Positions 1 to 64,000 of a stretch of DNA of 64,000 nt are shown piece by piece (within the stretch, counting starts at the first letter, position 1; each line of letters opens with the position of its first letter). Both the position numbers and the translations under genes were made by a program. This stretch comes from Heliophilum fasciatum (GTDB lineage: Bacteria > Bacillota > Desulfitobacteriia > Heliobacteriales > Heliobacteriaceae). The DNA lies in the NCBI RefSeq assembly GCF_004341395.1, contig NZ_SLXT01000004.1:62001-126000 (forward strand), given 5' to 3'. The notes under the pieces are model-generated. The model made no database searches, was not told the DNA's origin, and was given only the letters and a program-made list of their open reading frames with translations.

Positions 1-240
1 GCGATTGGCCTGACGAGCAATCGCTACTTGCTGGGTGCCGTTGTTCTATCGGCAATGATGCAGTTGGCGGTGATCTATGTACCGATCTTTCAAGCGATTT
101 TTCAAACGGTACCGCTGGAACTTTCGCACTGGCTGGTCATTCTCTTTTTCTCTGGCGGGTGGTTGCTCCTGACCGGTCTTTGGTATTGGATCCGTAAACC
201 GGCCCGAGCAGTGCGCCGTCAACACCTCCTTCATTCTTAA
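1..240 (+). CDS. Cation-transporting P-type ATPase, C-terminal end (partial)
   Basis: The open frame is already running at base 1 and ends at TAA 238-240. The roughly 79 residues seen contain two hydrophobic helices separated by a short loop with the pattern of the last transmembrane hairpin of SERCA/PMCA-type calcium ATPases (N-R-Y-L-L, then V-I-Y-V-P, then F-x-T-x-P-L, then a Trp-led helix), followed by a basic tail. The family pumps cations, usually Ca2+, out of the cytoplasm using ATP. The catalytic domains lie upstream of the window, so substrate cannot be judged. dapF follows after 29 bases. Confidence 0.75.
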   Translation, partial: AIGLTSNRYLLGAVVLSAMMQLAVIYVPIFQAIFQTVPLELSHWLVILFFSGGWLLLTGLWYWIRKPARAVRRQHLLHS

Positions 241-269
241 TCATCAGAAAGGTGGCCCTTGAAACAGCA

Positions 270-1121
270 ATGAATTTTGTAAAGATGCATGGCCTTGGCA
301 ACGATTTTGTCCTGATCAACGCAATGAGTGAGCCCAACTGTTCCCGCAATGATTGGGAAGCGGTAGCCCAAAAAATTTGTGACCGTCATTATGGTGTTGG
401 TGCCGACGGCTTGATTTTGATCTTGCCGGCCCTTGAGCCCGGTAACGATATCCGCTGGCGCATCATCAACCCCGATGGATCGGAGCCGGAAATGTGCGGC
501 AACGGGATTCGCTGTTTTGCGCGCTACGTCTATGAACAAGGCATTGTTTCCACAGCATCCATGCGGGTGGAGACCTTGGCCGGGATCATCGTACCGGAAG
601 TGCAAGTTCAAAATGGTGAGATCGTCGGTGTTTGTGTCGACATGGGTGAACCTCGCTTGGAACGCCAGCAGATTCCCATGGCCGGACCAGCTGGCGGCCC
701 GGTTGTCGGCGAAGCGGTGGAAGTCAACGGTCAAATCGTTCATGTGACGGCTGTTTCTATGGGTAACCCTCACTGCTTGATCTATGTCGATGACATCAAC
801 AGTGCACCGTTGACCGAACTGGGCCCCTTGATGGAAAAACACCCACTGTTCCCGCAAAAAACCAACGTAGAATTTGTTCAAGTTTGCTCGCCCGATTACG
901 TCGAGATGCGCGTCTGGGAGCGCGGTGCCGGCCCCACCTTAGCCTGCGGTACCGGTGCTTGTGCTACCGTCGTCGGCTCGGTGCTCAACGGCAAAACGTC
1001 CCGTCTGGCAACAGTCAATCTGGCCGGCGGCCCCCTAACGATTGAGTGGCGTGAAAGTGACAATCATGTCTACATGACCGGCCCGGCCGTCGAAGTGTTT
1101 ACCGGTGAGTGGAAAGAATAA
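270..1121 (+). CDS. dapF: Diaminopimelate epimerase
   Basis: This 283-residue protein interconverts LL- and meso-diaminopimelate in lysine and peptidoglycan synthesis, using two cysteines and no cofactor. Both catalytic motifs are present: M-C-G-N-G-I-R-C near residue 75 and A-C-G-T-G-A-C-A near residue 225. The N-terminus M-N-F-V-K-M-H-G-L-G-N-D-F is typical. I chose ATG 270; an in-frame GTG at 252 would add six residues, but the AAAGG run lies immediately on top of it and leaves no spacing. An intrinsic terminator follows. Length is normal for the family. Confidence 0.95.
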   Translation: MNFVKMHGLGNDFVLINAMSEPNCSRNDWEAVAQKICDRHYGVGADGLILILPALEPGNDIRWRIINPDGSEPEMCGNGIRCFARYVYEQGIVSTASMRVETLAGIIVPEVQVQNGEIVGVCVDMGEPRLERQQIPMAGPAGGPVVGEAVEVNGQIVHVTAVSMGNPHCLIYVDDINSAPLTELGPLMEKHPLFPQKTNVEFVQVCSPDYVEMRVWERGAGPTLACGTGACATVVGSVLNGKTSRLATVNLAGGPLTIEWRESDNHVYMTGPAVEVFTGEWKE

Positions 1122-1154
1122 TTCCAGCAGCGAACGGCAAGGTTACATGTTAAC

Positions 1155-1186
1155 AAAAAGAGGACCGGCGTACCGGTCCTCTTTTC
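1155..1186 (+). terminator. Intrinsic terminator after dapF
   Basis: A 13-bp perfect stem (AAAAGAGGACCGG paired with CCGGTCCTCTTTT) closes a CGTA loop and ends in a T run. It separates dapF from the yicC operon. Confidence 0.9.
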
Positions 1187-1247
1187 CACATGGACCATCG
1201 GCAGTTGCATCCTGTTGTTGTCTGGGAAAGATGAAGGAGAGACAGTT

Positions 1248-2123
1248 GTGATCAAAAGTATGACCGGTTTTGGTCGTGGTGAAGCGAGTGGTTCCGGCAA
1301 ACGTGTGACCATCGAAGCCAAAGCGGTGAATCATCGTTATGCCGAAGTGATTGTCCGCTTGCCCCGTATCTACGGCAGCCTGGAAGAAGGGATCAAGAAA
1401 ATCTTTAGCCAAGCGGTGGCGCGCGGTCGCGTCGATATCGCCGTCAATATCGAAGCGGAGGCGACGATCCCGCAGGTTTCGGTTGACAAAGACTTGGCAC
1501 ACAGGTATTATCATTCGTTGAGAGACTTGGCGGAAAACCTCGATATTCCTTGCGATTTGTCGGTATCCAGCCTTGTTAACCTCCCCGGTGTGATTCAAGT
1601 GGTGGAGCCGCAAGAAGATCTGGAAGGGCTGATGGCCGTGGCCGGACAAGCGGCTGAGCAAGCCTTAGCGTTACTCCTCAAGATGCGACAACAAGAAGGG
1701 GCTTCCTTACTGGCGGACTTGCAGGGGCGATTAGCGATTGTACGCAATTTATTGCATCAAGTGGAAGAACGGGCGCCGCAGATCCCTTCAGGGTATCAGC
1801 AGCGGATCCTTGACCGGTTGCAAGAACTGCTACAAGCGATTCCTGTTGATGAACAGCGCGTAGCGATGGAAGTAGCCTTACTGGCTGATCGCGCCAATGT
1901 GACTGAGGAGATCGTGCGGTTACACAGTCACCTGGAGCAGTTTGATCAGACACTGCAAAGTGATGAACCGGTGGGACGGAAGCTTGACTTTTTGCTGCAA
2001 GAGATGAACCGGGAAGTCAACACCATCGGCTCCAAAGCCAATGATCTGGAACTCACCCGGTATGTAGTAGCGATGAAAAGTGAAATGGAAAAGATTCGTG
2101 AGCAAGTGCAGAATATCGAGTGA
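1248..2123 (+). CDS. yicC: YicC-family endoribonuclease / RNase adaptor
   Basis: The 291-residue protein starts M-T-G-F-G-R-G after a short lead, the hallmark N-terminus of the YicC family, and ends with the conserved E-M-N-R-E-x-N-T-x-G-S-K and V-x-M-K-x-E-x-E-K-x-R-E-Q-x-Q-N motifs of the C-terminal DUF1732 domain. Members act on RNA; E. coli YicC is reported as an endoribonuclease or adaptor. GTG 1248 is chosen because AAGGAGA lies 7 bases upstream; a TTG at 1215 has no such site. It heads the conserved yicC-remA-gmk-rpoZ-coaBC cluster. Confidence 0.9.
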   Translation: MIKSMTGFGRGEASGSGKRVTIEAKAVNHRYAEVIVRLPRIYGSLEEGIKKIFSQAVARGRVDIAVNIEAEATIPQVSVDKDLAHRYYHSLRDLAENLDIPCDLSVSSLVNLPGVIQVVEPQEDLEGLMAVAGQAAEQALALLLKMRQQEGASLLADLQGRLAIVRNLLHQVEERAPQIPSGYQQRILDRLQELLQAIPVDEQRVAMEVALLADRANVTEEIVRLHSHLEQFDQTLQSDEPVGRKLDFLLQEMNREVNTIGSKANDLELTRYVVAMKSEMEKIREQVQNIE

Positions 2124-2179
2124 TCGGCAAGCCGGCACGCGATGGGCTGATCGCCAAATGAATGTAGGGGGAACTGGCC

Positions 2180-2455
2180 ATGGATATCAAATTGATCAAC
2201 ATTGGATTTGGCAACATCGTGTCGGCAAACCGGATTGTTGCCATCGTCAGCCCGGAATCGGCGCCAATCAAGCGCATCATTCAAGAAGCTCGCGACCGCG
2301 GCATGCTGATCGATGCGACCTATGGACGACGCACACGGGCCGTGATCATCGCCGACAGCGACCATGTGATCTTATCGGCAGTACAACCGGAAACGGTGGC
2401 CCATCGCTTATCAACGAAAGAAGCAGTGCAGCAACATGATGATCCAGCAGAATAA
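2180..2455 (+). CDS. remA: RemA-family regulator (DUF370)
   Basis: The 91-residue protein carries the full DUF370/RemA signature: I-N-I-G-F-G-N near residue 5, [15 protein letters not shown] near 17, and D-A-T-Y-G-R-R-T-R near 48. In Bacillus subtilis RemA is a DNA-binding activator of matrix and osmoprotection genes that assembles into ring-like oligomers. Position between yicC and gmk is the standard Firmicutes arrangement. AGGGGG precedes ATG 2180. The target genes in this organism cannot be told from the sequence. Confidence 0.9.
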
Positions 2456-2465
2456 GGGTAACGAG

Positions 2466-3101
2466 ATGCTTGACTCCTGGCTTTCACGGCTGGGCCGCGG
2501 CGTTCTGTTTGTTCTTTCCGGTCCTTCCGGTGCCGGTAAGGGAACGCTGTGCCGTAATTTGCTCCAGCAGCAAGCAGGCCTGCAATTGTCTGTTTCGGCG
2601 ACGACGCGGCAGCCTCGAACCGGTGAACAAGACGGCATACATTATCATTTTTTGCAGCATGAAGACTTTGTTCGGCAGATCGAAGCCCAAGCCTTTCTGG
2701 AATATGCTCAAGTCTATGACCACTATTACGGCACACCGCGTACACATGTGGTAGAAGCGTTGCAGGCGGGGCGGGATGTGCTGCTGGAAATTGATATCCA
2801 GGGGGCGCTGCAAGTCAAAGCTAGCTACCCGGAAGCGGCATTGATCTTCGTTGCACCGCCATCGTTGGAAGAGTTATCACGGCGCATCTATACCCGGGGT
2901 ACGGACAGTCCGGAAGTGATTCGTAAACGCTTGGCCTTGGCTTCTTCCGAACTTACTTATATCGACCGCTATGACTATTGCGTTGTCAATGATGATGTGG
3001 AAAAAGCCACAGCACGTCTTCAGGCGATTTTACATGCGGAAAAATGCCGAATTCACCGGCAATCCTTTCGATTGTTAAACGAAGAGGAGTGTTCACCATG
3101 A
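2466..3101 (+). CDS. gmk: Guanylate kinase
   Basis: The protein (211 residues) phosphorylates GMP to GDP with ATP. The P-loop G-P-S-G-A-G-K-G lies near residue 16. The GMP-binding and lid segments (T-T-R-x-P-R, then G-x-D-Y/H-F, then G-T-P near residue 80, then E-I-D-x-Q-G) are all present. ATG 2466 has AAGGG seven bases upstream, overlapping the remA stop; two ATGs at 2436 and 2439 have no ribosome site. The last codon overlaps the rpoZ start in ATGA. Confidence 0.95.
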   Translation: MLDSWLSRLGRGVLFVLSGPSGAGKGTLCRNLLQQQAGLQLSVSATTRQPRTGEQDGIHYHFLQHEDFVRQIEAQAFLEYAQVYDHYYGTPRTHVVEALQAGRDVLLEIDIQGALQVKASYPEAALIFVAPPSLEELSRRIYTRGTDSPEVIRKRLALASSELTYIDRYDYCVVNDDVEKATARLQAILHAEKCRIHRQSFRLLNEEECSP

Positions 3102-3307
3102 ACAAACCATCGCTTGATCACCTGATGGAACGGGTCGACAGCAAGTATACCTTAGTTGTTCTTGCCGCAAAACGGGCGCGCGAGCTTATGGATCATGCCC
3201 AACCGATGATTACGACGACAAAGTCGATGAAACCGGTCAGCATCGCCCTTCGTGAGATCGAAGAGGGCAAGTTAAACTACGAGCAGCCGCAAGGTGGCCT
3301 CAAGTGA
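3098..3307 (+). CDS. rpoZ: RNA polymerase omega subunit
   Basis: This short protein (69 residues) has the family pattern: a leading M-N-K-P-S-L-D-x-L-M-E-R-V-D-S-K-Y-T, then V-V-x-A-A-K-R-A-R-E, and a C-terminal K-P-V-S-I-A-L-R-E-I. Omega helps assemble and stabilise the polymerase beta-prime subunit. ATG 3098 overlaps the gmk stop and GAGGAG lies 10 bases upstream. The stop overlaps the coaBC GTG by four bases, so expression of the three genes is probably coupled. Confidence 0.95.
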   Translation: MNKPSLDHLMERVDSKYTLVVLAAKRARELMDHAQPMITTTKSMKPVSIALREIEEGKLNYEQPQGGLK

Positions 3308-4512
3308 GTACTCCTTCAGCTTTTGCACAAAAGACGATTGTCGTGGGCATCAGCGGAGGGATCGCCGCCTATAAAGCGTGCGAATTGGTCAGTCGTTTAA
3401 CGAAAGCCGGTGCCGACGTTCACGTAGTAATGACGGCATCGGCTGTTCGTTTTGTTACACCGCTGACCTTGCAGACCCTTTCCAATCATCCCGTCATCAC
3501 CGAGATGTTTGATAAGCCTGCCCACTGGAATGTGGCCCATGTGTCCTTAGCGGAAGCCGCCGATGCCTTTTTGCTCGCTCCGGCGACGGCGAATTTGATT
3601 GCGAAGATGCGCACCGGCATTGCCGATGATTTTTTGACGACGACCTTGCTGGCGACGGAGGCACCGATTGTACTGGCGCCGGCGATGAATGTGCACATGT
3701 ATGGGCATCCTACCGTACAGGAAAATCTTGCGGTCTTGCGTCAGCGCGGCGTACAGATCGTCGAACCCGGTGAAGGTTTCTTGGCCTGCGGCACTTCCGG
3801 TAAAGGTCGGCTCGCTGAACCGGATGTGATCATCGATAAACTGGCCCGTGTGCTTCAAGCGAAGCAGGATTTGGCCGGCAAGCAGATCTTGATCACTGCC
3901 GGTGGCACCCGCGAAGCGGTCGATCCGGTACGTTTTCTCGGCAACCGCTCTTCCGGCAAAATGGGTTATGCCCTGGCTGCCGTTGCGGCCCGGCGAGGAG
4001 CTAAGGTGACCCTCGTCAGCACGGTCTCCTTACCGGTGCCCGCCGGTGTGCAGATCGTTCCAGTAGAAACAGCACTGGAAATGCGCGATGCCGTACTCAG
4101 CCGTTTTAACGATGTTGATGTGGTGATCAAAGCGGCCGCTGTAGCTGACTACCGACCGGTAGCGCCGCAAGCGCAAAAGATCAAAAAGCATGATGAGCAC
4201 TTGACGATTGAACTGGTGAAAAACCCTGATATCCTCAAAGAACTCGGTGAGCGCAAGCGTGGTCAACTGCTTGTCGGTTTTGCCGCCGAGACCCATGAGG
4301 TGGAACGCTTTGCCCAGGAAAAGCTGCAAAAGAAAAATGCCGATCTGCTGATTGCCAACGACGTAGCGCAACCGGGTGTTGGCTTTGGTACGGAAACCAA
4401 CCAAGTGACGATCTTAGATCGAAACGGTGGGCGGGAAGACCTGCCGCTGATGAGCAAAACAGAGGTGGCCGAAGCAATATGCACACGCATCGCCCAGTTT
4501 TTGCGTAACTAG
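3304..4512 (+). CDS. coaBC: Bifunctional phosphopantothenoylcysteine decarboxylase / phosphopantothenate-cysteine ligase
   Basis: The 402-residue protein catalyses two successive steps of coenzyme A synthesis. The N-terminal flavoprotein half (about 1-190) has G-I-S-G-G-I-A-A-Y-K, the P-A-M-N motif and the substrate-lid Cys in F-L-A-C-G-T-S-G-K-G-R. The C-terminal ligase half (about 195-402) has T-A-G-G-T-R-E-x-x-D-P-V-R, N-R-S-S-G-K-M-G and K-K-x-D. It begins with GTG overlapping rpoZ. Together with panB and panE near 61 kb it supplies most of the pantothenate-to-CoA route visible here. Confidence 0.95.
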   Translation: MSTPSAFAQKTIVVGISGGIAAYKACELVSRLTKAGADVHVVMTASAVRFVTPLTLQTLSNHPVITEMFDKPAHWNVAHVSLAEAADAFLLAPATANLIAKMRTGIADDFLTTTLLATEAPIVLAPAMNVHMYGHPTVQENLAVLRQRGVQIVEPGEGFLACGTSGKGRLAEPDVIIDKLARVLQAKQDLAGKQILITAGGTREAVDPVRFLGNRSSGKMGYALAAVAARRGAKVTLVSTVSLPVPAGVQIVPVETALEMRDAVLSRFNDVDVVIKAAAVADYRPVAPQAQKIKKHDEHLTIELVKNPDILKELGERKRGQLLVGFAAETHEVERFAQEKLQKKNADLLIANDVAQPGVGFGTETNQVTILDRNGGREDLPLMSKTEVAEAICTRIAQFLRN

Positions 4513-4558
4513 ATCCTGTTGGCAGAATTGTAAAGGATTTTGATCACTTGATCGGCCC

Positions 4559-4583
4559 AGGGCAAAAAAAGATGCCCTCTTGT
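4559..4583 (+). terminator. Weak hairpin after coaBC, possible terminator
   Basis: AGGGCA and TGCCCT pair across an eight-base A-rich loop, followed by CTTGT rather than a clean T run. It is the only hairpin between coaBC and the metK promoter, so it may be a weak terminator. Confidence 0.35.
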
Positions 4584-4598
4584 AATTCGACACTTTCC

Positions 4599-4650
4599 TT
4601 GATAATCTTAATGACAGAAGTTATGGTGTTCGTTACATTCATAACTTGTC
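4599..4650 (+). promoter_or_regulatory. Putative metK promoter with overlapping inverted repeat
   Basis: TTGATA at 4599-4604 and TATGGT at 4622-4627 are 17 bases apart, a fair sigma-A match. An imperfect inverted repeat, GACA-GA-AGTTATG at 4613-4625 against CATAACTTGTC at 4640-4650, covers the -10 element and start region. It could be an operator or a leader hairpin. No SAM-I or SAM-II riboswitch core is visible in this leader. Confidence 0.45.
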
Positions 4651-4686
4651 AGCATAATTCCATGTTTGGTGAAGGAGGACGTAGAT

Positions 4687-5880
4687 TTGAATCGTAAGCG
4701 CCTGTTCACGTCGGAATCAGTTACCGAAGGCCATCCTGACAAGGTAGCCGACCAAATTTCCGATGCCGTATTGGATGCCATTTTTACTCATGACCCGAAT
4801 GCTCGCGTCGCATGTGAGACTTCGGTAACGACCGGGTTGGTCTTGGTTTCCGGCGAGATCACGACCCAGTGTTATGTAGACATTCCTCGTGTCGTTCGTC
4901 AGACGATCCGGGAAATTGGATATACGCGGGCCAAATTTGGCTTTGACTGCGAAACTTGCGCAGTGTTGACGTCGATCGATGAACAATCGGCCGATATCGC
5001 CATGGGTGTGGATAAAGCGTTGGAAGCTAAAATGGGTGAAATGGAAGAAAGCGCGATTGAAGCGACCGGTGCTGGCGATCAAGGCATGATGTTCGGTTAT
5101 GCCACGAATGAAACAGAAGAATTTATGCCGATGCCGATCTCCTTGGCGCACAAACTTTCGCGCCGCCTGTCGGAAGTCCGCAAAAACGGCACTTTGGAAT
5201 ATCTCCGTCCTGACGGCAAAACGCAAGTCACTGTCGAGTACGACGGCAACCGTCCGGTCCGTATCGACACCATCGTCATCTCGACGCAGCATTCGCCGGA
5301 AGTCTCCTTGGAGACGATCCGCCGGGATATGATTGAAACGGTTGTGAAACCGGTGATTCCCCAAGAATTGCTGGACGAAAATACCCGTTACTTCATCAAC
5401 CCGACCGGCCGCTTTGTCATCGGTGGTCCTCAAGGCGACGCCGGTTTGACCGGTCGTAAGATCATCGTCGACACTTACGGCGGTATGGCCCGTCATGGCG
5501 GCGGCGCATTCTCCGGCAAAGATCCCACAAAAGTGGACCGTTCGGCCGCTTATGCTGCTCGCTATGTGGCGAAGAACGTCGTTGCTGCCGGCCTGGCCGA
5601 TCGTTGTGAAATTCAACTGGCCTATGCTATCGGTGTGGCTCATCCTGTCTCGGTCCTTGTCGATACCTTTGGCACGGGCAAAGTGGATGAAGCCAAAATC
5701 GAAGAAATCGTACAAAAAGTCTTTGACCTGCGTCCTGCCGGCATCATTAAAACGCTGGAACTCCGTCGCCCCATCTATCGTCAGACGGCAGCTTATGGCC
5801 ATTTCGGTCGTACCGATGTCGATCTGCCTTGGGAGCGTTTGGACAAGGTGGAACAGCTCAAAGAGCTGGCCGGCCTGTAA
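4687..5880 (+). CDS. metK: S-adenosylmethionine synthetase
   Basis: The 397-residue enzyme makes SAM from methionine and ATP. Diagnostic motifs are G-H-P-D-K near residue 15, G-A-G-D-Q-G-x-M-F-G-Y-A near 120 and the P-loop-like [12 protein letters not shown] near 270. TTG 4687 is chosen because AAGGAGG at 4672-4678 sits eight bases upstream; the frame is open further up to TTG 4666 but that would place the ribosome site inside the gene. The gene has its own upstream promoter region and a strong terminator, so it is probably monocistronic. Confidence 0.95.
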
Positions 5881-5909
5881 GCGTCAAGACAACCCGTTAT
5901 GCTTTTACT

Positions 5910-5936
5910 GCCCGGGGGTTTACCCCCGGGCTTTTA
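5910..5936 (+). terminator. Intrinsic terminator after metK
   Basis: A perfect GC stem, GCCCGGGGGT against ACCCCCGGGC with a two-base loop, is followed by TTTT. Confidence 0.92.
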
Positions 5937-5942
5937 TATCTT

Positions 5943-5971
5943 TTGGATTCGTTACTGCTCTTTGGTATAAT
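5943..5971 (+). promoter_or_regulatory. Sigma-A promoter for the priA-rpe gene run
   Basis: TTGGAT (5943-5948) and a perfect TATAAT (5966-5971) are separated by 17 bases, directly after the metK terminator and 26 bases before the priA start. Confidence 0.8.
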
Positions 5972-5996
5972 GGATAGGAGACGGGGGGGAAAAGCG

Positions 5997-8279
5997 ATGC
6001 CAGAAACGAGCCAAGAGCGGTATGTTCAGGTGTTGATCGATCAACCGCTGCCCGAACTGGACCGGCTTTTTCATTACCGTGTTCCTGATGGCTGGGATGT
6101 TCCCCTGGGGCAACAAGTATGGGTACCTTTTAATCGCAAGTTGATCGCCGGCTGGGTCTGGGCACTCGATGATCGCCCGCCGGAGAATGTAAGTACCGTA
6201 CAGTTCCTCGCTGCCGTTGACAGACATGTTCGTGTCCCTGACGACGTGCGCCAACTCGTCGATTGGATGGCCCATCGGTACCAGTGCACGCGTACCGAAG
6301 CGCTCCATCCTTGTTTACCGCCGGGACCACGTCAACGCCCGTCTCGGTGGGTGATGCTGCAAGGAACAATGACAACGGAAGAGCGGGCCAGTTGGGGCGG
6401 TATTGATCCGGACGCGGCAGCGATCATCGCGCGATTGAGCCGTGCCGCTCATCGCCAGATGCGTCTCACCACGTTGCTCCAGCCTGATCGGCAAGCCCAG
6501 ACGGCGGCGATTGAACGGTTGATCCGGGCCGGTTGGGTCAAGCTGGAATGGCAATTGCCGCGCGAACGTCCGCCTATCGAGCACAAGACAGGGCAAAGAG
6601 AGCAAACGCCGTCGCCGTGGCCCCCTTTGACGGCGGAACAAGCGCGCATTTGTGAGCACTTGGCAACGGCCTCCGGGCCGGTGTTGCTCCATGGTGTCAC
6701 CGGTTCCGGTAAAACGGAAGTGTATCTGCACAGCGCCCGTGAAGTATTGGCGCGAGGGCAACGGGTGCTTTACCTTGTGCCGGAAATCGGTTTGACACCG
6801 CAAGCCGGAGCCCGTTGGACCGAACGTTTTGCCGATTATTCGGTCTTGTTGTTACACAGCGGCCTCAAAGACCGGGAGCGTCATGGAGCATGGCACCGGA
6901 TTGCTTCGGGGCAGGTGGATGTGGTCATCGGTGCGCGCTCGGCTTTGTTGGCACCGATCGATCGTCTCGGCTTGATTGTAGTCGATGAAGAGCATGAACC
7001 TTCCTATATTCAAGATCAAGATCCCAAATATGACGCTCGGGAAGTGGCACTGTTTCGTGCTCATCAGCAAGGGGCATTGGTGATTATGGGCTCCGCCACC
7101 CCTTCGCTGGAGGCTTATTGGCAAGCCGGAATGGGCCGTCTGCAACTGTTGACCATGCGCGAACGGGTTACCGGTGCCGCTTTGCCGCCGGTGACGATGG
7201 TGGATATGCGGGCCGAGTTGGCTGCCGGGCGGCGCGGTGTACTTTCCCAGCAACTGCGCGAAGCGATCGATCAGCGGTTACAACGAGGCGAGCAGTCCCT
7301 TTTATATCTCAACCGGCGCGGTTTTTCCACCTTTGTGCTTTGTCGTGAATGCGGCGAGGTGTTGACTTGTCCCCATTGTGCTGTTTCGCTGGTCTATCAC
7401 CGGGCAGCGCAGGTGCTTCGCTGTCATTACTGCCAGCATCGCCAAGCCGTGCCAAAGCAGTGTCCTCATTGTCACAGCGAGGCCATCCGTTATTTCGGTA
7501 CCGGGACGCAGCGCATCGAGACGGAATTGCTGCAGCACTTTCCGTCGGCCCGCGTGTTGCGTATGGATCGGGATACCGCTGACAGTCATGGGGTGGAACA
7601 GGTCTTAAATCAATTTGCCCGGCGCGAGGGCGATATCCTGGTGGGGACTCAGATGATCGCCAAAGGACTGGATTTTCCTGCTGTAACGCTGGTGGGCGTG
7701 TTAGCGGCCGACCTCTCACTGCATGTACCTGAGTTTCGTGCTGCTGAGCGAACCATGCAGCTACTGACCCAAGTAGCCGGCCGGGCCGGTCGTTCCAAAC
7801 AGCCTGGCGAGGTGATCATGCAGACCTACTGTCCGGAACATTATTGCTTGCAAGCGGTAGAAAACCACGACTACGTAGGCTTTTATCGGCGTGAAATTTC
7901 TATCCGCCAGCATCTGGGCTACCCGCCCTTCTCCTACCTGGCGCGCGTGCTCTTTACGGGCCTGGTAGAAGCGGAAGTGGCCATGGCTGCGGAAACTTGG
8001 GCGGAGCGCCTGCGTGATCAAGCGAAAAGCATCGGACCTTTGGAAGTCTGGGGACCGGCCGTTGATGGCATTGCCAAACTGGAAGATCGCCATCGTCGTG
8101 TGCTGACGGTGCGCTGGCAAGGCATTGACGCCGAGCCGCTGCGCGCAGCCTTGCAGGCCACGAATCAAGCTTATCGGCGGTTGCGGGGACGACCGGCAGC
8201 CGTTACGGTCAGTGTAGCGATCGACAGCGCTGCCGAACCGAGAGTTTATCCTCCGCTCGATAAGGCATTTCAATCATGA
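5997..8279 (+). CDS. priA: Primosomal replication-restart helicase PriA
   Basis: This 760-residue helicase reloads the replisome at stalled forks. The N-terminal third carries the DNA-binding region with Q-x-V-x-V-P-F-x-x-R-x-x-x-G-W-V. The helicase core has the P-loop G-V-T-G-S-G-K-T-E near residue 235, D-E-E-H, and G-T-Q-M-I-A-K-G-x-D-F. Two zinc sites are formed by four CxxC-type pairs near residues 450-500 (C-R-E-C, C-P-H-C, C-H-Y-C, C-P-H-C). ATG 5997 follows a run of seven Gs and three As. def begins 63 bases downstream. Confidence 0.95.
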   Translation: MPETSQERYVQVLIDQPLPELDRLFHYRVPDGWDVPLGQQVWVPFNRKLIAGWVWALDDRPPENVSTVQFLAAVDRHVRVPDDVRQLVDWMAHRYQCTRTEALHPCLPPGPRQRPSRWVMLQGTMTTEERASWGGIDPDAAAIIARLSRAAHRQMRLTTLLQPDRQAQTAAIERLIRAGWVKLEWQLPRERPPIEHKTGQREQTPSPWPPLTAEQARICEHLATASGPVLLHGVTGSGKTEVYLHSAREVLARGQRVLYLVPEIGLTPQAGARWTERFADYSVLLLHSGLKDRERHGAWHRIASGQVDVVIGARSALLAPIDRLGLIVVDEEHEPSYIQDQDPKYDAREVALFRAHQQGALVIMGSATPSLEAYWQAGMGRLQLLTMRERVTGAALPPVTMVDMRAELAAGRRGVLSQQLREAIDQRLQRGEQSLLYLNRRGFSTFVLCRECGEVLTCPHCAVSLVYHRAAQVLRCHYCQHRQAVPKQCPHCHSEAIRYFGTGTQRIETELLQHFPSARVLRMDRDTADSHGVEQVLNQFARREGDILVGTQMIAKGLDFPAVTLVGVLAADLSLHVPEFRAAERTMQLLTQVAGRAGRSKQPGEVIMQTYCPEHYCLQAVENHDYVGFYRREISIRQHLGYPPFSYLARVLFTGLVEAEVAMAAETWAERLRDQAKSIGPLEVWGPAVDGIAKLEDRHRRVLTVRWQGIDAEPLRAALQATNQAYRRLRGRPAAVTVSVAIDSAAEPRVYPPLDKAFQS

Positions 8280-8342
8280 TGGCAGGGATGCTTCCTGGTC
8301 ATAAGATAGACGATAAACATAATGAAAGTGAGGGGCTGAAAC

Positions 8343-8801
8343 GTGGCCGTATTTGAAGTTGTGACGATTGGCGATCCGGTCCTGCGTGAGAAAGCAAAAG
8401 TGGTTCAACGGTTTAACGCCAATCTCGGACGGTTGATCGATGATATGTTTGAAACGATGCATGCGGCCCAAGGTGTTGGCCTGGCTGCGCCGCAGATTGG
8501 CATCAGCAAACGGGTAGTCGTCATCGATATCGGCAAAGGCCCGATTGAACTGGTCAATCCGGAGATTGTGGAAGCGGAAGGCGTCGAAACCGATGAGGAA
8601 GGCTGCTTGTCCGTACCGAAATACCACCACCCGGTAGAACGCTCGTACCGTGTACGCGTCAAAGGGCAAGATCGCCATGGCAATCCCGTAGAGATCGCCG
8701 GTGAAGGACTCCTGGCGCGCGCGTTGCAGCATGAAATTGATCACTTGGAAGGTATTTTGTTTGTCGATCGTATTCCGCCGGAAGCAATGGCAGAGGAGTG
8801 A
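8343..8801 (+). CDS. def: Peptide deformylase
   Basis: The enzyme (152 residues) removes the formyl group from new polypeptides. All three metal-site motifs are present: G-V-G-L-A-A-P-Q-I-G near residue 43, E-G-C-L-S-V-P near 87 and H-E-I-D-H-L-E-G near 130. Start GTG 8343 follows a GAGGGG run. The stop overlaps the fmt region, and pairing of def with fmt joins removal and addition of the same formyl group. Confidence 0.95.
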   Translation: MAVFEVVTIGDPVLREKAKVVQRFNANLGRLIDDMFETMHAAQGVGLAAPQIGISKRVVVIDIGKGPIELVNPEIVEAEGVETDEEGCLSVPKYHHPVERSYRVRVKGQDRHGNPVEIAGEGLLARALQHEIDHLEGILFVDRIPPEAMAEE

Positions 8802-8806
8802 AATCT

Positions 8807-9745
8807 GTGCGCATCGTATTTATGGGCACCCCTGATTTTGCAGTGCCCTCGCTGGAAGCGTTAATTGGCGCCGGCCATGACGTGGCCATGGTCGTTACCC
8901 GGCCCGATAAACCGCGTGGCCGCGGGCAAAAACCGTCGCCTTGCGCCGTGAAACAAGCAGCGCTGCGCCATGGCTTGCCCGTAGAACATCCCGTCAAGCT
9001 CGATGCCGGTTTTGCCGCTCAGTTAAAAGAGCAAAATATCGAATGTGGCATTATCGTGGCCTATGGACGAATCTTGCCGCCGGTGCTTTTAGAAGCGCTG
9101 CCTTATGGCTGGATCAATGTCCATGCCTCACTGTTGCCAGCCTATCGCGGCCCAGCGCCGATCCATCGTGCGGTGATGGCCGGCGAGACCATGACCGGCA
9201 TTACGACGATGGTGGTGGCCCCCGGTCTTGATGAGGGTGACATGCTGCTGCAACAGGAATTGCCCATTGGTCCCCAAGATACAACCGGCGACATTCATGA
9301 TCGTCTTGCCGAAATCGGCGGTGTGCTTTTAGCACAGACGGTGGCGCAACTGGCCGAGGGGACGCTGCAGCGGCGACCGCAAGATCATTCCCGGGCGACC
9401 TATGCGCCGCTGCTTACCCGTGACGATGAGCGCGTTGACTGGTCCTGGACGACGGAGCAAATTCATAACCGGGTGCGCGGCATGAATCCTTGGCCCGGTG
9501 CTTATATGATGGATGAAGACCGGATTGTCAAAATCACTGCCGGTCGTAGCGGTCGAAAAATCCGGCAGGATATGGTGACTCCGGCAGGCGGCACGATTCT
9601 CAAGATCGAAGGCGAAGAAGCGGCTGTTACCACCGGTGACGGACTGTATTGGCTTACGGAAGTACAGCCGGCCGGCAGCAAACGCATGTCGGCAGCGGCG
9701 TACCTGCGCGGACGACGGATCGGTCAGGGACACCGTTTTACTTGA
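8807..9745 (+). CDS. fmt: Methionyl-tRNA formyltransferase
   Basis: The 312-residue protein formylates initiator Met-tRNA using 10-formyl-tetrahydrofolate. The start M-R-I-V-F-M-G-T-P-D-F-A-V-P is canonical, and the catalytic N-x-H-x-S-L-L-P-A-Y-R-G-x-A-P-I motif is near residue 106. GTG 8807 has GAGGAG eight bases upstream; a GTG at 8798 overlapping def lies inside that ribosome site and is less likely. The C-terminal domain (about 205-312) binds tRNA. Confidence 0.95.
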   Translation: MRIVFMGTPDFAVPSLEALIGAGHDVAMVVTRPDKPRGRGQKPSPCAVKQAALRHGLPVEHPVKLDAGFAAQLKEQNIECGIIVAYGRILPPVLLEALPYGWINVHASLLPAYRGPAPIHRAVMAGETMTGITTMVVAPGLDEGDMLLQQELPIGPQDTTGDIHDRLAEIGGVLLAQTVAQLAEGTLQRRPQDHSRATYAPLLTRDDERVDWSWTTEQIHNRVRGMNPWPGAYMMDEDRIVKITAGRSGRKIRQDMVTPAGGTILKIEGEEAAVTTGDGLYWLTEVQPAGSKRMSAAAYLRGRRIGQGHRFT

Positions 9746-9772
9746 ATTTAGGCGGCTGGAAAGGGGCATACC

Positions 9773-10636
9773 ATGCCGATACGCAAACGCTTATTTATTT
9801 CCTTGATGATCATCAGTTTATTCACGGTGATTGGCTTGAGTGTGCTCGGCGGCTATTTGCTGCGGCACCGTGATTATCCGCTCAATCAGATGGTGGTCAG
9901 TACGCTGATGGTGCTTTTTATCGGTATCTTGGCGCTGATTGCCTTAGGGGTGGGCGGCATGGTGCTGGCCGTATGGCGGGAGCAGGCCTTTCCGTCGGTC
10001 TATCGCTGGACACGCATGGCCGTGAATTTGCTTTTTCCGTTGGCCATCGTTTTGGGGCGTATCTTTGGCATCTCCGATGACCGCTTAAAAAGCAGTTTTA
10101 TTGAAGTCAGCAATACGCTGGTGCGGGCGCGACTGTTAGAAGGTGTGCCGCCGGAAAAAGTCATGATCATGACACCGCACTGCCTGCAAAAATCCACATG
10201 CCCTCATAAAATTACACTGGACATTCGCAATTGCAAGATGTGCGGCGGTTGTCATGTTCATGATCTGCGTCTGCTGGCCGATGCCTATGGCGTATCGCTC
10301 GTCGTGGCCACCGGCGGCACGTGGGCGCGCAAGCTGATTATGGAACAGCGACCGCAAGCCATTATCGCCGTGGCTTGTGAGCGTGATCTAACGAGTGGTA
10401 TTCAGGATGTAGACAAGATCCCGGTGATCGGCATTTTAAATGACCGCCCGGAAGGGCCTTGTTGCAACACGCGGGTTAACCTGCAACGGGTGGAGGAATC
10501 GATCCGCTACTTCCTTTATGGTGAAGAGATGAACTGGCCCTCGACGAAGGAATTGATGGCGGCGGCGCACACGTCAAGTTGTCAGGAAACCTGTTACCGC
10601 ACGGAAAAAGCCAAGCGGCGCATGGAGGTATCATGA
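9773..10636 (+). CDS. DUF116 membrane protein
   Basis: The protein (287 residues) has two N-terminal transmembrane segments (about 8-29 and 40-67) and a cytoplasmic C-terminal domain with a Cys cluster: C137, C143, C154, C157 and C160, the last three in C-K-M-C-G-G-C-H. A further A-C-E-R-D-L and C-C-N-T-R follow. This is the DUF116 architecture, a family of unknown function that in Clostridia commonly lies between fmt and rsmB. The cysteines suggest a metal or iron-sulfur site, which is inference. The gene overlaps rsmB in ATGA. Confidence 0.85.
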   Translation: MPIRKRLFISLMIISLFTVIGLSVLGGYLLRHRDYPLNQMVVSTLMVLFIGILALIALGVGGMVLAVWREQAFPSVYRWTRMAVNLLFPLAIVLGRIFGISDDRLKSSFIEVSNTLVRARLLEGVPPEKVMIMTPHCLQKSTCPHKITLDIRNCKMCGGCHVHDLRLLADAYGVSLVVATGGTWARKLIMEQRPQAIIAVACERDLTSGIQDVDKIPVIGILNDRPEGPCCNTRVNLQRVEESIRYFLYGEEMNWPSTKELMAAAHTSSCQETCYRTEKAKRRMEVS

Positions 10637-12003
10637 TGGAGCAGGGGGCCCGTGAACTGGCCTACCAGGTGTTAACGGCCGTTGATGAGCGGTCAGCTTA
10701 TGCCAACTTGCAGTTAGCGCATAGCTTAACGGCCGATCTGTCGAAAGCCGAGCGCAGTTTAACCACCCAGCTGGTGTTAGGCGTGTTGCAGTGGCGCAAT
10801 AAATTGGACTTTGCTGTCGATCGCTACTTGGAGCGACCCGGGCAAGTACCGCCGGCAGGAAGGCGACTCTTGCGCTTAGGCGCGTACCAACTGCTGGAGC
10901 TTTCCCGCATTCCCCGGCCGATCGCTTGCCATGAGACAGTGGAACTGTCGAAAAAGGTCGGTGAAAAACGGCTGTCCGGGATGATCAACGGTGTGCTTCG
11001 CCGTTTGGCCGCCGAAGCTGATCAAGTGGCATGGCCAACCTGGGAAGCTGATCCGGTGCGTTACCTGGAGATCATGACGTCGCACCCGCGCTGGCTGGTG
11101 CGACGCTGGTGTAAGCAGTATGGTTCTGCGCAGGCACGAGAACTTTGTACGGTTAATAATCAACCGGCCGGTGTTTCCTTGCGTGTCAATCGCCTGCGTG
11201 GCACACGGGATGATCTGCTGAAGCAACTGGAGGCGAGCGGTATTGCTGCCGCGCCGTCGGCCTTGTCAACGGACGGCATTCGCGTCACCGCGGCGTCGGC
11301 TGTCACCGCGCTGCCTGGTTTCAACGAAGGGGTTTTTTCCGTTCAAGATGAAAGCTCCATGATCGTGGCACCGGTGGTCGAAGCACAACCGGGAGAAAAA
11401 ATTCTGGATACTTGTGCGGCGCCGGGCGGCAAGACGACCCATATCGCCGAAAGCACCGGTGATCAAGCGACGATCATGGCCTGGGATATTCATCCTCATA
11501 AACTACGGTTGATTCGCCAAAACTGCCATCGCCTGGGCATCAAGAGCATTCGCACTGACCATGTAGACGCCACTCAACCGCTGCCCGATGGGTGGCAAGA
11601 GCAAGCTGATCGTGTTCTTGTTGATGCACCTTGTTCTGGTCTTGGCGTATTACGGCGGAAACCGGAATTGCGCTATCGCGTGACCGAAGCCGATATTCAG
11701 CGTCTGGCGGCGCTGCAAGGGCAGATTCTCGATCAAGCGGCCCTCGCCGTCAAACCGGGCGGCGTACTTGTCTATTCCACTTGTACGACGGAACCGGAAG
11801 AGAATTTTCTGCAAGTGAAAATGTTTTTGCAGCGTCATCCTGATTTTTACGGTGAAGACCTGACCCCTTATTTGCCGGCACTGGATTACAGTGCCGAAGA
11901 AAAACGCCAAATTGCCCGGGGATACTGGCAGATATTGCCTCATCGCTGGCCTGGTGACGGCTTTTTTATTGCACGTATGAGGAGGCACTCAAAAGGTGAG
12001 TGA
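10636..12003 (+). CDS. rsmB: 16S rRNA m5C967 methyltransferase RsmB
   Basis: The 455-residue protein joins an N-terminal NusB-like RNA-binding domain (about 1-135) to a SAM-dependent methyltransferase. Catalytic motifs are visible: D-T-C-A-A-P-G-G-K-T-T-H near residue 255, D-A-P-C-S-G-L-G near 330 and the second catalytic Cys in Y-S-T-C-T near 385. ATG 10636 lies seven bases after GGAGG; ATG 10633 is also possible. It is placed in the fmt-DUF116-rsmB-rlmN-stp-prkC order common in Firmicutes. Confidence 0.93.
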   Translation: MEQGARELAYQVLTAVDERSAYANLQLAHSLTADLSKAERSLTTQLVLGVLQWRNKLDFAVDRYLERPGQVPPAGRRLLRLGAYQLLELSRIPRPIACHETVELSKKVGEKRLSGMINGVLRRLAAEADQVAWPTWEADPVRYLEIMTSHPRWLVRRWCKQYGSAQARELCTVNNQPAGVSLRVNRLRGTRDDLLKQLEASGIAAAPSALSTDGIRVTAASAVTALPGFNEGVFSVQDESSMIVAPVVEAQPGEKILDTCAAPGGKTTHIAESTGDQATIMAWDIHPHKLRLIRQNCHRLGIKSIRTDHVDATQPLPDGWQEQADRVLVDAPCSGLGVLRRKPELRYRVTEADIQRLAALQGQILDQAALAVKPGGVLVYSTCTTEPEENFLQVKMFLQRHPDFYGEDLTPYLPALDYSAEEKRQIARGYWQILPHRWPGDGFFIARMRRHSKGE

Positions 12004-13075
12004 AGTAACAACGGATTTACGCGGTTTATTGCCGGAAGAACTGGCAACTGTGCTGCAGAGTTGGGGACAACCGGCCTATCGCGCGAAGCAGTTGTTTGGC
12101 TGGATGCAAAAGCAAGCTGTCACCGATCCTGCCCAGATGACCAACCTGCCGGCGGCCTTGCGGGAGTTAGTGCAAGCTTCGGGGCAGTTACCGCCGTTTA
12201 CACGGGTATCCAAGCGTGTTGCCCGTGATGGCACGGCCAAGTACCTTTGGCAGTTAGCCGACGGTGAGTGCATCGAATCGGTGCTGATGACCTACCGCCG
12301 GGCCACGACGCGTGATCGCGCTACGGTGTGTATTTCCACACAAGCAGGCTGCGCCTTGCAATGCCGCTTTTGTGCTACCGGGCAGCAAGGCTTTCGCCGC
12401 AATTTATCGGCCGGTGAGATCGTCGGCCAAGTCTTGGCGATTACGGCGGATCAGCAGGAACAGCAGGCTGATTTTGCCGTAACCAACGTAGTCTTGATGG
12501 GGATGGGCGAACCCTTTTTGAACTATGATGCCGTACGCCAGGCGATTTTGCTCCTCAATCATCCCCAAGGGCAAGCCTTGGGGCAGCGGCGCATCAGCGT
12601 CTCGACGGCCGGTATCGTACCGGGCATCGAGCGTTTTACGGCCGAAGGCTGGGAAGTCAACTTGGCCCTGTCGCTCCATGGTGCTGATGATGAAACACGC
12701 AGCAGCCTTATGCCGATCAACCAGCGCTATCCCTTAGTGGAAGTCATGGCCGCTTGCCGCCGCTATTGGTTGACGAGCAAGCGACGGTTGACTGTCGAGT
12801 ATGCCTTGATGGCCGGGATCAATGATCGTCCCGATGACGCGCGCCGTCTGGGCGCTTGGTTTCGCGACTGGCCGGTTCATTTTAATTTGATTCCGGTAAA
12901 TCCCGTAGCCGGCAGTGGTACGCAACACCCGGGCAGTGTGGGTGTCAAGCGTTTTGCCGCCGAGTTGGCTCGCTATGGTATCGAAGCGGTCGTGCGAGAA
13001 GAACGGGGTACCGATATAGAAGCAGCTTGTGGACAGTTGCGTGGGGTATTGGCGGGACAAGACGAGGGGGAATGA
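11996..13075 (+). CDS. rlmN: Dual-specificity 23S rRNA/tRNA m2A methyltransferase RlmN
   Basis: This 359-residue radical SAM enzyme methylates A2503 of 23S rRNA and some tRNAs. The cluster-binding motif C-A-L-Q-C-R-F-C (CxxxCxxC) lies near residue 118, followed by the SAM motif M-G-M-G-E-P. The C-terminal catalytic Cys is in A-A-C-G-Q-L near residue 345. GTG 11996 overlaps the rsmB stop, with GGAGG ten bases upstream. Confidence 0.95.
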   Translation: MSEVTTDLRGLLPEELATVLQSWGQPAYRAKQLFGWMQKQAVTDPAQMTNLPAALRELVQASGQLPPFTRVSKRVARDGTAKYLWQLADGECIESVLMTYRRATTRDRATVCISTQAGCALQCRFCATGQQGFRRNLSAGEIVGQVLAITADQQEQQADFAVTNVVLMGMGEPFLNYDAVRQAILLLNHPQGQALGQRRISVSTAGIVPGIERFTAEGWEVNLALSLHGADDETRSSLMPINQRYPLVEVMAACRRYWLTSKRRLTVEYALMAGINDRPDDARRLGAWFRDWPVHFNLIPVNPVAGSGTQHPGSVGVKRFAAELARYGIEAVVREERGTDIEAACGQLRGVLAGQDEGE

Positions 13076-13077
13076 TG

Positions 13078-13827
13078 ATGCAGGTCATTGCTCGTACACA
13101 TGTGGGTAAAGTCCGGCCGATCAATGAAGATGGCTTTTGGTTTGATATTCCCGGCGGTTTGTTTCTTGTTGCTGATGGCATGGGGGGCCATGAAGCCGGT
13201 GAAGTAGCCAGTGCCCTGGCCGTTCAAACACTGGCCGATTGCTGGCAAGGTCAACCGGTGGGAGCGGAGCCGGTTAAGACCTTGCTTGACGCTTGCCAAA
13301 AGGCGAATCGTGCCATCTTTGAGCAAGCACAAACCCACAGTTCCTGGAGCGGGATGGGGACAACCTTGACCGCCCTTTGGAGTGACGGCAGCCAAGTGGT
13401 GATCGCCCATGTCGGTGACAGTCGCGCCTATCGCATCAATGAGCACGGCGTCACTCCGCTGACGCATGATCACTCTCTGGTGGAGGAAATGATCCGTCAA
13501 GGTACCCTGACGGAAGCGGAAGCCCAAGGGCATCCGCAGCGCAATGTGATCACGCGGGCGCTTGGCACACGGGATACTGTCAAGATTGATGTCTTCACGG
13601 AAGCTCTGGCGCCTCAGGATGTACTTTTGTTGTGCACCGATGGCTTGTCGAACTTAATCACTGATGAGGAAATCGGCAAGGTCCTCAGTACGCATCAACG
13701 GCGTTCCTCGCAACAGTGGGAACAAGCAGCCGATCAACTGTTAGCGCTGGCACTGGAACGTGGAGGTTTTGATAATATTACGTTCCTCATTCTGGTTCAA
13801 ACAGAGAGTGAGGGATGGAACGCATGA
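13078..13827 (+). CDS. stp: PP2C-type serine/threonine phosphatase Stp
   Basis: The 249-residue PPM phosphatase has every metal-site motif: R-x-x-N-E-D-G near residue 13, D-G-M-G-G-H-E-A-G-E near 33, H-V-G-D-S-R-A-Y near 109, T-D-G-L-S-N near 187 and D-N-I-T near 230. It reverses phosphorylation by the PASTA kinase encoded next, with which it overlaps in ATGA. ATG 13078 is chosen from three tandem ATGs because GAGGGGG ends seven bases upstream. Confidence 0.93.
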   Translation: MQVIARTHVGKVRPINEDGFWFDIPGGLFLVADGMGGHEAGEVASALAVQTLADCWQGQPVGAEPVKTLLDACQKANRAIFEQAQTHSSWSGMGTTLTALWSDGSQVVIAHVGDSRAYRINEHGVTPLTHDHSLVEEMIRQGTLTEAEAQGHPQRNVITRALGTRDTVKIDVFTEALAPQDVLLLCTDGLSNLITDEEIGKVLSTHQRRSSQQWEQAADQLLALALERGGFDNITFLILVQTESEGWNA

Positions 13828-15797
13828 TCGATCGTGTGTTTGCAGAACGCTATGAAATTCAAGAGCATCTTGGCGGCGGCGGTATGGCCCATGTATACAA
13901 GGCATGGGATCGCAAATTGGAGCGAGCCGTTACGGTAAAAATTTTACGGGACAGTCTCACCACCGACGAAGAGTTTGTGCGCCGTTTTCGCCGTGAAGCG
14001 CAGGCGATCGCCTGCCTTTCCCACCCCAACATCGTCAATGTGTATGATGTGGGCCGCGAAGGTGAAACTGACTATATCGTCATGGAATATATCCATGGAC
14101 CGACGCTGAAAGAAGTGATTCGCCGCCGGGCACCGCTGGCCCCGGAAGAAGCGATCGACCTGGCCAAGCAGATCTGCGATGCCTTGGAGCATGCCCATGA
14201 GCAAGGGATTGTCCACCGCGATATCAAGCCGCACAATATTTTGCTGACACGCAACGGTCGCGTAAAAGTAACCGACTTTGGCATTGCTCGTTCCATTACC
14301 CAATCGACCATGACGATGACTATGGAGCGAACGATTGTCGGTTCGGTCCATTACTTGTCGCCGGAGCAGGCCAAAGGTGTTCCTGTCGATGCCAAATCCG
14401 ATATTTACGCCCTCGGTGTTGTGCTCTATGAACTGCTCAGCGGTCGCTTGCCCTTTGAAGGGGATACACCGATCGCCGTGGCGTTGCAGCAGATCCAGCA
14501 AACACCACCGGCCTTGACGGAAGTAAACCCGCAAGTACCGGCGGCGCTCCAAGAGATTGTGCTCAGAGCGCTGGAAAAAGATCCGGCCCGGCGCTATCGC
14601 AATGCCCGAGCCTTTAAGGAAGATCTGGAAAATGTCTTTACCGGCCAGATCATCGGTCGCTTACCGGTGCCTGATGATGACAGCCCCACCATGCGCATCG
14701 GTAGCGATTTGGCCAAGTTGTTACAGGCTGCGCCGCTGCCGCAGCAACCGCAGCCGTTGCCGCAATTGCCGCCCCAACCCTTTCGTGAAGAGTTGCAAGC
14801 TACATTACCGCCGGGAGGAATGGAGATGCCCGTAATGGCTCCGAACGGTGAAGAACAAAATCAACGGCGCAAAAAAAAGCGGAATATCCTGATTGGCTCG
14901 GTGGCAGCGATGGTACTGGTTCTGGTCGGGCTGTTCTGGGCATGGAAAAGCTATATGAATGTGCCCGAAGTCAAGGTGCCTGATGTGGTCGGTCGCCATC
15001 ACCTCGAGGCAACCAGCATCTTGCAACGGGCTAATTTAACCTTTACGCCGACGACGGCCTATAGCCCAACCGTGGCCAAAGATTATGTGATCAGTCAAGA
15101 CCCGCCCGGTGGTGATCAACTGGTCAAACAAGGCCGGGAGATCCGCTTAACCATCAGTTTGGGACCAAGAAACGTAAAACTGCCTGATGTGACCAAGAAA
15201 TTCCAGCAAGAAGCCATGGCGCTTTTACAGGAAGATTTCAAGATTGAAATCGACGAACAAATCCATGCCCAAATCCCGGCCGGCATTGTCATTGCCCAAT
15301 TCCCGCCCGGCAACACCGAGCAAGCAACGGGATCGACCGTGCGCCTGACCATCAGTAAAGGGGCCGGTGAGAAAAAGCCCTTGCCCAACGTAATCGGCTA
15401 CAAAGTGCAAGAGGCGCAGGCCAAAATGGAAGAGTTAAAAATCGATGTAAAACTAAAAGCCGATGAAACATCCGATGCGCCCGTCGGTACGATCGTTGCT
15501 CAAGATCCGCCGCCGGAAACGCTGGTTAAAATCGGTGATGTGGTGACGTTGACCTACAGCGGGGCCCCGGCCACCCCGGCACCCAAGACGCTCAGCGTGA
15601 CCATACCCGTACCCAACGATGGCAAGGAGCACCTAGTGCGGCTCGTGCTGCAAGATAAAAACGGCAATCGCCAGGAAGTCTACAGCGGCAAGCATCGCGG
15701 CGGCGAAGCAGTGACCAAAGAAATCAGCTATACCGGTGAAACCTTGATCCAGGGGTATGTAGACACGACCAAATTCCTGGAAAAGACCGTTCGTTAA
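13824..15797 (+). CDS. prkC: PASTA-domain Ser/Thr kinase PrkC
   Basis: The protein (657 residues) senses muropeptides or lipid II and phosphorylates cytoplasmic targets. The Hanks-type kinase domain (about 8-270) has the glycine loop L-G-G-G-G-M-A, the Lys in V-T-V-K, H-R-D-I-K-P-H-N and D-F-G-I-A-R. A proline-rich linker and basic patch precede one transmembrane helix (about 353-375). Outside are three PASTA repeats (about 380-575) and a C-terminal beta domain. ATG 13824 is favoured by GAGGG nine bases upstream; ATG 13815 is an alternative. Confidence 0.94.
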   Translation: MIDRVFAERYEIQEHLGGGGMAHVYKAWDRKLERAVTVKILRDSLTTDEEFVRRFRREAQAIACLSHPNIVNVYDVGREGETDYIVMEYIHGPTLKEVIRRRAPLAPEEAIDLAKQICDALEHAHEQGIVHRDIKPHNILLTRNGRVKVTDFGIARSITQSTMTMTMERTIVGSVHYLSPEQAKGVPVDAKSDIYALGVVLYELLSGRLPFEGDTPIAVALQQIQQTPPALTEVNPQVPAALQEIVLRALEKDPARRYRNARAFKEDLENVFTGQIIGRLPVPDDDSPTMRIGSDLAKLLQAAPLPQQPQPLPQLPPQPFREELQATLPPGGMEMPVMAPNGEEQNQRRKKKRNILIGSVAAMVLVLVGLFWAWKSYMNVPEVKVPDVVGRHHLEATSILQRANLTFTPTTAYSPTVAKDYVISQDPPGGDQLVKQGREIRLTISLGPRNVKLPDVTKKFQQEAMALLQEDFKIEIDEQIHAQIPAGIVIAQFPPGNTEQATGSTVRLTISKGAGEKKPLPNVIGYKVQEAQAKMEELKIDVKLKADETSDAPVGTIVAQDPPPETLVKIGDVVTLTYSGAPATPAPKTLSVTIPVPNDGKEHLVRLVLQDKNGNRQEVYSGKHRGGEAVTKEISYTGETLIQGYVDTTKFLEKTVR

Positions 15798-15815
15798 CGG
15801 ATGAGGAGGGAAACT

Positions 15816-16727
15816 GTGCGAGAGGGCCAAGTGGAAGGGACCATCATCAAAGGGTACAGCGGTTTTTATTATGTGCAAACTGCCGAGACGTTGTATACGT
15901 GCTCGCTCCGCGGCAAGTTTCGCCTTCAAGCGAACGACCGGGTTTTTCTCGTCGGTGATCGTGTCCGCCTGACGGTGATCGAAAAGGATCGAGGTGTGAT
16001 CGATCAAGTCATGCCCCGGCGCAATGAACTGTTGCGCCCGGCGATTGCCAATGTCGATCAAGTGCTCTTGGTCTTTGCCCTGGCTGCGCCGGAACCGGAT
16101 TTTGGCTTGCTCGATCGCATGCTGCTTTTGGCCTTTCACGAGGGCATCCGGCCGGTAATTTTGTGGAATAAAGCCGATCAAGTCGCACCGGAAGTGCAAG
16201 AGCAAGTCCAAGCGATGTACCGGGCTAGCGCTGTGCCCCAGTTCTTGATCGCTGCCCGTGAAGGCCTGGGGATCGATCAGGTACGGCCGCTGCTCACCGG
16301 TGCGATCTCCGTGCTGGCCGGTCCTTCCGGAGCCGGCAAATCGACCTTGCTCAATGCGTTGGAACCGGGACTCACCTTGAAGACGGGCGATGTCAGCGCC
16401 AAAATTGGCCGCGGTCGTCATACTACGCGCCATGTGGAATTGATGAAGCTCGCTTCCGGCGCGCTGATCGCGGACACACCGGGCTTTTCCACACTTTATT
16501 TGCCCGATATTCCCGAAGCGGCGCTGGCCGATCTGATGCCGGAAATAACAGCCCTTGATGCCGGTTGCCGATATACCTCCTGTTTACATGTCAATGAGCC
16601 GGATTGTGCCGTGAAAAGGGCATTGGAGGAAGGCCGGATCCACCCACAACGATATCGCCATTACGTTACTTTTTTACAAGAAATGCAGGAACAAAAAAAG
16701 CGTGGACCAAAGGGGAAAAAACCATGA
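15816..16727 (+). CDS. rsgA: Ribosome small-subunit GTPase RsgA
   Basis: The 303-residue protein is a late 30S assembly GTPase. An N-terminal OB fold (about 1-70) is followed by the circularly permuted G domain: N-K-A-D (G4) near residue 120, the P-loop G-P-S-G-A-G-K-S near 170, then D-T-P-G (G3). A zinc site C-x-x-x-x-C-x-H-x-x-x-x-x-C lies near 250. GTG 15816 is preceded by GAGGAGGG; ATG 15801 sits before that site. The prkC-rsgA-rpe order is standard. Confidence 0.95.
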   Translation: MREGQVEGTIIKGYSGFYYVQTAETLYTCSLRGKFRLQANDRVFLVGDRVRLTVIEKDRGVIDQVMPRRNELLRPAIANVDQVLLVFALAAPEPDFGLLDRMLLLAFHEGIRPVILWNKADQVAPEVQEQVQAMYRASAVPQFLIAAREGLGIDQVRPLLTGAISVLAGPSGAGKSTLLNALEPGLTLKTGDVSAKIGRGRHTTRHVELMKLASGALIADTPGFSTLYLPDIPEAALADLMPEITALDAGCRYTSCLHVNEPDCAVKRALEEGRIHPQRYRHYVTFLQEMQEQKKRGPKGKKP

Positions 16728-17395
16728 AGCAAAAAATTGCACCATCGATCTTATCAGCAGACTTTGCTCGCTTGGCGGCACAAGTGGCGGAAGTGGAAGC
16801 GGGCGGTGCCGAGTACTTACACATTGATGTCATGGACGGCCATTTTGTGCCGAATATTACGATCGGACCGCTGGTTGTGGCGGCGCTCCGTCCCCACAGC
16901 CAAATGGTTTTTGATACGCACTTGATGATTGAGCATCCCGAACGCTATGTGGCTGACTTTGCCAAAGCCGGATCGGATTTGATTACCGTCCATCAAGAGG
17001 CCTGTGTTCATTTGCATCGCACGATTGGCCAGATCAAAGACTTGGGCGTCAAAGCCGGTGTGGCCATCAATCCCGCCACACCTTGGGAAACGCTGCGTTA
17101 TGTCTTGCCGATGGTCGATCTGGTGCTGGTCATGACCGTCAACCCCGGTTTTGGCGGTCAAAAGTTTATTCCAACCATGATGTCAAAAGTAGAGCAGTTG
17201 GCCACCTTGCGCCATGAACAGGGCTGGTCCTATGAAATCCAAGTGGACGGCGGCATTAACCGGACTACGGCGGCGATGGCGGCAGAAGCCGGCGCTGATG
17301 TGCTGGTCGCCGGCGCTGCTGTCTTTGGGGCGCCGTCCGTGCGCGAAGAAGTAGGCATCTTACGGCGCTGTGCCCGTGGTGATGGCGACATTTGA
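16724..17395 (+). CDS. rpe: Ribulose-phosphate 3-epimerase
   Basis: This TIM-barrel enzyme (223 residues) interconverts ribulose 5-phosphate and xylulose 5-phosphate. Motifs are A-P-S-I-L-S-A-D-F near the N-terminus, H-I-D-V-M-D-G-H-F-V-P-N near residue 35, V-N-P-G-F-G-G-Q near 143 and V-D-G-G-I near 175. ATG 16724 overlaps the rsgA stop. Its own stop codon lies inside the -35 element of the riboflavin operon promoter. Confidence 0.95.
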   Translation: MKQKIAPSILSADFARLAAQVAEVEAGGAEYLHIDVMDGHFVPNITIGPLVVAALRPHSQMVFDTHLMIEHPERYVADFAKAGSDLITVHQEACVHLHRTIGQIKDLGVKAGVAINPATPWETLRYVLPMVDLVLVMTVNPGFGGQKFIPTMMSKVEQLATLRHEQGWSYEIQVDGGINRTTAAMAAEAGADVLVAGAAVFGAPSVREEVGILRRCARGDGDI

Positions 17396-17420
17396 CAGAT
17401 AGTGACGAGCTGGTTATAAT
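17392..17420 (+). promoter_or_regulatory. Consensus sigma-A promoter of the riboflavin operon
   Basis: A perfect TTGACA (17392-17397) and a perfect TATAAT (17415-17420) are 17 bases apart. The -35 element overlaps the rpe stop codon. Such a strong promoter fits a transcript controlled by termination downstream. Confidence 0.93.
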
Positions 17421-17440
17421 CAAGAAAAGTCAATAATCGT

Positions 17441-17550
17441 TTCCTTCGGGGTTGGGTGCAATTCCCTACCGGCGGTAAAGCCCGCGAGCCCGTCAGGGCA
17501 GATCCGGTGAGAATCCGGAGCCGACAGTACAGTCTGGATGAGAGAAGGAA
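17441..17550 (+). ncRNA. FMN riboswitch (RFN element)
   Basis: The conserved RFN core is clear: TTCCTTCGGGG, GGGTG, ATTCCC-ACCGGCGGT, AAGCCCGCGAGCCC, GCAGATCCGGTGAGAATCC, GCCGACAGT and GGATGAGAGAAGGA. It binds flavin mononucleotide and shuts down the flavin operon. The following 50 bases can form alternative hairpins before the terminator at 17601. This leader occupies the 305-base gap between rpe and ribD. Confidence 0.95.
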
Positions 17551-17600
17551 AGCAATGAACAGATCGAAAAAAGCACTTCGATTTACCTTGTGTTGCTTTT

Positions 17601-17635
17601 AAAACCCCGAGGAAGAAATCCTCGGGGTTTTCCGA
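17601..17635 (+). terminator. Riboswitch-controlled intrinsic terminator
   Basis: AAAACCCCGAGGA pairs perfectly with TCCTCGGGGTTTT across an AGAAA loop. It lies between the RFN element and ribD, so it is the expression platform. Confidence 0.92.
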
Positions 17636-17700
17636 TTTCTTTGAACATAACACCAAACCGTTATACCGTTGAACAATGGAAGGGCAGGTTGAAGCAAAAA

Positions 17701-18843
17701 ATGCCGACGGGTGATGCTGTTTATATGTCCCAAGCGCTGGCACTGGCGTCATTGGCGCAAGGACGAACGCAACCAAACCCTGTGGTTGGTGCCGTCATCG
17801 TGAAAAACGGCCGAATCATTGGGAAAGGCTATCACATAAAAGCCGGAACACCTCATGCAGAAGTACATGCGTTGCGTCAGGCCGGCGCTGCGGCGCAAGG
17901 GGCCACCATCTATGTGACGTTGGAGCCCTGTTCCCATCATGGACGAACGCCGCCCTGCACCGATGCGATCATCCAAGCCGGCATTGCCCGCGTGGTGATC
18001 GCTACCGTTGACCCCAATCCGCGCGTCGCCGGTCAAGGCATTCAAAAGCTGCGCGCTCACGGGATCGATGTCACAATGGGGATCTTAGCCGATGAAGCGA
18101 TCACCTTGAACCAGCCTTTTTTTACTTGGGTGACCAAGGGACGTCCTTGGGTTCTGGCCAAATGGGCCATGACCCTTGATGGTAAAATTGCTACTTCGAC
18201 CGGCAGCAGTCGCTGGATTACCGGGTCGGCAGCGCGTCGACAAGTTCATATCTGGCGTAACCAGCTTGATGCCGTCATGGTTGGCATCGGTACGGCCCTG
18301 GCCGATGATCCCGAATTGACTGTGCGTCCTGATGAACACCCCGGCCTGGTGAACCGCGATGGGCGCCAGCCCGATCGGATAATTCTGGACAGCCATGCCC
18401 GGTTGCCCGTAACGGCCAAGGTCTTGGCGCCCACAGGGAAAGTGTGGGTAGCTGTGACCACATTGGCACCGCCGGAACGCGTTGCCGCATTACGGCAAGC
18501 CGGTGCGCAGTTGATCATCACGGAACCGGATGAGCAAGGTCATGTCCGGGTAAGCGAAGTGCTGCAAGCGCTGGCCCAAGCGGGAATTACGTCGATCCTG
18601 GCCGAAGGGGGATCGGCAGTACTCGGCACATTGTTCACGGAACAATTGGTCGATAAAGTAGCAGCTTTTGTCGCACCGAAGATCACCGGCGGCCAAGGTG
18701 CGCCAACACCTGTAGCCGGGCCGGGTGTTGCCGAGATGGCCCATGCCTGGCAGTTGGCCAAAACGTCCATGTACGTCGTTGGCGATGACTGGTTGATGGA
18801 AGGAACACTGCAGGAGGTGAGGCCTTGTTTACCGGAATCGTAG
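17701..18843 (+). CDS. ribD: Bifunctional riboflavin deaminase/reductase RibD
   Basis: The 380-residue enzyme performs deamination and reduction of the GTP-derived pyrimidine. The N-terminal deaminase zinc site is H-A-E-V-H-A near residue 52 and P-C-S-H-H-G-R-T-P-P-C near 77. The reductase half follows from about 150 with K-W-A-M-T-L-D-G-K-I-A and an A-E-G-G motif. ATG 17701 matches the usual N-terminus (about nine residues before the M-x-x-A-L motif); a TTG at 17689 has a closer ribosome site and cannot be excluded. Confidence 0.93.
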   Translation: MPTGDAVYMSQALALASLAQGRTQPNPVVGAVIVKNGRIIGKGYHIKAGTPHAEVHALRQAGAAAQGATIYVTLEPCSHHGRTPPCTDAIIQAGIARVVIATVDPNPRVAGQGIQKLRAHGIDVTMGILADEAITLNQPFFTWVTKGRPWVLAKWAMTLDGKIATSTGSSRWITGSAARRQVHIWRNQLDAVMVGIGTALADDPELTVRPDEHPGLVNRDGRQPDRIILDSHARLPVTAKVLAPTGKVWVAVTTLAPPERVAALRQAGAQLIITEPDEQGHVRVSEVLQALAQAGITSILAEGGSAVLGTLFTEQLVDKVAAFVAPKITGGQGAPTPVAGPGVAEMAHAWQLAKTSMYVVGDDWLMEGTLQEVRPCLPES

Positions 18844-19502
18844 AAGCATTGGGTACCGTACGCCAAATCAAGCGGGGAGCCCAATCAGCGCGCATTCGCA
18901 TCGATGCCGCCGCGATCATGAATGATGTTCATCTGGGCGATTCGATTGCCGTCAATGGCATTTGTCTGACCGTCGTTGCTTTTGACGGCCGCGGCTTTGA
19001 AGCCGATGTGATGGCCGAAACCTTGCGGCGCACTTCGCTGGCCCAAGTTAAGCCGGGTACGGCAGTGAATGTAGAGCGTGCCATGCGCGCCGACGGCCGT
19101 TTTGGCGGCCATCTTGTTTCCGGACACATTGACGGTGTCGGTACGATTCGCAAGCAAACGCAAGTGGACATTGCCGTACTTACGGAGATCGCTTGTGAAG
19201 CAGAATTGCTCAAATACATGATTCCGCAGGGCTCCGTTGCTATTGACGGTATCAGTTTAACGATTGTCGATGTGCGCAGCGACGGTTTCCAAATCTCACT
19301 AATCCCGCATACCGGGCAGATGACCACCCTTGGTTTTAAAAAAGCCGGTGACTTGGTGAACCTGGAAGTGGATGTGCTGGCCAAATATATTGAACGATTG
19401 TTGGCAACGGGACGGGGAAACAAGGTGACTCCGGCGGCAACCAGTGAAACCAAAGCAGCGTCGACGTTGACGAGAGCCTTTTTGATGGAAAACGGCTATT
19501 AG
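18825..19502 (+). CDS. ribE: Riboflavin synthase alpha chain
   Basis: The protein (225 residues) dismutates two lumazines to riboflavin. It contains the duplicated lumazine-binding domain: M-F-T-G-I-V-E at the start, G-D-S-I-A-V-N-G-I-C-L-T near 42 and the second copy G-S-V-A-I-D-G-I-S-L-T near 137, with G-G-H-x-V-S-G-H-x-D between them. TTG 18825 follows AGGAGGTGA and the gene overlaps ribD by 19 bases. Confidence 0.95.
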   Translation: MFTGIVEALGTVRQIKRGAQSARIRIDAAAIMNDVHLGDSIAVNGICLTVVAFDGRGFEADVMAETLRRTSLAQVKPGTAVNVERAMRADGRFGGHLVSGHIDGVGTIRKQTQVDIAVLTEIACEAELLKYMIPQGSVAIDGISLTIVDVRSDGFQISLIPHTGQMTTLGFKKAGDLVNLEVDVLAKYIERLLATGRGNKVTPAATSETKAASTLTRAFLMENGY

Positions 19503-19528
19503 CAAAAGGCGATTAGGAGGAACAAACC

Positions 19529-20734
19529 ATGACATTTGCCAGCATTGAAACCGTGATTGAAGATATTCGCAATGGCAAGATCGTCATCGTTGTTGATGAT
19601 GAAGATCGGGAGAATGAAGGCGATCTGCTGATGGCCGCGGAAAAGGCGACGCCGGAAGCGATTAATTTTATGGCGACTTATGGCCGCGGCTTGATTTGCA
19701 CGCCCATGCTCGGTGAGCGACTGGATGCATTGGAACTGCAGCCGATGGTGCAGGATAATACGGACCGGATGAGCACAGCTTTTACGGTGTCTGTTGACGG
19801 GGCAAGCTGTACCACCGGCATTTCCGCTTTTGAACGGGCACAAACGATTCAAGCGCTCCTTGACCAAGAGACGCGCCCGTCCGATTTGCGGCGACCGGGC
19901 CATATCTTCCCGCTGCGAGCACGGGACGGCGGTGTGCTGGTGCGGGCCGGTCACACCGAAGCGGCCGTCGATCTGGCGCGGATGGCCGGTCTGCAGCCGG
20001 CCGGTGTGATCTGCGAGATCATGGCTGAAGACGGCACGATGGCACGGGTGCCCGAGCTTCTGGCTTTTGCCAAGAAACATAACTTGAACATCGTAACCAT
20101 TGCTGATTTGATCAAGTATCGCCGGCGCACAGAAAAATTGATTCGTGCCGTTGAATCGATCAAAATGCCGACGAAGTACGGTGATTTTACGGCCGTTGCT
20201 TATGAAAGCGTCATGGATAAGGAATGCCACCTGGCCATCGTCAAAGGTGATCTTACATCCAGTGATGAGCCCGTACTGGTACGGGTTCACTCGGAGTGTT
20301 TAACCGGCGACGCCTTGGGCTCACGGCGCTGCGACTGTGGTGATCAACTGGCGGACGCCTTGACCAAAATCGAAACAGAAGGCCGCGGTGTCGTGCTGTA
20401 CATGCGCCAAGAAGGCCGCGGTATTGGCTTGCTCAACAAAATCCGCGCCTATAAGCTGCAGGATCTAGGCGCCGACACGGTGCAAGCCAATGAAATGCTG
20501 GGTTTTCCCGCCGATTTGCGCGATTATGGCATGGGGGCACAGATCTTGGCCGATTTGGGCCTGCAAAAGATTCGCTTGATGACCAATAACCCTCGTAAAA
20601 TCAAGGGGTTAGAAGGATATGGGTTGACCGTCGTCGAACGGGTACCCATCGTCATGGGGTGTAAACCAGAAAACGAGCGCTACTTACAGACCAAAAAAGA
20701 AAAATTGGGGCATATGATGGAGGGACAAGCATGA
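19529..20734 (+). CDS. ribBA: Bifunctional DHBP synthase / GTP cyclohydrolase II RibBA
   Basis: The 401-residue fusion supplies both precursors of riboflavin. The N-terminal RibB half (about 1-200) has [10 protein letters not shown] and the T-D-R-M-S-T-A-F and R-R-P-G-H-x-F-P-L motifs. The RibA half (about 205-401) has the zinc site C-L-T-G-D-x-x-G-S-x-R-C-D-C-G and [15 protein letters not shown] precedes ATG 19529. It overlaps ribH in ATGA. Confidence 0.95.
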
Positions 20735-21213
20735 ACATTCGTACCTTTGAAGGCAACCTGCTTGGTCAAGGACTGAAAATTGGCATCGTAGTCAGCCGTT
20801 TTAATGAATTCATCACCAATAAGCTTTTATCCGGTGCCGTTGACGCGCTGGTGCGCCATGGCGTAGCCGAGCGGGATATCCACGTGGCTTGGGTGCCGGG
20901 TGCCTTTGAAATTCCGCTGGTTGCCAAAAAGTTAACGACCAAAGATTACGATGCCGTGATCTGCTTGGGCACAGTGATCCGCGGTGCCACGCCGCACTTT
21001 GATTATGTTTGCAGTGAAGTATCCAAAGGCATTGCCCAAGTGAGTATGCAGACGGGCGTGCCGACGATCTTTGGTGTCGTCACGACTGATACGATTGAGC
21101 AGGCCATCGAGCGGGCCGGGACCAAAGCCGGCAACAAAGGCTGGGATGCCGGTATGTCGGCCATCGAAATGGCCAACCTGCTCCGGCACATTGAAAGCAA
21201 GCCCCATTGTTGA
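20731..21213 (+). CDS. ribH: 6,7-dimethyl-8-ribityllumazine synthase
   Basis: The 160-residue protein condenses the RibA/RibD- and RibB-derived precursors. Motifs are V-S-R-F-N-E near residue 23, W-V-P-G-A-F-E-I-P near 54, G[13 protein letters not shown] near 80 and the C-terminal G-N-K-G-W-D-A-G. It completes the operon, so every step from GTP and ribulose 5-phosphate except the phosphatase is present. Confidence 0.96.
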
Positions 21214-21229
21214 TAGGAAGGATTAAACC

Positions 21230-22129
21230 ATGACCATGGATGCTTTAATTTGGGCAACTGCAGCCGAGGGCGGACTGCGCCTGTTGGCTGCCCGTACGAC
21301 GGACCTTGTTGCTGAAGCTCAGCGGCGGCACGGTACGTACCCGGTACCAACGGCGGCGCTGGGGCGGTCATTAACGGCCGTGGCACTGTTAGCGGCCATG
21401 CAAAAAGGCGAAGAGCGCGTAACGCTGCGTGTGCTTGGTGACGGACCGCTCGGTGGGGTGATCGCCCAAGGGGACGGCACAGGCAAAGTGCGCGGCTATG
21501 TGCAACATCCCGATTTGGAATTGCCACCGACAGCGGCAGGCAAGCTCGATGTCGGTACGGCTGTAGGCAAAGAAGGGTTTCTTCATGTCACGCGGGATTT
21601 GGGATTGCGCGAAGCCTACACCGGTTCGTCGGCATTGATCAGCGGCGAAATTGCCGAGGATTTGACCTATTATTTGAATATTTCCGAGCAGACGCCCAGC
21701 GCTTGTGCGCTCGGTGTACTGATCGATAGGGATGGGTCCGTTTTGTCGGCCGGTGGCTTTATTCTACAGCGCATGCCCGGTGCCGATGAAAGCCTGATCG
21801 ATCAACTGGAGGAACGGATCAAAGCACTGGGACCGATCAGCCGATTTTTTCAAAGTGATCGCGATGTACAGGAATTGGTTACAGCCTTGCTTGGTGATCT
21901 CAATGTACAGATCTTGGCCAGAAAAAAACCAATCTTCCAGTGCAACTGCGATCGGGAGCGCTTACGGACACTTTTAAAAAGCATGGGGCCGGAAGAATTG
22001 GCGTCGATGCACGCCGAACAGGGCCAAGCGGAAATATGCTGTCATTTTTGCAATGCCCAGTACCTTTTTACCGGTGAAGAATTGTTGGCGCTGGCCGAAG
22101 AGGTAAAAACAACGCCATCAGCTGAATAA
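21230..22129 (+). CDS. hslO: Redox-regulated chaperone Hsp33
   Basis: The protein (299 residues) protects unfolded proteins under oxidation and heat. The C-terminal zinc switch has C-N-C near residue 239 and C-H-F-C near 270, the family CxC and CxxC spacing, preceded by an extra Cys. The N-terminal fold motifs T-A-A-L-G-R and L-x-G-D-G-P-L-G-G are present. AGGAAGGA lies upstream of ATG 21230. It follows ribH by 16 bases and could be read through from the rib operon. Confidence 0.95.
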   Translation: MTMDALIWATAAEGGLRLLAARTTDLVAEAQRRHGTYPVPTAALGRSLTAVALLAAMQKGEERVTLRVLGDGPLGGVIAQGDGTGKVRGYVQHPDLELPPTAAGKLDVGTAVGKEGFLHVTRDLGLREAYTGSSALISGEIAEDLTYYLNISEQTPSACALGVLIDRDGSVLSAGGFILQRMPGADESLIDQLEERIKALGPISRFFQSDRDVQELVTALLGDLNVQILARKKPIFQCNCDRERLRTLLKSMGPEELASMHAEQGQAEICCHFCNAQYLFTGEELLALAEEVKTTPSAE

Positions 22130-22193
22130 AGTGATCATGCTGTTGCAGTAGCGAGGCGCCAGCGTCAAAGCGGAGAAAAAGGGGGATGGTCAT

Positions 22194-23168
22194 TTGCAGT
22201 GGGGCCTGTTATTTCGTCAACTGATCGAATGGGGCATTGAAGCCGATCCGCGTTCAGCGGAAGCAATCAACGCTTCCTTGCAAAAAAGCCGCCAAGCATG
22301 GGAGGCAAGCAAGGACCGGGCTGTGCAAATGGCCCACGATCAGCAGTGGGCAAATCCCTACGGTGATTCGCGGATCCTTTACGGTGATGAAGCGCAGGAG
22401 ATCCGGCGCGTACTTGTCGGTATCGACATTGATGGTGCCGAATTGCTCTTGGCTGACCGCTGGCGCGCACAAGGCAAAGCGGTGGACGGTGTCATCGCCC
22501 ATCATCCCGAAGGGCGCGGCCTTGTCCAACTGGCGCAGGTCATGAAAGTGCAAGAGGATTTACTGATCGCTGCCGGTGTGCCTGTCAACGTGGCCGAAGG
22601 CTTGCTTCAGGGACGGATGAATGAAGTACGGCGTTCGCTGTTAGGTGCCAACCATCAAAAGGTAGTCGATTTGGCACGCTGCCTGGAGATCCCTTTCTTG
22701 TGTGTTCATTCGCCCGCTGATAATCAAGTCTATCGCTTCTTGACCAACTATCTGACGGAAGAACGGCTTGGGCCGGTAGGATCCCGTCAAGTAGAAGATG
22801 TGATCAACGCCTTGCTCGATCTGCCGGAATTTCAACTGGCCGCTCAGCATGGCATGGTGCCGCAGGTGACAGCCGGTAAAAACAAGGACCGTGCCGGCAA
22901 GCTTTATATCAAGATGAACGGCGGCACATCGGGACCCGATGGTTCGATTGAAGCGCTGGCTCAGGCCGGCGTAGGAACCATCGTCTGTATGCACTTGCCG
23001 GAAGCACAACGTAAAAAAGCAGCAGAAATGCATCTTCGGGTGATCATTGCCGGTCACATGGCCTGTGACTCCCTGGGCTTAAATTTGCTGATGGATCGCT
23101 TGGAAGAGCAGGGCGTAGAAGTCGTGCCTTGCGGCGGCTTTTTACGCCATCGCCGGGTACCGGTGTAG
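22194..23168 (+). CDS. Nif3-like putative metal-binding protein
   Basis: This 324-residue protein resembles the NIF3/DUF34 family: V-G-I-D-I-D-G, then G-V-I-A-H-H-P-E-G near residue 100 (the double-His metal motif), and a C-terminal G-H-M-A-C-D-S-L-G-L-N near 287 matching the family GHxxx(D/E) site. The family binds two metal ions; its reaction is unsettled. The N-terminal 75 residues are an extension relative to short Nif3 proteins. TTG 22194 follows AGGGGGATGG. A terminator follows, so it ends this gene run. Confidence 0.7.
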   Translation: MQWGLLFRQLIEWGIEADPRSAEAINASLQKSRQAWEASKDRAVQMAHDQQWANPYGDSRILYGDEAQEIRRVLVGIDIDGAELLLADRWRAQGKAVDGVIAHHPEGRGLVQLAQVMKVQEDLLIAAGVPVNVAEGLLQGRMNEVRRSLLGANHQKVVDLARCLEIPFLCVHSPADNQVYRFLTNYLTEERLGPVGSRQVEDVINALLDLPEFQLAAQHGMVPQVTAGKNKDRAGKLYIKMNGGTSGPDGSIEALAQAGVGTIVCMHLPEAQRKKAAEMHLRVIIAGHMACDSLGLNLLMDRLEEQGVEVVPCGGFLRHRRVPV

Positions 23169-23170
23169 GA

Positions 23171-23195
23171 TAATCTTAGTTTCTAATCTTAGTTT
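23171..23195 (+). repeat. Direct repeat of 12 bp
   Basis: TAATCTTAGTTT occurs twice, separated by a single C, immediately after the stop of the Nif3-like gene. Its role is unknown. Confidence 0.6.
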
Positions 23196-23219
23196 GGTTG
23201 CTCCGATGAGTAGCGTGGT

Positions 23220-23257
23220 AAAATCGCCGGCATTGATATAGCCGGCGATTTTTTTTG
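23220..23257 (+). terminator. Intrinsic terminator after the Nif3-like gene
   Basis: AAAATCGCCGGC pairs with GCCGGCGATTTT around a nine-base loop, then a T run. The remaining 185 bases to the kinase are A+T-rich with no clear spaced promoter. Confidence 0.92.
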
Positions 23258-23441
23258 AAATAATACTAATTTTTTTACATAAAAATACGATATAGTGTAG
23301 GGTGGCTAAGTATTCCAAAGGAAGTATTCCATCTAAATCAATGGTTTCAAAAGCCCGTAATGGTTATTTATTGAAAAAACAAGTTGTATTTGCAGGAAAT
23401 TCAATTTGTCTGGCGAAACAACAGTATGTCAAGGATTCTTG

Positions 23442-24989
23442 ATGGAAAGTGAGGGCACTGGCACTATGGGAAGCGAAGCAGAAAGCTTTTTCGCGCTTTC
23501 CCCTTATGCCTGTTTGTTGCTCCGCTTTGATTGTCGGATCATGCGGGTTAACGTTGCATACGAAGAACTATTGGGATATGCAGTAGCTGAAGTAGTTGAT
23601 CACAATTTTTACGAATTTATTCACCCTGATGACCACCGGACCGTCAATAAGCTGGAGCAACGCCTGAGTCAGCGGTCCTGCGTTCAGTACATGGATGTAC
23701 GAGCACGCGCCAAATCGGGTCATTATATCTGGTTACGGTTTAAGTGCATCTCAAAAGTGGAAGAGAAAAAAATTTTTGCCTACGTCATCAGTCAAGGGAT
23801 ACCTGTAGGCATAGAGAATGAACAGCAGCACGATTCATGGGAAGAACGTTTTGCCATTCTCTCTAACGCAACTTCCTCGCTGATTGCTTTGTGCTCATTA
23901 CATGATAACCGTTTCCTTGAAGTGAATAACAGATTTCTTCAAGTTACAGGTTATGAGCGCAGCGAAGTGATCGGCAAGAACGGGGAAGAAATAGGACTGC
24001 TCAGGGATGGGGAAAAGCTGGCAGATTGTTATGAGGCTATCCAGACGAAAGGGACTTTTCACAATCTGGAAATGGACTTTTACACAAAAAAAAGCGAGAA
24101 GAGAATAGGTCTGTTTGCCGGCGAAATCGTTTACCATCAGGATCAGTTTTGCTTATTGATGGTTTGCACCGATATTACCGAACAGCAGTTAATGAAGCAG
24201 GAAATGCTACGGTTAGATCGGTTACATTTAGTTGGACAAATGGCGGCCGGCATCGGTCATGAGATACGCAATCCGATGACAACGGTGCGCGGTTATTTGC
24301 AGATGCTCAGTGTCCGGCCGGAATATGGGATGCATCAGCGGATCTTCACAACGATGATCGGAGAGCTTGATCGTGCGAATCAGATCCTCTGTGAATTTTT
24401 ATCCATGGCGCGGCAGCCCGACGGTGCCCATATCGATACGGATCTGCGCGAAGTGATTGATTCGCTTGTGCCCTTAATGCAAGCAACGGCACTGATGCAA
24501 AATAAACAGATCGTGACGAAACTGCATGATGTTGCTGCGATTCAGGGCGACCCCAAAGAAGTGCGGCAACTCCTGCTTAATCTCGTCCAAAATGGCCTCG
24601 ATGCCATGGAGGCCGGCGGTGTTTTGACGATTACCCTCAAGCAAGAGCACAACCAAACGCTCCTTTCCGTGGCCGATCAAGGGCCGGGAATACCTGCCCA
24701 TATCCTTGAGCGGATCGGTACACCTTTTCTAACCACCAAAGAAAACGGTGTGGGCATTGGCTTGACCATTTGCTACGGCATTGCTGCCCGTCATCAAGCC
24801 ACGATCGATGTAAGCAGTTCTCCAAGAGGAACAACCTTTCATGTGGCCTTTCCGGTTCATGCCAATGAATCGACAACGGATCACCAAGAGGCCGCTTATC
24901 CCTTTTTTCCTCCCTTTTCAGAAAAAAGCACAGATTTTTCCGAGCATTTTTCCTATGCTTCTCACAAACTTACGGAAGTGCTAAAATAA
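23442..24989 (+). CDS. Soluble PAS-domain sensor histidine kinase
   Basis: The protein (515 residues) has two PAS domains (about 18-125 and 140-255), a HisKA dimerisation domain with phospho-acceptor His in G-I-G-H-E-I-R-N-P near residue 272, and an HATPase domain with N-L-V-Q-N-G-L-D-A-M, D-Q-G-P-G-I-P and G-x-G-I-G-L. No transmembrane segment is seen, so it senses something in the cytoplasm. The layout is like sporulation kinases of Bacillus. ATG 23442 follows AAGGA; a TTG at 23406 would add 12 residues. No response regulator is adjacent, fitting an orphan phosphorelay kinase. Confidence 0.85.
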   Translation: MESEGTGTMGSEAESFFALSPYACLLLRFDCRIMRVNVAYEELLGYAVAEVVDHNFYEFIHPDDHRTVNKLEQRLSQRSCVQYMDVRARAKSGHYIWLRFKCISKVEEKKIFAYVISQGIPVGIENEQQHDSWEERFAILSNATSSLIALCSLHDNRFLEVNNRFLQVTGYERSEVIGKNGEEIGLLRDGEKLADCYEAIQTKGTFHNLEMDFYTKKSEKRIGLFAGEIVYHQDQFCLLMVCTDITEQQLMKQEMLRLDRLHLVGQMAAGIGHEIRNPMTTVRGYLQMLSVRPEYGMHQRIFTTMIGELDRANQILCEFLSMARQPDGAHIDTDLREVIDSLVPLMQATALMQNKQIVTKLHDVAAIQGDPKEVRQLLLNLVQNGLDAMEAGGVLTITLKQEHNQTLLSVADQGPGIPAHILERIGTPFLTTKENGVGIGLTICYGIAARHQATIDVSSSPRGTTFHVAFPVHANESTTDHQEAAYPFFPPFSEKSTDFSEHFSYASHKLTEVLK

Positions 24990-25026
24990 ATGTAGTAGTG
25001 AAAGGGAGCAAAGTGAGGGGAATGGA

Positions 25027-25467
25027 ATGATTAAAAACATTTTATTGGCTACCGATGGTTCAGAACATGCGCTTAAGGCAGCGAAATATGCTTGCTCTTT
25101 CATGGAGCTCAATCCCGCTGTCGAAACGACCTTGCTGTTTGCTTATGATGTAGCCAATCAATATGTAATGGGAGCCGACGGAGCCCTCTTTGTTGAACCA
25201 GCCATCTTGGAAGGAAATATGTAAGAAATCGGCCAGCGGGTATTAGATAAGACCGAAGCCGTATTTCAAGCAGCGGGCCTAACGTGTAAGCGGGACTTGA
25301 CGATGGGTAATCCCGCTTATGCTATCTGTGAATATGCAGAAGAACATAACATGGATCTGATTATCATTGGTTCTCGCGGCATGGGTGAGATCAAAAGTTT
25401 GTTACTCGGCAGCATCAGTGATCGTGTGTTGCACCTGGCTAAATGTCCTGTTCTGATTGTTCGGTAA
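25027..25467 (+). pseudogene. Universal stress protein (UspA) gene with one in-frame stop
   Basis: From ATG 25027 the frame encodes a UspA start (I-L-L-A-T-D-G-S-E-H-A) and meets TAA at 25222-25224, codon 66. The same frame then continues without interruption for 80 codons to TAA 25465, including the complete ATP-binding motif G-S-R-G, nine residues, G-S. The total of 147 codons equals a normal UspA length. One base change (for example CAA, GAA or AAA to TAA) explains it. Either it is a fresh pseudogene, a sequencing error or a read-through gene. AGGGG precedes the start. Confidence 0.85.
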
Positions 25468-25504
25468 CTCCACGCTGATGGTTTTAGATAAAATGGAACA
25501 AGCA

Positions 25505-25555
25505 AAGACCCTGCAACGGCTTGAATGGGAGCTGATTGCAGGGTCTTTTTTTTTA
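25505..25555 (+). terminator. Intrinsic terminator after the UspA gene
   Basis: AAGACCCTGCAA pairs with TTGCAGGGTCTT across a 19-base loop and is followed by eight Ts in all. Confidence 0.9.
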
Positions 25556-25595
25556 GGGGCTCATAGGTTACGATCAGATGACCGAGGAATAACGC

Positions 25596-25625
25596 AAAAA
25601 AGGCACCGGGAAATCCCGGTACCTT
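25596..25625 (-). terminator. Terminator of the zinc-ribbon gene (minus strand)
   Basis: Read on the minus strand, AAGG-T-ACCGGG pairs with CCCGGT-G-CCTT around a four-base ATTT loop with one mismatch, then TTTTTT. Confidence 0.85.
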
Positions 25626-25642
25626 GTAGCAAACACCTGTTT

Positions 25643-25942
25643 TTAGTAGTTGCGATGAGCTTGGAAGCAGCTGCGGCAATAAACAGGACGATCGCCGGTG
25701 GGGCGGAAGGGAACGGTGGTGGTAACACCGCACTCGGCGCACACCGTTTCAAACATCTCCCGTTGCGGGCGGCCATTGTCACCGCCGTTTTCATTCATAC
25801 GGCGTTTGCGAGCCGCACGGCAGTCAGGGCAACGTGACGGTTCGTTTTGGAAGCCTTTTTCTTCGTAAAAGGCTTGTTCGCGGGCGGAGAAAAGAAACTC
25901 AACGCCACACTCTTTGCAGGATAGGGTCTTGTCTTCAAACAC
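25643..25942 (-). CDS. Small double zinc-ribbon protein
   Basis: The 99-residue protein has an N-terminal zinc ribbon (C-K-E-C near residue 9 and C-P-D-C near 38, with the E-x-x-F-Y-x-E-K-G-F spacer of the zf-trcl family) and a second C-terminal site (C-A-E-C near 68 and C-R-S-C near 88). Between them is a basic Arg-rich stretch. Function is unknown; nucleic-acid binding is a guess from the ribbons and charge. GTG 25942 is the start; a GGAAAGGA ribosome site lies about 15 bases upstream inside a predicted hairpin. It has its own promoter and a long leader. Confidence 0.8.
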   Translation of the reverse strand: MFEDKTLSCKECGVEFLFSAREQAFYEEKGFQNEPSRCPDCRAARKRRMNENGGDNGRPQREMFETVCAECGVTTTVPFRPTGDRPVYCRSCFQAHRNY

Positions 25943-26095
25943 TTACTATTCCCGTCCTTTCCATCGGACTTGTTAGATTTACCTTGGCCGGGGTCCTATA
26001 CCCAATCCTCCAAAACTGAAACCGATAGTTCCCCAGGCATTGCCGATGGTCAAACGGACTGTTTGGGGCAGGTTGACGCACCTAGCCGACGGCTA
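25943..26095 (-). ncRNA. Structured 5' leader of the zinc-ribbon gene, candidate regulatory RNA
   Basis: Transcription from the promoter at 26101-26129 would give about 150 untranslated bases. Hairpins visible: TAGCC-GTC-GGCTA at the 5' end (26083-26095), CAAAC-AGTCC-GTTTG (26051-26065), GGGT-ATAGG-ACCC (25991-26003) and GTCC-GATGGAAA-GGAC (25954-25969), the last enclosing the likely ribosome site. I compared it by eye with FMN, TPP, SAM, c-di-GMP, c-di-AMP, M-box, ykkC and ZTP consensus cores and found no convincing match. Confidence 0.45.
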
Positions 26096-26100
26096 CTTTT

Positions 26101-26129
26101 ATTATACGAGTCAACGTAAAAAAAGGCAA
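26101..26129 (-). promoter_or_regulatory. Promoter of the zinc-ribbon gene (minus strand)
   Basis: Minus-strand TTGCCT (26129-26124) and perfect TATAAT (26106-26101) are 17 bases apart. Confidence 0.75.
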
Positions 26130-26205
26130 AAACTTTTTTGAACAATCGTTAGTATTGTTTTCTACAGCTTACTACAGCGATGATCAATGCAGAGGAGGAA
26201 GTACA

Positions 26206-27366
26206 ATGACGGCTAATCGAGATGTTTTTTTGGATGAAGCCAGGGCTGCAAAAGAACGCTTGCCTTGGGTGGAAGCACTGCTCGCCTGGTACCAAAGAGA
26301 AAAGCGCGATCTGCCCTGGCGCCGGACAACCGATCCCTACGCCATCTGGGTTTCCGAAGTGATGCTTCAGCAAACCCGGGTGGAAACAGTGATACCTTAC
26401 TACCGAAACTTTCTCCGCTTATTTCCCACCGTGCAGGTGCTGGCTGCCGCCGCAGAAGAGCAAGTGCTCAAAGCTTGGGAAGGACTTGGCTACTATCGCC
26501 GAGTGCGCCATCTCTACCAGGCGGCACGCCTGGTTGTCGAAGCGCATCAAGGAAAAGTTCCGCCGGAACCGACCGCCTTCCGAGCGCTACCGGGCGTTGG
26601 TGACTACATCAGCGGTGCCGTGTTGTCGATTGCCTATGGGCTGCGCGAACCGGCCGTGGACGGCAATGTTTGTCGCGTGCTGGCCCGCCTGCAGTTGTGG
26701 ACCGAGCCGGTTGGCAGTACCAAACTGCTCAAACAAGCGCAGCAACTCTCGCGGGAGCAATTGCAACGGCTGGCTGACGGTGAAGTTGCCGATTGGACCC
26801 AGGCATTGATGGAATTGGGCGCACTGATCTGCCTGCCCAAAAGCCCGCGCTGTACCCATTGCCCGGTGGCCGAACATTGCCAAGCCCGCAGTGCCGGACA
26901 AGCGGAAGAATTGCCGCTGAAAAAAAACCGCACAACGAATCGCATCGTCCTGCGGCAGTTGGCTTTAATCGTCGATGAGCGAGGCCGGATTCTACTGGTG
27001 CAGCGCCCGGAGGAAGGCTTACTGGCGGGACTTTGGGAACTGCCCGATTGGCCGTCAGCAATGGCCCCGGACGGAAGCGAACTGACGACGGCCGGGGCCG
27101 AGAAGGAATCGCCGCACCCTGCGTCCCGCCGTTTTACTCATGTGTTCAGCCACCTTACCTGGGAAGTGGAAGTGAACTTGCTTCACTGGCAGTATCAACG
27201 GCTTTTACCGCCATCAGCCGATGTAGAACTACGCATCGCTGAGGAGCAAGCCGGTTACGGGACCATGCCGCGCTGGTGCGATGCGCATGATCTGAGCCGG
27301 CTCCCCATGCACCGGCTGACCCAACGTATTCTAGAGAGCTACCGTGCTGAGGGACTGCTGCGATAG
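26206..27366 (+). CDS. mutY: A/G-specific adenine glycosylase MutY
   Basis: This 386-residue enzyme removes adenine mispaired with 8-oxoguanine. It has L-Q-Q-T-R-V-E near residue 61, the helix-hairpin-helix L-P-G-V-G-D-Y near 127, the catalytic Asp in V-D-G-N-V near 150 and the iron-sulfur motif C-x6-C-x2-C-x5-C near 210-226. The C-terminal NUDIX-like domain that recognises 8-oxoG is present with F-S-H-L near 320. ATG 26206 follows AGGAGG. It converges on the ABC permease gene with only seven bases between stops. Confidence 0.95.
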   Translation: MTANRDVFLDEARAAKERLPWVEALLAWYQREKRDLPWRRTTDPYAIWVSEVMLQQTRVETVIPYYRNFLRLFPTVQVLAAAAEEQVLKAWEGLGYYRRVRHLYQAARLVVEAHQGKVPPEPTAFRALPGVGDYISGAVLSIAYGLREPAVDGNVCRVLARLQLWTEPVGSTKLLKQAQQLSREQLQRLADGEVADWTQALMELGALICLPKSPRCTHCPVAEHCQARSAGQAEELPLKKNRTTNRIVLRQLALIVDERGRILLVQRPEEGLLAGLWELPDWPSAMAPDGSELTTAGAEKESPHPASRRFTHVFSHLTWEVEVNLLHWQYQRLLPPSADVELRIAEEQAGYGTMPRWCDAHDLSRLPMHRLTQRILESYRAEGLLR

Positions 27367-27373
27367 CGATAGG

Positions 27374-28138
27374 TTAATCCTCCACTTGATAACAAGCCCG
27401 CAAACTCAACAAGAAAAAGAGCGACGCAAAAAAAGCCAGCGCCGTGAGATTCCACCAGGGCACGCCTTGACCGGAAGCGATGGCCCGCAATCCCGTCGTT
27501 GTATGCGTTAATGGCAAGATTTTGAGAAAAAGCGCCAATGGTCCGGGAATACTTTGCAGCGAGAAAAAAGTGCCACAGAGAAAAGACATCGGGTTAATCA
27601 CAAAGGAGTTAAACTTGGTTACATCGGAGTGCGACTGAATGGTCAAGGCCGCCCAGAAGCCAAAGCCGGCAAAGAGGAGGCAATTCAGAAAAAGCATTAA
27701 GAAAAAAAGCGGCGTAATCTTCAGGTGGACGCCAAAAAGCAGCGTCAAGACTAACATCATCGTACCGGAAAAAAGACCGCGCAGCGCGCCGGCAAGAATG
27801 CGCCCGGAGGTAATCGCCAGCATCGAAATCGGCGCCGTCAGGTATTCCTCAAAGGTCTTGTCATACATCCGGGCGATGTTGACCGGTGTGGCTACGGCAT
27901 TGAAGGAACCATTCATCGTCGTCAGCGCCACGATGCCGGGGATGACGAATTCCAGGTAGGACGTACCTTCAAAGCGAATCCCCCGGCCTAAGCCAAAACC
28001 AAAAGCGATCAGGTACAGGAGCGGCGTGACCATGGTAGAGGCCATATTGCGCCAAAAGCGCCGTTCAAAGAGCAAATATTCTTGCCAGAGAATCGTCTGC
28101 ACACCGTTCCATAAAGACAGGGTAGTTGCTTTACTCAT
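27374..28138 (-). CDS. ABC-2 type transporter permease
   Basis: The 254-residue protein has about six hydrophobic segments with the ABC-2 pattern: an N-terminal amphipathic stretch, P-L-L-Y-L-I-A-F-G-F-G-L-G, E-F-V-I-P-G-I and the central Y-D-K-T-x-E-E-Y-L-x-A-P coupling helix. It is related to DrrB/NodJ-like exporters of drugs or lipids. It overlaps the ATPase gene in ATGA, so the two make one exporter. The substrate cannot be told. Confidence 0.88.
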   Translation of the reverse strand: MSKATTLSLWNGVQTILWQEYLLFERRFWRNMASTMVTPLLYLIAFGFGLGRGIRFEGTSYLEFVIPGIVALTTMNGSFNAVATPVNIARMYDKTFEEYLTAPISMLAITSGRILAGALRGLFSGTMMLVLTLLFGVHLKITPLFFLMLFLNCLLFAGFGFWAALTIQSHSDVTKFNSFVINPMSFLCGTFFSLQSIPGPLALFLKILPLTHTTTGLRAIASGQGVPWWNLTALAFFASLFFLLSLRACYQVED

Positions 28139-29031
28139 GACTTTTGCTTCTCCTCTCGGGTAGCCTGCAGCGAACCAATTGCTGACGGCGGTGCTTCCGT
28201 AATATGTATAAAAACATCTTCCAGATGGGTTGCCCGCAAGGAGACCGGATCGGTATGGCCTTCGTGATGTAACTGCTGCATAAAAGCTAATCCTGCTTCC
28301 CGCGTCGGAAAAAAGTGTCCGCGCCGTTCGCCGCCTTTGTCGATTTCCACGACAAAGGGGCCGGTGCGGATTTTTAATTCTTCCGGTGTGCCCAGTTCAA
28401 CCAAACGGCCTTTGTTCATCAACCCCACACGGTTACAAAGCGCTTCCGCTTCCTCCAAATAGTGCGTCGTTAAGAGCACCGTCTGCCCGTTGGTATTGAG
28501 CTTGCGGACCAACTCCCAGATTTTACGCCGGGTCATGGGATCGAGGCCGATCGTCGGCTCATCGAGGAGCAGGATGTGGGGCCGGTGCATCAGGGCCCGG
28601 GCGATCAACACACGCCGTTTCATTCCGCCGGAAAACTTACGGACAATCTCGTCGGCTCGTCCTTCCAGTTCGACAAAGTGCAGCAATTCTTCAATGCGCT
28701 CACGGCGCTCTTTGGTGGGGATACCAAAAAGCCGACCATGGAGATCAAGATTTTCCCGCGGTGTCAGTTCGTTATCGAGATTGATATGTTGCGGCACCAA
28801 GCCGATCTCCGCCTTCAAAGCCGGTGCATTGCGCGTCATATCTTGACCGTCGATGATGATTCGCCCTGACGTGGGCCGGGCTAAGGTCATCAGCATCCGG
28901 ATCGTAGTTGTTTTACCGGCGCCGTTAGGGCCAAGCAAACCGAAAAATTCACCTTTGTGAATATGGAGCGAAAGGTTGTCTACCGACGTAAACTTGTCAA
29001 ATTTTTTGGTTAAATGCTCAAGTACAATCAA
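28135..29031 (-). CDS. ABC transporter ATP-binding protein
   Basis: The protein (298 residues) has a full nucleotide-binding domain: Walker A G-P-N-G-A-G-K-T-T near residue 35, signature F-S-G-G-M-K-R-R near 134, Walker B L-L-L-D-E-P-T near 154 and switch His in T-T-H-Y-L-E-E. A C-terminal domain of about 80 residues is typical of DrrA-type exporters. The TTG start at 29031 has only a weak GTGAGG upstream. It is divergent from feoB. Confidence 0.9.
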   Translation of the reverse strand: MIVLEHLTKKFDKFTSVDNLSLHIHKGEFFGLLGPNGAGKTTTIRMLMTLARPTSGRIIIDGQDMTRNAPALKAEIGLVPQHINLDNELTPRENLDLHGRLFGIPTKERRERIEELLHFVELEGRADEIVRKFSGGMKRRVLIARALMHRPHILLLDEPTIGLDPMTRRKIWELVRKLNTNGQTVLLTTHYLEEAEALCNRVGLMNKGRLVELGTPEELKIRTGPFVVEIDKGGERRGHFFPTREAGLAFMQQLHHEGHTDPVSLRATHLEDVFIHITEAPPSAIGSLQATREEKQKS

Positions 29032-29188
29032 CCGATTATGCGCCTCACTTTCACCAATGTTGCTCGCTTACGAACAGGCTTATCTTATCACAAATTGTCG
29101 CAACTGATCTGATTTTTTAGGAATGGTTATTACAAAGCAAGCAATGCTCGTTGATCAAAGAGGCAAGAAGAGGCAAAGGGGATTTTCA

Positions 29189-29218
29189 TTGACAATGAGA
29201 ACCATAATCAATTAAAAT
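29189..29218 (+). promoter_or_regulatory. feoB promoter with overlapping Fur box
   Basis: A perfect TTGACA (29189-29194) and TAAAAT (29213-29218) are 18 bases apart. A Fur-box-like 19-mer at 29191-29209, GACAATGAGAACCATAATC, matches the classical GATAATGATAATCATTATC at 15 of 19 positions and covers the space between the two promoter elements. Fur with ferrous iron would therefore block the polymerase. The 216-base divergent gap holds nothing else I can identify. Confidence 0.82.
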
Positions 29219-29247
29219 AAAGCAAGGAGAAGACGGGAGGGATTGAA

Positions 29248-31251
29248 ATGGCTGCACCAACTTGTCATGGAGCGCCAGTGAAACTGACGCTTGGCCATGA
29301 TGAAAAGAAACTTGTACTTGCTGGCAATCCCAACGTTGGTAAGTCTGTATTTTTTAATCATTTTTCCGGGATGTATGTAGATGTCTCCAATTATCCGGGC
29401 ACAACTCTCGATATTGCCCACGGTCATTACGGCGAGTGGGTGATTGTCGATACACCGGGAATCTATGGTCTTTCTTCGTTTAACGATGAAGAACGGATTG
29501 CCCGTGATGTGATCATTCAAGCCGATCAAGTGCTCAATGTGGTCAGCGCGTTGCATCTGGAACGAGATCTGTTTTTAACGCAACAGATCATCGATACGGG
29601 CGTACCGGTGATCGTGGCGCTGAATATGGTCGACGAAGCGCGCCGTCAAGGGATTGCCATTGATATTGATGGGTTGGCCCGGGAACTGGGCGTGCCCGTC
29701 GTTTCGACGATCGCTGTTCGCAAAGAGGGGTTTGCCGAATTGGAAGCAGCCTTGACGCAAGCGTGCCCAGGTCGGACCACACCGGGTATCGAGCCGAAGA
29801 TCGAACCGTTGCTTAAGGTTACCCCATATCGCGGCGAAGCGCTGCTTGCTTTGGAAGGTGATCCGGGAATTCGCGCAGCCTACCTGATGGAAACACCGGC
29901 AGAGCGTGAACAAATCTACCTGTACCGCCGCCAACGGGTCAATCAAATCGTCGAAACGGTGACTACGGAAACGACTGAAGGGGCGGCATGGACAACGAAG
30001 CTCGGATACTGGATGGTACGGCCCGTCACCGGCATTCCGATGTTGCTGGCGGTAATGTATTTTATGTATAAGTTAATCGGTGTTTGGGTGGCCGGCGACT
30101 TGGTGGAATTGACCGAAGGCGTCATCATGGAAGGTTATTATGTGCCTTGGGTGCACAGTTTGCTCAGTGCTTGGATTGATCCGGCGTCGATCATCGGTGT
30201 CGTGCTTTTTGGTCAGTTTGGCCTGTTGACGATGACCTTCACCTATGTCCTAGGCTTACTGTTGCCGATGGTAGTGGCTTTTTATCTCTTCTTAGGCGTC
30301 TTGGAGGACTCGGGGTATTTGCCGCGCATCGCCGCGCTGACCGACCGGATGCTTAATTACATCGGTCTTAGCGGTTCCGCCGTGATTCCTTTTATTCTCG
30401 GGTTTGGCTGCGTCACCTTGGCTACGATTACGACGCGCGTCCTCGCTTCCGAACGGGAGAAACGCATTGCCGTCTTTTTATTGGGTTTGGTCATTCCCTG
30501 TTCCGCCCAGTTAGGTGTGATCACCGGCATCTTGGCGACGATCGACCTGGCTTATGCACTGATGTTTGTGTTGATCATCGCATCGATCCTCGTCAGTGTG
30601 GGGATGATCATGGATCGCTTGATTCCGGGGCGCCCTGCCGATCTTTTTTTGGAGTTGCCGCCGGTTCGTGTGCCGATTGTCCGCAATGTCTTGACCAAGA
30701 CGTGGATGAAGTCCTATGCCTTTACAGTCGAAGCCATTCCGATCTTTGGCTTTGGGGCTTTGTTGATCAGCTTGCTTCAGGTCGGCGGTGCCTTAACGGC
30801 GCTGCAAGACCTGCTGGAACCGTTGACCGTTGGTTGGCTCCATTTACCGAAAGAAACATCGACCGTGTTTGTGATGGGGCTGATCCGCCGTGATTTTGGC
30901 GCTGCCGGCTTGGCCAACATCAGCTTGGGGTCGGCGGAGGCCGTTGTGGCCTTAGTGACGCTGGCTTTGTTTGTGCCTTGCTTTGCTTCGGTGCTGGTCA
31001 TGTTCAAAGAACGTTCGAAAAAAGAAGCCCTGGTGATGTGGTTTTCCACTTGGGTGATCGCCTTTGTGACCGGCGGCATTGTAGCGCAGTTTTATGGCTG
31101 GTTTGGTTCCGTCATCAGCACCACACTCGCTTGTTTGGCCTTACAGGTGGCGATGGTGGCGATCACCTATGGGCTTACAGTTAAGAAACGAAAAACGCCA
31201 CTTGCTGCTCCGTGCAAGTCTGACTTGGCCTCCTATGAGCAGGCTCGCTGA
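29248..31251 (+). CDS. feoB: Ferrous iron transporter FeoB
   Basis: The 667-residue protein imports Fe2+ across the inner membrane. The N-terminal G domain (about 20-180) has G-N-P-N-V-G-K-S, the G2 segment N-Y-P-G-T-T, D-T-P-G and N-M-V-D. The membrane part from about 265 has the two Gate domains and the Nucleos_tra2-like repeats with multiple helices. No feoA precedes it. GGGAGG lies upstream of ATG 29248. The stop lies inside a 30-bp tandem repeat and three small genes follow. Confidence 0.94.
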   Translation: MAAPTCHGAPVKLTLGHDEKKLVLAGNPNVGKSVFFNHFSGMYVDVSNYPGTTLDIAHGHYGEWVIVDTPGIYGLSSFNDEERIARDVIIQADQVLNVVSALHLERDLFLTQQIIDTGVPVIVALNMVDEARRQGIAIDIDGLARELGVPVVSTIAVRKEGFAELEAALTQACPGRTTPGIEPKIEPLLKVTPYRGEALLALEGDPGIRAAYLMETPAEREQIYLYRRQRVNQIVETVTTETTEGAAWTTKLGYWMVRPVTGIPMLLAVMYFMYKLIGVWVAGDLVELTEGVIMEGYYVPWVHSLLSAWIDPASIIGVVLFGQFGLLTMTFTYVLGLLLPMVVAFYLFLGVLEDSGYLPRIAALTDRMLNYIGLSGSAVIPFILGFGCVTLATITTRVLASEREKRIAVFLLGLVIPCSAQLGVITGILATIDLAYALMFVLIIASILVSVGMIMDRLIPGRPADLFLELPPVRVPIVRNVLTKTWMKSYAFTVEAIPIFGFGALLISLLQVGGALTALQDLLEPLTVGWLHLPKETSTVFVMGLIRRDFGAAGLANISLGSAEAVVALVTLALFVPCFASVLVMFKERSKKEALVMWFSTWVIAFVTGGIVAQFYGWFGSVISTTLACLALQVAMVAITYGLTVKKRKTPLAAPCKSDLASYEQAR

Positions 31252-31300
31252 TAAAAGCGGGTAAGCGAGAAGGCTCGCTGATGAAAGTGAGTAGGCGAGA
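31241..31300 (+). repeat. Imperfect 30-bp tandem repeat across the feoB stop
   Basis: Two adjacent 30-base units (31241-31270 and 31271-31300) match at 26 positions. Each contains CTCGC and GCGAG arms able to form a hairpin. The first unit holds the feoB stop codon. Confidence 0.8.
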
Positions 31301-31315
31301 AAAGGAGATGGACCG

Positions 31316-31519
31316 ATGAGTTGGTGGAGTGCCCGCAAGGTTACCAAAGAAAAGCAACAAGAGTGTCATAGTGAGTTCCGTTGCTCCGCCTGCGGCCTTG
31401 ACTTGCAGGAGTGGCAGCGTACCGAGAACCCTTTAACTCGCTGCCCCCGTTGCCACCATGCTTTACGTCCGGCCACCGGCTGCGGTAATTGTCATGGTTG
31501 CAGCCACTGCGCTAATTAA
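31316..31519 (+). CDS. Small Cys-rich protein downstream of feoB
   Basis: The 67-residue protein has nine cysteines: C17, a zinc-ribbon-like set C23-x2-C26 and C43-x2-C46, and a tail C56-x2-C59-x2-C62-x2-C65. The tail recalls the Cys clusters of FeoB-associated Cys-rich proteins, but there is no membrane segment, so I do not assign it to that family. AAGGAGA precedes ATG 31316. Its place directly behind Fur-regulated feoB suggests a role in handling or sensing iron, which is inference. Confidence 0.65.
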   Translation: MSWWSARKVTKEKQQECHSEFRCSACGLDLQEWQRTENPLTRCPRCHHALRPATGCGNCHGCSHCAN

Positions 31520-31592
31520 TGTTGCGGCGGCAGGATTTTTCACCAAGCGACGCGAATCATTACTTCCGGAGAAGGGAGAAGGGAAAAAGAAA

Positions 31593-31793
31593 ATGAAACG
31601 CAGATATGCTAGAAGCTTATCGACAGGCCTTGCTTCACTGGCAACGTTCATGGGCAGTATAACGATGGCTTGGGCGGAACCAACCGCAGCAGTTGCTACA
31701 AGAGAAACAGCCAATCCTTATCCTACGATGGTAGGGGTCATGGCTGTTTGTGGTGTCATCGCGTGGTGGTGGGTTTTCAAGCGCAAACAGTGA
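31593..31793 (+). CDS. Small exported or membrane protein, unknown
   Basis: The protein (66 residues) starts with a basic n-region and a hydrophobic stretch ending A-W-A-E, a plausible signal peptide cleaved near residue 28. A second hydrophobic segment (about 44-60) ends in W-W-W-V-F-K-R-K-Q. After cleavage this would leave a short periplasmic or outside segment anchored by one helix. The ribosome site is GGAGAAGGGA. No family recognised. It lies 16 bases before the next small gene. Confidence 0.6.
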   Translation: MKRRYARSLSTGLASLATFMGSITMAWAEPTAAVATRETANPYPTMVGVMAVCGVIAWWWVFKRKQ

Positions 31794-31809
31794 GGAAGGT
31801 TGAAACAAC

Positions 31810-32118
31810 GTGGATTTTAGTTTTATTATGACTGCGATGGGCTACGTAGCCGTAGGACTCGTTGTTTATCTTGGTGGCGGATTTGCTTATTGGTTTTGGA
31901 TGCGCATGGATCCTACCGTCGATCGCCAGTGGGATGGCATGACTTCGATCTACAAGACGACCATGGTCGCCGGATGGCCAATCATTGCCATCAGCACCTT
32001 TTTCTTTTGGTTAAAAAACCGTAAAAAGAAACAAGCTGCCCTTGCGGCCAAATCGCGCAGCCGTGCCCATGCCCGTACAGCGGTGAACAGTTCCAAGAAG
32101 CGTGCTGCACGGCGCTAG
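31810..32118 (+). CDS. Small two-helix membrane protein, unknown
   Basis: The 102-residue protein has two hydrophobic helices (about 5-30 and 48-66) joined by a loop with R-M-D-P-T-V-D-R-Q-W-D-G-M, and a strongly basic C-terminal tail (K-K-K-Q, R-S-R-A-H-A-R, K-K-R-A-A-R-R). The tail should be cytoplasmic and could touch acidic protein or RNA. GTG 31810 is preceded by GAGGAAGGTTG. No family recognised. It completes the feoB gene group; nadE follows after 29 bases. Confidence 0.6.
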   Translation: MDFSFIMTAMGYVAVGLVVYLGGGFAYWFWMRMDPTVDRQWDGMTSIYKTTMVAGWPIIAISTFFFWLKNRKKKQAALAAKSRSRAHARTAVNSSKKRAARR

Positions 32119-32147
32119 GCCCGAATAAACCAAGGAGTGGTCCTGAC

Positions 32148-33848
32148 TTGCGCATCACTATTGCTCAACTCAATCCGATTGTCGGCGATCTGACGGGTAA
32201 CCTGACCCGAGCCATCGCTGTTTATCGTGAAGCGGCAACGACCGGTTCGCATCTTGTCGTTTTACCGGAACTTTACCTGGTAGGTTATCCGCCTAAGGAT
32301 TTATTGGAACGAACTTGGATGATCGATCAAGTGGAAGAAGCGCTGCAAGCACTGGCTCGAGAGACCAGTGCTTTTCCCGATACGGCGCTGCTCATCGGCG
32401 CTCCGGTGCGCACCGGCAGTGCTCATGGCAAAAGCCTCTATAATGGGGCTGTATTACTGCAGCGGGGTGCTGTTGCCGGCGTTCAAGCCAAGACCTTGTT
32501 GCCGACGTACGATGTTTTTGATGAAGCGCGCTATTTCGAACCGGCACCGTCGATCGGGCTTTTTGCATGTGGCGGTGAGCGCCTGGGCATTGCCGTCTGT
32601 GAAGATGCCTGGAATGAACCGGATTTCTGGCCGGCAGGGCGCATGTATTCCTTTGATCCTGTGGCTGAATTGGCCCGCCAGGGAGCTACCCTGCTGATCA
32701 ACCTTTCCGCATCACCCTTTTGCCAGGGAAAAGCGCAATTGCGGCGCAAGTTGATGCAAAATCATGCACGCAAGCATGGGCTTCCGTTGGTCTATGTCAA
32801 TCAAATCGGTGGCAATGATGAATTGATTTTTGACGGCGGCAGTATGGTAATTAACGGGGGCGGTGCCCTGGTCCATCAAAGTGCTTTTTTTCAGGAAGAA
32901 GTGGTGACCATCGACCTGAACGCAGCCGTTCCGTTACCGGAAACAGACCATGATGACGGTGATGACGATATGGCCAGCGTTCACGACGCACTGGTTCTTG
33001 GTATCCGTGACTATATGCGTAAAAGCGGTTTTTCCCGGGCTGTTGTCGGTCTTTCCGGCGGTCTTGACTCGGCCGTGGTGCTGGCGCTGGCCGTAGCGGC
33101 GCTGGGCAGTGAACAAGTCCTGGGCATTTCCATGCCGTCTATCTATTCTTCTACCGGCAGTGTGGAAGACTCGCGGGAACTGGCGCAGAACCTCAACGTG
33201 CCCTTTCAAGTATTGCCGATCAAAGCGATCCAGCAGCAGTATCTCGATGCCTTGGCGACCTCTTTTGCCGGATTGACGCCGGACGCTACCGAGGAAAACT
33301 TGCAGGCGCGGATTCGCGGTAATTTGTTGATGGCCTTTTCCAATAAGTTTGGTCATCTGTTGCTTTCCACCGGCAATAAAAGTGAAATGGCCGTGGGCTA
33401 CTGCACACTCTATGGCGATATGAGCGGCGGCCTGAGCGTACTGGCCGATGTGTTGAAAACCGATGTGTACCGTCTCGCTGCCTACATTAACCGTGAGCAA
33501 CCGCTGATACCGATGGCCATTATCGCAAAAGCGCCGTCGGCAGAATTGCGGCCCGATCAAAAAGACCAGGACACGTTGCCGCCTTATCCGGTGCTCGATG
33601 CCATCTTGCAGCACTATGTGGAAGAAGGACTTTCTCGTGATGCGATCATCAGCAAGGGCTTTGCCGAAGAGACCGTCGCCTGGGTCATTCGGACGGTCGA
33701 TCGTAACGAATACAAACGCAAGCAAGCAGCACCGGGCTTGAAGGTAACGGCAAAAGCTTTCGGCATCGGCCGGCGCATGCCGCTGGCTGCCCGTCACAGT
33801 CACGATTTTACCGTCATGTATGAATCGACCTCCCCGGTGGAACGCTGA
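32148..33848 (+). CDS. nadE: Glutamine-dependent NAD+ synthetase
   Basis: The 566-residue enzyme amidates deamido-NAD. The N-terminal nitrilase-like glutaminase (about 1-255) has its triad at E41, K115 and C151 (V-C-E-D-A-W). The C-terminal synthetase has the ATP loop G-L-S-G-G-L-D-S near residue 300, and S-T-G-N-K-S-E near 409. TTG 32148 follows AAGGAGTGG. Glutamine rather than ammonia is thus the nitrogen donor. Confidence 0.95.
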   Translation: MRITIAQLNPIVGDLTGNLTRAIAVYREAATTGSHLVVLPELYLVGYPPKDLLERTWMIDQVEEALQALARETSAFPDTALLIGAPVRTGSAHGKSLYNGAVLLQRGAVAGVQAKTLLPTYDVFDEARYFEPAPSIGLFACGGERLGIAVCEDAWNEPDFWPAGRMYSFDPVAELARQGATLLINLSASPFCQGKAQLRRKLMQNHARKHGLPLVYVNQIGGNDELIFDGGSMVINGGGALVHQSAFFQEEVVTIDLNAAVPLPETDHDDGDDDMASVHDALVLGIRDYMRKSGFSRAVVGLSGGLDSAVVLALAVAALGSEQVLGISMPSIYSSTGSVEDSRELAQNLNVPFQVLPIKAIQQQYLDALATSFAGLTPDATEENLQARIRGNLLMAFSNKFGHLLLSTGNKSEMAVGYCTLYGDMSGGLSVLADVLKTDVYRLAAYINREQPLIPMAIIAKAPSAELRPDQKDQDTLPPYPVLDAILQHYVEEGLSRDAIISKGFAEETVAWVIRTVDRNEYKRKQAAPGLKVTAKAFGIGRRMPLAARHSHDFTVMYESTSPVER

Positions 33849-33987
33849 GCAAGAAGCAAGCCTGCCGGTAGGCCACCATCGATTGACCAATTGAGGAAAA
33901 GCAAGGCAGGAAGATTGTTAATCTTGTCGAATAGGATCCAATGATGTGCCCGTAGGCACAATCAAGGAAAATCGGGAGGGAATTTGG

Positions 33988-34317
33988 ATGTTCAAATGTT
34001 CCGTTTGTGGGTACATCCATGATGGTGACGAAGCTCCGGCTCGGTGTCCCAAGTGCGGTGCGGTGCAAGATCGCTTTGAGAAACTTTCGGAAGAAGCAGC
34101 TGCGCTGATCGACAAATCCCGCATCACCAATTCGATTCACATGCAATTGATTAATGACCTGGAAAATATCGCCTTGCTGGCCGAAGAAGGCCTGGAAGAA
34201 GATCTTGACCCGAACTGCAATAAAATTTTTGAACGCCTCTTGCTTTGCGCCACCGAAAGCATTCAATCGATCAAAGCAGAAATGCAAGGGCACATGAATA
34301 AGGGTAAGTGGGGTTAA
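33988..34317 (+). CDS. Rubredoxin-like domain protein
   Basis: The N-terminal 30 residues form a rubredoxin-type knuckle, C-S-V-C-G-Y-I-H-D-G then C-P-K-C-G-A, as in the C-terminus of rubrerythrins. The rest (about 35-109) is predicted helical and acidic, with no visible ferritin-like E-x-x-H iron site. It may be an electron carrier or an iron sensor in oxidative stress defence; this is inference. GGGAGGGA precedes ATG 33988, which I prefer to an upstream GTG/ATG start without such a site. Confidence 0.75.
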   Translation: MFKCSVCGYIHDGDEAPARCPKCGAVQDRFEKLSEEAAALIDKSRITNSIHMQLINDLENIALLAEEGLEEDLDPNCNKIFERLLLCATESIQSIKAEMQGHMNKGKWG

Positions 34318-34411
34318 GCCGTTCCCGCCTTGATATCGGTCATGCATGATTTTCTTTGCCTGTGCAAAAACTACGAAAGGGTAGAAGTACATGCAAAGGA
34401 GAGATAAAACG

Positions 34412-34657
34412 ATGGTCGACATGCAAGGATTCAAAGAGCGCTTGGCATCGCGAATTTCGGAAGGCAAACAACATGGGGTCACTGATGACCTCATGGCCGA
34501 AGGGATTGTCAACCTCACTGACATCGCTGTCTCCTTCTTTTCGGCTGACAAACCGGAAGAGCGCCTGATGAAGGACCTCTGGGAAATCAGCACGGAAGAA
34601 GAAAAAAAGATGATGTCCGGCTTGTTGCTGCGTTACGGCAAACAAGCATTGCACTAA
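34412..34657 (+). CDS. DUF3243 family protein
   Basis: The protein (81 residues) matches the DUF3243 pattern: F-K-x-x-L-A-x-R-I-x-E-G-K-x-x-G near the start, then D-L-W-x-I-S-T-E-E-E-K near residue 56 and a short hydrophobic helix at the end. Function is unknown; a Bacillus member lies near competence or sporulation genes. ATG 34412 follows AGGAGAG by ten bases; ATG 34421 is possible. A bidirectional terminator follows. Confidence 0.75.
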   Translation: MVDMQGFKERLASRISEGKQHGVTDDLMAEGIVNLTDIAVSFFSADKPEERLMKDLWEISTEEEKKMMSGLLLRYGKQALH

Positions 34658-34660
34658 CCA

Positions 34661-34695
34661 AAAAAAGACCATCTGCTCAGCAGATGGTCTTTTTT
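34661..34695. terminator. Bidirectional terminator between DUF3243 and DUF896 genes
   Basis: A 16-bp stem AAAAAAGACCATCTGC/GCAGATGGTCTTTTTT with a TCA loop has T runs in both directions and serves both converging genes. Confidence 0.93.
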
Positions 34696-34702
34696 GAACC
34701 TG

Positions 34703-34891
34703 TTAATGTTGAGGCGGCAGTTCGTCCACAAATTCCACACGGCTCAGCGTATCTTTGACCCGCGCTTTGATGGCTTCCACATACTGGCGGCGCAGTTGAT
34801 CTTGCTCGGTTTTTTCTTCCGGAGTCAGCCCTTGCTCACGGCTCTGACGGGATAGTTGATTGATCCGCTCAATTAATTCTTTGGTGATCAT
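34703..34891 (-). CDS. DUF896 (YnzC-like) protein
   Basis: The 62-residue protein has the DUF896 signature: E-L-I-x-R-I-N-x-L-x-x-x-x-R, then G-L-T-x-E-E-x-x-E-Q-x-x-L-R-x-x-Y. Bacillus YnzC, a two-helix protein, is SOS-regulated; function is unknown. ATG 34891 has AAGGAGC ten bases upstream; the frame is open further but lacks a ribosome site. It is divergent from nth, with 96 bases between starts. Confidence 0.85.
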   Translation of the reverse strand: MITKELIERINQLSRQSREQGLTPEEKTEQDQLRRQYVEAIKARVKDTLSRVEFVDELPPQH

Positions 34892-34987
34892 TATGCAGAC
34901 GCTCCTTTTCTCGATGTGGGTGGTTATGGTACTATGGGAAGGCAGTGACCGTGCCTGCACGGCACAGTTCCAAGGGAGTTGGCATCT

Positions 34988-35617
34988 ATGACGGTCTCTT
35001 TCATTTTATCATCGTTGGCCCGCTTATATCCAGATGCCCAGTGTGCTTTGCTTTTTCGTAATCCTTTCGAGCTTTTGATTGCTACAATCCTGGCGGCGCA
35101 AGCGACGGACAAATCGGTCAATAAGATTACGCCGGAGCTTTTTCGCAAGTATCCCACACCGGCTGACTTTTTGCCGCTTAGCCCGGAGGAGCTTGAAGCA
35201 TCGATTCGCACGATCGGGTTGTACAAAAACAAAGCACGCCACATTTTAGCGACTTGTACATTGCTGGTCAGTCGTTTTGGCGGGGAAGTACCTGCCGATC
35301 GGGCTTCCCTCGAATCGCTGCCGGGCGTTGGGCGTAAAACAGCCAATGTTGTACTTAGCAATGCTTTTGGTGTACCGGCGATTGCCGTCGATACCCATGT
35401 TTTTCGGGTCGCCAACCGTCTTGGCTTAGCCCAAGCAGCGACAGTGTTGGAGACGGAACGGCAGTTGATGGGTAATATCCCTGAGGAGCAATGGACGATC
35501 GCTCATCACTGGCTGATCACCCATGGCCGTCAAGTTTGCCATGCCCGTAAGCCGGCTTGCAGCAGTTGTGACTTACATCCGGTTTGTGCCGATTACCACA
35601 AAAAGACGGAGGAATAG
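34988..35617 (+). CDS. nth: Endonuclease III
   Basis: The protein (209 residues) is a DNA glycosylase/AP lyase for oxidised pyrimidines. The HhH motif L-P-G-V-G-R-K-T-A with catalytic Lys is near residue 115 and the catalytic Asp in V-D-T-H-V near 138. The [4Fe-4S] motif C-x6-C-x2-C-x5-C ends the protein. ATG 34988 lies nine bases after AAGGGAG. Its stop is five bases from the next start. Confidence 0.95.
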   Translation: MTVSFILSSLARLYPDAQCALLFRNPFELLIATILAAQATDKSVNKITPELFRKYPTPADFLPLSPEELEASIRTIGLYKNKARHILATCTLLVSRFGGEVPADRASLESLPGVGRKTANVVLSNAFGVPAIAVDTHVFRVANRLGLAQAATVLETERQLMGNIPEEQWTIAHHWLITHGRQVCHARKPACSSCDLHPVCADYHKKTEE

Positions 35618-35621
35618 CGCG

Positions 35622-36572
35622 ATGAAGATTCTCATGACTACGGCGATCAGCGATTTGTACCGGGAGCGTTTGGAGCGCGCCTACCCCGGTGTACAATGGC
35701 GGATCTGTCGTTCGACAAGTGAAGCGATGGAATTTCTTCCCCGTACCGACGTTCTCGTCACGTATGGGCAAGGATTTACGGTAGATCATTTTCGTGCCGC
35801 TGAAAAACTGCGCTGGATTCATTCGTTGACCAGCGGGTTGGAAACTTTCCCCTTTGATTTGTTCCGTGAGCGCGAAATCGCCTTGACCAATGTACGGGGC
35901 ATTCATGGCGTACCGGTGGCGGAGCATGTTTTTGGCATGATGATCAGCTTTATGCGCCAGTTTCCTTTTTTTACGCGCATGCAAGAGCACGGGCGCTGGG
36001 AGCAGCACGTCAAGTTTGATGAGCTTTTCGAAAAAACAATTTGTGTGGTGGGACTGGGCGCCATCGGTAAAGAAGTGGTCAAGCGTGCCCAAGCCTTTGG
36101 CATGCGTATTGTCGGTGTCAATACGGACGGACGTGATGTGAACGGTGTGCATAAAGTCTATCCGGCGGATCAACTGAAGCGCGCCCTCAGCGAAGCTGAT
36201 TTTATCGTGGTGTGCGTACCGTTAACGGCGAACACAGAAAACATGATCGGCCCTGCCGAACTTGATGTCATGAAAAAATCAGCCATCCTGGTCAATGTGG
36301 CCCGTGGACTGGTGGTCGATGAACGAGCGTTGATCTGGGCACTTGAAGAAGGTCGGATTGGCGGCGCGGCCCTCGACGTGTTTGTGGAGGAACCCTTGTC
36401 CAGTGAGAGCCCCTTATGGCGGATGCATAATGTGGTGATTACCCCTCATATCGCCGGGCGGACACCACGCTACATGGAGCGAGCCATGGAGATGTTCGAA
36501 GCCAATCTGGCTGCTTTTCTCGACGGCAAACCCTTTCCGTTCCACCAAGTAGACTTGGAAAAAGGATATTAA
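35622..36572 (+). CDS. D-2-hydroxyacid dehydrogenase family protein
   Basis: The 316-residue protein has an NAD-binding fold with G-L-G-A-I-G-K near residue 142, the catalytic Arg in V-A-R-G near 228, E near 257 and His in P-H-I-A-G near 278. The catalytic set is complete. The family reduces 2-oxoacids to D-2-hydroxyacids; the substrate is not predictable. GGAGGAA precedes ATG 35622. It follows nth closely and ends at a strong terminator. Confidence 0.88.
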   Translation: MKILMTTAISDLYRERLERAYPGVQWRICRSTSEAMEFLPRTDVLVTYGQGFTVDHFRAAEKLRWIHSLTSGLETFPFDLFREREIALTNVRGIHGVPVAEHVFGMMISFMRQFPFFTRMQEHGRWEQHVKFDELFEKTICVVGLGAIGKEVVKRAQAFGMRIVGVNTDGRDVNGVHKVYPADQLKRALSEADFIVVCVPLTANTENMIGPAELDVMKKSAILVNVARGLVVDERALIWALEEGRIGGAALDVFVEEPLSSESPLWRMHNVVITPHIAGRTPRYMERAMEMFEANLAAFLDGKPFPFHQVDLEKGY

Positions 36573-36588
36573 GCATCAAGCACATAGC

Positions 36589-36633
36589 AAAGCCCGCCAC
36601 GATAAACATCGTCATGGCGGGCTTGCTTTTTTC
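36589..36633. terminator. Bidirectional terminator
   Basis: AAGCCCGCCA pairs with TGGCGGGCTT, with an inner CGAT/ATCG pair in the loop. It lies between converging genes and is followed by GCTTTTTT on the plus strand. Confidence 0.88.
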
Positions 36634-36642
36634 TAGCGGACG

Positions 36643-37668
36643 TTACGCCGGACGGGCCTTGATCATTTCTACCGCATAAGCAGTGACCGGATCGAGCGTT
36701 CCCTGCGCCAGAAGATCGGCTACGGCCGTACCGCTGAGCGAGACAACGTGACCGCCCTTGGCACCGATTTGAGCGACGGCTTGGTCCGATAAAGGTTGAT
36801 TCAATCGTACAGTAGCTGTGATGCCTGTGGTATAAGCGGCTGTGTTTAAGAAAAGATCATAAAAACGAATCGCTGAGGGCGTCCAGCCATCGGTCAGCGA
36901 CGCGGCTTGGGCAAACCAGCGTGTCAAATCAAAATGCTTTTGATCGCTGCCCAGCAAATCAATCGCCAGCGGCACATCGGTGCCGGCGATGACGAATTGA
37001 TCGCCTTGTGCTGAAGGAGCGATCAAGAGAGCCGTCAAGGTTAACCGGTTCAGAAAACAATTATAGCGATTGACTTCATCGATGGTGGCCTGCATCATTT
37101 CGTGTCCCTTCAACCGCAGTTCGGCGTAGATCGAGCGAAAGACATCGTTGGTGAAGTCATCGGTTTCATAGATCTGTACTTGCAGGGAATTGCCCGTTTG
37201 GCTGCCGGCGGCGGGGAAAGGATTGTAGTGCAAGGCACCAAGGCGCAGTTCGTTAGCGGGGGCCTGACCGGATTCGGCGGCGGCAATCCAAGCGTTAGCT
37301 ACTTTTTGACGATGGGCATTCATCAGTTCCACCAGATCAATGATTCCCGAGCGCATCGGGATGTCCGAATAGTAACCAAAACCGTCAAAGGAAGTATCCG
37401 GGTTGAAGGTCAGCGTAGGGGCAAAGCGCTTGATGACCGCCTTCGATGCTTGCGGAAAATCGACAAAAAGTTTCGTATTGGAATGGGCGACTTTAATGTC
37501 GGTCAAGGCATAGTAGGGAAGAGGAGCCGTCAGGGAAGTGATCCCTTTTTTCTGCCAGGAACCTTTGACTTGCTCTAAGGCAGTGGCTGCAGGTGCCGGC
37601 GCCGCGGCAGGAACATTTTGCTTTGGCGTATCACTGCCGCCACCAAATAACTTTTGAAAAAAGCCCAC
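36643..37668 (-). CDS. Unrecognised 341-residue protein
   Basis: I do not recognise a family. The first ten residues (M-G-F-F-Q-K-L-F-G-G) form a short amphipathic segment, then an Ala/Pro-rich linker (about 18-30) leads to a soluble mixed domain with no Cys cluster, P-loop or transmembrane helix. One Cys is seen (near 206). GTG 37668 follows GGAGG by seven bases. It begins 39 bases after gluQ and is probably cotranscribed with it. The N-terminus plus linker would suit a peripheral membrane tether, which is inference. Confidence 0.7.
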   Translation of the reverse strand: MGFFQKLFGGGSDTPKQNVPAAAPAPAATALEQVKGSWQKKGITSLTAPLPYYALTDIKVAHSNTKLFVDFPQASKAVIKRFAPTLTFNPDTSFDGFGYYSDIPMRSGIIDLVELMNAHRQKVANAWIAAAESGQAPANELRLGALHYNPFPAAGSQTGNSLQVQIYETDDFTNDVFRSIYAELRLKGHEMMQATIDEVNRYNCFLNRLTLTALLIAPSAQGDQFVIAGTDVPLAIDLLGSDQKHFDLTRWFAQAASLTDGWTPSAIRFYDLFLNTAAYTTGITATVRLNQPLSDQAVAQIGAKGGHVVSLSGTAVADLLAQGTLDPVTAYAVEMIKARPA

Positions 37669-37707
37669 AAAAAAACCTCCTTCATTATGTTGCCAACTAT
37701 CGATTGG

Positions 37708-38685
37708 TCATGCCAGGAAAGACCAAAGTGCGACGGGGTCGACCCGATGCTTGGCGATGTCAGACAAGGCAAAGGTCGCGACTAAATCTCGGGCATTTAT
37801 CGGTGCTACATCAGGCAGCAGGCCGGCGCTGGCTGCCAGCCAACCGGTGATTTCCGCAGCCCTCCATCCACGATCACGCAAAGCGGCAATGGCTGTTGCG
37901 CCGTGACGCTTGGCCAGACGAGCGCCATCAGGTCCATAAAGCAACGGCACATGAGCATAGCGCGGGATCGGCAGGCCCAAGGCTTGTCCCAACTGAATCT
38001 GGCGGGCTGTGGAAGACAATAAATCATCACCGCGCAGCACATCGGTGATGCCCATGGCTGCGTCATCGACAACAACGGCCAACTGATAGGCGATGACATG
38101 GTCAGCCCGGTAGACGATGAAATCGCCGACGGTACGGGCTACATCCTGGATGATCGTACCGGCAAGCGCATCCTGCCAGGCGACGATACCGGCCGGCACG
38201 TGAAAGCGCAGGGACCAGCGATGATCGCTTTGGCAGAGTGCTTCTTGTTCGCTCCGCCGTCGATGGCGGCAATGGCCGGGATAAGGCGGCGGATCATCGG
38301 CGGCACCATGAGGAGCGTGGGCAACAGAGGCCAAGTCTTTGCGGCTACAGGTACAAGGATAGATGAGCTCTTGCTGCCAGAGTTTTTCGAGGGCCTCCGT
38401 ATAGAATGCCCGGCGTTCACTTTGACAGTAAGGCCCGTGCGGGCCGCCCACATCAGGCCCTTCATCCCAATCCAGGCCAAGCCAGCGCAAATCTTCAATG
38501 ATCGCTTTGGCCACGGTGGGGGAGGAACGAGCCGGATCCAAGTCTTCCATGCGCAAAATAAACCGGCCACCGGCTTGACGAACTTGCAGCCAAGCAAGCA
38601 GCGCGGTACGGGCATTCCCAAGATGTAACTGACCTGTTGGGCTCGGTGCATAGCGGCCGACGATCGGCGGTGAAAGTTCCGCCAT
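37708..38685 (-). CDS. gluQ: Glutamyl-queuosine tRNA(Asp) synthetase
   Basis: The 325-residue protein is a truncated glutamyl-tRNA synthetase lacking the anticodon-binding domain. It has the class I motif P-S-P-T-G-x-L-H-L-G-N near residue 15, a zinc site C-T-C near 111 with Y-P-x-x-C later, and L-A-K-R-H-G in place of KMSKS near 258. The family attaches glutamate to queuosine in tRNA(Asp) rather than to tRNA ends. tRNA queuosine synthesis genes are not in this window. Confidence 0.88.
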   Translation of the reverse strand: MAELSPPIVGRYAPSPTGQLHLGNARTALLAWLQVRQAGGRFILRMEDLDPARSSPTVAKAIIEDLRWLGLDWDEGPDVGGPHGPYCQSERRAFYTEALEKLWQQELIYPCTCSRKDLASVAHAPHGAADDPPPYPGHCRHRRRSEQEALCQSDHRWSLRFHVPAGIVAWQDALAGTIIQDVARTVGDFIVYRADHVIAYQLAVVVDDAAMGITDVLRGDDLLSSTARQIQLGQALGLPIPRYAHVPLLYGPDGARLAKRHGATAIAALRDRGWRAAEITGWLAASAGLLPDVAPINARDLVATFALSDIAKHRVDPVALWSFLA

Positions 38686-38819
38686 GGCTATCCCTCCAGA
38701 ACCGGTGATTGAAGCACAATCATGATCTTAACTGGTTTCATCGTAACAGGCAAGATCTTACCAAGTGAAAAGGATTTTTTCGGAACATGTCGAAGAGGAA
38801 GCGCAGGGGGAGGCGTTAG

Positions 38820-40208
38820 ATGATGCATGAATCAAGGCAAGTAGTGGAACCGTCGATTCAAGAGATCCATTTTGCTTTTTACCGTTTTGGTTTCTATAAA
38901 AAGCTTCTTGACGATCCGGCCATGGTGCTGGCACGGCGTCTAATCGGTGCTTTTGCCGAAAGCAGCCGTGCCATGGAGGAATTGATTGCCGATTATATGG
39001 AGTTGCTGGCGATAGTAGTCACCTATGGAGAGCAACGCCGTGAGCCCGTTGTCGGCGATGCCTGGCAAAATTATATTCTTGATCAATTGCTGAGTGACGA
39101 AAATGGCTTTACCGAAAAAGCCCAATACGGGCAGCAAGCGATGGGTTCTTCTATGCAAGCGGCAGCGGCCCAAGAATTGCGGGCCTGGCAACAGCTTGTG
39201 CACTGCTCTGCCGGTTTTTGGCGTCGCCAAGCGGAAGCGATCTACGGCGGACCCCTGCCGGAATGGTCAACTGTGCAGCCGATCCTTGCCGCCGATCGCC
39301 AAGGTGCTCATGGCGATGGAACTGCGCAAGATCCGGCGAGCGCCCGGCAAGCCATAAAACAGCAATTATTGGGCAGTATGGATTGGGCCCTCGAACTGCC
39401 GGCAGTGATTGCCTATCACCAGCAATACGGTATCGGCCCTTTTGCTCGGTTCTTGGCCTTTCGCTGGGAGGGGAAACTGGTTGGCATTGATTATCCCGAT
39501 CCAACTCGGTTGGAGCAACTGGTCAGTTATGAGCGACAGCGGCAAGATGTGGTGGAGAATACCGCACGCATGATCCGCGGCTATCGCACGAACAATCTTT
39601 TACTTTACGGCGATCGCGGTACCGGTAAATCGTCAACGGTCAAGAGTTTGATTCACCGTTTTGGCACGCAGGGGTTACGGTTGATCGAAGTGCCCAAAAG
39701 CCGATTAGGTGATTTTCCGCAGTTGATTGCCATGCTCAAAGACCGCCCGCAAAAATTTATCATCTTTGTGGACGATCTTTCCTTTGAGGAAGGCGAAGAC
39801 AGCTACAAGGATCTCAAGGCAGTGCTTGACGGTGGTGTGGCTGCCCGGCCGGCGAATGTGGCGATTTATGCGACCTCGAACCGGCGGCATTTGATCAAAG
39901 AGACCTTTGCCGATCGTCAACAGATCGTGCAAGACGGAGAAATTCATCCCGGCGACACCTACCAGGAAAAAATGTCCCTCGCTGACCGTTTTGGCATTAC
40001 GATTACGTTTTTGATGCCCAACCAAGAGACCTATCTGAAGATCGTCGAAATCTTAGCCCGTCAAAGCGGGATTGCCATCGCTCGGGAACAACTCCATCAG
40101 TTGGCCTTGCAGTGGGCGATTCGTCACAATGGACGATCGGGACGAACAGCGCGGCAGTTTATCGACCAGTTGATTGCGGAAACCGGTACCGTACGGAGTG
40201 AAGGATAA
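38820..40208 (+). CDS. DUF815 AAA-type ATPase
   Basis: The protein (462 residues) has a poorly conserved N-terminal half and a C-terminal AAA ATPase with Walker A Y-G-D-R-G-T-G-K-S-S near residue 260, Walker B F-I-I-F-V-D-D-L near 315 and sensor-like Y-A-T-S-N-R-R near 355. This is the DUF815 pattern; the family's role is unknown. GGGGGAGG precedes ATG 38820. psd starts 71 bases downstream. It could load or remodel another protein or a nucleic acid. Confidence 0.85.
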   Translation: MMHESRQVVEPSIQEIHFAFYRFGFYKKLLDDPAMVLARRLIGAFAESSRAMEELIADYMELLAIVVTYGEQRREPVVGDAWQNYILDQLLSDENGFTEKAQYGQQAMGSSMQAAAAQELRAWQQLVHCSAGFWRRQAEAIYGGPLPEWSTVQPILAADRQGAHGDGTAQDPASARQAIKQQLLGSMDWALELPAVIAYHQQYGIGPFARFLAFRWEGKLVGIDYPDPTRLEQLVSYERQRQDVVENTARMIRGYRTNNLLLYGDRGTGKSSTVKSLIHRFGTQGLRLIEVPKSRLGDFPQLIAMLKDRPQKFIIFVDDLSFEEGEDSYKDLKAVLDGGVAARPANVAIYATSNRRHLIKETFADRQQIVQDGEIHPGDTYQEKMSLADRFGITITFLMPNQETYLKIVEILARQSGIAIAREQLHQLALQWAIRHNGRSGRTARQFIDQLIAETGTVRSEG

Positions 40209-40279
40209 GATCAATTTGACATCATCCCGACCGGAAGGTATTCTTACACGGGACAAAACAAAATTCAGGAGGGAACCCA

Positions 40280-41074
40280 TTGGGTCGCTTATGGGCGTCT
40301 GCCTTAACTTTTTTGCCGCAAAAGTGGATCACCGTGCAAGCGGGCCGGTGGGCAGCTTCATCGTTGAGTCAATCGGCCATCCCTTGGTTTATTCGTACCT
40401 ATGACATTGATGTGGCGCAGGCAGAAAAACCATGGCAGGAATATAAAACCCTCGGCGAGTTTTTTGCGCGCCGTTTGCGTCCCGGTATGCGACCGGTTGC
40501 GCAAGAGGCATCGGCGATTGTCAGTCCTGTTGACGGGCTCATCTCGCAGATGGGTACCATTGAGCAAGGACGCATGATTCAAGCCAAAGGTATGGATTAT
40601 ACAGCAGCGGATTTGCTGGCCGATACCGAGCAAGCTGTGCGCTATCATCAAGGGCAATTTATGACGATCTACTTAAGTCCCCGTGATTATCATCGCATTC
40701 ATACGCCTGTAACCGGGGCGGTGACGGGGACCACTTTTTGTCCAGGACGGCTTTATCCTGTCAATGATCGCGGAGTTACCAGTGTGCCGGGCCTGTTAGC
40801 TCGGAATGAGCGCGTGATTACCTATCTGGATTCACCCTTTGGGCAGGTAGCCGTTGTCAAAGTGGGGGCCATGATTGTCGGCAGTGTCCAACTGGCCTAT
40901 GAACCCGGTGAAGCGCCTGGTACTCGGCTGGAGAAAGGCGATGAATTGGGGCATTTTCAGTTTGGCTCAACGGTGATCTTGTTGTTTGAACCGGGACGCA
41001 TCACCTGGCGCCCGGGGATCGCCTGCGGGCAACGGGTCATCACCGGTCAAGCGATTGCTGATGGACGAACCTGA
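40280..41074 (+). CDS. psd: Phosphatidylserine decarboxylase proenzyme
   Basis: The 264-residue precursor makes phosphatidylethanolamine. The Asp-His-Ser set is visible: S-P-V-D-G near residue 76, Y-H-R-I-H near 137 and the self-cleavage motif F-G-S-T near 231, where the Ser becomes the pyruvoyl group. The N-terminus is hydrophobic enough for membrane contact. TTG 40280 follows AGGAGGG. pssA, the partner gene, is not seen nearby. Confidence 0.9.
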   Translation: MGRLWASALTFLPQKWITVQAGRWAASSLSQSAIPWFIRTYDIDVAQAEKPWQEYKTLGEFFARRLRPGMRPVAQEASAIVSPVDGLISQMGTIEQGRMIQAKGMDYTAADLLADTEQAVRYHQGQFMTIYLSPRDYHRIHTPVTGAVTGTTFCPGRLYPVNDRGVTSVPGLLARNERVITYLDSPFGQVAVVKVGAMIVGSVQLAYEPGEAPGTRLEKGDELGHFQFGSTVILLFEPGRITWRPGIACGQRVITGQAIADGRT

Positions 41075-41100
41075 TCGACGAAGACGAACCTGATAGAAGC

Positions 41101-41136
41101 AAAAAAAAGCATCTCCCGCCGGGAGGTGCTTTTTTG
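41101..41136. terminator. Bidirectional terminator between psd and the SleB-like gene
   Basis: AAAAAAGCA-T-CTCCCG pairs with CGGGAG-G-TGCTTTTTT with one wobble position. T runs lie on both strands. Confidence 0.9.
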
Positions 41137-41140
41137 CTGG

Positions 41141-41662
41141 TTATTTGGTAAAGATATGTCGCCCAATCTGTTTGATCTGGGGACGACTCCAGATCCAGCG
41201 GCTTGTAGCCGTTGCCGGATTAAAATAATAAAGGGCGCCACCGCTTGGGTCCCAGCCAGCCAAAGCGTCGCGGGCTGCTTTCAGTGAAGTCTGGTCAATG
41301 TTCAACCAGATCTGCCCATCATCGACAGCAGTAAAGGCACCTGGTTGAAAGATAACGCCGGCCACCGTGTTGGGAAAAGAGCGGTGACGTACACGGTTGA
41401 GCACGACACCACCGACAGCCACTTGTCCCACATAAGATTCACCACGAGCTTCACCGGTAATGCAACGGGCCAGCATCCAGACATCATAACTGCGTGGGTA
41501 GCCGACACCAAGCGCTTGCCCATGGGCCACATCGGCTTCAAAGATCTTAAGAAACTCTTCGTAAGACAGGGAGCGTTGCGGAGCTCCTGCCGGCCAAGGA
41601 AAAAGAAGCAGCGCGAGCAAAAGCGAAATCATTTTGATACGACTTTTGGTTACGATGGTCAT
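41141..41662 (-). CDS. SleB-like cell wall hydrolase
   Basis: The protein (173 residues) starts with a signal peptide (about 1-27) and then the Hydrolase_2 domain: L-A-R-C-I-T-G-E-A-R-G-E-S-Y-x-G-Q-V-A-V near residue 65, V-V-L-N-R-V, and the late Y-Y-F-N-P-A-T-A. The Glu in G-E-A is the expected catalytic acid of these lytic transglycosylase-like enzymes. Spore-cortex or vegetative wall turnover are both possible. No peptidoglycan-binding domain is attached. Confidence 0.88.
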   Translation of the reverse strand: MTIVTKSRIKMISLLLALLLFPWPAGAPQRSLSYEEFLKIFEADVAHGQALGVGYPRSYDVWMLARCITGEARGESYVGQVAVGGVVLNRVRHRSFPNTVAGVIFQPGAFTAVDDGQIWLNIDQTSLKAARDALAGWDPSGGALYYFNPATATSRWIWSRPQIKQIGRHIFTK

Positions 41663-41800
41663 TCCCTCACTTTCTGCGCTCAGATGCGGTGCGTTGATAA
41701 CGGTTCAGATGCGCGATAACGAAGCAAGTTGATTGTAGTATGAGCAGAATAACTGTGATCATGCTAGGAATGGGCAGGAATTTACCGATGCCTATGGAAT

Positions 41801-41829
41801 TTGACTTAGGGGTAAGGTAGCTTTATCAT
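41801..41829 (+). promoter_or_regulatory. Promoter of the DUF2334 gene
   Basis: TTGACT (41801-41806) and TATCAT (41824-41829) are 17 bases apart, 36 bases before the ATG. Confidence 0.7.
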
Positions 41830-41864
41830 CCCTTTGTTAGTGATTGAAAGAAAGGAAAAACAGG

Positions 41865-43541
41865 ATGGGAAGCGCGTTGACTCGGTGGATGCTCTGTGGC
41901 ATGCTTTTGATAAGCTTGCTTGTACCGTCAAGATGGGCAGAGGGAACGGTTGATTCGGCAGCTGATTCCCTCAATGCAGGTACAGTAAAGCAGCGCGTGC
42001 TCGTGCTTTATCCGTCAACACGGTGGTTTCGCGGGATTACCGATGATCAAGCGGAAGTGCCGGCCGTGATGGTAGGCAACCTTTTAGGTCACTTTGAGAC
42101 CGATGTGACCATAGAACCTTCCGCAAACTATCAGCAAGGTGATGCCGAACATTTTGATCGGATCATCTATGTCGGTACTTTTCAAGAAAAAGTACCGGTA
42201 GCGTTGCTGGATGATCTTGCATCGGGAAGCAAACCGCTTTTCTGGCTTGGCCGTAATATCGAACAACTAGGCGAACGATGGGGCCAGCCTTGGCAGGTAC
42301 GTCTTGGCCAAGAGCAGGCGGTAACACTCCACTATCGTGGGCAGAGGTTGTCCTTGGATAAGCCGCTGGCCATTGATGCGCTTACTGCATTTCCGCCGGA
42401 AGCAACGCTATGGGCAGAAGCGACGACGCAGGAAAAACCGTTGGCCCTCGGACTGCGCTTGAACCGGTTGTGGTATTTCGGCACAGCCGATTTACAAGAT
42501 AAAGCGTCACTCTTGATTGCCGATCAACTCTATGATTTTCTTGGTCAAGTTCCTCCGGTTGAGAAAAGCGCTGTGATTCGTATTGAAGATGTTCATCCGC
42601 TCCGTTCACCGGCTAATTTGCGGGCGCTTACGGACACGATGGCAGCACGACGAATTCCTTTTTTGGTGACGGTGATTCCGAACTATGTCAATCCTGCTAC
42701 CAATCAGCGCGTTACCATGACGGAACGGCCGGAGTTCATCGAAGCGCTGCGGTATATGGAAGCCCATGGGGGAAGTTTGCTTGTGCACGGTTATACTCAC
42801 CAGATCGGTGACGGTGAAACCGGGGTAGGTTTTGAATTCTGGGATACGGCACAGGAAGAACCGGTACGCTCCCAGGCCGAACCGGATTGGGCTTGGGCGC
42901 GTCTTAACCGCACTGTTGGCCTGTTGCAGCAACAGGGGCTACATCCACGCGGAGTCACCTTACCGCATTATGCGGTGGATCAAAAAACCTATGGGCAGAT
43001 ACGTCAGAATTTCGATCTCGTTGTTGGTGCTCCGCAGGTGACCGAGCGTACGCGACAAACGCAAAAAATCCCCTACCTGATCCGGCAGGATAAGCACGGT
43101 TTTCGGGTGATCCCTGAAAACATTGGTTATATTGATATGAATCTGGCTGATCCAATCCCGCCTATGCTGGCAGCAGCGCAGGAGAACAGTTTGGTACGGG
43201 GATGCACCGTCAGTGCTTTTTACCATTCTTTCTTAGATGAACAGCGCTTGGGGGCATTGCTGGATGGCTTGCAAGGGCAAGGCTTTCGCTTTACTGATCA
43301 GCCTTGGCACGGTTTTTCGGCCCGCTATTTACCTGAATTGGACAGTCGTGTTCGCGTCGATGCCGATCCCTTGCGTGAAGAAGTGATACCGTGGATAGAA
43401 GTGTGGAACCGGGGCTGGTATCACCAACAGGCATTAGGAGAAATGATCTTGTCCGGTTTCGCGGTCTGTGGCGTGCTTATACTATGTGGAACCTTTATTC
43501 GTCGCCAGGATTTGATCATCAAACGAGGGAAAGGTTGTTGA
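41865..43541 (+). CDS. Membrane-anchored DUF2334 polysaccharide-deacetylase-like protein
   Basis: The 558-residue protein has a signal peptide (about 1-26), an N-terminal glutamine-amidotransferase-like alpha/beta region (about 45-215), then a DUF2334 NodB-like domain with R-I-E-D-V-H near residue 235 and H-G-Y-T-H near 317, the Asp and His positions of this family's metal site. A transmembrane helix near 525-545 anchors it. The family is thought to act on surface polysaccharides; activity is unproven. ATG 41865 follows AAAGGA. The next gene, a response regulator, starts two bases after its stop. Confidence 0.82.
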   Translation: MGSALTRWMLCGMLLISLLVPSRWAEGTVDSAADSLNAGTVKQRVLVLYPSTRWFRGITDDQAEVPAVMVGNLLGHFETDVTIEPSANYQQGDAEHFDRIIYVGTFQEKVPVALLDDLASGSKPLFWLGRNIEQLGERWGQPWQVRLGQEQAVTLHYRGQRLSLDKPLAIDALTAFPPEATLWAEATTQEKPLALGLRLNRLWYFGTADLQDKASLLIADQLYDFLGQVPPVEKSAVIRIEDVHPLRSPANLRALTDTMAARRIPFLVTVIPNYVNPATNQRVTMTERPEFIEALRYMEAHGGSLLVHGYTHQIGDGETGVGFEFWDTAQEEPVRSQAEPDWAWARLNRTVGLLQQQGLHPRGVTLPHYAVDQKTYGQIRQNFDLVVGAPQVTERTRQTQKIPYLIRQDKHGFRVIPENIGYIDMNLADPIPPMLAAAQENSLVRGCTVSAFYHSFLDEQRLGALLDGLQGQGFRFTDQPWHGFSARYLPELDSRVRVDADPLREEVIPWIEVWNRGWYHQQALGEMILSGFAVCGVLILCGTFIRRQDLIIKRGKGC

Positions 43542-43543
43542 TC

Positions 43544-44611
43544 ATGAAGGTATTGATTGTCGATGATTTGTTAAATAATCGTATTCTCTTGAAGTCACTG
43601 CTTAAGGGAATCGAAGATGTAGAGATTGAATTAGCGGACTCAGCGGCAGAGGCCTTCCGACTCATGGGTATAGTTGACGATCACATCAACACCGAAGAAC
43701 CGCTGGAATCGATCGATCTGATTCTTATGGACATCATGATGCCGGAGATGAACGGCGTGGAAGCTTGCCAGCTCTTAAAGGAATTGCCGGCGACGCGCCA
43801 TATTCCCATCATCATGGTCACGGCCAAAGCAGAGATGCAAGACTTGGAATCGGCTTTTAACGCCGGGGCCGTTGATTATATTACCAAACCGTTACGGCGC
43901 ATGGAATTGATGGCACGAGTACGGGCAGCACTTAATTCCAAGCGGGAAGCCGATAAGTTACGCCGTGTGCAAGCGCAACTGCGTCGACAGATTCATCAAC
44001 TGGAACAAGATCGGCAGGCATCACCGGCTATCGCCGGCGGTGAAGGGGCTTCGGTATCGTCCGTTGCGTCCGGCAATGCAATGACAACCCAAGATATGAA
44101 TGAAATCCTGTTGCGACTGCTTCGTTTTGGCTTTTGCACGGGTATCGAGGACACGAGCCGTTTTGCTGAGATGATCCGGGCAGAATGGAAAATTGCTGCG
44201 AAAAACAAGGCCTTGATGGCTTCTGTTTTGGTGGAGATCGATAACTTTGATGAGTATGAGCAGCAAGGCGGTGAAGGTGCGCAAGCTCTTGTCGATAGCC
44301 TTGGGCGAATCATGCTCGAAGTAATTACCGGAGAGGGAGAAAGTCTTTATCCCGGCGGCCCGGGACGAATGGCCATGATCTTGGCGGTGACGGCCACCGA
44401 TGATGCGTTGAAAAAAGCGCAAATGATTCAAAAACACTGGCGTGCTGCTTGTGAAGAAGGCACGTTGCCGGAAACATCCTTCACCATCAGCATCGGTGTT
44501 GCTACGGTGGAGCCGACGGAAAGAAACTTGCCTGCTGATTTACTGGAGATTTGTGAAAAGGCGCTCCAACGTGCCAAAGAAGAAGGCGGCGACCGCATCA
44601 AGCGGAACTAA
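43544..44611 (+). CDS. Response regulator with degenerate GGDEF domain
   Basis: The protein (355 residues) has a receiver domain (about 1-128) with acidic D7/D8, phospho-acceptor D63 in L-M-D-I-M-M-P, a Thr and the K in I-T-K-P. A coiled linker (about 130-165) leads to a GGDEF-like domain whose active site reads G-G-P-G-R instead of GGDEF; S-I-G-V-A-T later fits the fold. Diguanylate cyclase activity is therefore unlikely. ATG 43544 follows GAGGGAAAGG. It is translationally close to the DUF2334 gene. Confidence 0.85.
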   Translation: MKVLIVDDLLNNRILLKSLLKGIEDVEIELADSAAEAFRLMGIVDDHINTEEPLESIDLILMDIMMPEMNGVEACQLLKELPATRHIPIIMVTAKAEMQDLESAFNAGAVDYITKPLRRMELMARVRAALNSKREADKLRRVQAQLRRQIHQLEQDRQASPAIAGGEGASVSSVASGNAMTTQDMNEILLRLLRFGFCTGIEDTSRFAEMIRAEWKIAAKNKALMASVLVEIDNFDEYEQQGGEGAQALVDSLGRIMLEVITGEGESLYPGGPGRMAMILAVTATDDALKKAQMIQKHWRAACEEGTLPETSFTISIGVATVEPTERNLPADLLEICEKALQRAKEEGGDRIKRN

Positions 44612-44678
44612 GCTTACTTTTAGTTCAAAGCGCGTCATGAGGTGTATTATACGCCTACATAAATTGTATAATCTGTGA

Positions 44679-44707
44679 TTGACACATTATCGCTCAGCAC
44701 CTAAAAT
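44679..44707 (+). promoter_or_regulatory. Promoter of the kor operon
   Basis: A perfect TTGACA (44679-44684) and TAAAAT (44702-44707) are 17 bases apart, about 120 bases before korD. A separate TATAAT at 44667-44672 lacks a good -35. The 17-base imperfect palindrome at 44640-44656 lies between the previous gene and this promoter. Confidence 0.8.
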
Positions 44708-44829
44708 TGAATATGGACTTCGTTCAGGATGCGGCAGAGATGTCGCTGGTTTGATTAATCAGAAATTTCTCTTTATTTAACCTCGTCATCACGTTGCGGA
44801 CTGAACAGAACTTGTAATGAGGTGATCGT

Positions 44830-45051
44830 ATGGCCATTCCTGCGGAACAGTTGAAATCCCCAGTAACGGTGAATCTGGCATGGTGCAAGGGATGCGGGAT
44901 CTGTTATTCCCTTTGCCCAACGAAGGTTTTGATTGGTAATGAACTAAGTAAAGCCGTCGTTGCACACCCGGAACTCTGTACCTCTTGCCGTGTTTGCGAG
45001 GCCCATTGCCCCGATTATGCGATAACAGTTGAAGGGGGACCAAAGCGATGA
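44830..45051 (+). CDS. korD: 2-oxoglutarate:ferredoxin oxidoreductase, ferredoxin subunit
   Basis: The 73-residue protein has two [4Fe-4S] motifs, C-K-G-C-G-I-C-Y-S-L-C-P near residue 20 and C-T-S-C-R-V-C-E-A-H-C-P near 50. It is the delta subunit that takes electrons from the catalytic subunits. GAGGTGA precedes ATG 44830. The stop overlaps the korA ATG, and the order korDABC is standard in Clostridia and archaea. Confidence 0.92.
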   Translation: MAIPAEQLKSPVTVNLAWCKGCGICYSLCPTKVLIGNELSKAVVAHPELCTSCRVCEAHCPDYAITVEGGPKR

Positions 45052-46193
45052 GTGTCACTTCACTGAAAGCGAAATTGATGCAAGGTAACCAAGCCTGTGC
45101 GGAAGGAGCCATCTATGCCGGGGCTTCTTTTTATGCCGGTTACCCGATTACCCCTTCAACCGAGATTGCCGAGATTTTGTCCGAACGCTTACCTCAAGTA
45201 GGCGGACGTTTTATCCAAATGGAAGATGAAATTGCCAGTATGGCCGCCGTAATCGGCGCTTCCGTGACCGGGGCCAAAGCCATGACAGCCACGTCGGGAC
45301 CGGGTTTTTCCTTGAAGCAGGAAAATATCGGCCATGCGATGATCACTGAAGTCCCTTGCGTTATCGCGAACGTGATGCGTCTCGGTCCTTCCACCGGTGG
45401 TCCCACATCGCCGGCACAAGGTGATGTGATGCAAGCGCGTTGGGGCACTCATGGTGATCATCCCGTCATCACCCTTTGCCCGAATTCGGTGCAAGAGTGC
45501 TTTGAATTGACGGTGAAAGCCTTCAATATGGCCGAACGTTTCCGCACCCCCGTGTTTATCATGTTTGATGAAATTATCGGGCACATGCGTGAGCGTGTGG
45601 TGCTGCCGGAACCAGGGCAAATTCCCGTGGTCAACCGGAAAAAGCCGGAAGTAGGTCCGGAAAGCTATAAGGCCTATGAGCCTGTTGATGAAACGCTCGT
45701 CCCGCCGATGGCCAGCTTTGGTGACGGCTACCGCTACCATGTGACCGGTTTAACTCATGATGAAACTGGATTTGCTACGACCAAGCCGGAGAAGATGGCC
45801 GCCCATCTGCAACGTTTGCATGATAAGATTAACAATTTCTTGCCGGAAGTTGTCGATTATGAAGAGCAATCAATTGAAGATGCTGAAGTAGTTTTACTCG
45901 CTTACGGTTCGGTGGCACGGGCTGCGTCGCGGGCCGTGAAAGATGCCCGGGCAGCGGGCCTGAAAGTCGGTTTGATCCGCCCGATTACCTTGTGGCCGTT
46001 CCCGGGAGAAGCTGTCAAGAAAGCGGCAGCCAAGGCCAAAGCGGTAATTGTGGCAGAGATGAATTTAGGTCAGATCATCAATGAAGTGCGTGTCGCCGTA
46101 GAAGGACAAGCTCCGGTCTACGGGGTATTGCGGGCTGACGGCGAGCCGATCTCGCCCACCGAAATCCTCGCTAAGATCAAGGAGGTGCTCTAA
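45048..46193 (+). CDS. korA: 2-oxoglutarate:ferredoxin oxidoreductase, alpha subunit
   Basis: The protein (381 residues) has the Y-P-I-T-P-S-T-E motif near residue 32, E-D-E-I-A-S near 58, T-S-G-P-G-F-S-L near 82 and the coenzyme A region G-P-S-T-G-x-P-T. The complex interconverts 2-oxoglutarate with succinyl-CoA, CO2 and reduced ferredoxin. Among related 2-oxoacid enzymes the four-gene layout and subunit sizes best fit the 2-oxoglutarate type, but a branched-chain oxoacid substrate cannot be excluded. Confidence 0.88.
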   Translation: MSVTSLKAKLMQGNQACAEGAIYAGASFYAGYPITPSTEIAEILSERLPQVGGRFIQMEDEIASMAAVIGASVTGAKAMTATSGPGFSLKQENIGHAMITEVPCVIANVMRLGPSTGGPTSPAQGDVMQARWGTHGDHPVITLCPNSVQECFELTVKAFNMAERFRTPVFIMFDEIIGHMRERVVLPEPGQIPVVNRKKPEVGPESYKAYEPVDETLVPPMASFGDGYRYHVTGLTHDETGFATTKPEKMAAHLQRLHDKINNFLPEVVDYEEQSIEDAEVVLLAYGSVARAASRAVKDARAAGLKVGLIRPITLWPFPGEAVKKAAAKAKAVIVAEMNLGQIINEVRVAVEGQAPVYGVLRADGEPISPTEILAKIKEVL

Positions 46194-47015
46194 ATGAATC
46201 CGGAAATTGCTCAATATTATCGTGTGAACAAACTTCCCCACATTTGGTGCCCCGGCTGTTCTAACGGCATTGTCGTTCGTTCCATCGTCGAAGCGATTGA
46301 CAAAGCCGGACTGGATCAAGATAAAACTGTCATCGTTTCGGGTATCGGCTGCTCATCGCGGGCGCCGGGATATATGAATTTTGATACGCTCCACACCACC
46401 CACGGGCGGGCGCTTGCTTTTGCTACCGGTGTGAAGTTAGCCAAGCCGGAGCTCAACGTCTTCGTCATCACCGGTGACGGTGACTGCACTGCTATCGGCG
46501 GCAACCACTTTATCCATGCTGCCCGCCGGAACATCGACCTCAACGTGATTCTCTTTAACAACAACATCTACGGGATGACGGGCGGACAATATTCGCCGAC
46601 CAGCCCGACCGGTACCAAAGCGACGACAGCTGTCTATGGTAACATTGAGCGCAGCTTTGACAGTTGCAAGTTGGCGCAAACTGCCGGAGCCAGCTATGTG
46701 GCGCGAGGCAACGCCTTTAATACCCGTCAATTGACCGATATCATCCTGAAAGGGATCGAAAACCCCGGCTTCTCCTTTATTGAAGCCCTTTCCTCCTGTC
46801 CTGTGTACTACGGACGCCGCAATAAAAAAGGTGGCCCTGCCGATATGCTCAAGTGGCAGCGTGATGTTTGTGTGACTCAAGCCGCCTACGATCGTTTGCC
46901 GGAAGAAAAGCGGGCCGGCAAGATCATCACCGGTGTGCTTCATCATGAGCCGCAACCGGAATATACGGCCGAGTATGCCAAGATCATTGAAAAAGCGCAA
47001 GGAGGAAATGGCTGA
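46194..47015 (+). CDS. korB: 2-oxoglutarate:ferredoxin oxidoreductase, beta subunit
   Basis: The 273-residue subunit binds thiamine diphosphate through G-D-G-D-C near residue 98 with N-x-N-I-Y-G-M-T-G-G-Q near 122. Cysteines in C-P-G-C near residue 19, G-I-G-C-S and the late C-P position match the iron-sulfur ligands of this family. ATG 46194 directly follows the korA stop. It overlaps korC by one base. Confidence 0.92.
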   Translation: MNPEIAQYYRVNKLPHIWCPGCSNGIVVRSIVEAIDKAGLDQDKTVIVSGIGCSSRAPGYMNFDTLHTTHGRALAFATGVKLAKPELNVFVITGDGDCTAIGGNHFIHAARRNIDLNVILFNNNIYGMTGGQYSPTSPTGTKATTAVYGNIERSFDSCKLAQTAGASYVARGNAFNTRQLTDIILKGIENPGFSFIEALSSCPVYYGRRNKKGGPADMLKWQRDVCVTQAAYDRLPEEKRAGKIITGVLHHEPQPEYTAEYAKIIEKAQGGNG

Positions 47016-47566
47016 TGCGTGATCATTGGGAAATTCGTTTTGGCGGAACCGGTGGCCAAGGCCTGATCACAGCCGGTGTGATTTTGGCGGAAGCAGCGAT
47101 CATCGACGGAAAAAATGCCGTACAAAGCCAAAGCTATGGACCGGAATCGCGCGGCGGTTCTTCCAAAGCAGAAGTGATGATTGCCAATGACTCGATCGAC
47201 TACATGAAAGTTCTCGCTGCCGACGTTCTTTTGGTCATGAGTCCGGAAGCAGCGAAAAAATATTGCCCTGAAGTCAAAGACGATGCGGTGGTGATCATCG
47301 ATTCTACCTACGTCAAAGATGAGCAACCGGTGAAGGGCAACGTCTACCGCGTGAACATCAGCTTGCTGGCGAAGCAAGAAGTGGGCCGCGAAGTGGTGGC
47401 GAACATCGTTGCTCTCGGTGTGCTTGTCGGATTGACCAAGGTGGTATCGTGGGATGCCCTGGTGCAAGCCGTGTTGGCACGTGTACCGAAGGGAACGGAA
47501 GAGATGAATAAAAAGGCTCTGCAGGTGGGCTTGGATGCGGTCAAAGGACTGATTGACGCCGCCTAA
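47015..47566 (+). CDS. korC: 2-oxoglutarate:ferredoxin oxidoreductase, gamma subunit
   Basis: The protein (183 residues) has G-G-x-G-G-Q-G-L near residue 8, S-Y-G-P-E-S-R-G-G near 42 and D-V-L-L-V-M near 69, the gamma-domain pattern. GGAGG lies upstream within the korB end. It completes the four-subunit enzyme; no further pathway gene is attached. Confidence 0.93.
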   Translation: MRDHWEIRFGGTGGQGLITAGVILAEAAIIDGKNAVQSQSYGPESRGGSSKAEVMIANDSIDYMKVLAADVLLVMSPEAAKKYCPEVKDDAVVIIDSTYVKDEQPVKGNVYRVNISLLAKQEVGREVVANIVALGVLVGLTKVVSWDALVQAVLARVPKGTEEMNKKALQVGLDAVKGLIDAA

Positions 47567-47705
47567 GGGCCGGGTTGACATAGGACCAGCTTGCAGATCT
47601 AACATAGAAAAAATTCTTATTAAGACAGATTCCTGATTGTATTTAGCAACTAATCATGGCAAAATAAGAGCAGGAATAATTTTAAGCAAACAGGAGGTGA
47701 TTCTT

Positions 47706-47843
47706 GTGGCCAAAACCGGTGAAAAACCCGCAGCAGGTACCTATAAGTGTACCAAATGTCGCTTTAAGATCACTGTTGACGGAGCAACGGAACTGCCCAT
47801 TTGCCCGCTCTGCAAATTTGATGAGTACGTAAAAGTGGACTAA
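47706..47843 (+). CDS. Small zinc-ribbon protein
   Basis: The 45-residue protein has Y-K-C-T-K-C near residue 13 and C-P-L-C near 34, a rubredoxin-like knuckle pair, and ends in an acidic tail. GTG 47706 follows a near-perfect AGGAGGTGA by five bases, so it is very likely translated. Small proteins of this kind are common in anaerobes; the function is unknown. A terminator follows. Confidence 0.75.
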   Translation: MAKTGEKPAAGTYKCTKCRFKITVDGATELPICPLCKFDEYVKVD

Positions 47844-47868
47844 TCCCTTTTCGCGTTTTCGACGCATT

Positions 47869-47903
47869 AGCCCTGCCGGGGTCAAGCCCAGCAGGGCTTT
47901 TTG
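47869..47903 (+). terminator. Intrinsic terminator after the small zinc-ribbon gene
   Basis: AGCCCTGC pairs with GCAGGGCT across a 14-base loop and is followed by TTTT. Confidence 0.88.
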
Positions 47904-47954
47904 CCGTCGTGAGAACGGATTTTTTATAGAACAGTGATCGTCTTGAGGGATTAT

Positions 47955-47963
47955 TGCTATAAT
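47955..47963 (+). promoter_or_regulatory. Extended -10 promoter for the methionine synthase pair
   Basis: TGCTATAAT is an extended -10 element (TG-n-TATAAT) 65 bases before the ATG at 48028. No good -35 is found at 17 bases, which fits the extended type. Confidence 0.55.
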
Positions 47964-48027
47964 AAGCAGGGCACCTATCCGATCCTGTAGAAATAACCAA
48001 TAAACTTGAAGATAGGGGAGAAATAAG

Positions 48028-48774
48028 ATGCCCATGTGTCGCATTCCGTTAACCACAGTGGATAAGCCAGAAGTTCGCCGTTATGCAGGGATGGCGTCGG
48101 CGAATGATTTTCCGGAAGTTCTTTTGGCCGAGGCGATCGAAGAAGGATTACTTATGGCCAACGGAAAAGCGACGTGGCAAATCTTTCCCTATGATCCCGA
48201 ACAGGGAATGATCGTGGCACCGAATTTGTTGACCCTACAGGGCCAAGATATTCGTAAGCACCTGGCCCAATCGACGGAAGTGGCTGTGCTGGCAGCCACG
48301 ATTGGCGGGGATATTGGCCAAGCGATTGATCGGTGTTTTGCTGATGGCGAATATACCAAAGCGCTTTTGCTTGATGCGGTAGGCACTGCAGCCGTTGAAA
48401 CGGTTGCTGACGGTGCCAATCGCCTCATCGAGCAGGAGGCTGCCCGGCGCGGACTGGCGGCCACATGGCGATATAGTCCAGGTTATGGCGACTGGGATGT
48501 AACGGTACAACCGGAGTTGATTGTGCTGGCAGCCGGTGCGGCCATCGGACTTACGGTGACGAGCCACGCTATGCTCAAACCGCGCAAATCCGTTACGGCG
48601 CTGATCGGGTTATCGCCGCGTAAGGCTGCCGTAACAACTCTCGATAATACGATGCTGGGCACTCCGTTACAGTCGATGCCGACAACGGCAAGTACGAAAA
48701 AAGGGTGCACCCGTAATCGATGTGATATTTGTGGAAGAAAAGATTGCCTGGCCAGAAAGGGGTCACCTTCATGA
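48028..48774 (+). CDS. Stand-alone methionine synthase activation-domain protein
   Basis: The protein (248 residues) corresponds to the C-terminal SAM-binding reactivation domain of MetH: A-T-I-G-G-D-I near residue 91, D-A-V-G-T-A-A-V near 112, then Y-S-P-G-Y-G-D-W-D near 150. It ends with a Cys-rich motif C-T-R-N-R-C-D-I-C-G-R-K-D-C not found in ordinary MetH. It should help return cob(II)alamin to the active state. It overlaps the catalytic gene in ATGA, supporting a stoichiometric pair. Confidence 0.85.
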   Translation: MPMCRIPLTTVDKPEVRRYAGMASANDFPEVLLAEAIEEGLLMANGKATWQIFPYDPEQGMIVAPNLLTLQGQDIRKHLAQSTEVAVLAATIGGDIGQAIDRCFADGEYTKALLLDAVGTAAVETVADGANRLIEQEAARRGLAATWRYSPGYGDWDVTVQPELIVLAAGAAIGLTVTSHAMLKPRKSVTALIGLSPRKAAVTTLDNTMLGTPLQSMPTTASTKKGCTRNRCDICGRKDCLARKGSPS

Positions 48775-51221
48775 TTCAGTTATTTGACGGTGCCATGGGC
48801 ACCATGCTGCAAGCTGCCGGATTGCCGAACGGCAGTGCACCGGAGCAGTTCAACCTTGAGCATCCGGAAGCGGTAACGGCGATTCACCGCCGGTATGTAG
48901 AAAGCGGCTCGGCGATCATCGAAACCAACACCTTTGGCGCCAACCCGATTAAGCTGGCTCACTACGGGCTCGCCGATCAAGTGGAAGCCATCTGCCAGGC
49001 CGCTGTGCAAGCAGCGCGGGCTGCCGGTAACGCCGATACGCTGATTGCCGGTTCCGTTGGACCTACAGGGAAGCTGATCGCACCGCTGGGCGATCTCGCT
49101 TTTGATGACGCATACGCTGCTTTTCGACGGCAGATTGCCGCGCTGACGGCAGCCGGTGTAGATTATATTTTGATCGAGACGATTATTGATATTCAAGAGA
49201 TGCGCGCCGCTTTGCTGGCTGCCAAAGACGTGACCGATAAGCCGGTGATCTGTCAGCTTACTTTTGAAGCGGACGGACGGACTGTGACCGGCACCGATCC
49301 GGCAACAGCCGCGATTTTGCTTGACGCCATGGGCGCTGATGTTATTGGTGCCAACTGTTCCTTGGGGCCGGCGCAACTCCTGCCGATCGTGAAAGCGATG
49401 GCGGCGGTGACGCGTAAACCGCTGAGCATTCAGCCTAATGCCGGCATGCCAGTACTTGTCGACGGCAAGACCGTTTTTCCCATGGGGCCGGAAGAATTGG
49501 CTACATGGGCACCGAAATTGGCTGCTGCAGGCGCCTCTTATATCGGCGGATGCTGCGGTACTACGCCGGAACATATTCAAGCGGTTCGGGCGGCTTTGAC
49601 TGCTGCTGGTCATGATGTCGTTACCAGGCGCTATCCCACTGATTTTCCTGTTCGTGATCTGCCGACCGTAACGGCCTTGACGAGCCGCAGCCAAACGCTT
49701 TATCTTGGCCCCGCTTTTCCGCCGGTCTTGATCGGGGAGCGAATCAATCCGACGGGACGTAAAGCCTTGGCCGCCGAGATTCGCGATGGCAACTGGCTGA
49801 CCGTAAAAAAAGAAGCCCTCGGTCAGGTCCGAGCAGGGGCGCAGATCTTGGATGTCAATATGGGTGTACCGGGCATTGACCAACCAGCGGCCATGGCCAA
49901 TGCGATCACTGAACTGTCCATGCTCGTTGATGTACCCTTGGCGATTGATACGACCGATGCAGCATCCCTGGAAGCCGGGCTGAAGGCGTACCCGGGACGA
50001 GCACTGGTCAATTCGATCAGTGCTGAGCCTGACCGCCTGCGCGAGTTTTTACCGTTAGCCAAGAAATATGGCGCCGCTGTGCTTTGCTTGCCTATCGCGC
50101 CGGGCGGTGTTCCTGAGACGGCAGAGGAGCGCGCCGAGATAGCCCAGCGCATCGTTGATGCGGCCTTAGCTATCGGCTTGCGTCGGCAAGATTTGCTGCT
50201 CGATCCGCTGGTCTTGACGGTGGCCGCCGATGAGCAGGCGGCCAAGGAAACCTTAGGCACGCTGCGCCTGTTCCGGCAGCGCTTTGGTTTTCCCACGGTG
50301 ATGGGGCTCAGCAACGTCAGTTTCGGTTTGCCACGGCGCAATCTCCTCAATGCTACCTTTTGTGCCTTGGCCCTTGATGCCGGCCTTGATGCGCCGATTA
50401 TGAATCCTTATGATGAGGTCTTGCAAGATGCTATTGCGGCAGCGCGTACGTTGCTTGGCCATGATCGGCAAGGCCAAGCCTACAGTGTGCGCTACAGCGG
50501 TTGGCAAGCGCCGGCGGCCGGAACAGGTACAGCCGCCGCAGCGGCGGGAACAGCCGGGGTAGCAGTCGCCGGTGATGATGAAGGTGCCGATGTTCTTCAG
50601 CGGATCAAACGAACGGTGATCCGTGGTGAGAAAGAGAGCATCATTCCGTTGGTTCAGCAGGCATTAAACGAAGGTAAAGCGCCGCTGACGATTACTGATG
50701 AAGGTCTCACGGCGGCAATGAACGAGATCGGCGAAGCGTTTGGTGCTGGACGTTGCTATTTGCCGCAAGTGATGCTGGCGGCTGAAACGATGCGCGTCGC
50801 TTTTGGCACATTGAAAGCGCTTTTGCCGGCGCAAGCCATCGAAAGCAAAGGACGAGTGCTACTCGCAACGGTGCGTGGTGATATCCATGACCTGGGTAAA
50901 AATATTGTTGCTGCGCTGTTGGAAAACAACGGCTACACAGTAATCGATCTTGGTAAAGATGTGGCGCCGGAGACGATTGTGGCAGCCGCGCAAGAACATC
51001 AGGTGGATATTGTCGGGTTATGTGCTTTAATGACGACGACGCTGCCCGAAGTGGATGTGGCCATTGCCGCATTGAAAGCTGCTTCGGTGCCGGTTGTGAC
51101 CATGGTCGGTGGCGCTGTTGTGACGGAAGACTACGCTCAGCAGGCCGGTGCCGACGGCTATGCCGCTGACGGAGTCGCCGCCGTAGCGCTGGCGGCAAAA
51201 ATGCTCAAAGAGAAAAAGTAA
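48771..51221 (+). CDS. metH: Cobalamin-dependent methionine synthase lacking the activation domain
   Basis: The 816-residue protein has three domains: homocysteine-binding (about 1-290) with zinc ligands in N-C-S near 201 and G-G-C-C-G-T-T near 265; pterin-binding (about 315-590) with I-G-E-R-I-N-P-T-G-R; and cobalamin-binding (about 620-816) with the base-off His in D-I-H-D-L-G-K-N near 705. An Ala/Gly linker joins the last two. The usual fourth domain is missing and is encoded just upstream. This matches the Thermotoga-type split enzyme. Confidence 0.93.
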   Translation: MIQLFDGAMGTMLQAAGLPNGSAPEQFNLEHPEAVTAIHRRYVESGSAIIETNTFGANPIKLAHYGLADQVEAICQAAVQAARAAGNADTLIAGSVGPTGKLIAPLGDLAFDDAYAAFRRQIAALTAAGVDYILIETIIDIQEMRAALLAAKDVTDKPVICQLTFEADGRTVTGTDPATAAILLDAMGADVIGANCSLGPAQLLPIVKAMAAVTRKPLSIQPNAGMPVLVDGKTVFPMGPEELATWAPKLAAAGASYIGGCCGTTPEHIQAVRAALTAAGHDVVTRRYPTDFPVRDLPTVTALTSRSQTLYLGPAFPPVLIGERINPTGRKALAAEIRDGNWLTVKKEALGQVRAGAQILDVNMGVPGIDQPAAMANAITELSMLVDVPLAIDTTDAASLEAGLKAYPGRALVNSISAEPDRLREFLPLAKKYGAAVLCLPIAPGGVPETAEERAEIAQRIVDAALAIGLRRQDLLLDPLVLTVAADEQAAKETLGTLRLFRQRFGFPTVMGLSNVSFGLPRRNLLNATFCALALDAGLDAPIMNPYDEVLQDAIAAARTLLGHDRQGQAYSVRYSGWQAPAAGTGTAAAAAGTAGVAVAGDDEGADVLQRIKRTVIRGEKESIIPLVQQALNEGKAPLTITDEGLTAAMNEIGEAFGAGRCYLPQVMLAAETMRVAFGTLKALLPAQAIESKGRVLLATVRGDIHDLGKNIVAALLENNGYTVIDLGKDVAPETIVAAAQEHQVDIVGLCALMTTTLPEVDVAIAALKAASVPVVTMVGGAVVTEDYAQQAGADGYAADGVAAVALAAKMLKEKK

Positions 51222-51232
51222 TTTACAATAAT

Positions 51233-51273
51233 AAAAAGCCGGAAGTAACAACGAATAGTTACTTCCGGCTTTT
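51233..51273. terminator. Bidirectional terminator between metH and glutamate synthase genes
   Basis: AAAGCCGGAAGTAAC pairs perfectly with GTTACTTCCGGCTTT around an eight-base loop, with T runs both ways. Confidence 0.92.
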
Positions 51274-51294
51274 ACCTTTATATATCAAGAACGC

Positions 51295-52056
51295 TTACAC
51301 ACCGACATACAAATTCCCATAAGGTCGCTTATTAAAAGGAATCAGCTTGACAAAAGGCGCATCGAGAATTTCTCCAGCATCACCGCCGAAATGCCCAACA
51401 TAGCGACCCACATACTTACCGAGCACTTCTCGATCCTGCTCATCCAGTTCCACGACCTTGACTTCCTTGCCCAGTTGATGCTCCTCCACATTACCGCGAA
51501 TATACATGACGCCGCCGTGCATGCCGGTACCGCAGAAATCACCGACGATGGGATGACCTTCGCGGCCCGAGAGCCCAAGCAGAATCAATATGCCGCCGGC
51601 CATGTATTCGCCGAAAAAGGAACCGGCTTTGCCGCCGATAACCAAGACAGGAACCTTCTCTTGATACTCCTTCATGTGGATGCCGACACGAAAGCCAACA
51701 GAGCCTTCCACATAGACTTCGCCGTCGCGCATGGCATAGCCCAGTGTATCGCCGGTACTGCCATGGATGACGATTGTTCCGGCATTCATCGTATTGGCGA
51801 TACCATCCTGACCGTTACCGTAAACCGTCACTGTGAGGCCGTTCATATAAGCGCCTAGATCGTTGCCGGCGGTGCCCTCGACGATCAGCGAAGCGTTACC
51901 GGACAATCCGGTGCCGATATAGCGCTGACCGTTGACGCTGTGCACCCTTACCGTTGCAGCGCCGGCAGCCAGGGCAGCGCGAATTTTTTCGTTTAACTCT
52001 TTGTAGTACAGTCCCTGTGCGTTGATCGCCACAGCACTTGCGTTGGAAATCGTCAT
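51295..52056 (-). CDS. Glutamate synthase, GXGXG domain protein
   Basis: The 253-residue protein is the right-handed beta-helix domain found at the C-terminus of large glutamate synthase subunits: repeated G-x-x-G-x-x-x-G elements such as G-T-G-L-S-G-N, E-G-T-A-G-N-D-L-G and G-x-A-G-S-F-F-G-E-Y-M-A-G-G. It acts as a spacer and scaffold in GltB. Here it is a separate gene, last of three. The RBS is AAGGAGG. Confidence 0.9.
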   Translation of the reverse strand: MTISNASAVAINAQGLYYKELNEKIRAALAAGAATVRVHSVNGQRYIGTGLSGNASLIVEGTAGNDLGAYMNGLTVTVYGNGQDGIANTMNAGTIVIHGSTGDTLGYAMRDGEVYVEGSVGFRVGIHMKEYQEKVPVLVIGGKAGSFFGEYMAGGILILLGLSGREGHPIVGDFCGTGMHGGVMYIRGNVEEHQLGKEVKVVELDEQDREVLGKYVGRYVGHFGGDAGEILDAPFVKLIPFNKRPYGNLYVGV

Positions 52057-52068
52057 AAAAGCACCTCC

Positions 52069-53571
52069 TTACTCACCGGCGTGCTTAACGCCTAAAATCT
52101 CCAGTTCTTTTTCCGAAAGGCCAATGCCGCGTAGCATCAGGCGGTTGCCCCGCAAGCTTTCCAGGGCGTTGATGCCCATACCGCCCAGCATATCTTTAAT
52201 TTCATGAGCCCAGGCTTTAAGCAGATTCGCTGCCAGACCGGCGCCCACATCAGGATCGAGGCGTTCCGTCAACTCCGGACGCTGCGTCGCAATCCCCCAG
52301 TTACACTTACCGGAGTAGCAGTTTTGACAGACGTGACAACCAAGGGCGATCAGCGCTGCTGTACCGATATAGCAAGCATCAGCACCGAGCGCAATCGCTT
52401 TGACCACATCAGAGGAACAGCGGATAGTACCGGCAACAACAAGCGAGACTTGATGGCGAATGCTTTCATCACGCAGGCGCTGATCCACGGCCGCCAGAGC
52501 CAGTTCAATGGGAATACCAACCGAATCACGGGTACGTAGCGGTGCAGCACCGGTACCACCGCGGAATCCGTCGATGACGATAATGTCTGCTCCGGCCCGG
52601 GCCGCGCCGGAGGCAATGGCGGCGATGTTGTGCACAGCGGCAATCTTTACAGCGACGGGCTTCCGATATTCCGTCGCTTCTTTGAGTGAATAGATCAACT
52701 GGCGCAGATCTTCAATGGAGTAGATATCATGATGCGGCGCCGGTGAGATAGCATCAGAGCCTTCGGGAATCATCCGCGTCAACGATACGTCCATGCCGAC
52801 CTTTTCACCGGGCAAATGCCCACCGATACCGGGCTTCGCACCTTGACCGATCTTGATTTCAATCGCCGCGCCCGCTTCGAGATACTCCGGGTGAACGCCA
52901 AAGCGACCCGATGCGACTTGGGTGATCGTATGAGCACCGTATTGATAAAGATCGCGGTGGAGGCCACCTTCGCCGGTGCAGAAGTACGTACCCATGCGCT
53001 CGGCAGCACGGGCCAGCGACGTCATTGTATTGAGAGAAACCGCGCCAAAGCTCATGGCGCCGAACATAATCGGCAGATCCAGTTCCAACTGCGGCGGCAG
53101 CGCTTCGGCCAGCTTACCATCGTTGATCGACAAGGCATCGGGTTTGCGACCGAGGAAGGTTTTTAATTCCATCGGTTCACGCAAGGGATCGATCGAAGGG
53201 TTCGTGACCTGACTGGCGTTGAGCAGCAGGTGATCCCAGTAGATGGGATAAGGCTTGTCCGTACCCATGCCGGATAAAAGCACCGAGCCTGTAGCCGCTT
53301 GCTTGTAGATCGAATCAATATAGTGGTCTGTCCAGTTGGCATTGGCCCGGTACTCGTTGGGAAACTTACGAATCGTCAGCGCATCGGCCGGGCACGTGAG
53401 GACGCAGCGATGGCAGTTCACACACTTGCGATCATCATGAACGACTTTGCGGCCCCGTTCATGCCAGCGGTGCACCTCATTGGCGCACTGGCGAACACAG
53501 ATCTGGCACTGGGTGCAGCGGCGTTCGTCGCGATCAACGATAAAATCCGGTGTGGTATAGTGAAAACTCAT
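52069..53571 (-). CDS. Glutamate synthase, FMN-binding domain with N-terminal ferredoxin
   Basis: The protein (500 residues) starts with two [4Fe-4S] motifs (C-T-Q-C-Q-I-C near 20 and C-V-N-C-H-R-C near 47), then the FMN TIM-barrel domain with K-I-G-Q-G-A-K-P-G-x-G-G-x-L-P near residue 245, G-G-T-G-A-A-P near 340 and an iron-sulfur motif C-H-V-C-Q-N-C-Y-S-G-K-C near 412. This is the archaeal-type GltB2. It reduces imino-glutarate using electrons from its own clusters. It overlaps the upstream gene in ATGA. Confidence 0.92.
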   Translation of the reverse strand: MSFHYTTPDFIVDRDERRCTQCQICVRQCANEVHRWHERGRKVVHDDRKCVNCHRCVLTCPADALTIRKFPNEYRANANWTDHYIDSIYKQAATGSVLLSGMGTDKPYPIYWDHLLLNASQVTNPSIDPLREPMELKTFLGRKPDALSINDGKLAEALPPQLELDLPIMFGAMSFGAVSLNTMTSLARAAERMGTYFCTGEGGLHRDLYQYGAHTITQVASGRFGVHPEYLEAGAAIEIKIGQGAKPGIGGHLPGEKVGMDVSLTRMIPEGSDAISPAPHHDIYSIEDLRQLIYSLKEATEYRKPVAVKIAAVHNIAAIASGAARAGADIIVIDGFRGGTGAAPLRTRDSVGIPIELALAAVDQRLRDESIRHQVSLVVAGTIRCSSDVVKAIALGADACYIGTAALIALGCHVCQNCYSGKCNWGIATQRPELTERLDPDVGAGLAANLLKAWAHEIKDMLGGMGINALESLRGNRLMLRGIGLSEKELEILGVKHAGE

Positions 53572-54665
53572 AGTTGATCCACCCCTTTCAACAGGCCGAT
53601 GACCGGTTCGCCGCCACCGACAGACCAAACTTTATCCGGTGCGGCGCAGACCTCCCGAATCGCCGATTCTTCGCTGGCCACATAGATAAAAGCGCCCTTT
53701 TCCGCCGCCACAAGCGAACGGAGCTTCAAGCGGTCATTCAATGCCACAAAACCTTTGCGGCTACCTAAGATAATGGAGAAGGGACCGTTGATCAGCAGGG
53801 AACTGTAGACGGTCCGCACCGCTTTGACCAGTGCTTTTTGCTGATCATCCATGCGCGCCAGCGCCGACCAAAAGGGGGCGGCCAGCGCGGTTACTGCCAC
53901 GTGCAGCGGTAAGCCATGCTTGCGCAGGAGCAAATCAAAAGCGTAAGTGATCGCTTCTGTATCAGTCTGTAAGGAGCAGCGATAACCGAACATCTCCAGA
54001 TAGCGCCGGTTGGCGTCGTAGGAAGAAATTTCACCGTTATGAACGATGGACCAGTCCAGCAGGGTAAAGGGATGGGCGCCGCCCCACCAGCCTGGTGTAT
54101 TCGTCGGAAAACGGCCATGAGCCGTCCAGAGGTAGCCTTTATACGTATCGAGCTTATAAAACTCGCCGATCTCTTCAGGATAGCCGACACCTTTGAAGGC
54201 GCCCATGTTTTTACCGGAAGAAGCGACAAACGCCCCAGGATATTCGCTGTTGATGCGCATTACGCAGCGAGCCATATATTCATCGGCACCAAGGCCGGAC
54301 TCCACTAACTTATTTTCCTTGGGCAAGACAAAATAGCGCCAGATCAAGGGAGCGTTCGTGATTTTTACCGTTTTGCGCGTGGGAATCTTACCGCCCACTT
54401 CAATATCAAAATGGTTGTTGAAAAAAACTTCTGTTGCTTCCCGGCTTTGATCATCCTCGAAAAACATATGTAGCGCATAGTGTTCGGGATAATCGGGATA
54501 AATACCGTAGGCCGCAAAACCACCACCGAGGCCATTCGAGCGATCATGCATCAACGCGATGGAGCGGATGATGTCGTGACCGGAAAAAACTTCGCCGTCA
54601 CGGTTCATGATCCCGCTGATGGCACAGCCAGAGGGGATGCGGATCTGACCTTCACGTAGCAGCAT
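53568..54665 (-). CDS. Glutamate synthase, glutamine amidotransferase domain protein
   Basis: The 365-residue class II amidotransferase releases ammonia from glutamine. The presumed catalytic Cys is C14 in P-S-G-C-A-I-S-G, which would become N-terminal only after processing, as in archaeal GltB1. Motifs W-T-A-H-G-R-F-P-T-N near 190, H-N-G-E-I-S-S near 218 and D-T-E-A-I near 243 are clear. ATG 54665 follows AAGGAGG by nine bases. It is first in the three-gene operon. Confidence 0.9.
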   Translation of the reverse strand: MLLREGQIRIPSGCAISGIMNRDGEVFSGHDIIRSIALMHDRSNGLGGGFAAYGIYPDYPEHYALHMFFEDDQSREATEVFFNNHFDIEVGGKIPTRKTVKITNAPLIWRYFVLPKENKLVESGLGADEYMARCVMRINSEYPGAFVASSGKNMGAFKGVGYPEEIGEFYKLDTYKGYLWTAHGRFPTNTPGWWGGAHPFTLLDWSIVHNGEISSYDANRRYLEMFGYRCSLQTDTEAITYAFDLLLRKHGLPLHVAVTALAAPFWSALARMDDQQKALVKAVRTVYSSLLINGPFSIILGSRKGFVALNDRLKLRSLVAAEKGAFIYVASEESAIREVCAAPDKVWSVGGGEPVIGLLKGVDQL

Positions 54666-54988
54666 GGAAGCAGCCTCCTTACGTAAAATAAACACCTATG
54701 CGCAACCGGCAGGCGGAACTGCGGAATAAAAAAAAGCGCACTCAATGACAGACAAGATCAGCGAGCATCGAGTGAAGCGATCGATCGTCTGCAACGTGAG
54801 AACGCCATTGTTCCACAAAGATAAAATTTTTGTCGGTTGATAAGTGTATGGTATTTATAACACAGAGGTATCAGGCATTCAATGGCATCGCAACAGAAAC
54901 ACTGTATACATTCATCGGGATACAGGCCATGAGATAGCGAAAAAAGGGCATACTATTCGGGTGTCCAGCTTAAGTAAGGAGGAAAAAG
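54666..54988. other. Gap between glutamate synthase operon and a small plus-strand gene
   Basis: This 323-base stretch holds the candidate attenuator (54728-54774) and, on the plus side, an A+T-rich segment near 54820-54865 likely to carry a promoter, but I could not find elements with good spacing. No T-box, known riboswitch core or other gene was seen. Confidence 0.6.
54728..54774 (-). terminator. Candidate attenuator before the glutamate synthase operon (minus strand)
   Basis: On the minus strand CACTCGATG pairs with CATTGAGTG (one G-T wobble) around an 18-base loop, followed by CGC and eight Ts. No minus-strand gene lies upstream that it would need to end, so it probably sits inside the operon leader and acts by early termination. 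Confidence 0.6.
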
Positions 54989-55153
54989 ATGATGAAAAAA
55001 GATCAACACAACAATTCCACCATCGATGCTAACCTTTCAGGAGCCAAGAAAGCACCTGGTGTCTATGAGCCCGATCCCCGCCAAATCGAGCAGCCCAGCG
55101 AGATCGCCCAGTGGGCCGCCCAGGAAAACAAAAATCCCGATGATTTTGAGTAA
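54989..55153 (+). CDS. Small acidic hydrophilic protein, unknown
   Basis: The 54-residue open frame starts at ATG 54989 (or 54992) with a perfect AAGGAGG six bases upstream and ends at TAA 55151, followed at once by an intrinsic terminator. The product is hydrophilic, with basic first residues and an acidic tail (N-P-D-D-F-E), and a Y-E-P-D-P-R motif near the middle. No transmembrane segment or Cys. No family recognised. The strong signals on both sides make translation likely. Confidence 0.7.
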   Translation: MMKKDQHNNSTIDANLSGAKKAPGVYEPDPRQIEQPSEIAQWAAQENKNPDDFE

Positions 55154-55158
55154 CAAAG

Positions 55159-55192
55159 AAAAAACGCTGAAGAACGGCTTCAGCGTTTTTTT
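55159..55192. terminator. Bidirectional terminator
   Basis: AAAACGCTGAAG pairs perfectly with CTTCAGCGTTTT around AACGG, with T runs on both strands. It ends both the small plus-strand gene and the minus-strand RHH gene. Confidence 0.92.
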
Positions 55193-55202
55193 GTGCTTCT
55201 GG

Positions 55203-55415
55203 CTACCCGGTACCATAATCATCGTCCGTTGGATTTGCCGGCAGCGGCGGTTCAGTTGGTTTTTCCTGGGTCAGCCGTCCGGCTTTTTTCAGCGCTTCCC
55301 GTAACAGGTATTCCATATGCCCGTTCACGCTACGCATTTCATCTGCTGCCCAGCGCTCGATCAGCACATACAAATGAGGGTCCAAACGTAGAGGGAAGCT
55401 TTTCTTCGGCGGCAC
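55203..55415 (-). CDS. Ribbon-helix-helix (Arc-like) DNA-binding protein
   Basis: The protein (70 residues) begins with a basic K-K-S-F-P-L-R-L-D beta strand and two helices (Y-V-L-I-E-R-W-A-A-D-E-M and V-N-G-H-M-E-Y-L-L-R-E-A-L-K-K-A), the Arc/MetJ/CopG fold. The tail is Pro-rich and acidic. GTG 55415 starts only four bases after the SPFH stop, with no clear ribosome site, so translation is probably coupled. This pairing with SPFH genes recurs in bacteria. It may bind the 11-bp repeats in the promoter of the pair. Confidence 0.82.
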   Translation of the reverse strand: MPPKKSFPLRLDPHLYVLIERWAADEMRSVNGHMEYLLREALKKAGRLTQEKPTEPPLPANPTDDDYGTG

Positions 55416-55419
55416 GGGA

Positions 55420-56262
55420 TTAGTACAAACTGCCAGTATTGATGACCGGTTGGGCCGACCGATCGGATACGATACTGACCAGCAGATTGTTGATCATCGC
55501 TACTTTACGCTCATCGTCCAACTCCACCAGACCGTCGCGCTGAATCTTTTCCAGTGCCATTTGGGCCATACCGACAGCACCTTCCACGATCATCTGGCGT
55601 GCGGCTAAAATGGCCGATGCTTGCTGGCGCTGGAGCATGGCACTGGCGATTTCGGTGGCATAGGCCAAGTGGGTCAAGCGCGCTTCCAGCACTTCCACAC
55701 CGGCCACGCTCAGACGAGACTGCAACTCCTGAGCAATTTCAGAAGCGACAACTTCCGTATTGCCGCGCAGGGAGTAGGCCTTGCCAGAAAAATCATCATA
55801 GGGATATTTGGTGGCAATATGGCGAAGCGCCGTTTCCGCTTGAATCTCCACAAAGCTTTCGTAATTATCAACATCAAAAACGGCCTTAGCGGAATCAGTA
55901 ACCCGAAAAACGATGACCGCAGCGATTTCGATAGGGTTTCCTTCTACATCATTGACCTTTAACTTGGCACTGTTAAAGTTACGAACTTTCAGTGATACGG
56001 TGCGATAAACCGTGAAAGGAACGCTCAACCAGATCCCGCTTTCACGGAGAGTGCCCACATACTGGCCGAAAAACATCAATGTCTTCGCTTCGTTCGGCGC
56101 AACGATTTTGATCCCCGATGCTAAAATCGCCGTCAACAAAAACACCAAGACCGCACTGAAGATAGAACCCGTCACCAGTAAAAGCAACGTGAGAGCCAAC
56201 AAACCGATAAACAAGAGGAGCGCGTATAACCCATTCACTTGCCAAGCTCTTTGCTCGTTCAT
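55420..56262 (-). CDS. SPFH/Band 7 domain membrane protein
   Basis: The 280-residue protein has two N-terminal transmembrane helices (about 9-30 and 33-50) and a Band 7 domain (about 50-240): I-V-x-P-N-E-A, V-P-F-T-V, the central E-I-A-A-V-I-V-F-R-V and a coiled stretch A-S-A-M-L-Q-R-Q-Q-A-S-A-I-L-A-A-R. SPFH proteins oligomerise into membrane scaffolds that gather proteases or lipids. AAGGAGG precedes ATG 56262. It is cotranscribed with the RHH protein. Confidence 0.9.
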   Translation of the reverse strand: MNEQRAWQVNGLYALLLFIGLLALTLLLLVTGSIFSAVLVFLLTAILASGIKIVAPNEAKTLMFFGQYVGTLRESGIWLSVPFTVYRTVSLKVRNFNSAKLKVNDVEGNPIEIAAVIVFRVTDSAKAVFDVDNYESFVEIQAETALRHIATKYPYDDFSGKAYSLRGNTEVVASEIAQELQSRLSVAGVEVLEARLTHLAYATEIASAMLQRQQASAILAARQMIVEGAVGMAQMALEKIQRDGLVELDDERKVAMINNLLVSIVSDRSAQPVINTGSLY

Positions 56263-56285
56263 GGAAACAACCTCCTTGCCATATC

Positions 56286-56318
56286 TGATATAATAATGAT
56301 ATCACATTGATATTTTAC
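56286..56318 (-). promoter_or_regulatory. Three 11-bp direct repeats in the SPFH-RHH promoter
   Basis: On the plus strand TGATAT recurs at 56286, 56297 and 56308, exactly 11 bases apart (TGATATAATAA, TGATATCACAT, TGATATTTTAC), about one helical turn each. The first two also form a palindrome with the middle ATATCA. On the minus strand the array overlaps an A+T-rich promoter with TTGTAA upstream. Phased short repeats are typical operators of RHH repressors. Confidence 0.65.
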
Positions 56319-56347
56319 AAGCAAGACAAGGAGCAGAAAATCGTGGA

Positions 56348-57571
56348 CTACCATGGACGCAGAAGAAACCCGGCCCGAGTAAGTTGCACCGTCAGTTCGT
56401 CAATATGCTCATGATCGCGTGTTTCCAGCGCGATGATGACCTCCACTTGACGCAGTGAAAGCGTCGGTGCCAGTCGATCGTGAATGATCGAGATAACATT
56501 GGCACCGCCGGCAGCAATTAAAGCCAGCAATTGTTGCAGCGATCCCGGCGCATCAGTCAAGGTCACGCGAAACTCCCAGCGCCGCCCGCTTTGCACCAGA
56601 CCATGTTCGATCAGTGCAGCAATGGCGGAAATATCCGTATTGCCGCCAGACAGCAAGGCAACCCAACGTTCACCGCTTTTGCCCAACTGTTGCGTCAGCA
56701 GGGCGGCCAGTGATACGGCGCCGGCACCTTCCACGACCAGTTTAGCCCGCTCCAGCAGCAAGACAATGGCCTTAGCAATGGCTTCATCATCAACGGTGAG
56801 CAGATCATCGACGAGATCTTGCACCAGCGGAAAGGTCAGGCGGCCAGGCAGGGCGACACGGATTCCATCGGCGATCGTACGCTGGCACGAGACAGTCGTG
56901 GCACATCCGGCTTGGCGCGAGGCAACCATGGCCGATGCAGCTGTCGACTGAACACCGATGATGCGCACCTGAGGAAAGCGAGATTTCAGCGCCAGTGCCA
57001 GGCCGGCAATTAACCCGCCGCCGCCGATCGGCACCGTGATGCCGGTGATGTCCGGGAGCTGATCGGCAATTTCCAGTCCCACGGTCCCTTGACCGGCGAT
57101 CACCAGAGGATCATCAAAAGCGTGAACATAAAGCAAGCTGCGCTCTTTCTGTAATGCCAGCGCAGCTTGATAAGCTTCGTCATAAGTATCGCCTTCTAAG
57201 ATCACTTCAGCACCGTAGCCGCGAGTCGCTTCGATCTTGGCCAGTGCAGCCCCCTTCGGCATCACGATGGTCGCCGGTACACCGACCATCGTCGCCGCCA
57301 AGGCGACGCCTTGGGCATGGTTGCCGGCAGAAGCGGCGACGACACCGAGCTTTTTTTCGTCTTCCGTCAAGGAAAGCAAGCGATTCAAGGCGCCCCGCAG
57401 CTTGAATGAACCGGTGCGTTGCCAGTTTTCACATTTTAAGTACACTTCACAACCGGCAAGGCGGCTGAAGGTGTGCGAATGGGCCAACGGTGTACGGTGA
57501 ATATAGGGCGCAATGCGCTGGGCCGCCGTTTCAATCATCGCCAGGGACAGGGAAGCTTCCGTTCTCTTCAT
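56348..57571 (-). CDS. ilvA: Threonine ammonia-lyase
   Basis: The protein (407 residues) deaminates threonine to 2-oxobutyrate. PLP binds K57 in G-S-F-K-L-R-G, with the glycine loop G-G-G-G-L near residue 183 and S-G-G-N near 310. A C-terminal ACT domain (about 330-405) makes it the short, catabolic or CoA-independent form with one ACT unit. ATG 57571 lies eight bases after AAAGGGGG; GTG and ATG codons at 57574 and 57577 are closer. Confidence 0.92.
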   Translation of the reverse strand: MKRTEASLSLAMIETAAQRIAPYIHRTPLAHSHTFSRLAGCEVYLKCENWQRTGSFKLRGALNRLLSLTEDEKKLGVVAASAGNHAQGVALAATMVGVPATIVMPKGAALAKIEATRGYGAEVILEGDTYDEAYQAALALQKERSLLYVHAFDDPLVIAGQGTVGLEIADQLPDITGITVPIGGGGLIAGLALALKSRFPQVRIIGVQSTAASAMVASRQAGCATTVSCQRTIADGIRVALPGRLTFPLVQDLVDDLLTVDDEAIAKAIVLLLERAKLVVEGAGAVSLAALLTQQLGKSGERWVALLSGGNTDISAIAALIEHGLVQSGRRWEFRVTLTDAPGSLQQLLALIAAGGANVISIIHDRLAPTLSLRQVEVIIALETRDHEHIDELTVQLTRAGFLLRPW

Positions 57572-57630
57572 CACCATTCCCCCTTTCCTGCTAGCCTAAT
57601 CACTTCCGCCTGCAGGCATACATGATGATG

Positions 57631-57671
57631 AAAAAAAGCACCGCTCCCCTCGCGAGAAGGGAAGCGGTGCT
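57631..57671 (-). terminator. Terminator of the beta-propeller gene (minus strand)
   Basis: On the minus strand AGCACCGCT pairs with AGCGGTGCT, extended by an inner CCCTTCTCGCGAGGGG hairpin, then seven Ts. Confidence 0.9.
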
Positions 57672-57704
57672 GTGGGAAGCAGTGTTGTGCGAGCCCATCG
57701 ATCA

Positions 57705-59132
57705 TCAATAGGGACTGTGATAGATGATACTACCGTCAACACCGATAAGGCGTGTTGGTGTTGGCGTTTCCCAAACTTTTTGTACGGCTTGTTGTTCAAA
57801 ATCAAAAGAGTACATCTCCCAGGCTGTGCCAGCAGGCGCTGCCACCGTACCTTGGGCTCCGACCGTCGCCGGTGGAGTAACCGTTGCCTTCGCTTCGGTG
57901 AGGTAGAGGAGCTTGCCGTCTTTACCCCAGGCAAAGGACAAAGGCGCGTTGGCTGCGAAGGAGTGCAAGCGGACAAAATGCCAGGAGAAGAAATTTAACT
58001 CGCGGTTAACGCCGATCAAACTAAAGGCATTTTCTTCGCTACCGTTGGTGGTATAAGGCTCGGTTTTACGCAAGATCACATAACGCTCATTCGGTGAGAT
58101 GGCATAGTAACGATTAGATTCTTGCCGATCAAAGGGGCTGAGCCAGCGAATACTGCTTTCCGAATGGGGACGTACTTCGCCTACATGATGACGGCCTGTA
58201 TCGACACCGGAAGCATAATTTTCTGTCTCCATCAAAATCGTCGATGGTGATTTCAGCCATTCTACGGCCCGGGCCGCTTTCCCCATGCTGGTCAGCGGCA
58301 ACATTTCTTTGGTTTCCATTGTATAGCGGTAGATTTCGGCGCGGTCCGGTGCGGAGTATTGCATAAAGACAAGATAATTGCTGTCCGGTGACCACCGCGG
58401 GTGGCGGGCATCTTTGCCGGTGCCGACCGGTGTGGTTTTGCCGGTTTTGCGCTCCATCAATACCAAGGGGTTGTCCAAGGCCACATAACGTCCGTCCGGT
58501 GACCAAAGCGGCAAATCCGGTTGGCTAAAGGTCTCATGGATGATTTTATCGGTCAGGTCATCTAATTGGAGCAGGTGAATCCGGTACAAAAGGGTGGCAT
58601 CGGCACCTTCCGATGTACCGCCGCGTATTTCCGTAAAGGTCAGGTGCGTGTCTTCTGGGTTCCAGGTAATGCCTGTCCCGAAGCGACTGTTGCCATCATC
58701 GGGTAACGAAAAGACCCGCGCCGATTGTTTGGTGCGCAAGTTTACCACATACAAGCCGCTTTTGGTTTGAAAAGCGATGCGATCACGCTGATGATTAAGC
58801 GTCAAACTGGACCAGGCAATCCCTACATCGGTAGGTTTCTTTTCCATACGCACAGAAGGAGTCGGAACCGGTAAGGGTTGATTGCCTTGGAGTACCGCTT
58901 GCTCGCAAATCGGTCCCAAATCGATAAATTGCGGCGTATAGGGGTAGAAAGCCAACATATTCGAAGGGGGCGGCAGAATCTTCGGCTCAAGAATCTGCGT
59001 ACGATCACCTTGCACATCTTCTCCGTTCGTGGGGAAAAGTGGGGTTTGCTTCGAAGTAACCAGCGTATACGCCGCAAGGAGCACCATTAACAAAGCAGCA
59101 ATAAAAGGAATACCGGACATCAGGCGTTTCAC
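57705..59132 (-). CDS. Membrane-anchored TolB-like beta-propeller protein
   Basis: The 475-residue protein has an N-terminal transmembrane anchor (about 8-27), a Pro-rich linker, and repeated W-S-P-D-G/S-x-Y and W-N-P-E-D elements of PD40/WD40-like propeller blades (near residues 175, 226, 267). The late region has a Thr/Ala/Pro-rich insertion. It lies outside the membrane and probably binds protein or ligand; no enzyme motif is seen. GTG 59132 follows AGGAGG by seven bases. It has its own terminator. Confidence 0.75.
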   Translation of the reverse strand: MKRLMSGIPFIAALLMVLLAAYTLVTSKQTPLFPTNGEDVQGDRTQILEPKILPPPSNMLAFYPYTPQFIDLGPICEQAVLQGNQPLPVPTPSVRMEKKPTDVGIAWSSLTLNHQRDRIAFQTKSGLYVVNLRTKQSARVFSLPDDGNSRFGTGITWNPEDTHLTFTEIRGGTSEGADATLLYRIHLLQLDDLTDKIIHETFSQPDLPLWSPDGRYVALDNPLVLMERKTGKTTPVGTGKDARHPRWSPDSNYLVFMQYSAPDRAEIYRYTMETKEMLPLTSMGKAARAVEWLKSPSTILMETENYASGVDTGRHHVGEVRPHSESSIRWLSPFDRQESNRYYAISPNERYVILRKTEPYTTNGSEENAFSLIGVNRELNFFSWHFVRLHSFAANAPLSFAWGKDGKLLYLTEAKATVTPPATVGAQGTVAAPAGTAWEMYSFDFEQQAVQKVWETPTPTRLIGVDGSIIYHSPY

Positions 59133-59261
59133 AAAAGTACCTCCTGGATACAAACTGAAATAGCAGATCCCCACCAATATCCGTGGGGAATAAAACAACA
59201 CCTTGTATCGTACTCTTTAGAATGGAATAACGCAAGCACCCACAGTACGATTCCGGCACAG

Positions 59262-59304
59262 AAAAATAAAACAGCCAATTTCCGTGCAGGAAATCGGCTG
59301 TTTT
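59262..59304 (-). terminator. Terminator of ldh (minus strand)
   Basis: AAAACAGCC-G-ATTTCC pairs with GGAAAT-T-GGCTGTTTT with one wobble, followed by T-rich sequence. Confidence 0.88.
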
Positions 59305-59309
59305 ACCAT

Positions 59310-60239
59310 TTATAATCCCAACTCTTTGGAGAATGTAGCCAGATGGACAGCACTGGCGTTCAAGGCTATTTGCTCCTCTGCTGTGATCGGCAATTCCAGA
59401 ATCTGTTTTCGCCCTTCTGACGTCACCAAGCACGGAAGGCTTAAACAAACATCGTGCAATCCATAAGGGCCGTTGACCAAACTGGATACGGTAAGAATGG
59501 ACCGCTCGTCACGCAACACCGCATCGACGATCCGCCTTACTGCCAGCGCAATGGCGTAATAGGTCGCCCCTTTACGTTCGATGATCCGATAAGCAGCGTT
59601 TTTCACATCGGCAAATACCTGCTCGCGATTAAGCGGCGGCCGTCCCAAAGGGTCGACGTGCGACAGATCAGCACCGGCCACATTGGCTAAACTCCAGAGC
59701 ACCAATTCCGTGTCGCCATGCTCACCGACGACATAGGCATGGACATTACGGGCATCAAAACCAAAGTGCTGGCCGAGATGCATCCGTAACCGTGAACTGT
59801 CCAGGACCGTTCCGGAGCCGATTACCTGCTCCGCGGGCAGCCCGCTCCACTTTAAAGCAGCATAAGTCAAAATATCTACGGGGTTAGCGACGAACAAAAA
59901 AAGCGCATCAGGACAGGCGGCGATCAATGGCGGCAAGGTCTGACGTAAAATCGCCAAATTTCTGGCCGCCAGATCAAGCCGTGTTTCGCCCGGTTTTTGA
60001 TTCACACCGGCCGTATAGATGACAATCCGCGAACCACGACAGTCCGCCAGTTCGCCGGCACGCACATCAACGGGCTGCACAAAGGAAACGCCATGGAGCA
60101 AATCCATCGCTTCGCCTTCCGCTTTTTGCTTATCAATGTCAACGAGCACAATTTCCGAGGCACTGCCGGCTTGGACTAAGGAAAAAGCCGTCGCTGCCCC
60201 AACAAAACCGGTACCGATGATCGAAATACGCACATCCAC
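59310..60239 (-). CDS. ldh: L-lactate dehydrogenase
   Basis: The protein (309 residues) reduces pyruvate to L-lactate with NADH. It has the Rossmann G-T-G-F-V-G near residue 9, the substrate loop N-Q-K-P-G-E-T-R near 80 (Gln marks lactate rather than malate specificity) and the catalytic H174 in G-E-H-G-D-T-E. GTG 60239 follows GAGGTG by eight bases; GTG 60233 is an alternative. It follows panE closely, so it may be cotranscribed. Confidence 0.93.
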   Translation of the reverse strand: MDVRISIIGTGFVGAATAFSLVQAGSASEIVLVDIDKQKAEGEAMDLLHGVSFVQPVDVRAGELADCRGSRIVIYTAGVNQKPGETRLDLAARNLAILRQTLPPLIAACPDALFLFVANPVDILTYAALKWSGLPAEQVIGSGTVLDSSRLRMHLGQHFGFDARNVHAYVVGEHGDTELVLWSLANVAGADLSHVDPLGRPPLNREQVFADVKNAAYRIIERKGATYYAIALAVRRIVDAVLRDERSILTVSSLVNGPYGLHDVCLSLPCLVTSEGRKQILELPITAEEQIALNASAVHLATFSKELGL

Positions 60240-60246
60240 CAGTCCA

Positions 60247-61185
60247 TCACCTCAGAGGTAGTATACCCACTGCCTGTGATTTCCCTGCAAACGCTCGAAC
60301 CAAATGGGTAAGCACTTGATTGACCGGTGTGGGTACACCGTTGGCCTGGCCAAAAGCGACGATGGCACCGTTGATCATTTCAATTTCCGTTGGACGCCGG
60401 CCTTTGATATCTTGATACATACTGGAAAGATTCGCTCCGGTGCGAAAAGCGATTTCCTTGGTGCGCTCGACGATTTGCGGATCCGTTGTTACACCCGAGG
60501 CTAAGGCTACGGCTTGGCCTTCCTGTACAGCTTTCTCCATCAAGGATAGCAGTTCCGGCCGTTCCAGCAGCACACCGTTCGGGACCGCTAGCAACGCCGT
60601 TAAGGCATTGATCCCGACATTGACCAACAGCTTGTTCCAGATCGCCTGTTGCACATCGGAGGAGACCAGGCCATGCAGCCCGGCTTGGGTAAAGACCTCC
60701 GCAATAGCGGTAACCCGTGGTGTCACCGTTCCGTCCAGTTCGCCGATCAAGGTCGTGCCGCGGCCCGATAAGCGAATATAACCGGGCTCAATCACAGCGG
60801 CCCCAAAGGAAGTAGTGCCGACCAGTGTTCGCTTGGCACCAACAGCATTTCGGATCAACTCTTGGTGTCCAATACCGTTTTGGAGCGAAAGTACCACCGT
60901 ATGATCAGCAAGCAGCGGCGGCAGCGAAGCCAGTGCCCGTTTGGTTGCCGGTGCTTTGACCAGGATGATCACCAGATCGACAGGGCCAACCTCGGCAGCG
61001 CAGGTGGTAGCTTGGATTTTCAGCGAGATGGAATCATTGCCTTCCGCGATCATTACCCCGGTTTCCGACAAGCGCGTTGCCAGGGTATCTTTGGTATCAA
61101 TAACCCAAACATCTTGGCCGGCCAACGTCAGAAACCCAGCATAGAGACTGCCCATGGCACCGGCGCCGATGACGGCGATACGCAT
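60247..61185 (-). CDS. panE: Ketopantoate reductase
   Basis: The 312-residue enzyme reduces ketopantoate to pantoate with NADPH. The Rossmann motif G-A-G-A-M-G-S near residue 8 and the catalytic Lys in W-x-K-L-x-x-N-V-x-x-N-A near 187 are present. It is read just after panB (15 bases), linking the two steps. Its stop is seven bases from the ldh start. Confidence 0.9.
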   Translation of the reverse strand: MRIAVIGAGAMGSLYAGFLTLAGQDVWVIDTKDTLATRLSETGVMIAEGNDSISLKIQATTCAAEVGPVDLVIILVKAPATKRALASLPPLLADHTVVLSLQNGIGHQELIRNAVGAKRTLVGTTSFGAAVIEPGYIRLSGRGTTLIGELDGTVTPRVTAIAEVFTQAGLHGLVSSDVQQAIWNKLLVNVGINALTALLAVPNGVLLERPELLSLMEKAVQEGQAVALASGVTTDPQIVERTKEIAFRTGANLSSMYQDIKGRRPTEIEMINGAIVAFGQANGVPTPVNQVLTHLVRAFAGKSQAVGILPLR

Positions 61186-61199
61186 AGCGAACCACCTTT

Positions 61200-62039
61200 C
61201 TAGTAGAGGCGACGCGACTCATCACGCTCGCGATGCAGGCCAAACGAGTGGTCAGCATCGGGAAAGCGGCCCGTAGCCACATCCTGGGCGTATTCCGCTA
61301 AGGCTTGGCTGATCGTCTGGCCGACTTGCGCATATTGTTTGACGAACTTGGGAACAAAGCGATCATACATACCGATCAGATCATGAATGACCAAGACTTG
61401 ACCGTCACAATCAGGACCGGCACCGATGCCGATCGTGGGCACTTTGAGCTGCCCGGTAATCTCGGCAGCCAGCGGTGCCGGGACGCATTCCAGAACGATG
61501 CTGCAAACGCCGGCCGCTTCCAAGGCCAGCGCGTCTTCGATGAGTTGCCGTGCCGTCGCTTCATCTTTGCCTTGTACCTTAAATCCGCCCAACTGTGTGG
61601 CCGTTTGCGGCGTCAAGCCAATATGCCCCATGACCGGAATGCCGGCTTCCACGATGGCCGCCACCGTGCGGGCCATGCGCACCCCGCCTTCCAGTTTGAC
61701 ACCGTCCACGGCGCCTTCTTGCATGAAGCGGTTGGCATTAGTAATCGCCTGTTCAATAGAAACGTTGTACGAACCAAAAGGCAAGTCGGCAAAGACCATC
61801 GTATCGGGGGCACCGGCCACAACGGGGCGACAGTGATGCAGCATTTGCTCCATCGTAACAGGAACCGTGCTGGTATAGCCCAGGACGGCCATACCAAGAG
61901 AATCACCGACAAGGATGATCTCGATGTCGCTACCATTGACCAGATGGGCAAAAGGATAATCGTACGCTGTGATTACACGGATTTTCTTGCCTTCTTGCTT
62001 GTACGTTTGCAGTTGCGGTATGGTTAAACGTTTTTTCAT
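61200..62039 (-). CDS. panB: 3-methyl-2-oxobutanoate hydroxymethyltransferase
   Basis: The protein (279 residues) forms ketopantoate from 2-oxoisovalerate and methylene-tetrahydrofolate. Motifs are T-A-Y-D-Y-P-F near residue 25, V-G-D-S-L-G-M near 45, K-L-E-G-G near 113, G-H-I-G-L-T-P-Q near 137 and I-G-I-G-A-G near 197. ATG 62039 is preceded by AAAGGCGG; the longer open frame has no ribosome site. panC and panD are not in the window. Confidence 0.94.
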   Translation of the reverse strand: MKKRLTIPQLQTYKQEGKKIRVITAYDYPFAHLVNGSDIEIILVGDSLGMAVLGYTSTVPVTMEQMLHHCRPVVAGAPDTMVFADLPFGSYNVSIEQAITNANRFMQEGAVDGVKLEGGVRMARTVAAIVEAGIPVMGHIGLTPQTATQLGGFKVQGKDEATARQLIEDALALEAAGVCSIVLECVPAPLAAEITGQLKVPTIGIGAGPDCDGQVLVIHDLIGMYDRFVPKFVKQYAQVGQTISQALAEYAQDVATGRFPDADHSFGLHRERDESRRLY

Positions 62040-62070
62040 CAAATGAACCGCCTTTCTGAATGGGGGAAGT

Positions 62071-62460
62071 TTATTGGGTTTCACCACGCCACTCGGTCAT
62101 GCCGCCGGAAAAATTAAGTACATCGGTGAAACCGTTTTTGTGCAAGGTGCGGGCAGCTAAAGCACTGCGTGCACCGGAAGCACAGATGACAATCACAGTT
62201 TTATCTTTATACTTGTCCAATTCAGCGAGACGATTTTTCAGATCGCCTGAGGGAATATTGAGCGCCCCCTTGGCGTGCCTGCCGGCAAACTCCGTCGGCG
62301 TGCGTACGTCCAACAGGAGCGTTTTATTTTTTTGCGCCAGCAAGGGCTTGGCTTCCTCATACTTGATCGATTTGATACCGGAATTGAGCACCGTCTTGAC
62401 CACGAGATAGCCGAGCACGACCGTACCGGCCGTTGCAATGAATGACTGCAATGGATCCAT
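62071..62460 (-). CDS. Membrane-anchored rhodanese-like protein
   Basis: The 129-residue protein has a transmembrane helix (about 6-26) and one rhodanese domain with L-L-L-D-V-R-T-P-x-E-F near 48, H-x-x-G-A-x-N-I-P near 60 and the active Cys in C-A-S-G-A-R-S near 92. The loop length suits sulfur or selenium transfer from small thiols. ATG 62460 follows AGGAGGG. It lies upstream of panB with 31 bases between, perhaps in the same transcript. Confidence 0.88.
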   Translation of the reverse strand: MDPLQSFIATAGTVVLGYLVVKTVLNSGIKSIKYEEAKPLLAQKNKTLLLDVRTPTEFAGRHAKGALNIPSGDLKNRLAELDKYKDKTVIVICASGARSALAARTLHKNGFTDVLNFSGGMTEWRGETQ

Positions 62461-62520
62461 TATAGTAACCCTCCTGGCACGCATAATTATCAGTTTAGAA
62501 TAGGAGAAAAAACAGAACAA

Positions 62521-62549
62521 TTGTATCGAGATGCAATAAAAGCTATAAT
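62521..62549 (+). promoter_or_regulatory. Promoter of the JAMM-like gene
   Basis: TTGTAT (62521-62526) and perfect TATAAT (62544-62549) are 17 bases apart, 33 bases before the TTG start. Confidence 0.8.
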
Positions 62550-62582
62550 TAGTGAAAGCATGGATCGAAAGGGTGTCGCAAT

Positions 62583-63611
62583 TTGTCCGAAGAAACCCGC
62601 ATTGAGCGGTTAAAAATTGAGATAACGGAAAAAGTAGCGACAGAAGTAGCCAGTTGGCTCGAAAAAACTGACCAAGTTTCGGGCGGACTGCTTCTGGGTA
62701 ATGTATATTTTCAAGAAAAACGCAGCAAAATTTATGGATTAGCCCGTATTGAAGCGATGCTACCGGCACGTCATGCTGAAATTATAGCAAATCGCGTCTG
62801 GTTTACCAGTGCTACTTGGCAAGAATGGGATCGATTGCGCAGTTCCTACGATAATATGTCCGTTTTGGGATGGGTTCATAGCCATCCTGGCAGCGGTGCT
62901 CGTTTTACCGAATCGGATCTGACGATTCAACAAACTTACTTTACCAAACCGTGGCACATTGCCTGGATTGTCGATCCCAAAGCGCCGAGCGAAGCCATGT
63001 ACGGTTGGCAGCAAGAGACGATCGTGGCGATTCCGGAATGGCAAACGATTCAAATGACCAGTGGCAATCTGAATTCGTCGCAACGTAGCCAAAATCCTCC
63101 TTCCTGGCAAGAAAAGACAGTTCAGCTTCCGGTGGTGCCGCCGGCGATTCAACCACCGCCGTCCGGCGTGATCTTGCAAAGTGAGCCGGGGCGACCGAAC
63201 TTTTTTTCGGTCATTGCTGCACCGCGTTTGGAGCAACAAGATCGACTTGAGCAACCGGATCGATTGGAACCAAAGAATCGAGCGGAAACGTCAGGTACCG
63301 GTACGAACGCCAAAACATCCGGTGAAACGCCAGACGACGTGCCGCTGATCTGTGACTTTGACGCCAGTCGCTCGTCAAGTATCGCCCGGCTGCGTCCGGC
63401 GGCACAGGAAAGTGCCGCTACCGTCGACCGGGGACGAACCACCAAGCCGCCCTTTCCCAAAGCCAATCCAAATGGCAATGCCAAAGCCATCAATGAACGG
63501 ATGGGCTCTTCCGGTTTTTCCATCGGCAAGATGCTCGCCATCGTCTTTGCACTGATTGTGGCTACTGCGCTGGCTACCTTTGGCATCTACATGATTTTCG
63601 GGCCAAAGTAA
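62583..63611 (+). CDS. Tail-anchored JAMM/MPN-like protein
   Basis: The protein (342 residues) has an N-terminal MPN-like domain (about 5-150) with H-S-H-P near 99-102 and D112, the JAMM metal-ligand pattern, though Thr replaces the usual Ser at 109 and the expected Glu near 32 appears as Gln-Val. A long Pro/Gln/Asp-rich linker (about 165-310) with L-E-Q-x-D-R-L-E repeats leads to one C-terminal helix (about 315-338). JAMM enzymes cleave ubiquitin-like or other peptides; activity here is doubtful. TTG 62583 has only weak GAAAGG upstream. Confidence 0.75.
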   Translation: MSEETRIERLKIEITEKVATEVASWLEKTDQVSGGLLLGNVYFQEKRSKIYGLARIEAMLPARHAEIIANRVWFTSATWQEWDRLRSSYDNMSVLGWVHSHPGSGARFTESDLTIQQTYFTKPWHIAWIVDPKAPSEAMYGWQQETIVAIPEWQTIQMTSGNLNSSQRSQNPPSWQEKTVQLPVVPPAIQPPPSGVILQSEPGRPNFFSVIAAPRLEQQDRLEQPDRLEPKNRAETSGTGTNAKTSGETPDDVPLICDFDASRSSSIARLRPAAQESAATVDRGRTTKPPFPKANPNGNAKAINERMGSSGFSIGKMLAIVFALIVATALATFGIYMIFGPK

Positions 63612-63740
63612 TATCGCCGAAACTGCCAGATTTTGAGCCAGAAAGAAGGATTTTTCTGACTTTGCGCAGAACAAATGGACGGCAACATTGTCGATTGTTG
63701 TTGACAACGTCTCAGATCGAAGACAAGGCGGTGGACCCTC

Positions 63741-64000
63741 ATGATCGAACACGTTCCAGCCCTTTTGGCCGGTGACCGTCGCATTGCCGCCAAAATGATC
63801 TCCCTGGTGGAGAACAATGGCGACCAGAAGACCGAAATCTTAAAAGCCATTTACCCCCATACAGGCAAGGCCTATATTCTTGGCATTACCGGTTCCCCCG
63901 GAGCCGGCAAATCAAGCTTGACCGATCAGATCATCAGCCAGTACCGGCAGCGCGGCCAAAAAGTCGGCGTCATCGCTGTCGACCCGACCAGTCCTTTTAC
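63741..64000 (+). CDS. ArgK/MeaB-family GTPase, N-terminal part (cut by window end)
   Basis: The frame runs from ATG 63741 out of the window. The visible 86 residues start with the helical L-L-A-G-D-R-R-x-x-A-K-x-I family motif, then G-I-T-G-S-P-G-A-G-K-S-S-L (P-loop) and V-G-V-I-A-V-D-P-T-S-P-F, all typical of MeaB. These proteins guard B12-dependent mutases such as methylmalonyl-CoA mutase. The mutase genes are probably just beyond the edge. AAGGCGGTGG precedes the start. Confidence 0.88.
   Translation, partial: MIEHVPALLAGDRRIAAKMISLVENNGDQKTEILKAIYPHTGKAYILGITGSPGAGKSSLTDQIISQYRQRGQKVGVIAVDPTSPF

Follow-up and report, generated by a model that had tools for sequence, protein, structure and literature searches.

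Here we report a structured 5' leader in Heliophilum fasciatum that we read, from the sequences, as a cis-acting RNA controlling the translation of a zinc-finger gene of the zf_Tbcl family, with a probability of about 0.7. The leader lies in the window, the whole stretch of 64,000 nucleotides that was analysed, and probably decides when the zinc-finger protein gets made. A new cis-regulatory RNA had been proposed at this place in a preliminary description of the DNA, and the proposal is supported by the lack of an Rfam hit together with strong covariation in leaders of a related type. The RNA family appears to be new: it is absent from Rfam 15, and no earlier description of the motif was found in the literature searched (subscription papers being largely beyond reach). 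Structured leaders that hide a ribosome site are already known as a kind of RNA; the present case adds a covarying RNA family with a built-in expression switch before a widespread small-protein family. The locus comprises the following features, in window coordinates:

26101-26129, minus strand: promoter, with -35 element TTGCCT (26124-26129), 17-nt spacer and -10 element TATAAT (26101-26106)
25943-26094, minus strand: structured 5' leader, about 152 nt to the GTG codon, its 5' end placed from the position of the -10 element
25643-25942, minus strand: zf_Tbcl / zf_Tbcl_2 zinc-finger gene, 99 aa, GTG start
25600-25625, minus strand: terminator-like hairpin 3' of the zf_Tbcl gene (single-gene transcript)

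The minus-strand promoter TTGCCT-17-TATAAT of the preliminary description is present at 26129-26101, and the leader of about 150 bases upstream of the gene is as described there. By chance, 0.8 promoters of this kind are expected in the scanned region; we regard the present one as credible because all six heliobacterial relatives keep near-identical hexamers at equal spacing, 154-159 nt upstream of the start codon. The encoded protein, previously noted as a 99-residue zinc protein, was identified by profile search as a treble-clef tandem of zf_Tbcl and zf_Tbcl_2, with scores of 80.9 bits for PF13451 (curated cut-off 24), 70.9 bits for PF23477 (cut-off 27) and 73 bits for TIGR04272 (cut-off 36; CxxC-x17-CxxC). 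A sequence search of solved structures and a Foldseek search with an AlphaFold model (mean pLDDT 83, pTM 0.44) returned no significant relative of the protein, and no functional study of the family was found in the literature searched. The host genome contains four zf_Tbcl genes in total.

The covariance search against Rfam that the preliminary description had suggested was run with cmscan on the 4227 models of Rfam 15, taking scores at or above the gathering cut-off as matches; the window leader was run at both thresholds. Neither the window leader nor the heliobacterial and type A leaders introduced below matched any family; the preliminary description, too, had found no match to the riboswitch cores compared by eye. 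The covariance models of raiA RNA (RF03072) and of the cspA thermoregulator (RF01766) gave no match on the window leader or on type A leaders. Weak scores for SgrS and mir-208 were judged to be chance. The fold energy of the window leader is ordinary for its composition (-49.5 kcal/mol vs -47.7 +/- 4.0 in shuffles, z -0.45), and no Rfam family matches, so that everything depends on the comparison with relatives. The row of four simple hairpins described earlier is not borne out, as the pairings predicted span long distances and form alternative folds that exclude one another. The ribosome site, which had been placed inside the last of these hairpins, is indeed paired in the minimum-energy fold; its partner, however, is a distant strand.

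Side-by-side reading of leaders revealed a motif common to three paralogues of the host and to other families, (A/G)CUCG...UGUGGAU...AAACCUUCUCGAUUGCC..GGC..GGGAAG...CUUCCCAU...CGGGUAAU...GGAGGUUU-AUG, which we call type A. The covariance model R1, built from 15 type A sequences, matches 67 of the 83 genomes of the host's class and 26 of 398 genomes across the phylum. All 11 matches outside the class sit upstream of zf_Tbcl, and within the class a zf_Tbcl gene follows every match with readable sequence, one degraded copy excepted. At one locus (L149, G021:C1:2353974-2354091) a conserved type A leader precedes a zf_Tbcl gene whose reading frame ends after 9 codons.

The open fold of type A is built from the helices P1, P1b, P2 and P2a, in which 90.1% of cells are paired among 60 diverse leaders, compared with 36-57% in slid-partner controls. 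Two-sided changes occur in 14 of the 18 pairs of these helices, a level reached in none of 500 shuffles; strong covariation of the open fold was also seen on 94 leaders. Because the open fold had guided the alignments used (A2 and A5), which are biased towards it, the P1 arms were tested alignment-free as well: in 37 leaders less than 80% alike, pairing between own arms was better than between swapped ones in all but 9 of 20000 permutations. Covariation among homologous leaders, the check recommended in the preliminary description, is strong in the related type A. Covarying helices before a single gene family, as expected of a structured cis-regulatory leader, are found in full in type A and in part in the window type.

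In type A, the P2 strand CCUUC also complements the Shine-Dalgarno sequence, in a register that varies by clade (AAACCUUC:GGAGGUUU in one, CUUCUCGAU:AUCGAGGAG in another). When this anti-Shine-Dalgarno (anti-SD) strand and the Shine-Dalgarno (SD) sequence were compared, own against swapped, in the same 37 leaders and again alignment-free, the own partners paired better in all but 1 of 20000 permutations, while the control pairings of anti-SD with coding sequence and of the 5' end with the SD were not significant. Column-by-column counts at fixed register did not show the closed fold to covary significantly, since the ribosome holds the SD constant and the register of pairing varies. The closed-fold half of the type A structure is thus less secure, being suggested by the duplex permutation test and by complementarity. 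The pairings AUUGCC:GGGUAAU and GGGAAG:CUUCCC complete a long closed hairpin, which is the computed optimum; of 93 leaders, all but 6 favour the closed fold, with a mean advantage of 6.2 kcal/mol. Strands are shared among P1, P2, P3 and P4, and the open and closed folds are therefore mutually exclusive. Type A leaders combine a coevolving anti-SD strand with a second, local partner for it, the arrangement of a translational switch that sequesters the SD.

Since R1 fails to reach the window leader, even at an E-value of 10, a separate model, R2, was built for the heliobacterial leaders. R2 has a single match per genome in seven heliobacterial genomes, and in the window it matches 25940-26100; the window copy is its sole match in the host genome, and the leader is kept across four genera. 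Its predicted elements in the window are:

26082-26087, minus strand: P1 5' strand GGCUAG (open fold), pairing with 25986-25991
26061-26068, minus strand: P1c 5' strand CCCCAAAC, pairing with GUUUUGG at 26010-26016
26052-26058, minus strand: anti-SD strand UCCGUUU (CCCGUUCUU in relatives)
26043-26049, minus strand: P4b 5' strand CCAUCGG, pairing with CCGAUGG at 25961-25967 in the closed fold
26031-26038, minus strand: P3 5' strand GCCUGGGG, pairing with CCCCGGC at 25987-25993 in the closed fold
26010-26016, minus strand: P1c 3' strand GUUUUGG
25986-25991, minus strand: P1 3' strand CCGGCC, overlapping the P3 3' strand
25961-25967, minus strand: P4b 3' strand CCGAUGG
25951-25959, minus strand: SD region AAGGACGGG

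The overlap of the 3' strands of P1 and P3 makes these two helices mutually exclusive. P1 is formed in relatives by GGUUCG:CGGACC with all six pairs, and the window shows one compensatory change from U-A to C-G and one A-C mismatch; P4b, which reads UUCGG:CCGAA in relatives, carries a compensatory change from U-A to A-U in the window. The anti-SD strand pairs with AAGGACGGG in 7/7 heliobacterial sequences, and the AAAGGACGGG of the SD region is invariant in all seven leaders. In the window leader the best fold with a hidden SD beats the best SD-free fold by 7.6 kcal/mol; the anti-SD x SD duplex of this leader (L001) is unexceptional (z +0.5). The heliobacterial set consists of seven sequences, two of them nearly identical, and its covariation is thin. 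The comparison is nevertheless suggestive of the same anatomy as in type A, written in different letters; the two types are likened by architecture alone, which does not establish common descent.

The mechanism that we propose centres on the anti-SD strand, which lies halfway along the leader and would have two alternative partners. In the open fold (P1, P1b/c, P2, P2a) this strand would pair locally and leave the ribosome-binding site free, and in the closed fold (P3, P4a, P4b) it would pair with the SD and hide the site. By computed energy the closed fold would be the resting state, so that something must favour the open fold, which may be a bound factor or the folding of the 5' domain before the SD is transcribed. 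We infer that the RNA switches between these folds in the cell and thereby sets how much protein is made, and that the heliobacterial type acts in the same way as type A.

As to the trigger, our leading guess, still somewhat short of even odds and drawn by analogy, is autogenous control, in which the treble-clef protein would bind its own leader. We rank it first because the gene stays constant while the leader type changes between lineages, as in ribosomal-protein leaders, and because several of the unrelated leaders can hide the ribosome site. Ribosomal-protein leaders (e.g., S15) exert autogenous translational control, and one gene family can have unrelated leader folds across phyla. The zf_Tbcl leaders resemble them in that one gene family is served by unrelated leaders, each of which can occlude the ribosome site next to it; unlike them, they match no ribosomal-protein leader of Rfam, and RNA binding by zf_Tbcl is only putative here. 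A switch by temperature or growth state ranks next, as a rather doubtful candidate: as in cspA, a cotranscriptionally formed 5' domain would keep the site open while refolding is slow, in the cold or on a fresh message, and an old or warm message would close. The open 5' domain does come first in transcription, and zf_Tbcl genes are like csp genes in being small, multi-copy and possibly nucleic-acid-binding, with structured leaders of about 150 nt whose alternative folds hide or expose the ribosome site. At three loci (L015, L029 and L031) zf_Tbcl immediately precedes a csp gene and the gene of the ribosome-hibernation factor HPF, but such neighbours are missing at most zf_Tbcl loci. The protein family also differs from that of the cold-shock genes, and the type A and window leaders match the cspA family neither in sequence nor by covariance model. 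At equilibrium, moreover, cold strengthens the closed fold, whose advantage grows from 6.2 kcal/mol at 37 C to 7.8 kcal/mol at 10 C, and cold-opening by equilibrium energy is accordingly unsupported.

The preliminary description had suggested sensing of metal or redox state, and a riboswitch for metal, redox or a small molecule would suit a gene product that should, by its sequence, bind zinc, as well as a conserved compact domain joined to a two-state expression platform. We found no support for metal or redox sensing and consider such a riboswitch unlikely, since two pairing partners account for most of the conserved bases, no known metal-riboswitch core is matched, and the RNA goes with one gene family rather than with genes of metal transport or metabolism. 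NiCo (RF02683) and other metal riboswitches are similar as regulatory RNAs beside a metal-related function, but no metal transport gene is found here. In other lineages zf_Tbcl is served by unrelated leaders; this replacement, together with the association with one family, fits a protein or a physical state as the controlling input better than a small-ligand aptamer. Transcription attenuation, in which the closed hairpin and a U-run after GGAGG would act as an intrinsic terminator, is improbable to a similar degree: many type A leaders do have GGAGGUUUUUUU immediately 3' of the stem, but part of type A has GGAGGUCAUUUA at that position, and the U-run is absent both from the window leader and from its relatives, which read GGACGGGAUUUCUUGUG. 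Least probable of all is an ordinary leader with chance hairpins and no regulation. The folding z-score of the window leader given above would agree with it; the conservation of the heliobacterial leader in four genera speaks against it, and for type A it is contradicted by covariation and by wide conservation before one gene family.

Elsewhere in Clostridia, zf_Tbcl is preceded by raiA RNA or by leaders of unrelated type, and several of the latter likewise hide the ribosome site. Anti-SD complementarity is strong (z from -3.2 to -4.4, against -0.13 +/- 1.26 in control genes) in type B (Moorella-type; L018, L022, L037, L054), type D (L015, L029, L031, L046, L047) and a further group (L019, L021, L023), whose leaders are unrelated in sequence. 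Additional lineage-conserved zf_Tbcl leaders outside type A are seen at L064-L066 and at L057, L059, L063, L067, L068 and L072. Each conserved leader type outside type A may be a separate regulatory RNA. At L015 (2501-4285), L029 and L031, zf_Tbcl is followed on one strand first by a cold-shock protein gene and then by the gene of HPF/YfiA, the ribosome hibernation factor.

In 17 clostridial loci (L010, L013, L014, L016, L020, L024, L025, L027, L028, L032, L033, L036, L041, L042, L048, L049 and L062) raiA RNA (RF03072), also named ModT and reported as an abundant trans-acting RNA (PMC11706538), ends about 30-70 nt upstream of the zf_Tbcl start and so occupies the place of the switch leader. 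It differs from the switch leaders in its length of about 209 nt, its sequence and fold, and the lack of an anti-SD signal (z +0.5 for raiA-type leaders). A search of the host genome for raiA RNA found none, with an uninformative control. Among the raiA loci looked at, a comFC-like gene lies upstream in L014 and L024, by translated-neighbour reading. It is possible that zf_Tbcl is a protein partner of raiA RNA. More broadly, and speculatively, zf_Tbcl might be a general RNA-binding regulator, ribosome-associated or of the cold or stationary phase, that is self-controlled, in many lineages, by leader switches of independent origin; its position 3' of raiA RNA and next to csp and HPF genes would then make it a protein partner of the raiA RNA system. 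Such leaders often betray the role of their protein. Binding of the protein to its own leader, if it occurs, would make zf_Tbcl a new class of bacterial RNA-binding regulators, for which the link to raiA RNA and to HPF and csp genes offers a testable entry point.

Several other elements were recorded in passing. A NiCo riboswitch is located at L060 (5027-5107, minus strand), about 2.2 kb from another zf_Tbcl locus and on the opposite strand. In the window, a universal-stress-protein-like gene at 25027-25461 (plus strand) has one in-frame stop at codon 66 (25222-25224), its frame being open on either side, and an FMN riboswitch (RF00050, 122 bits) is present at 17438-17553 (plus strand).
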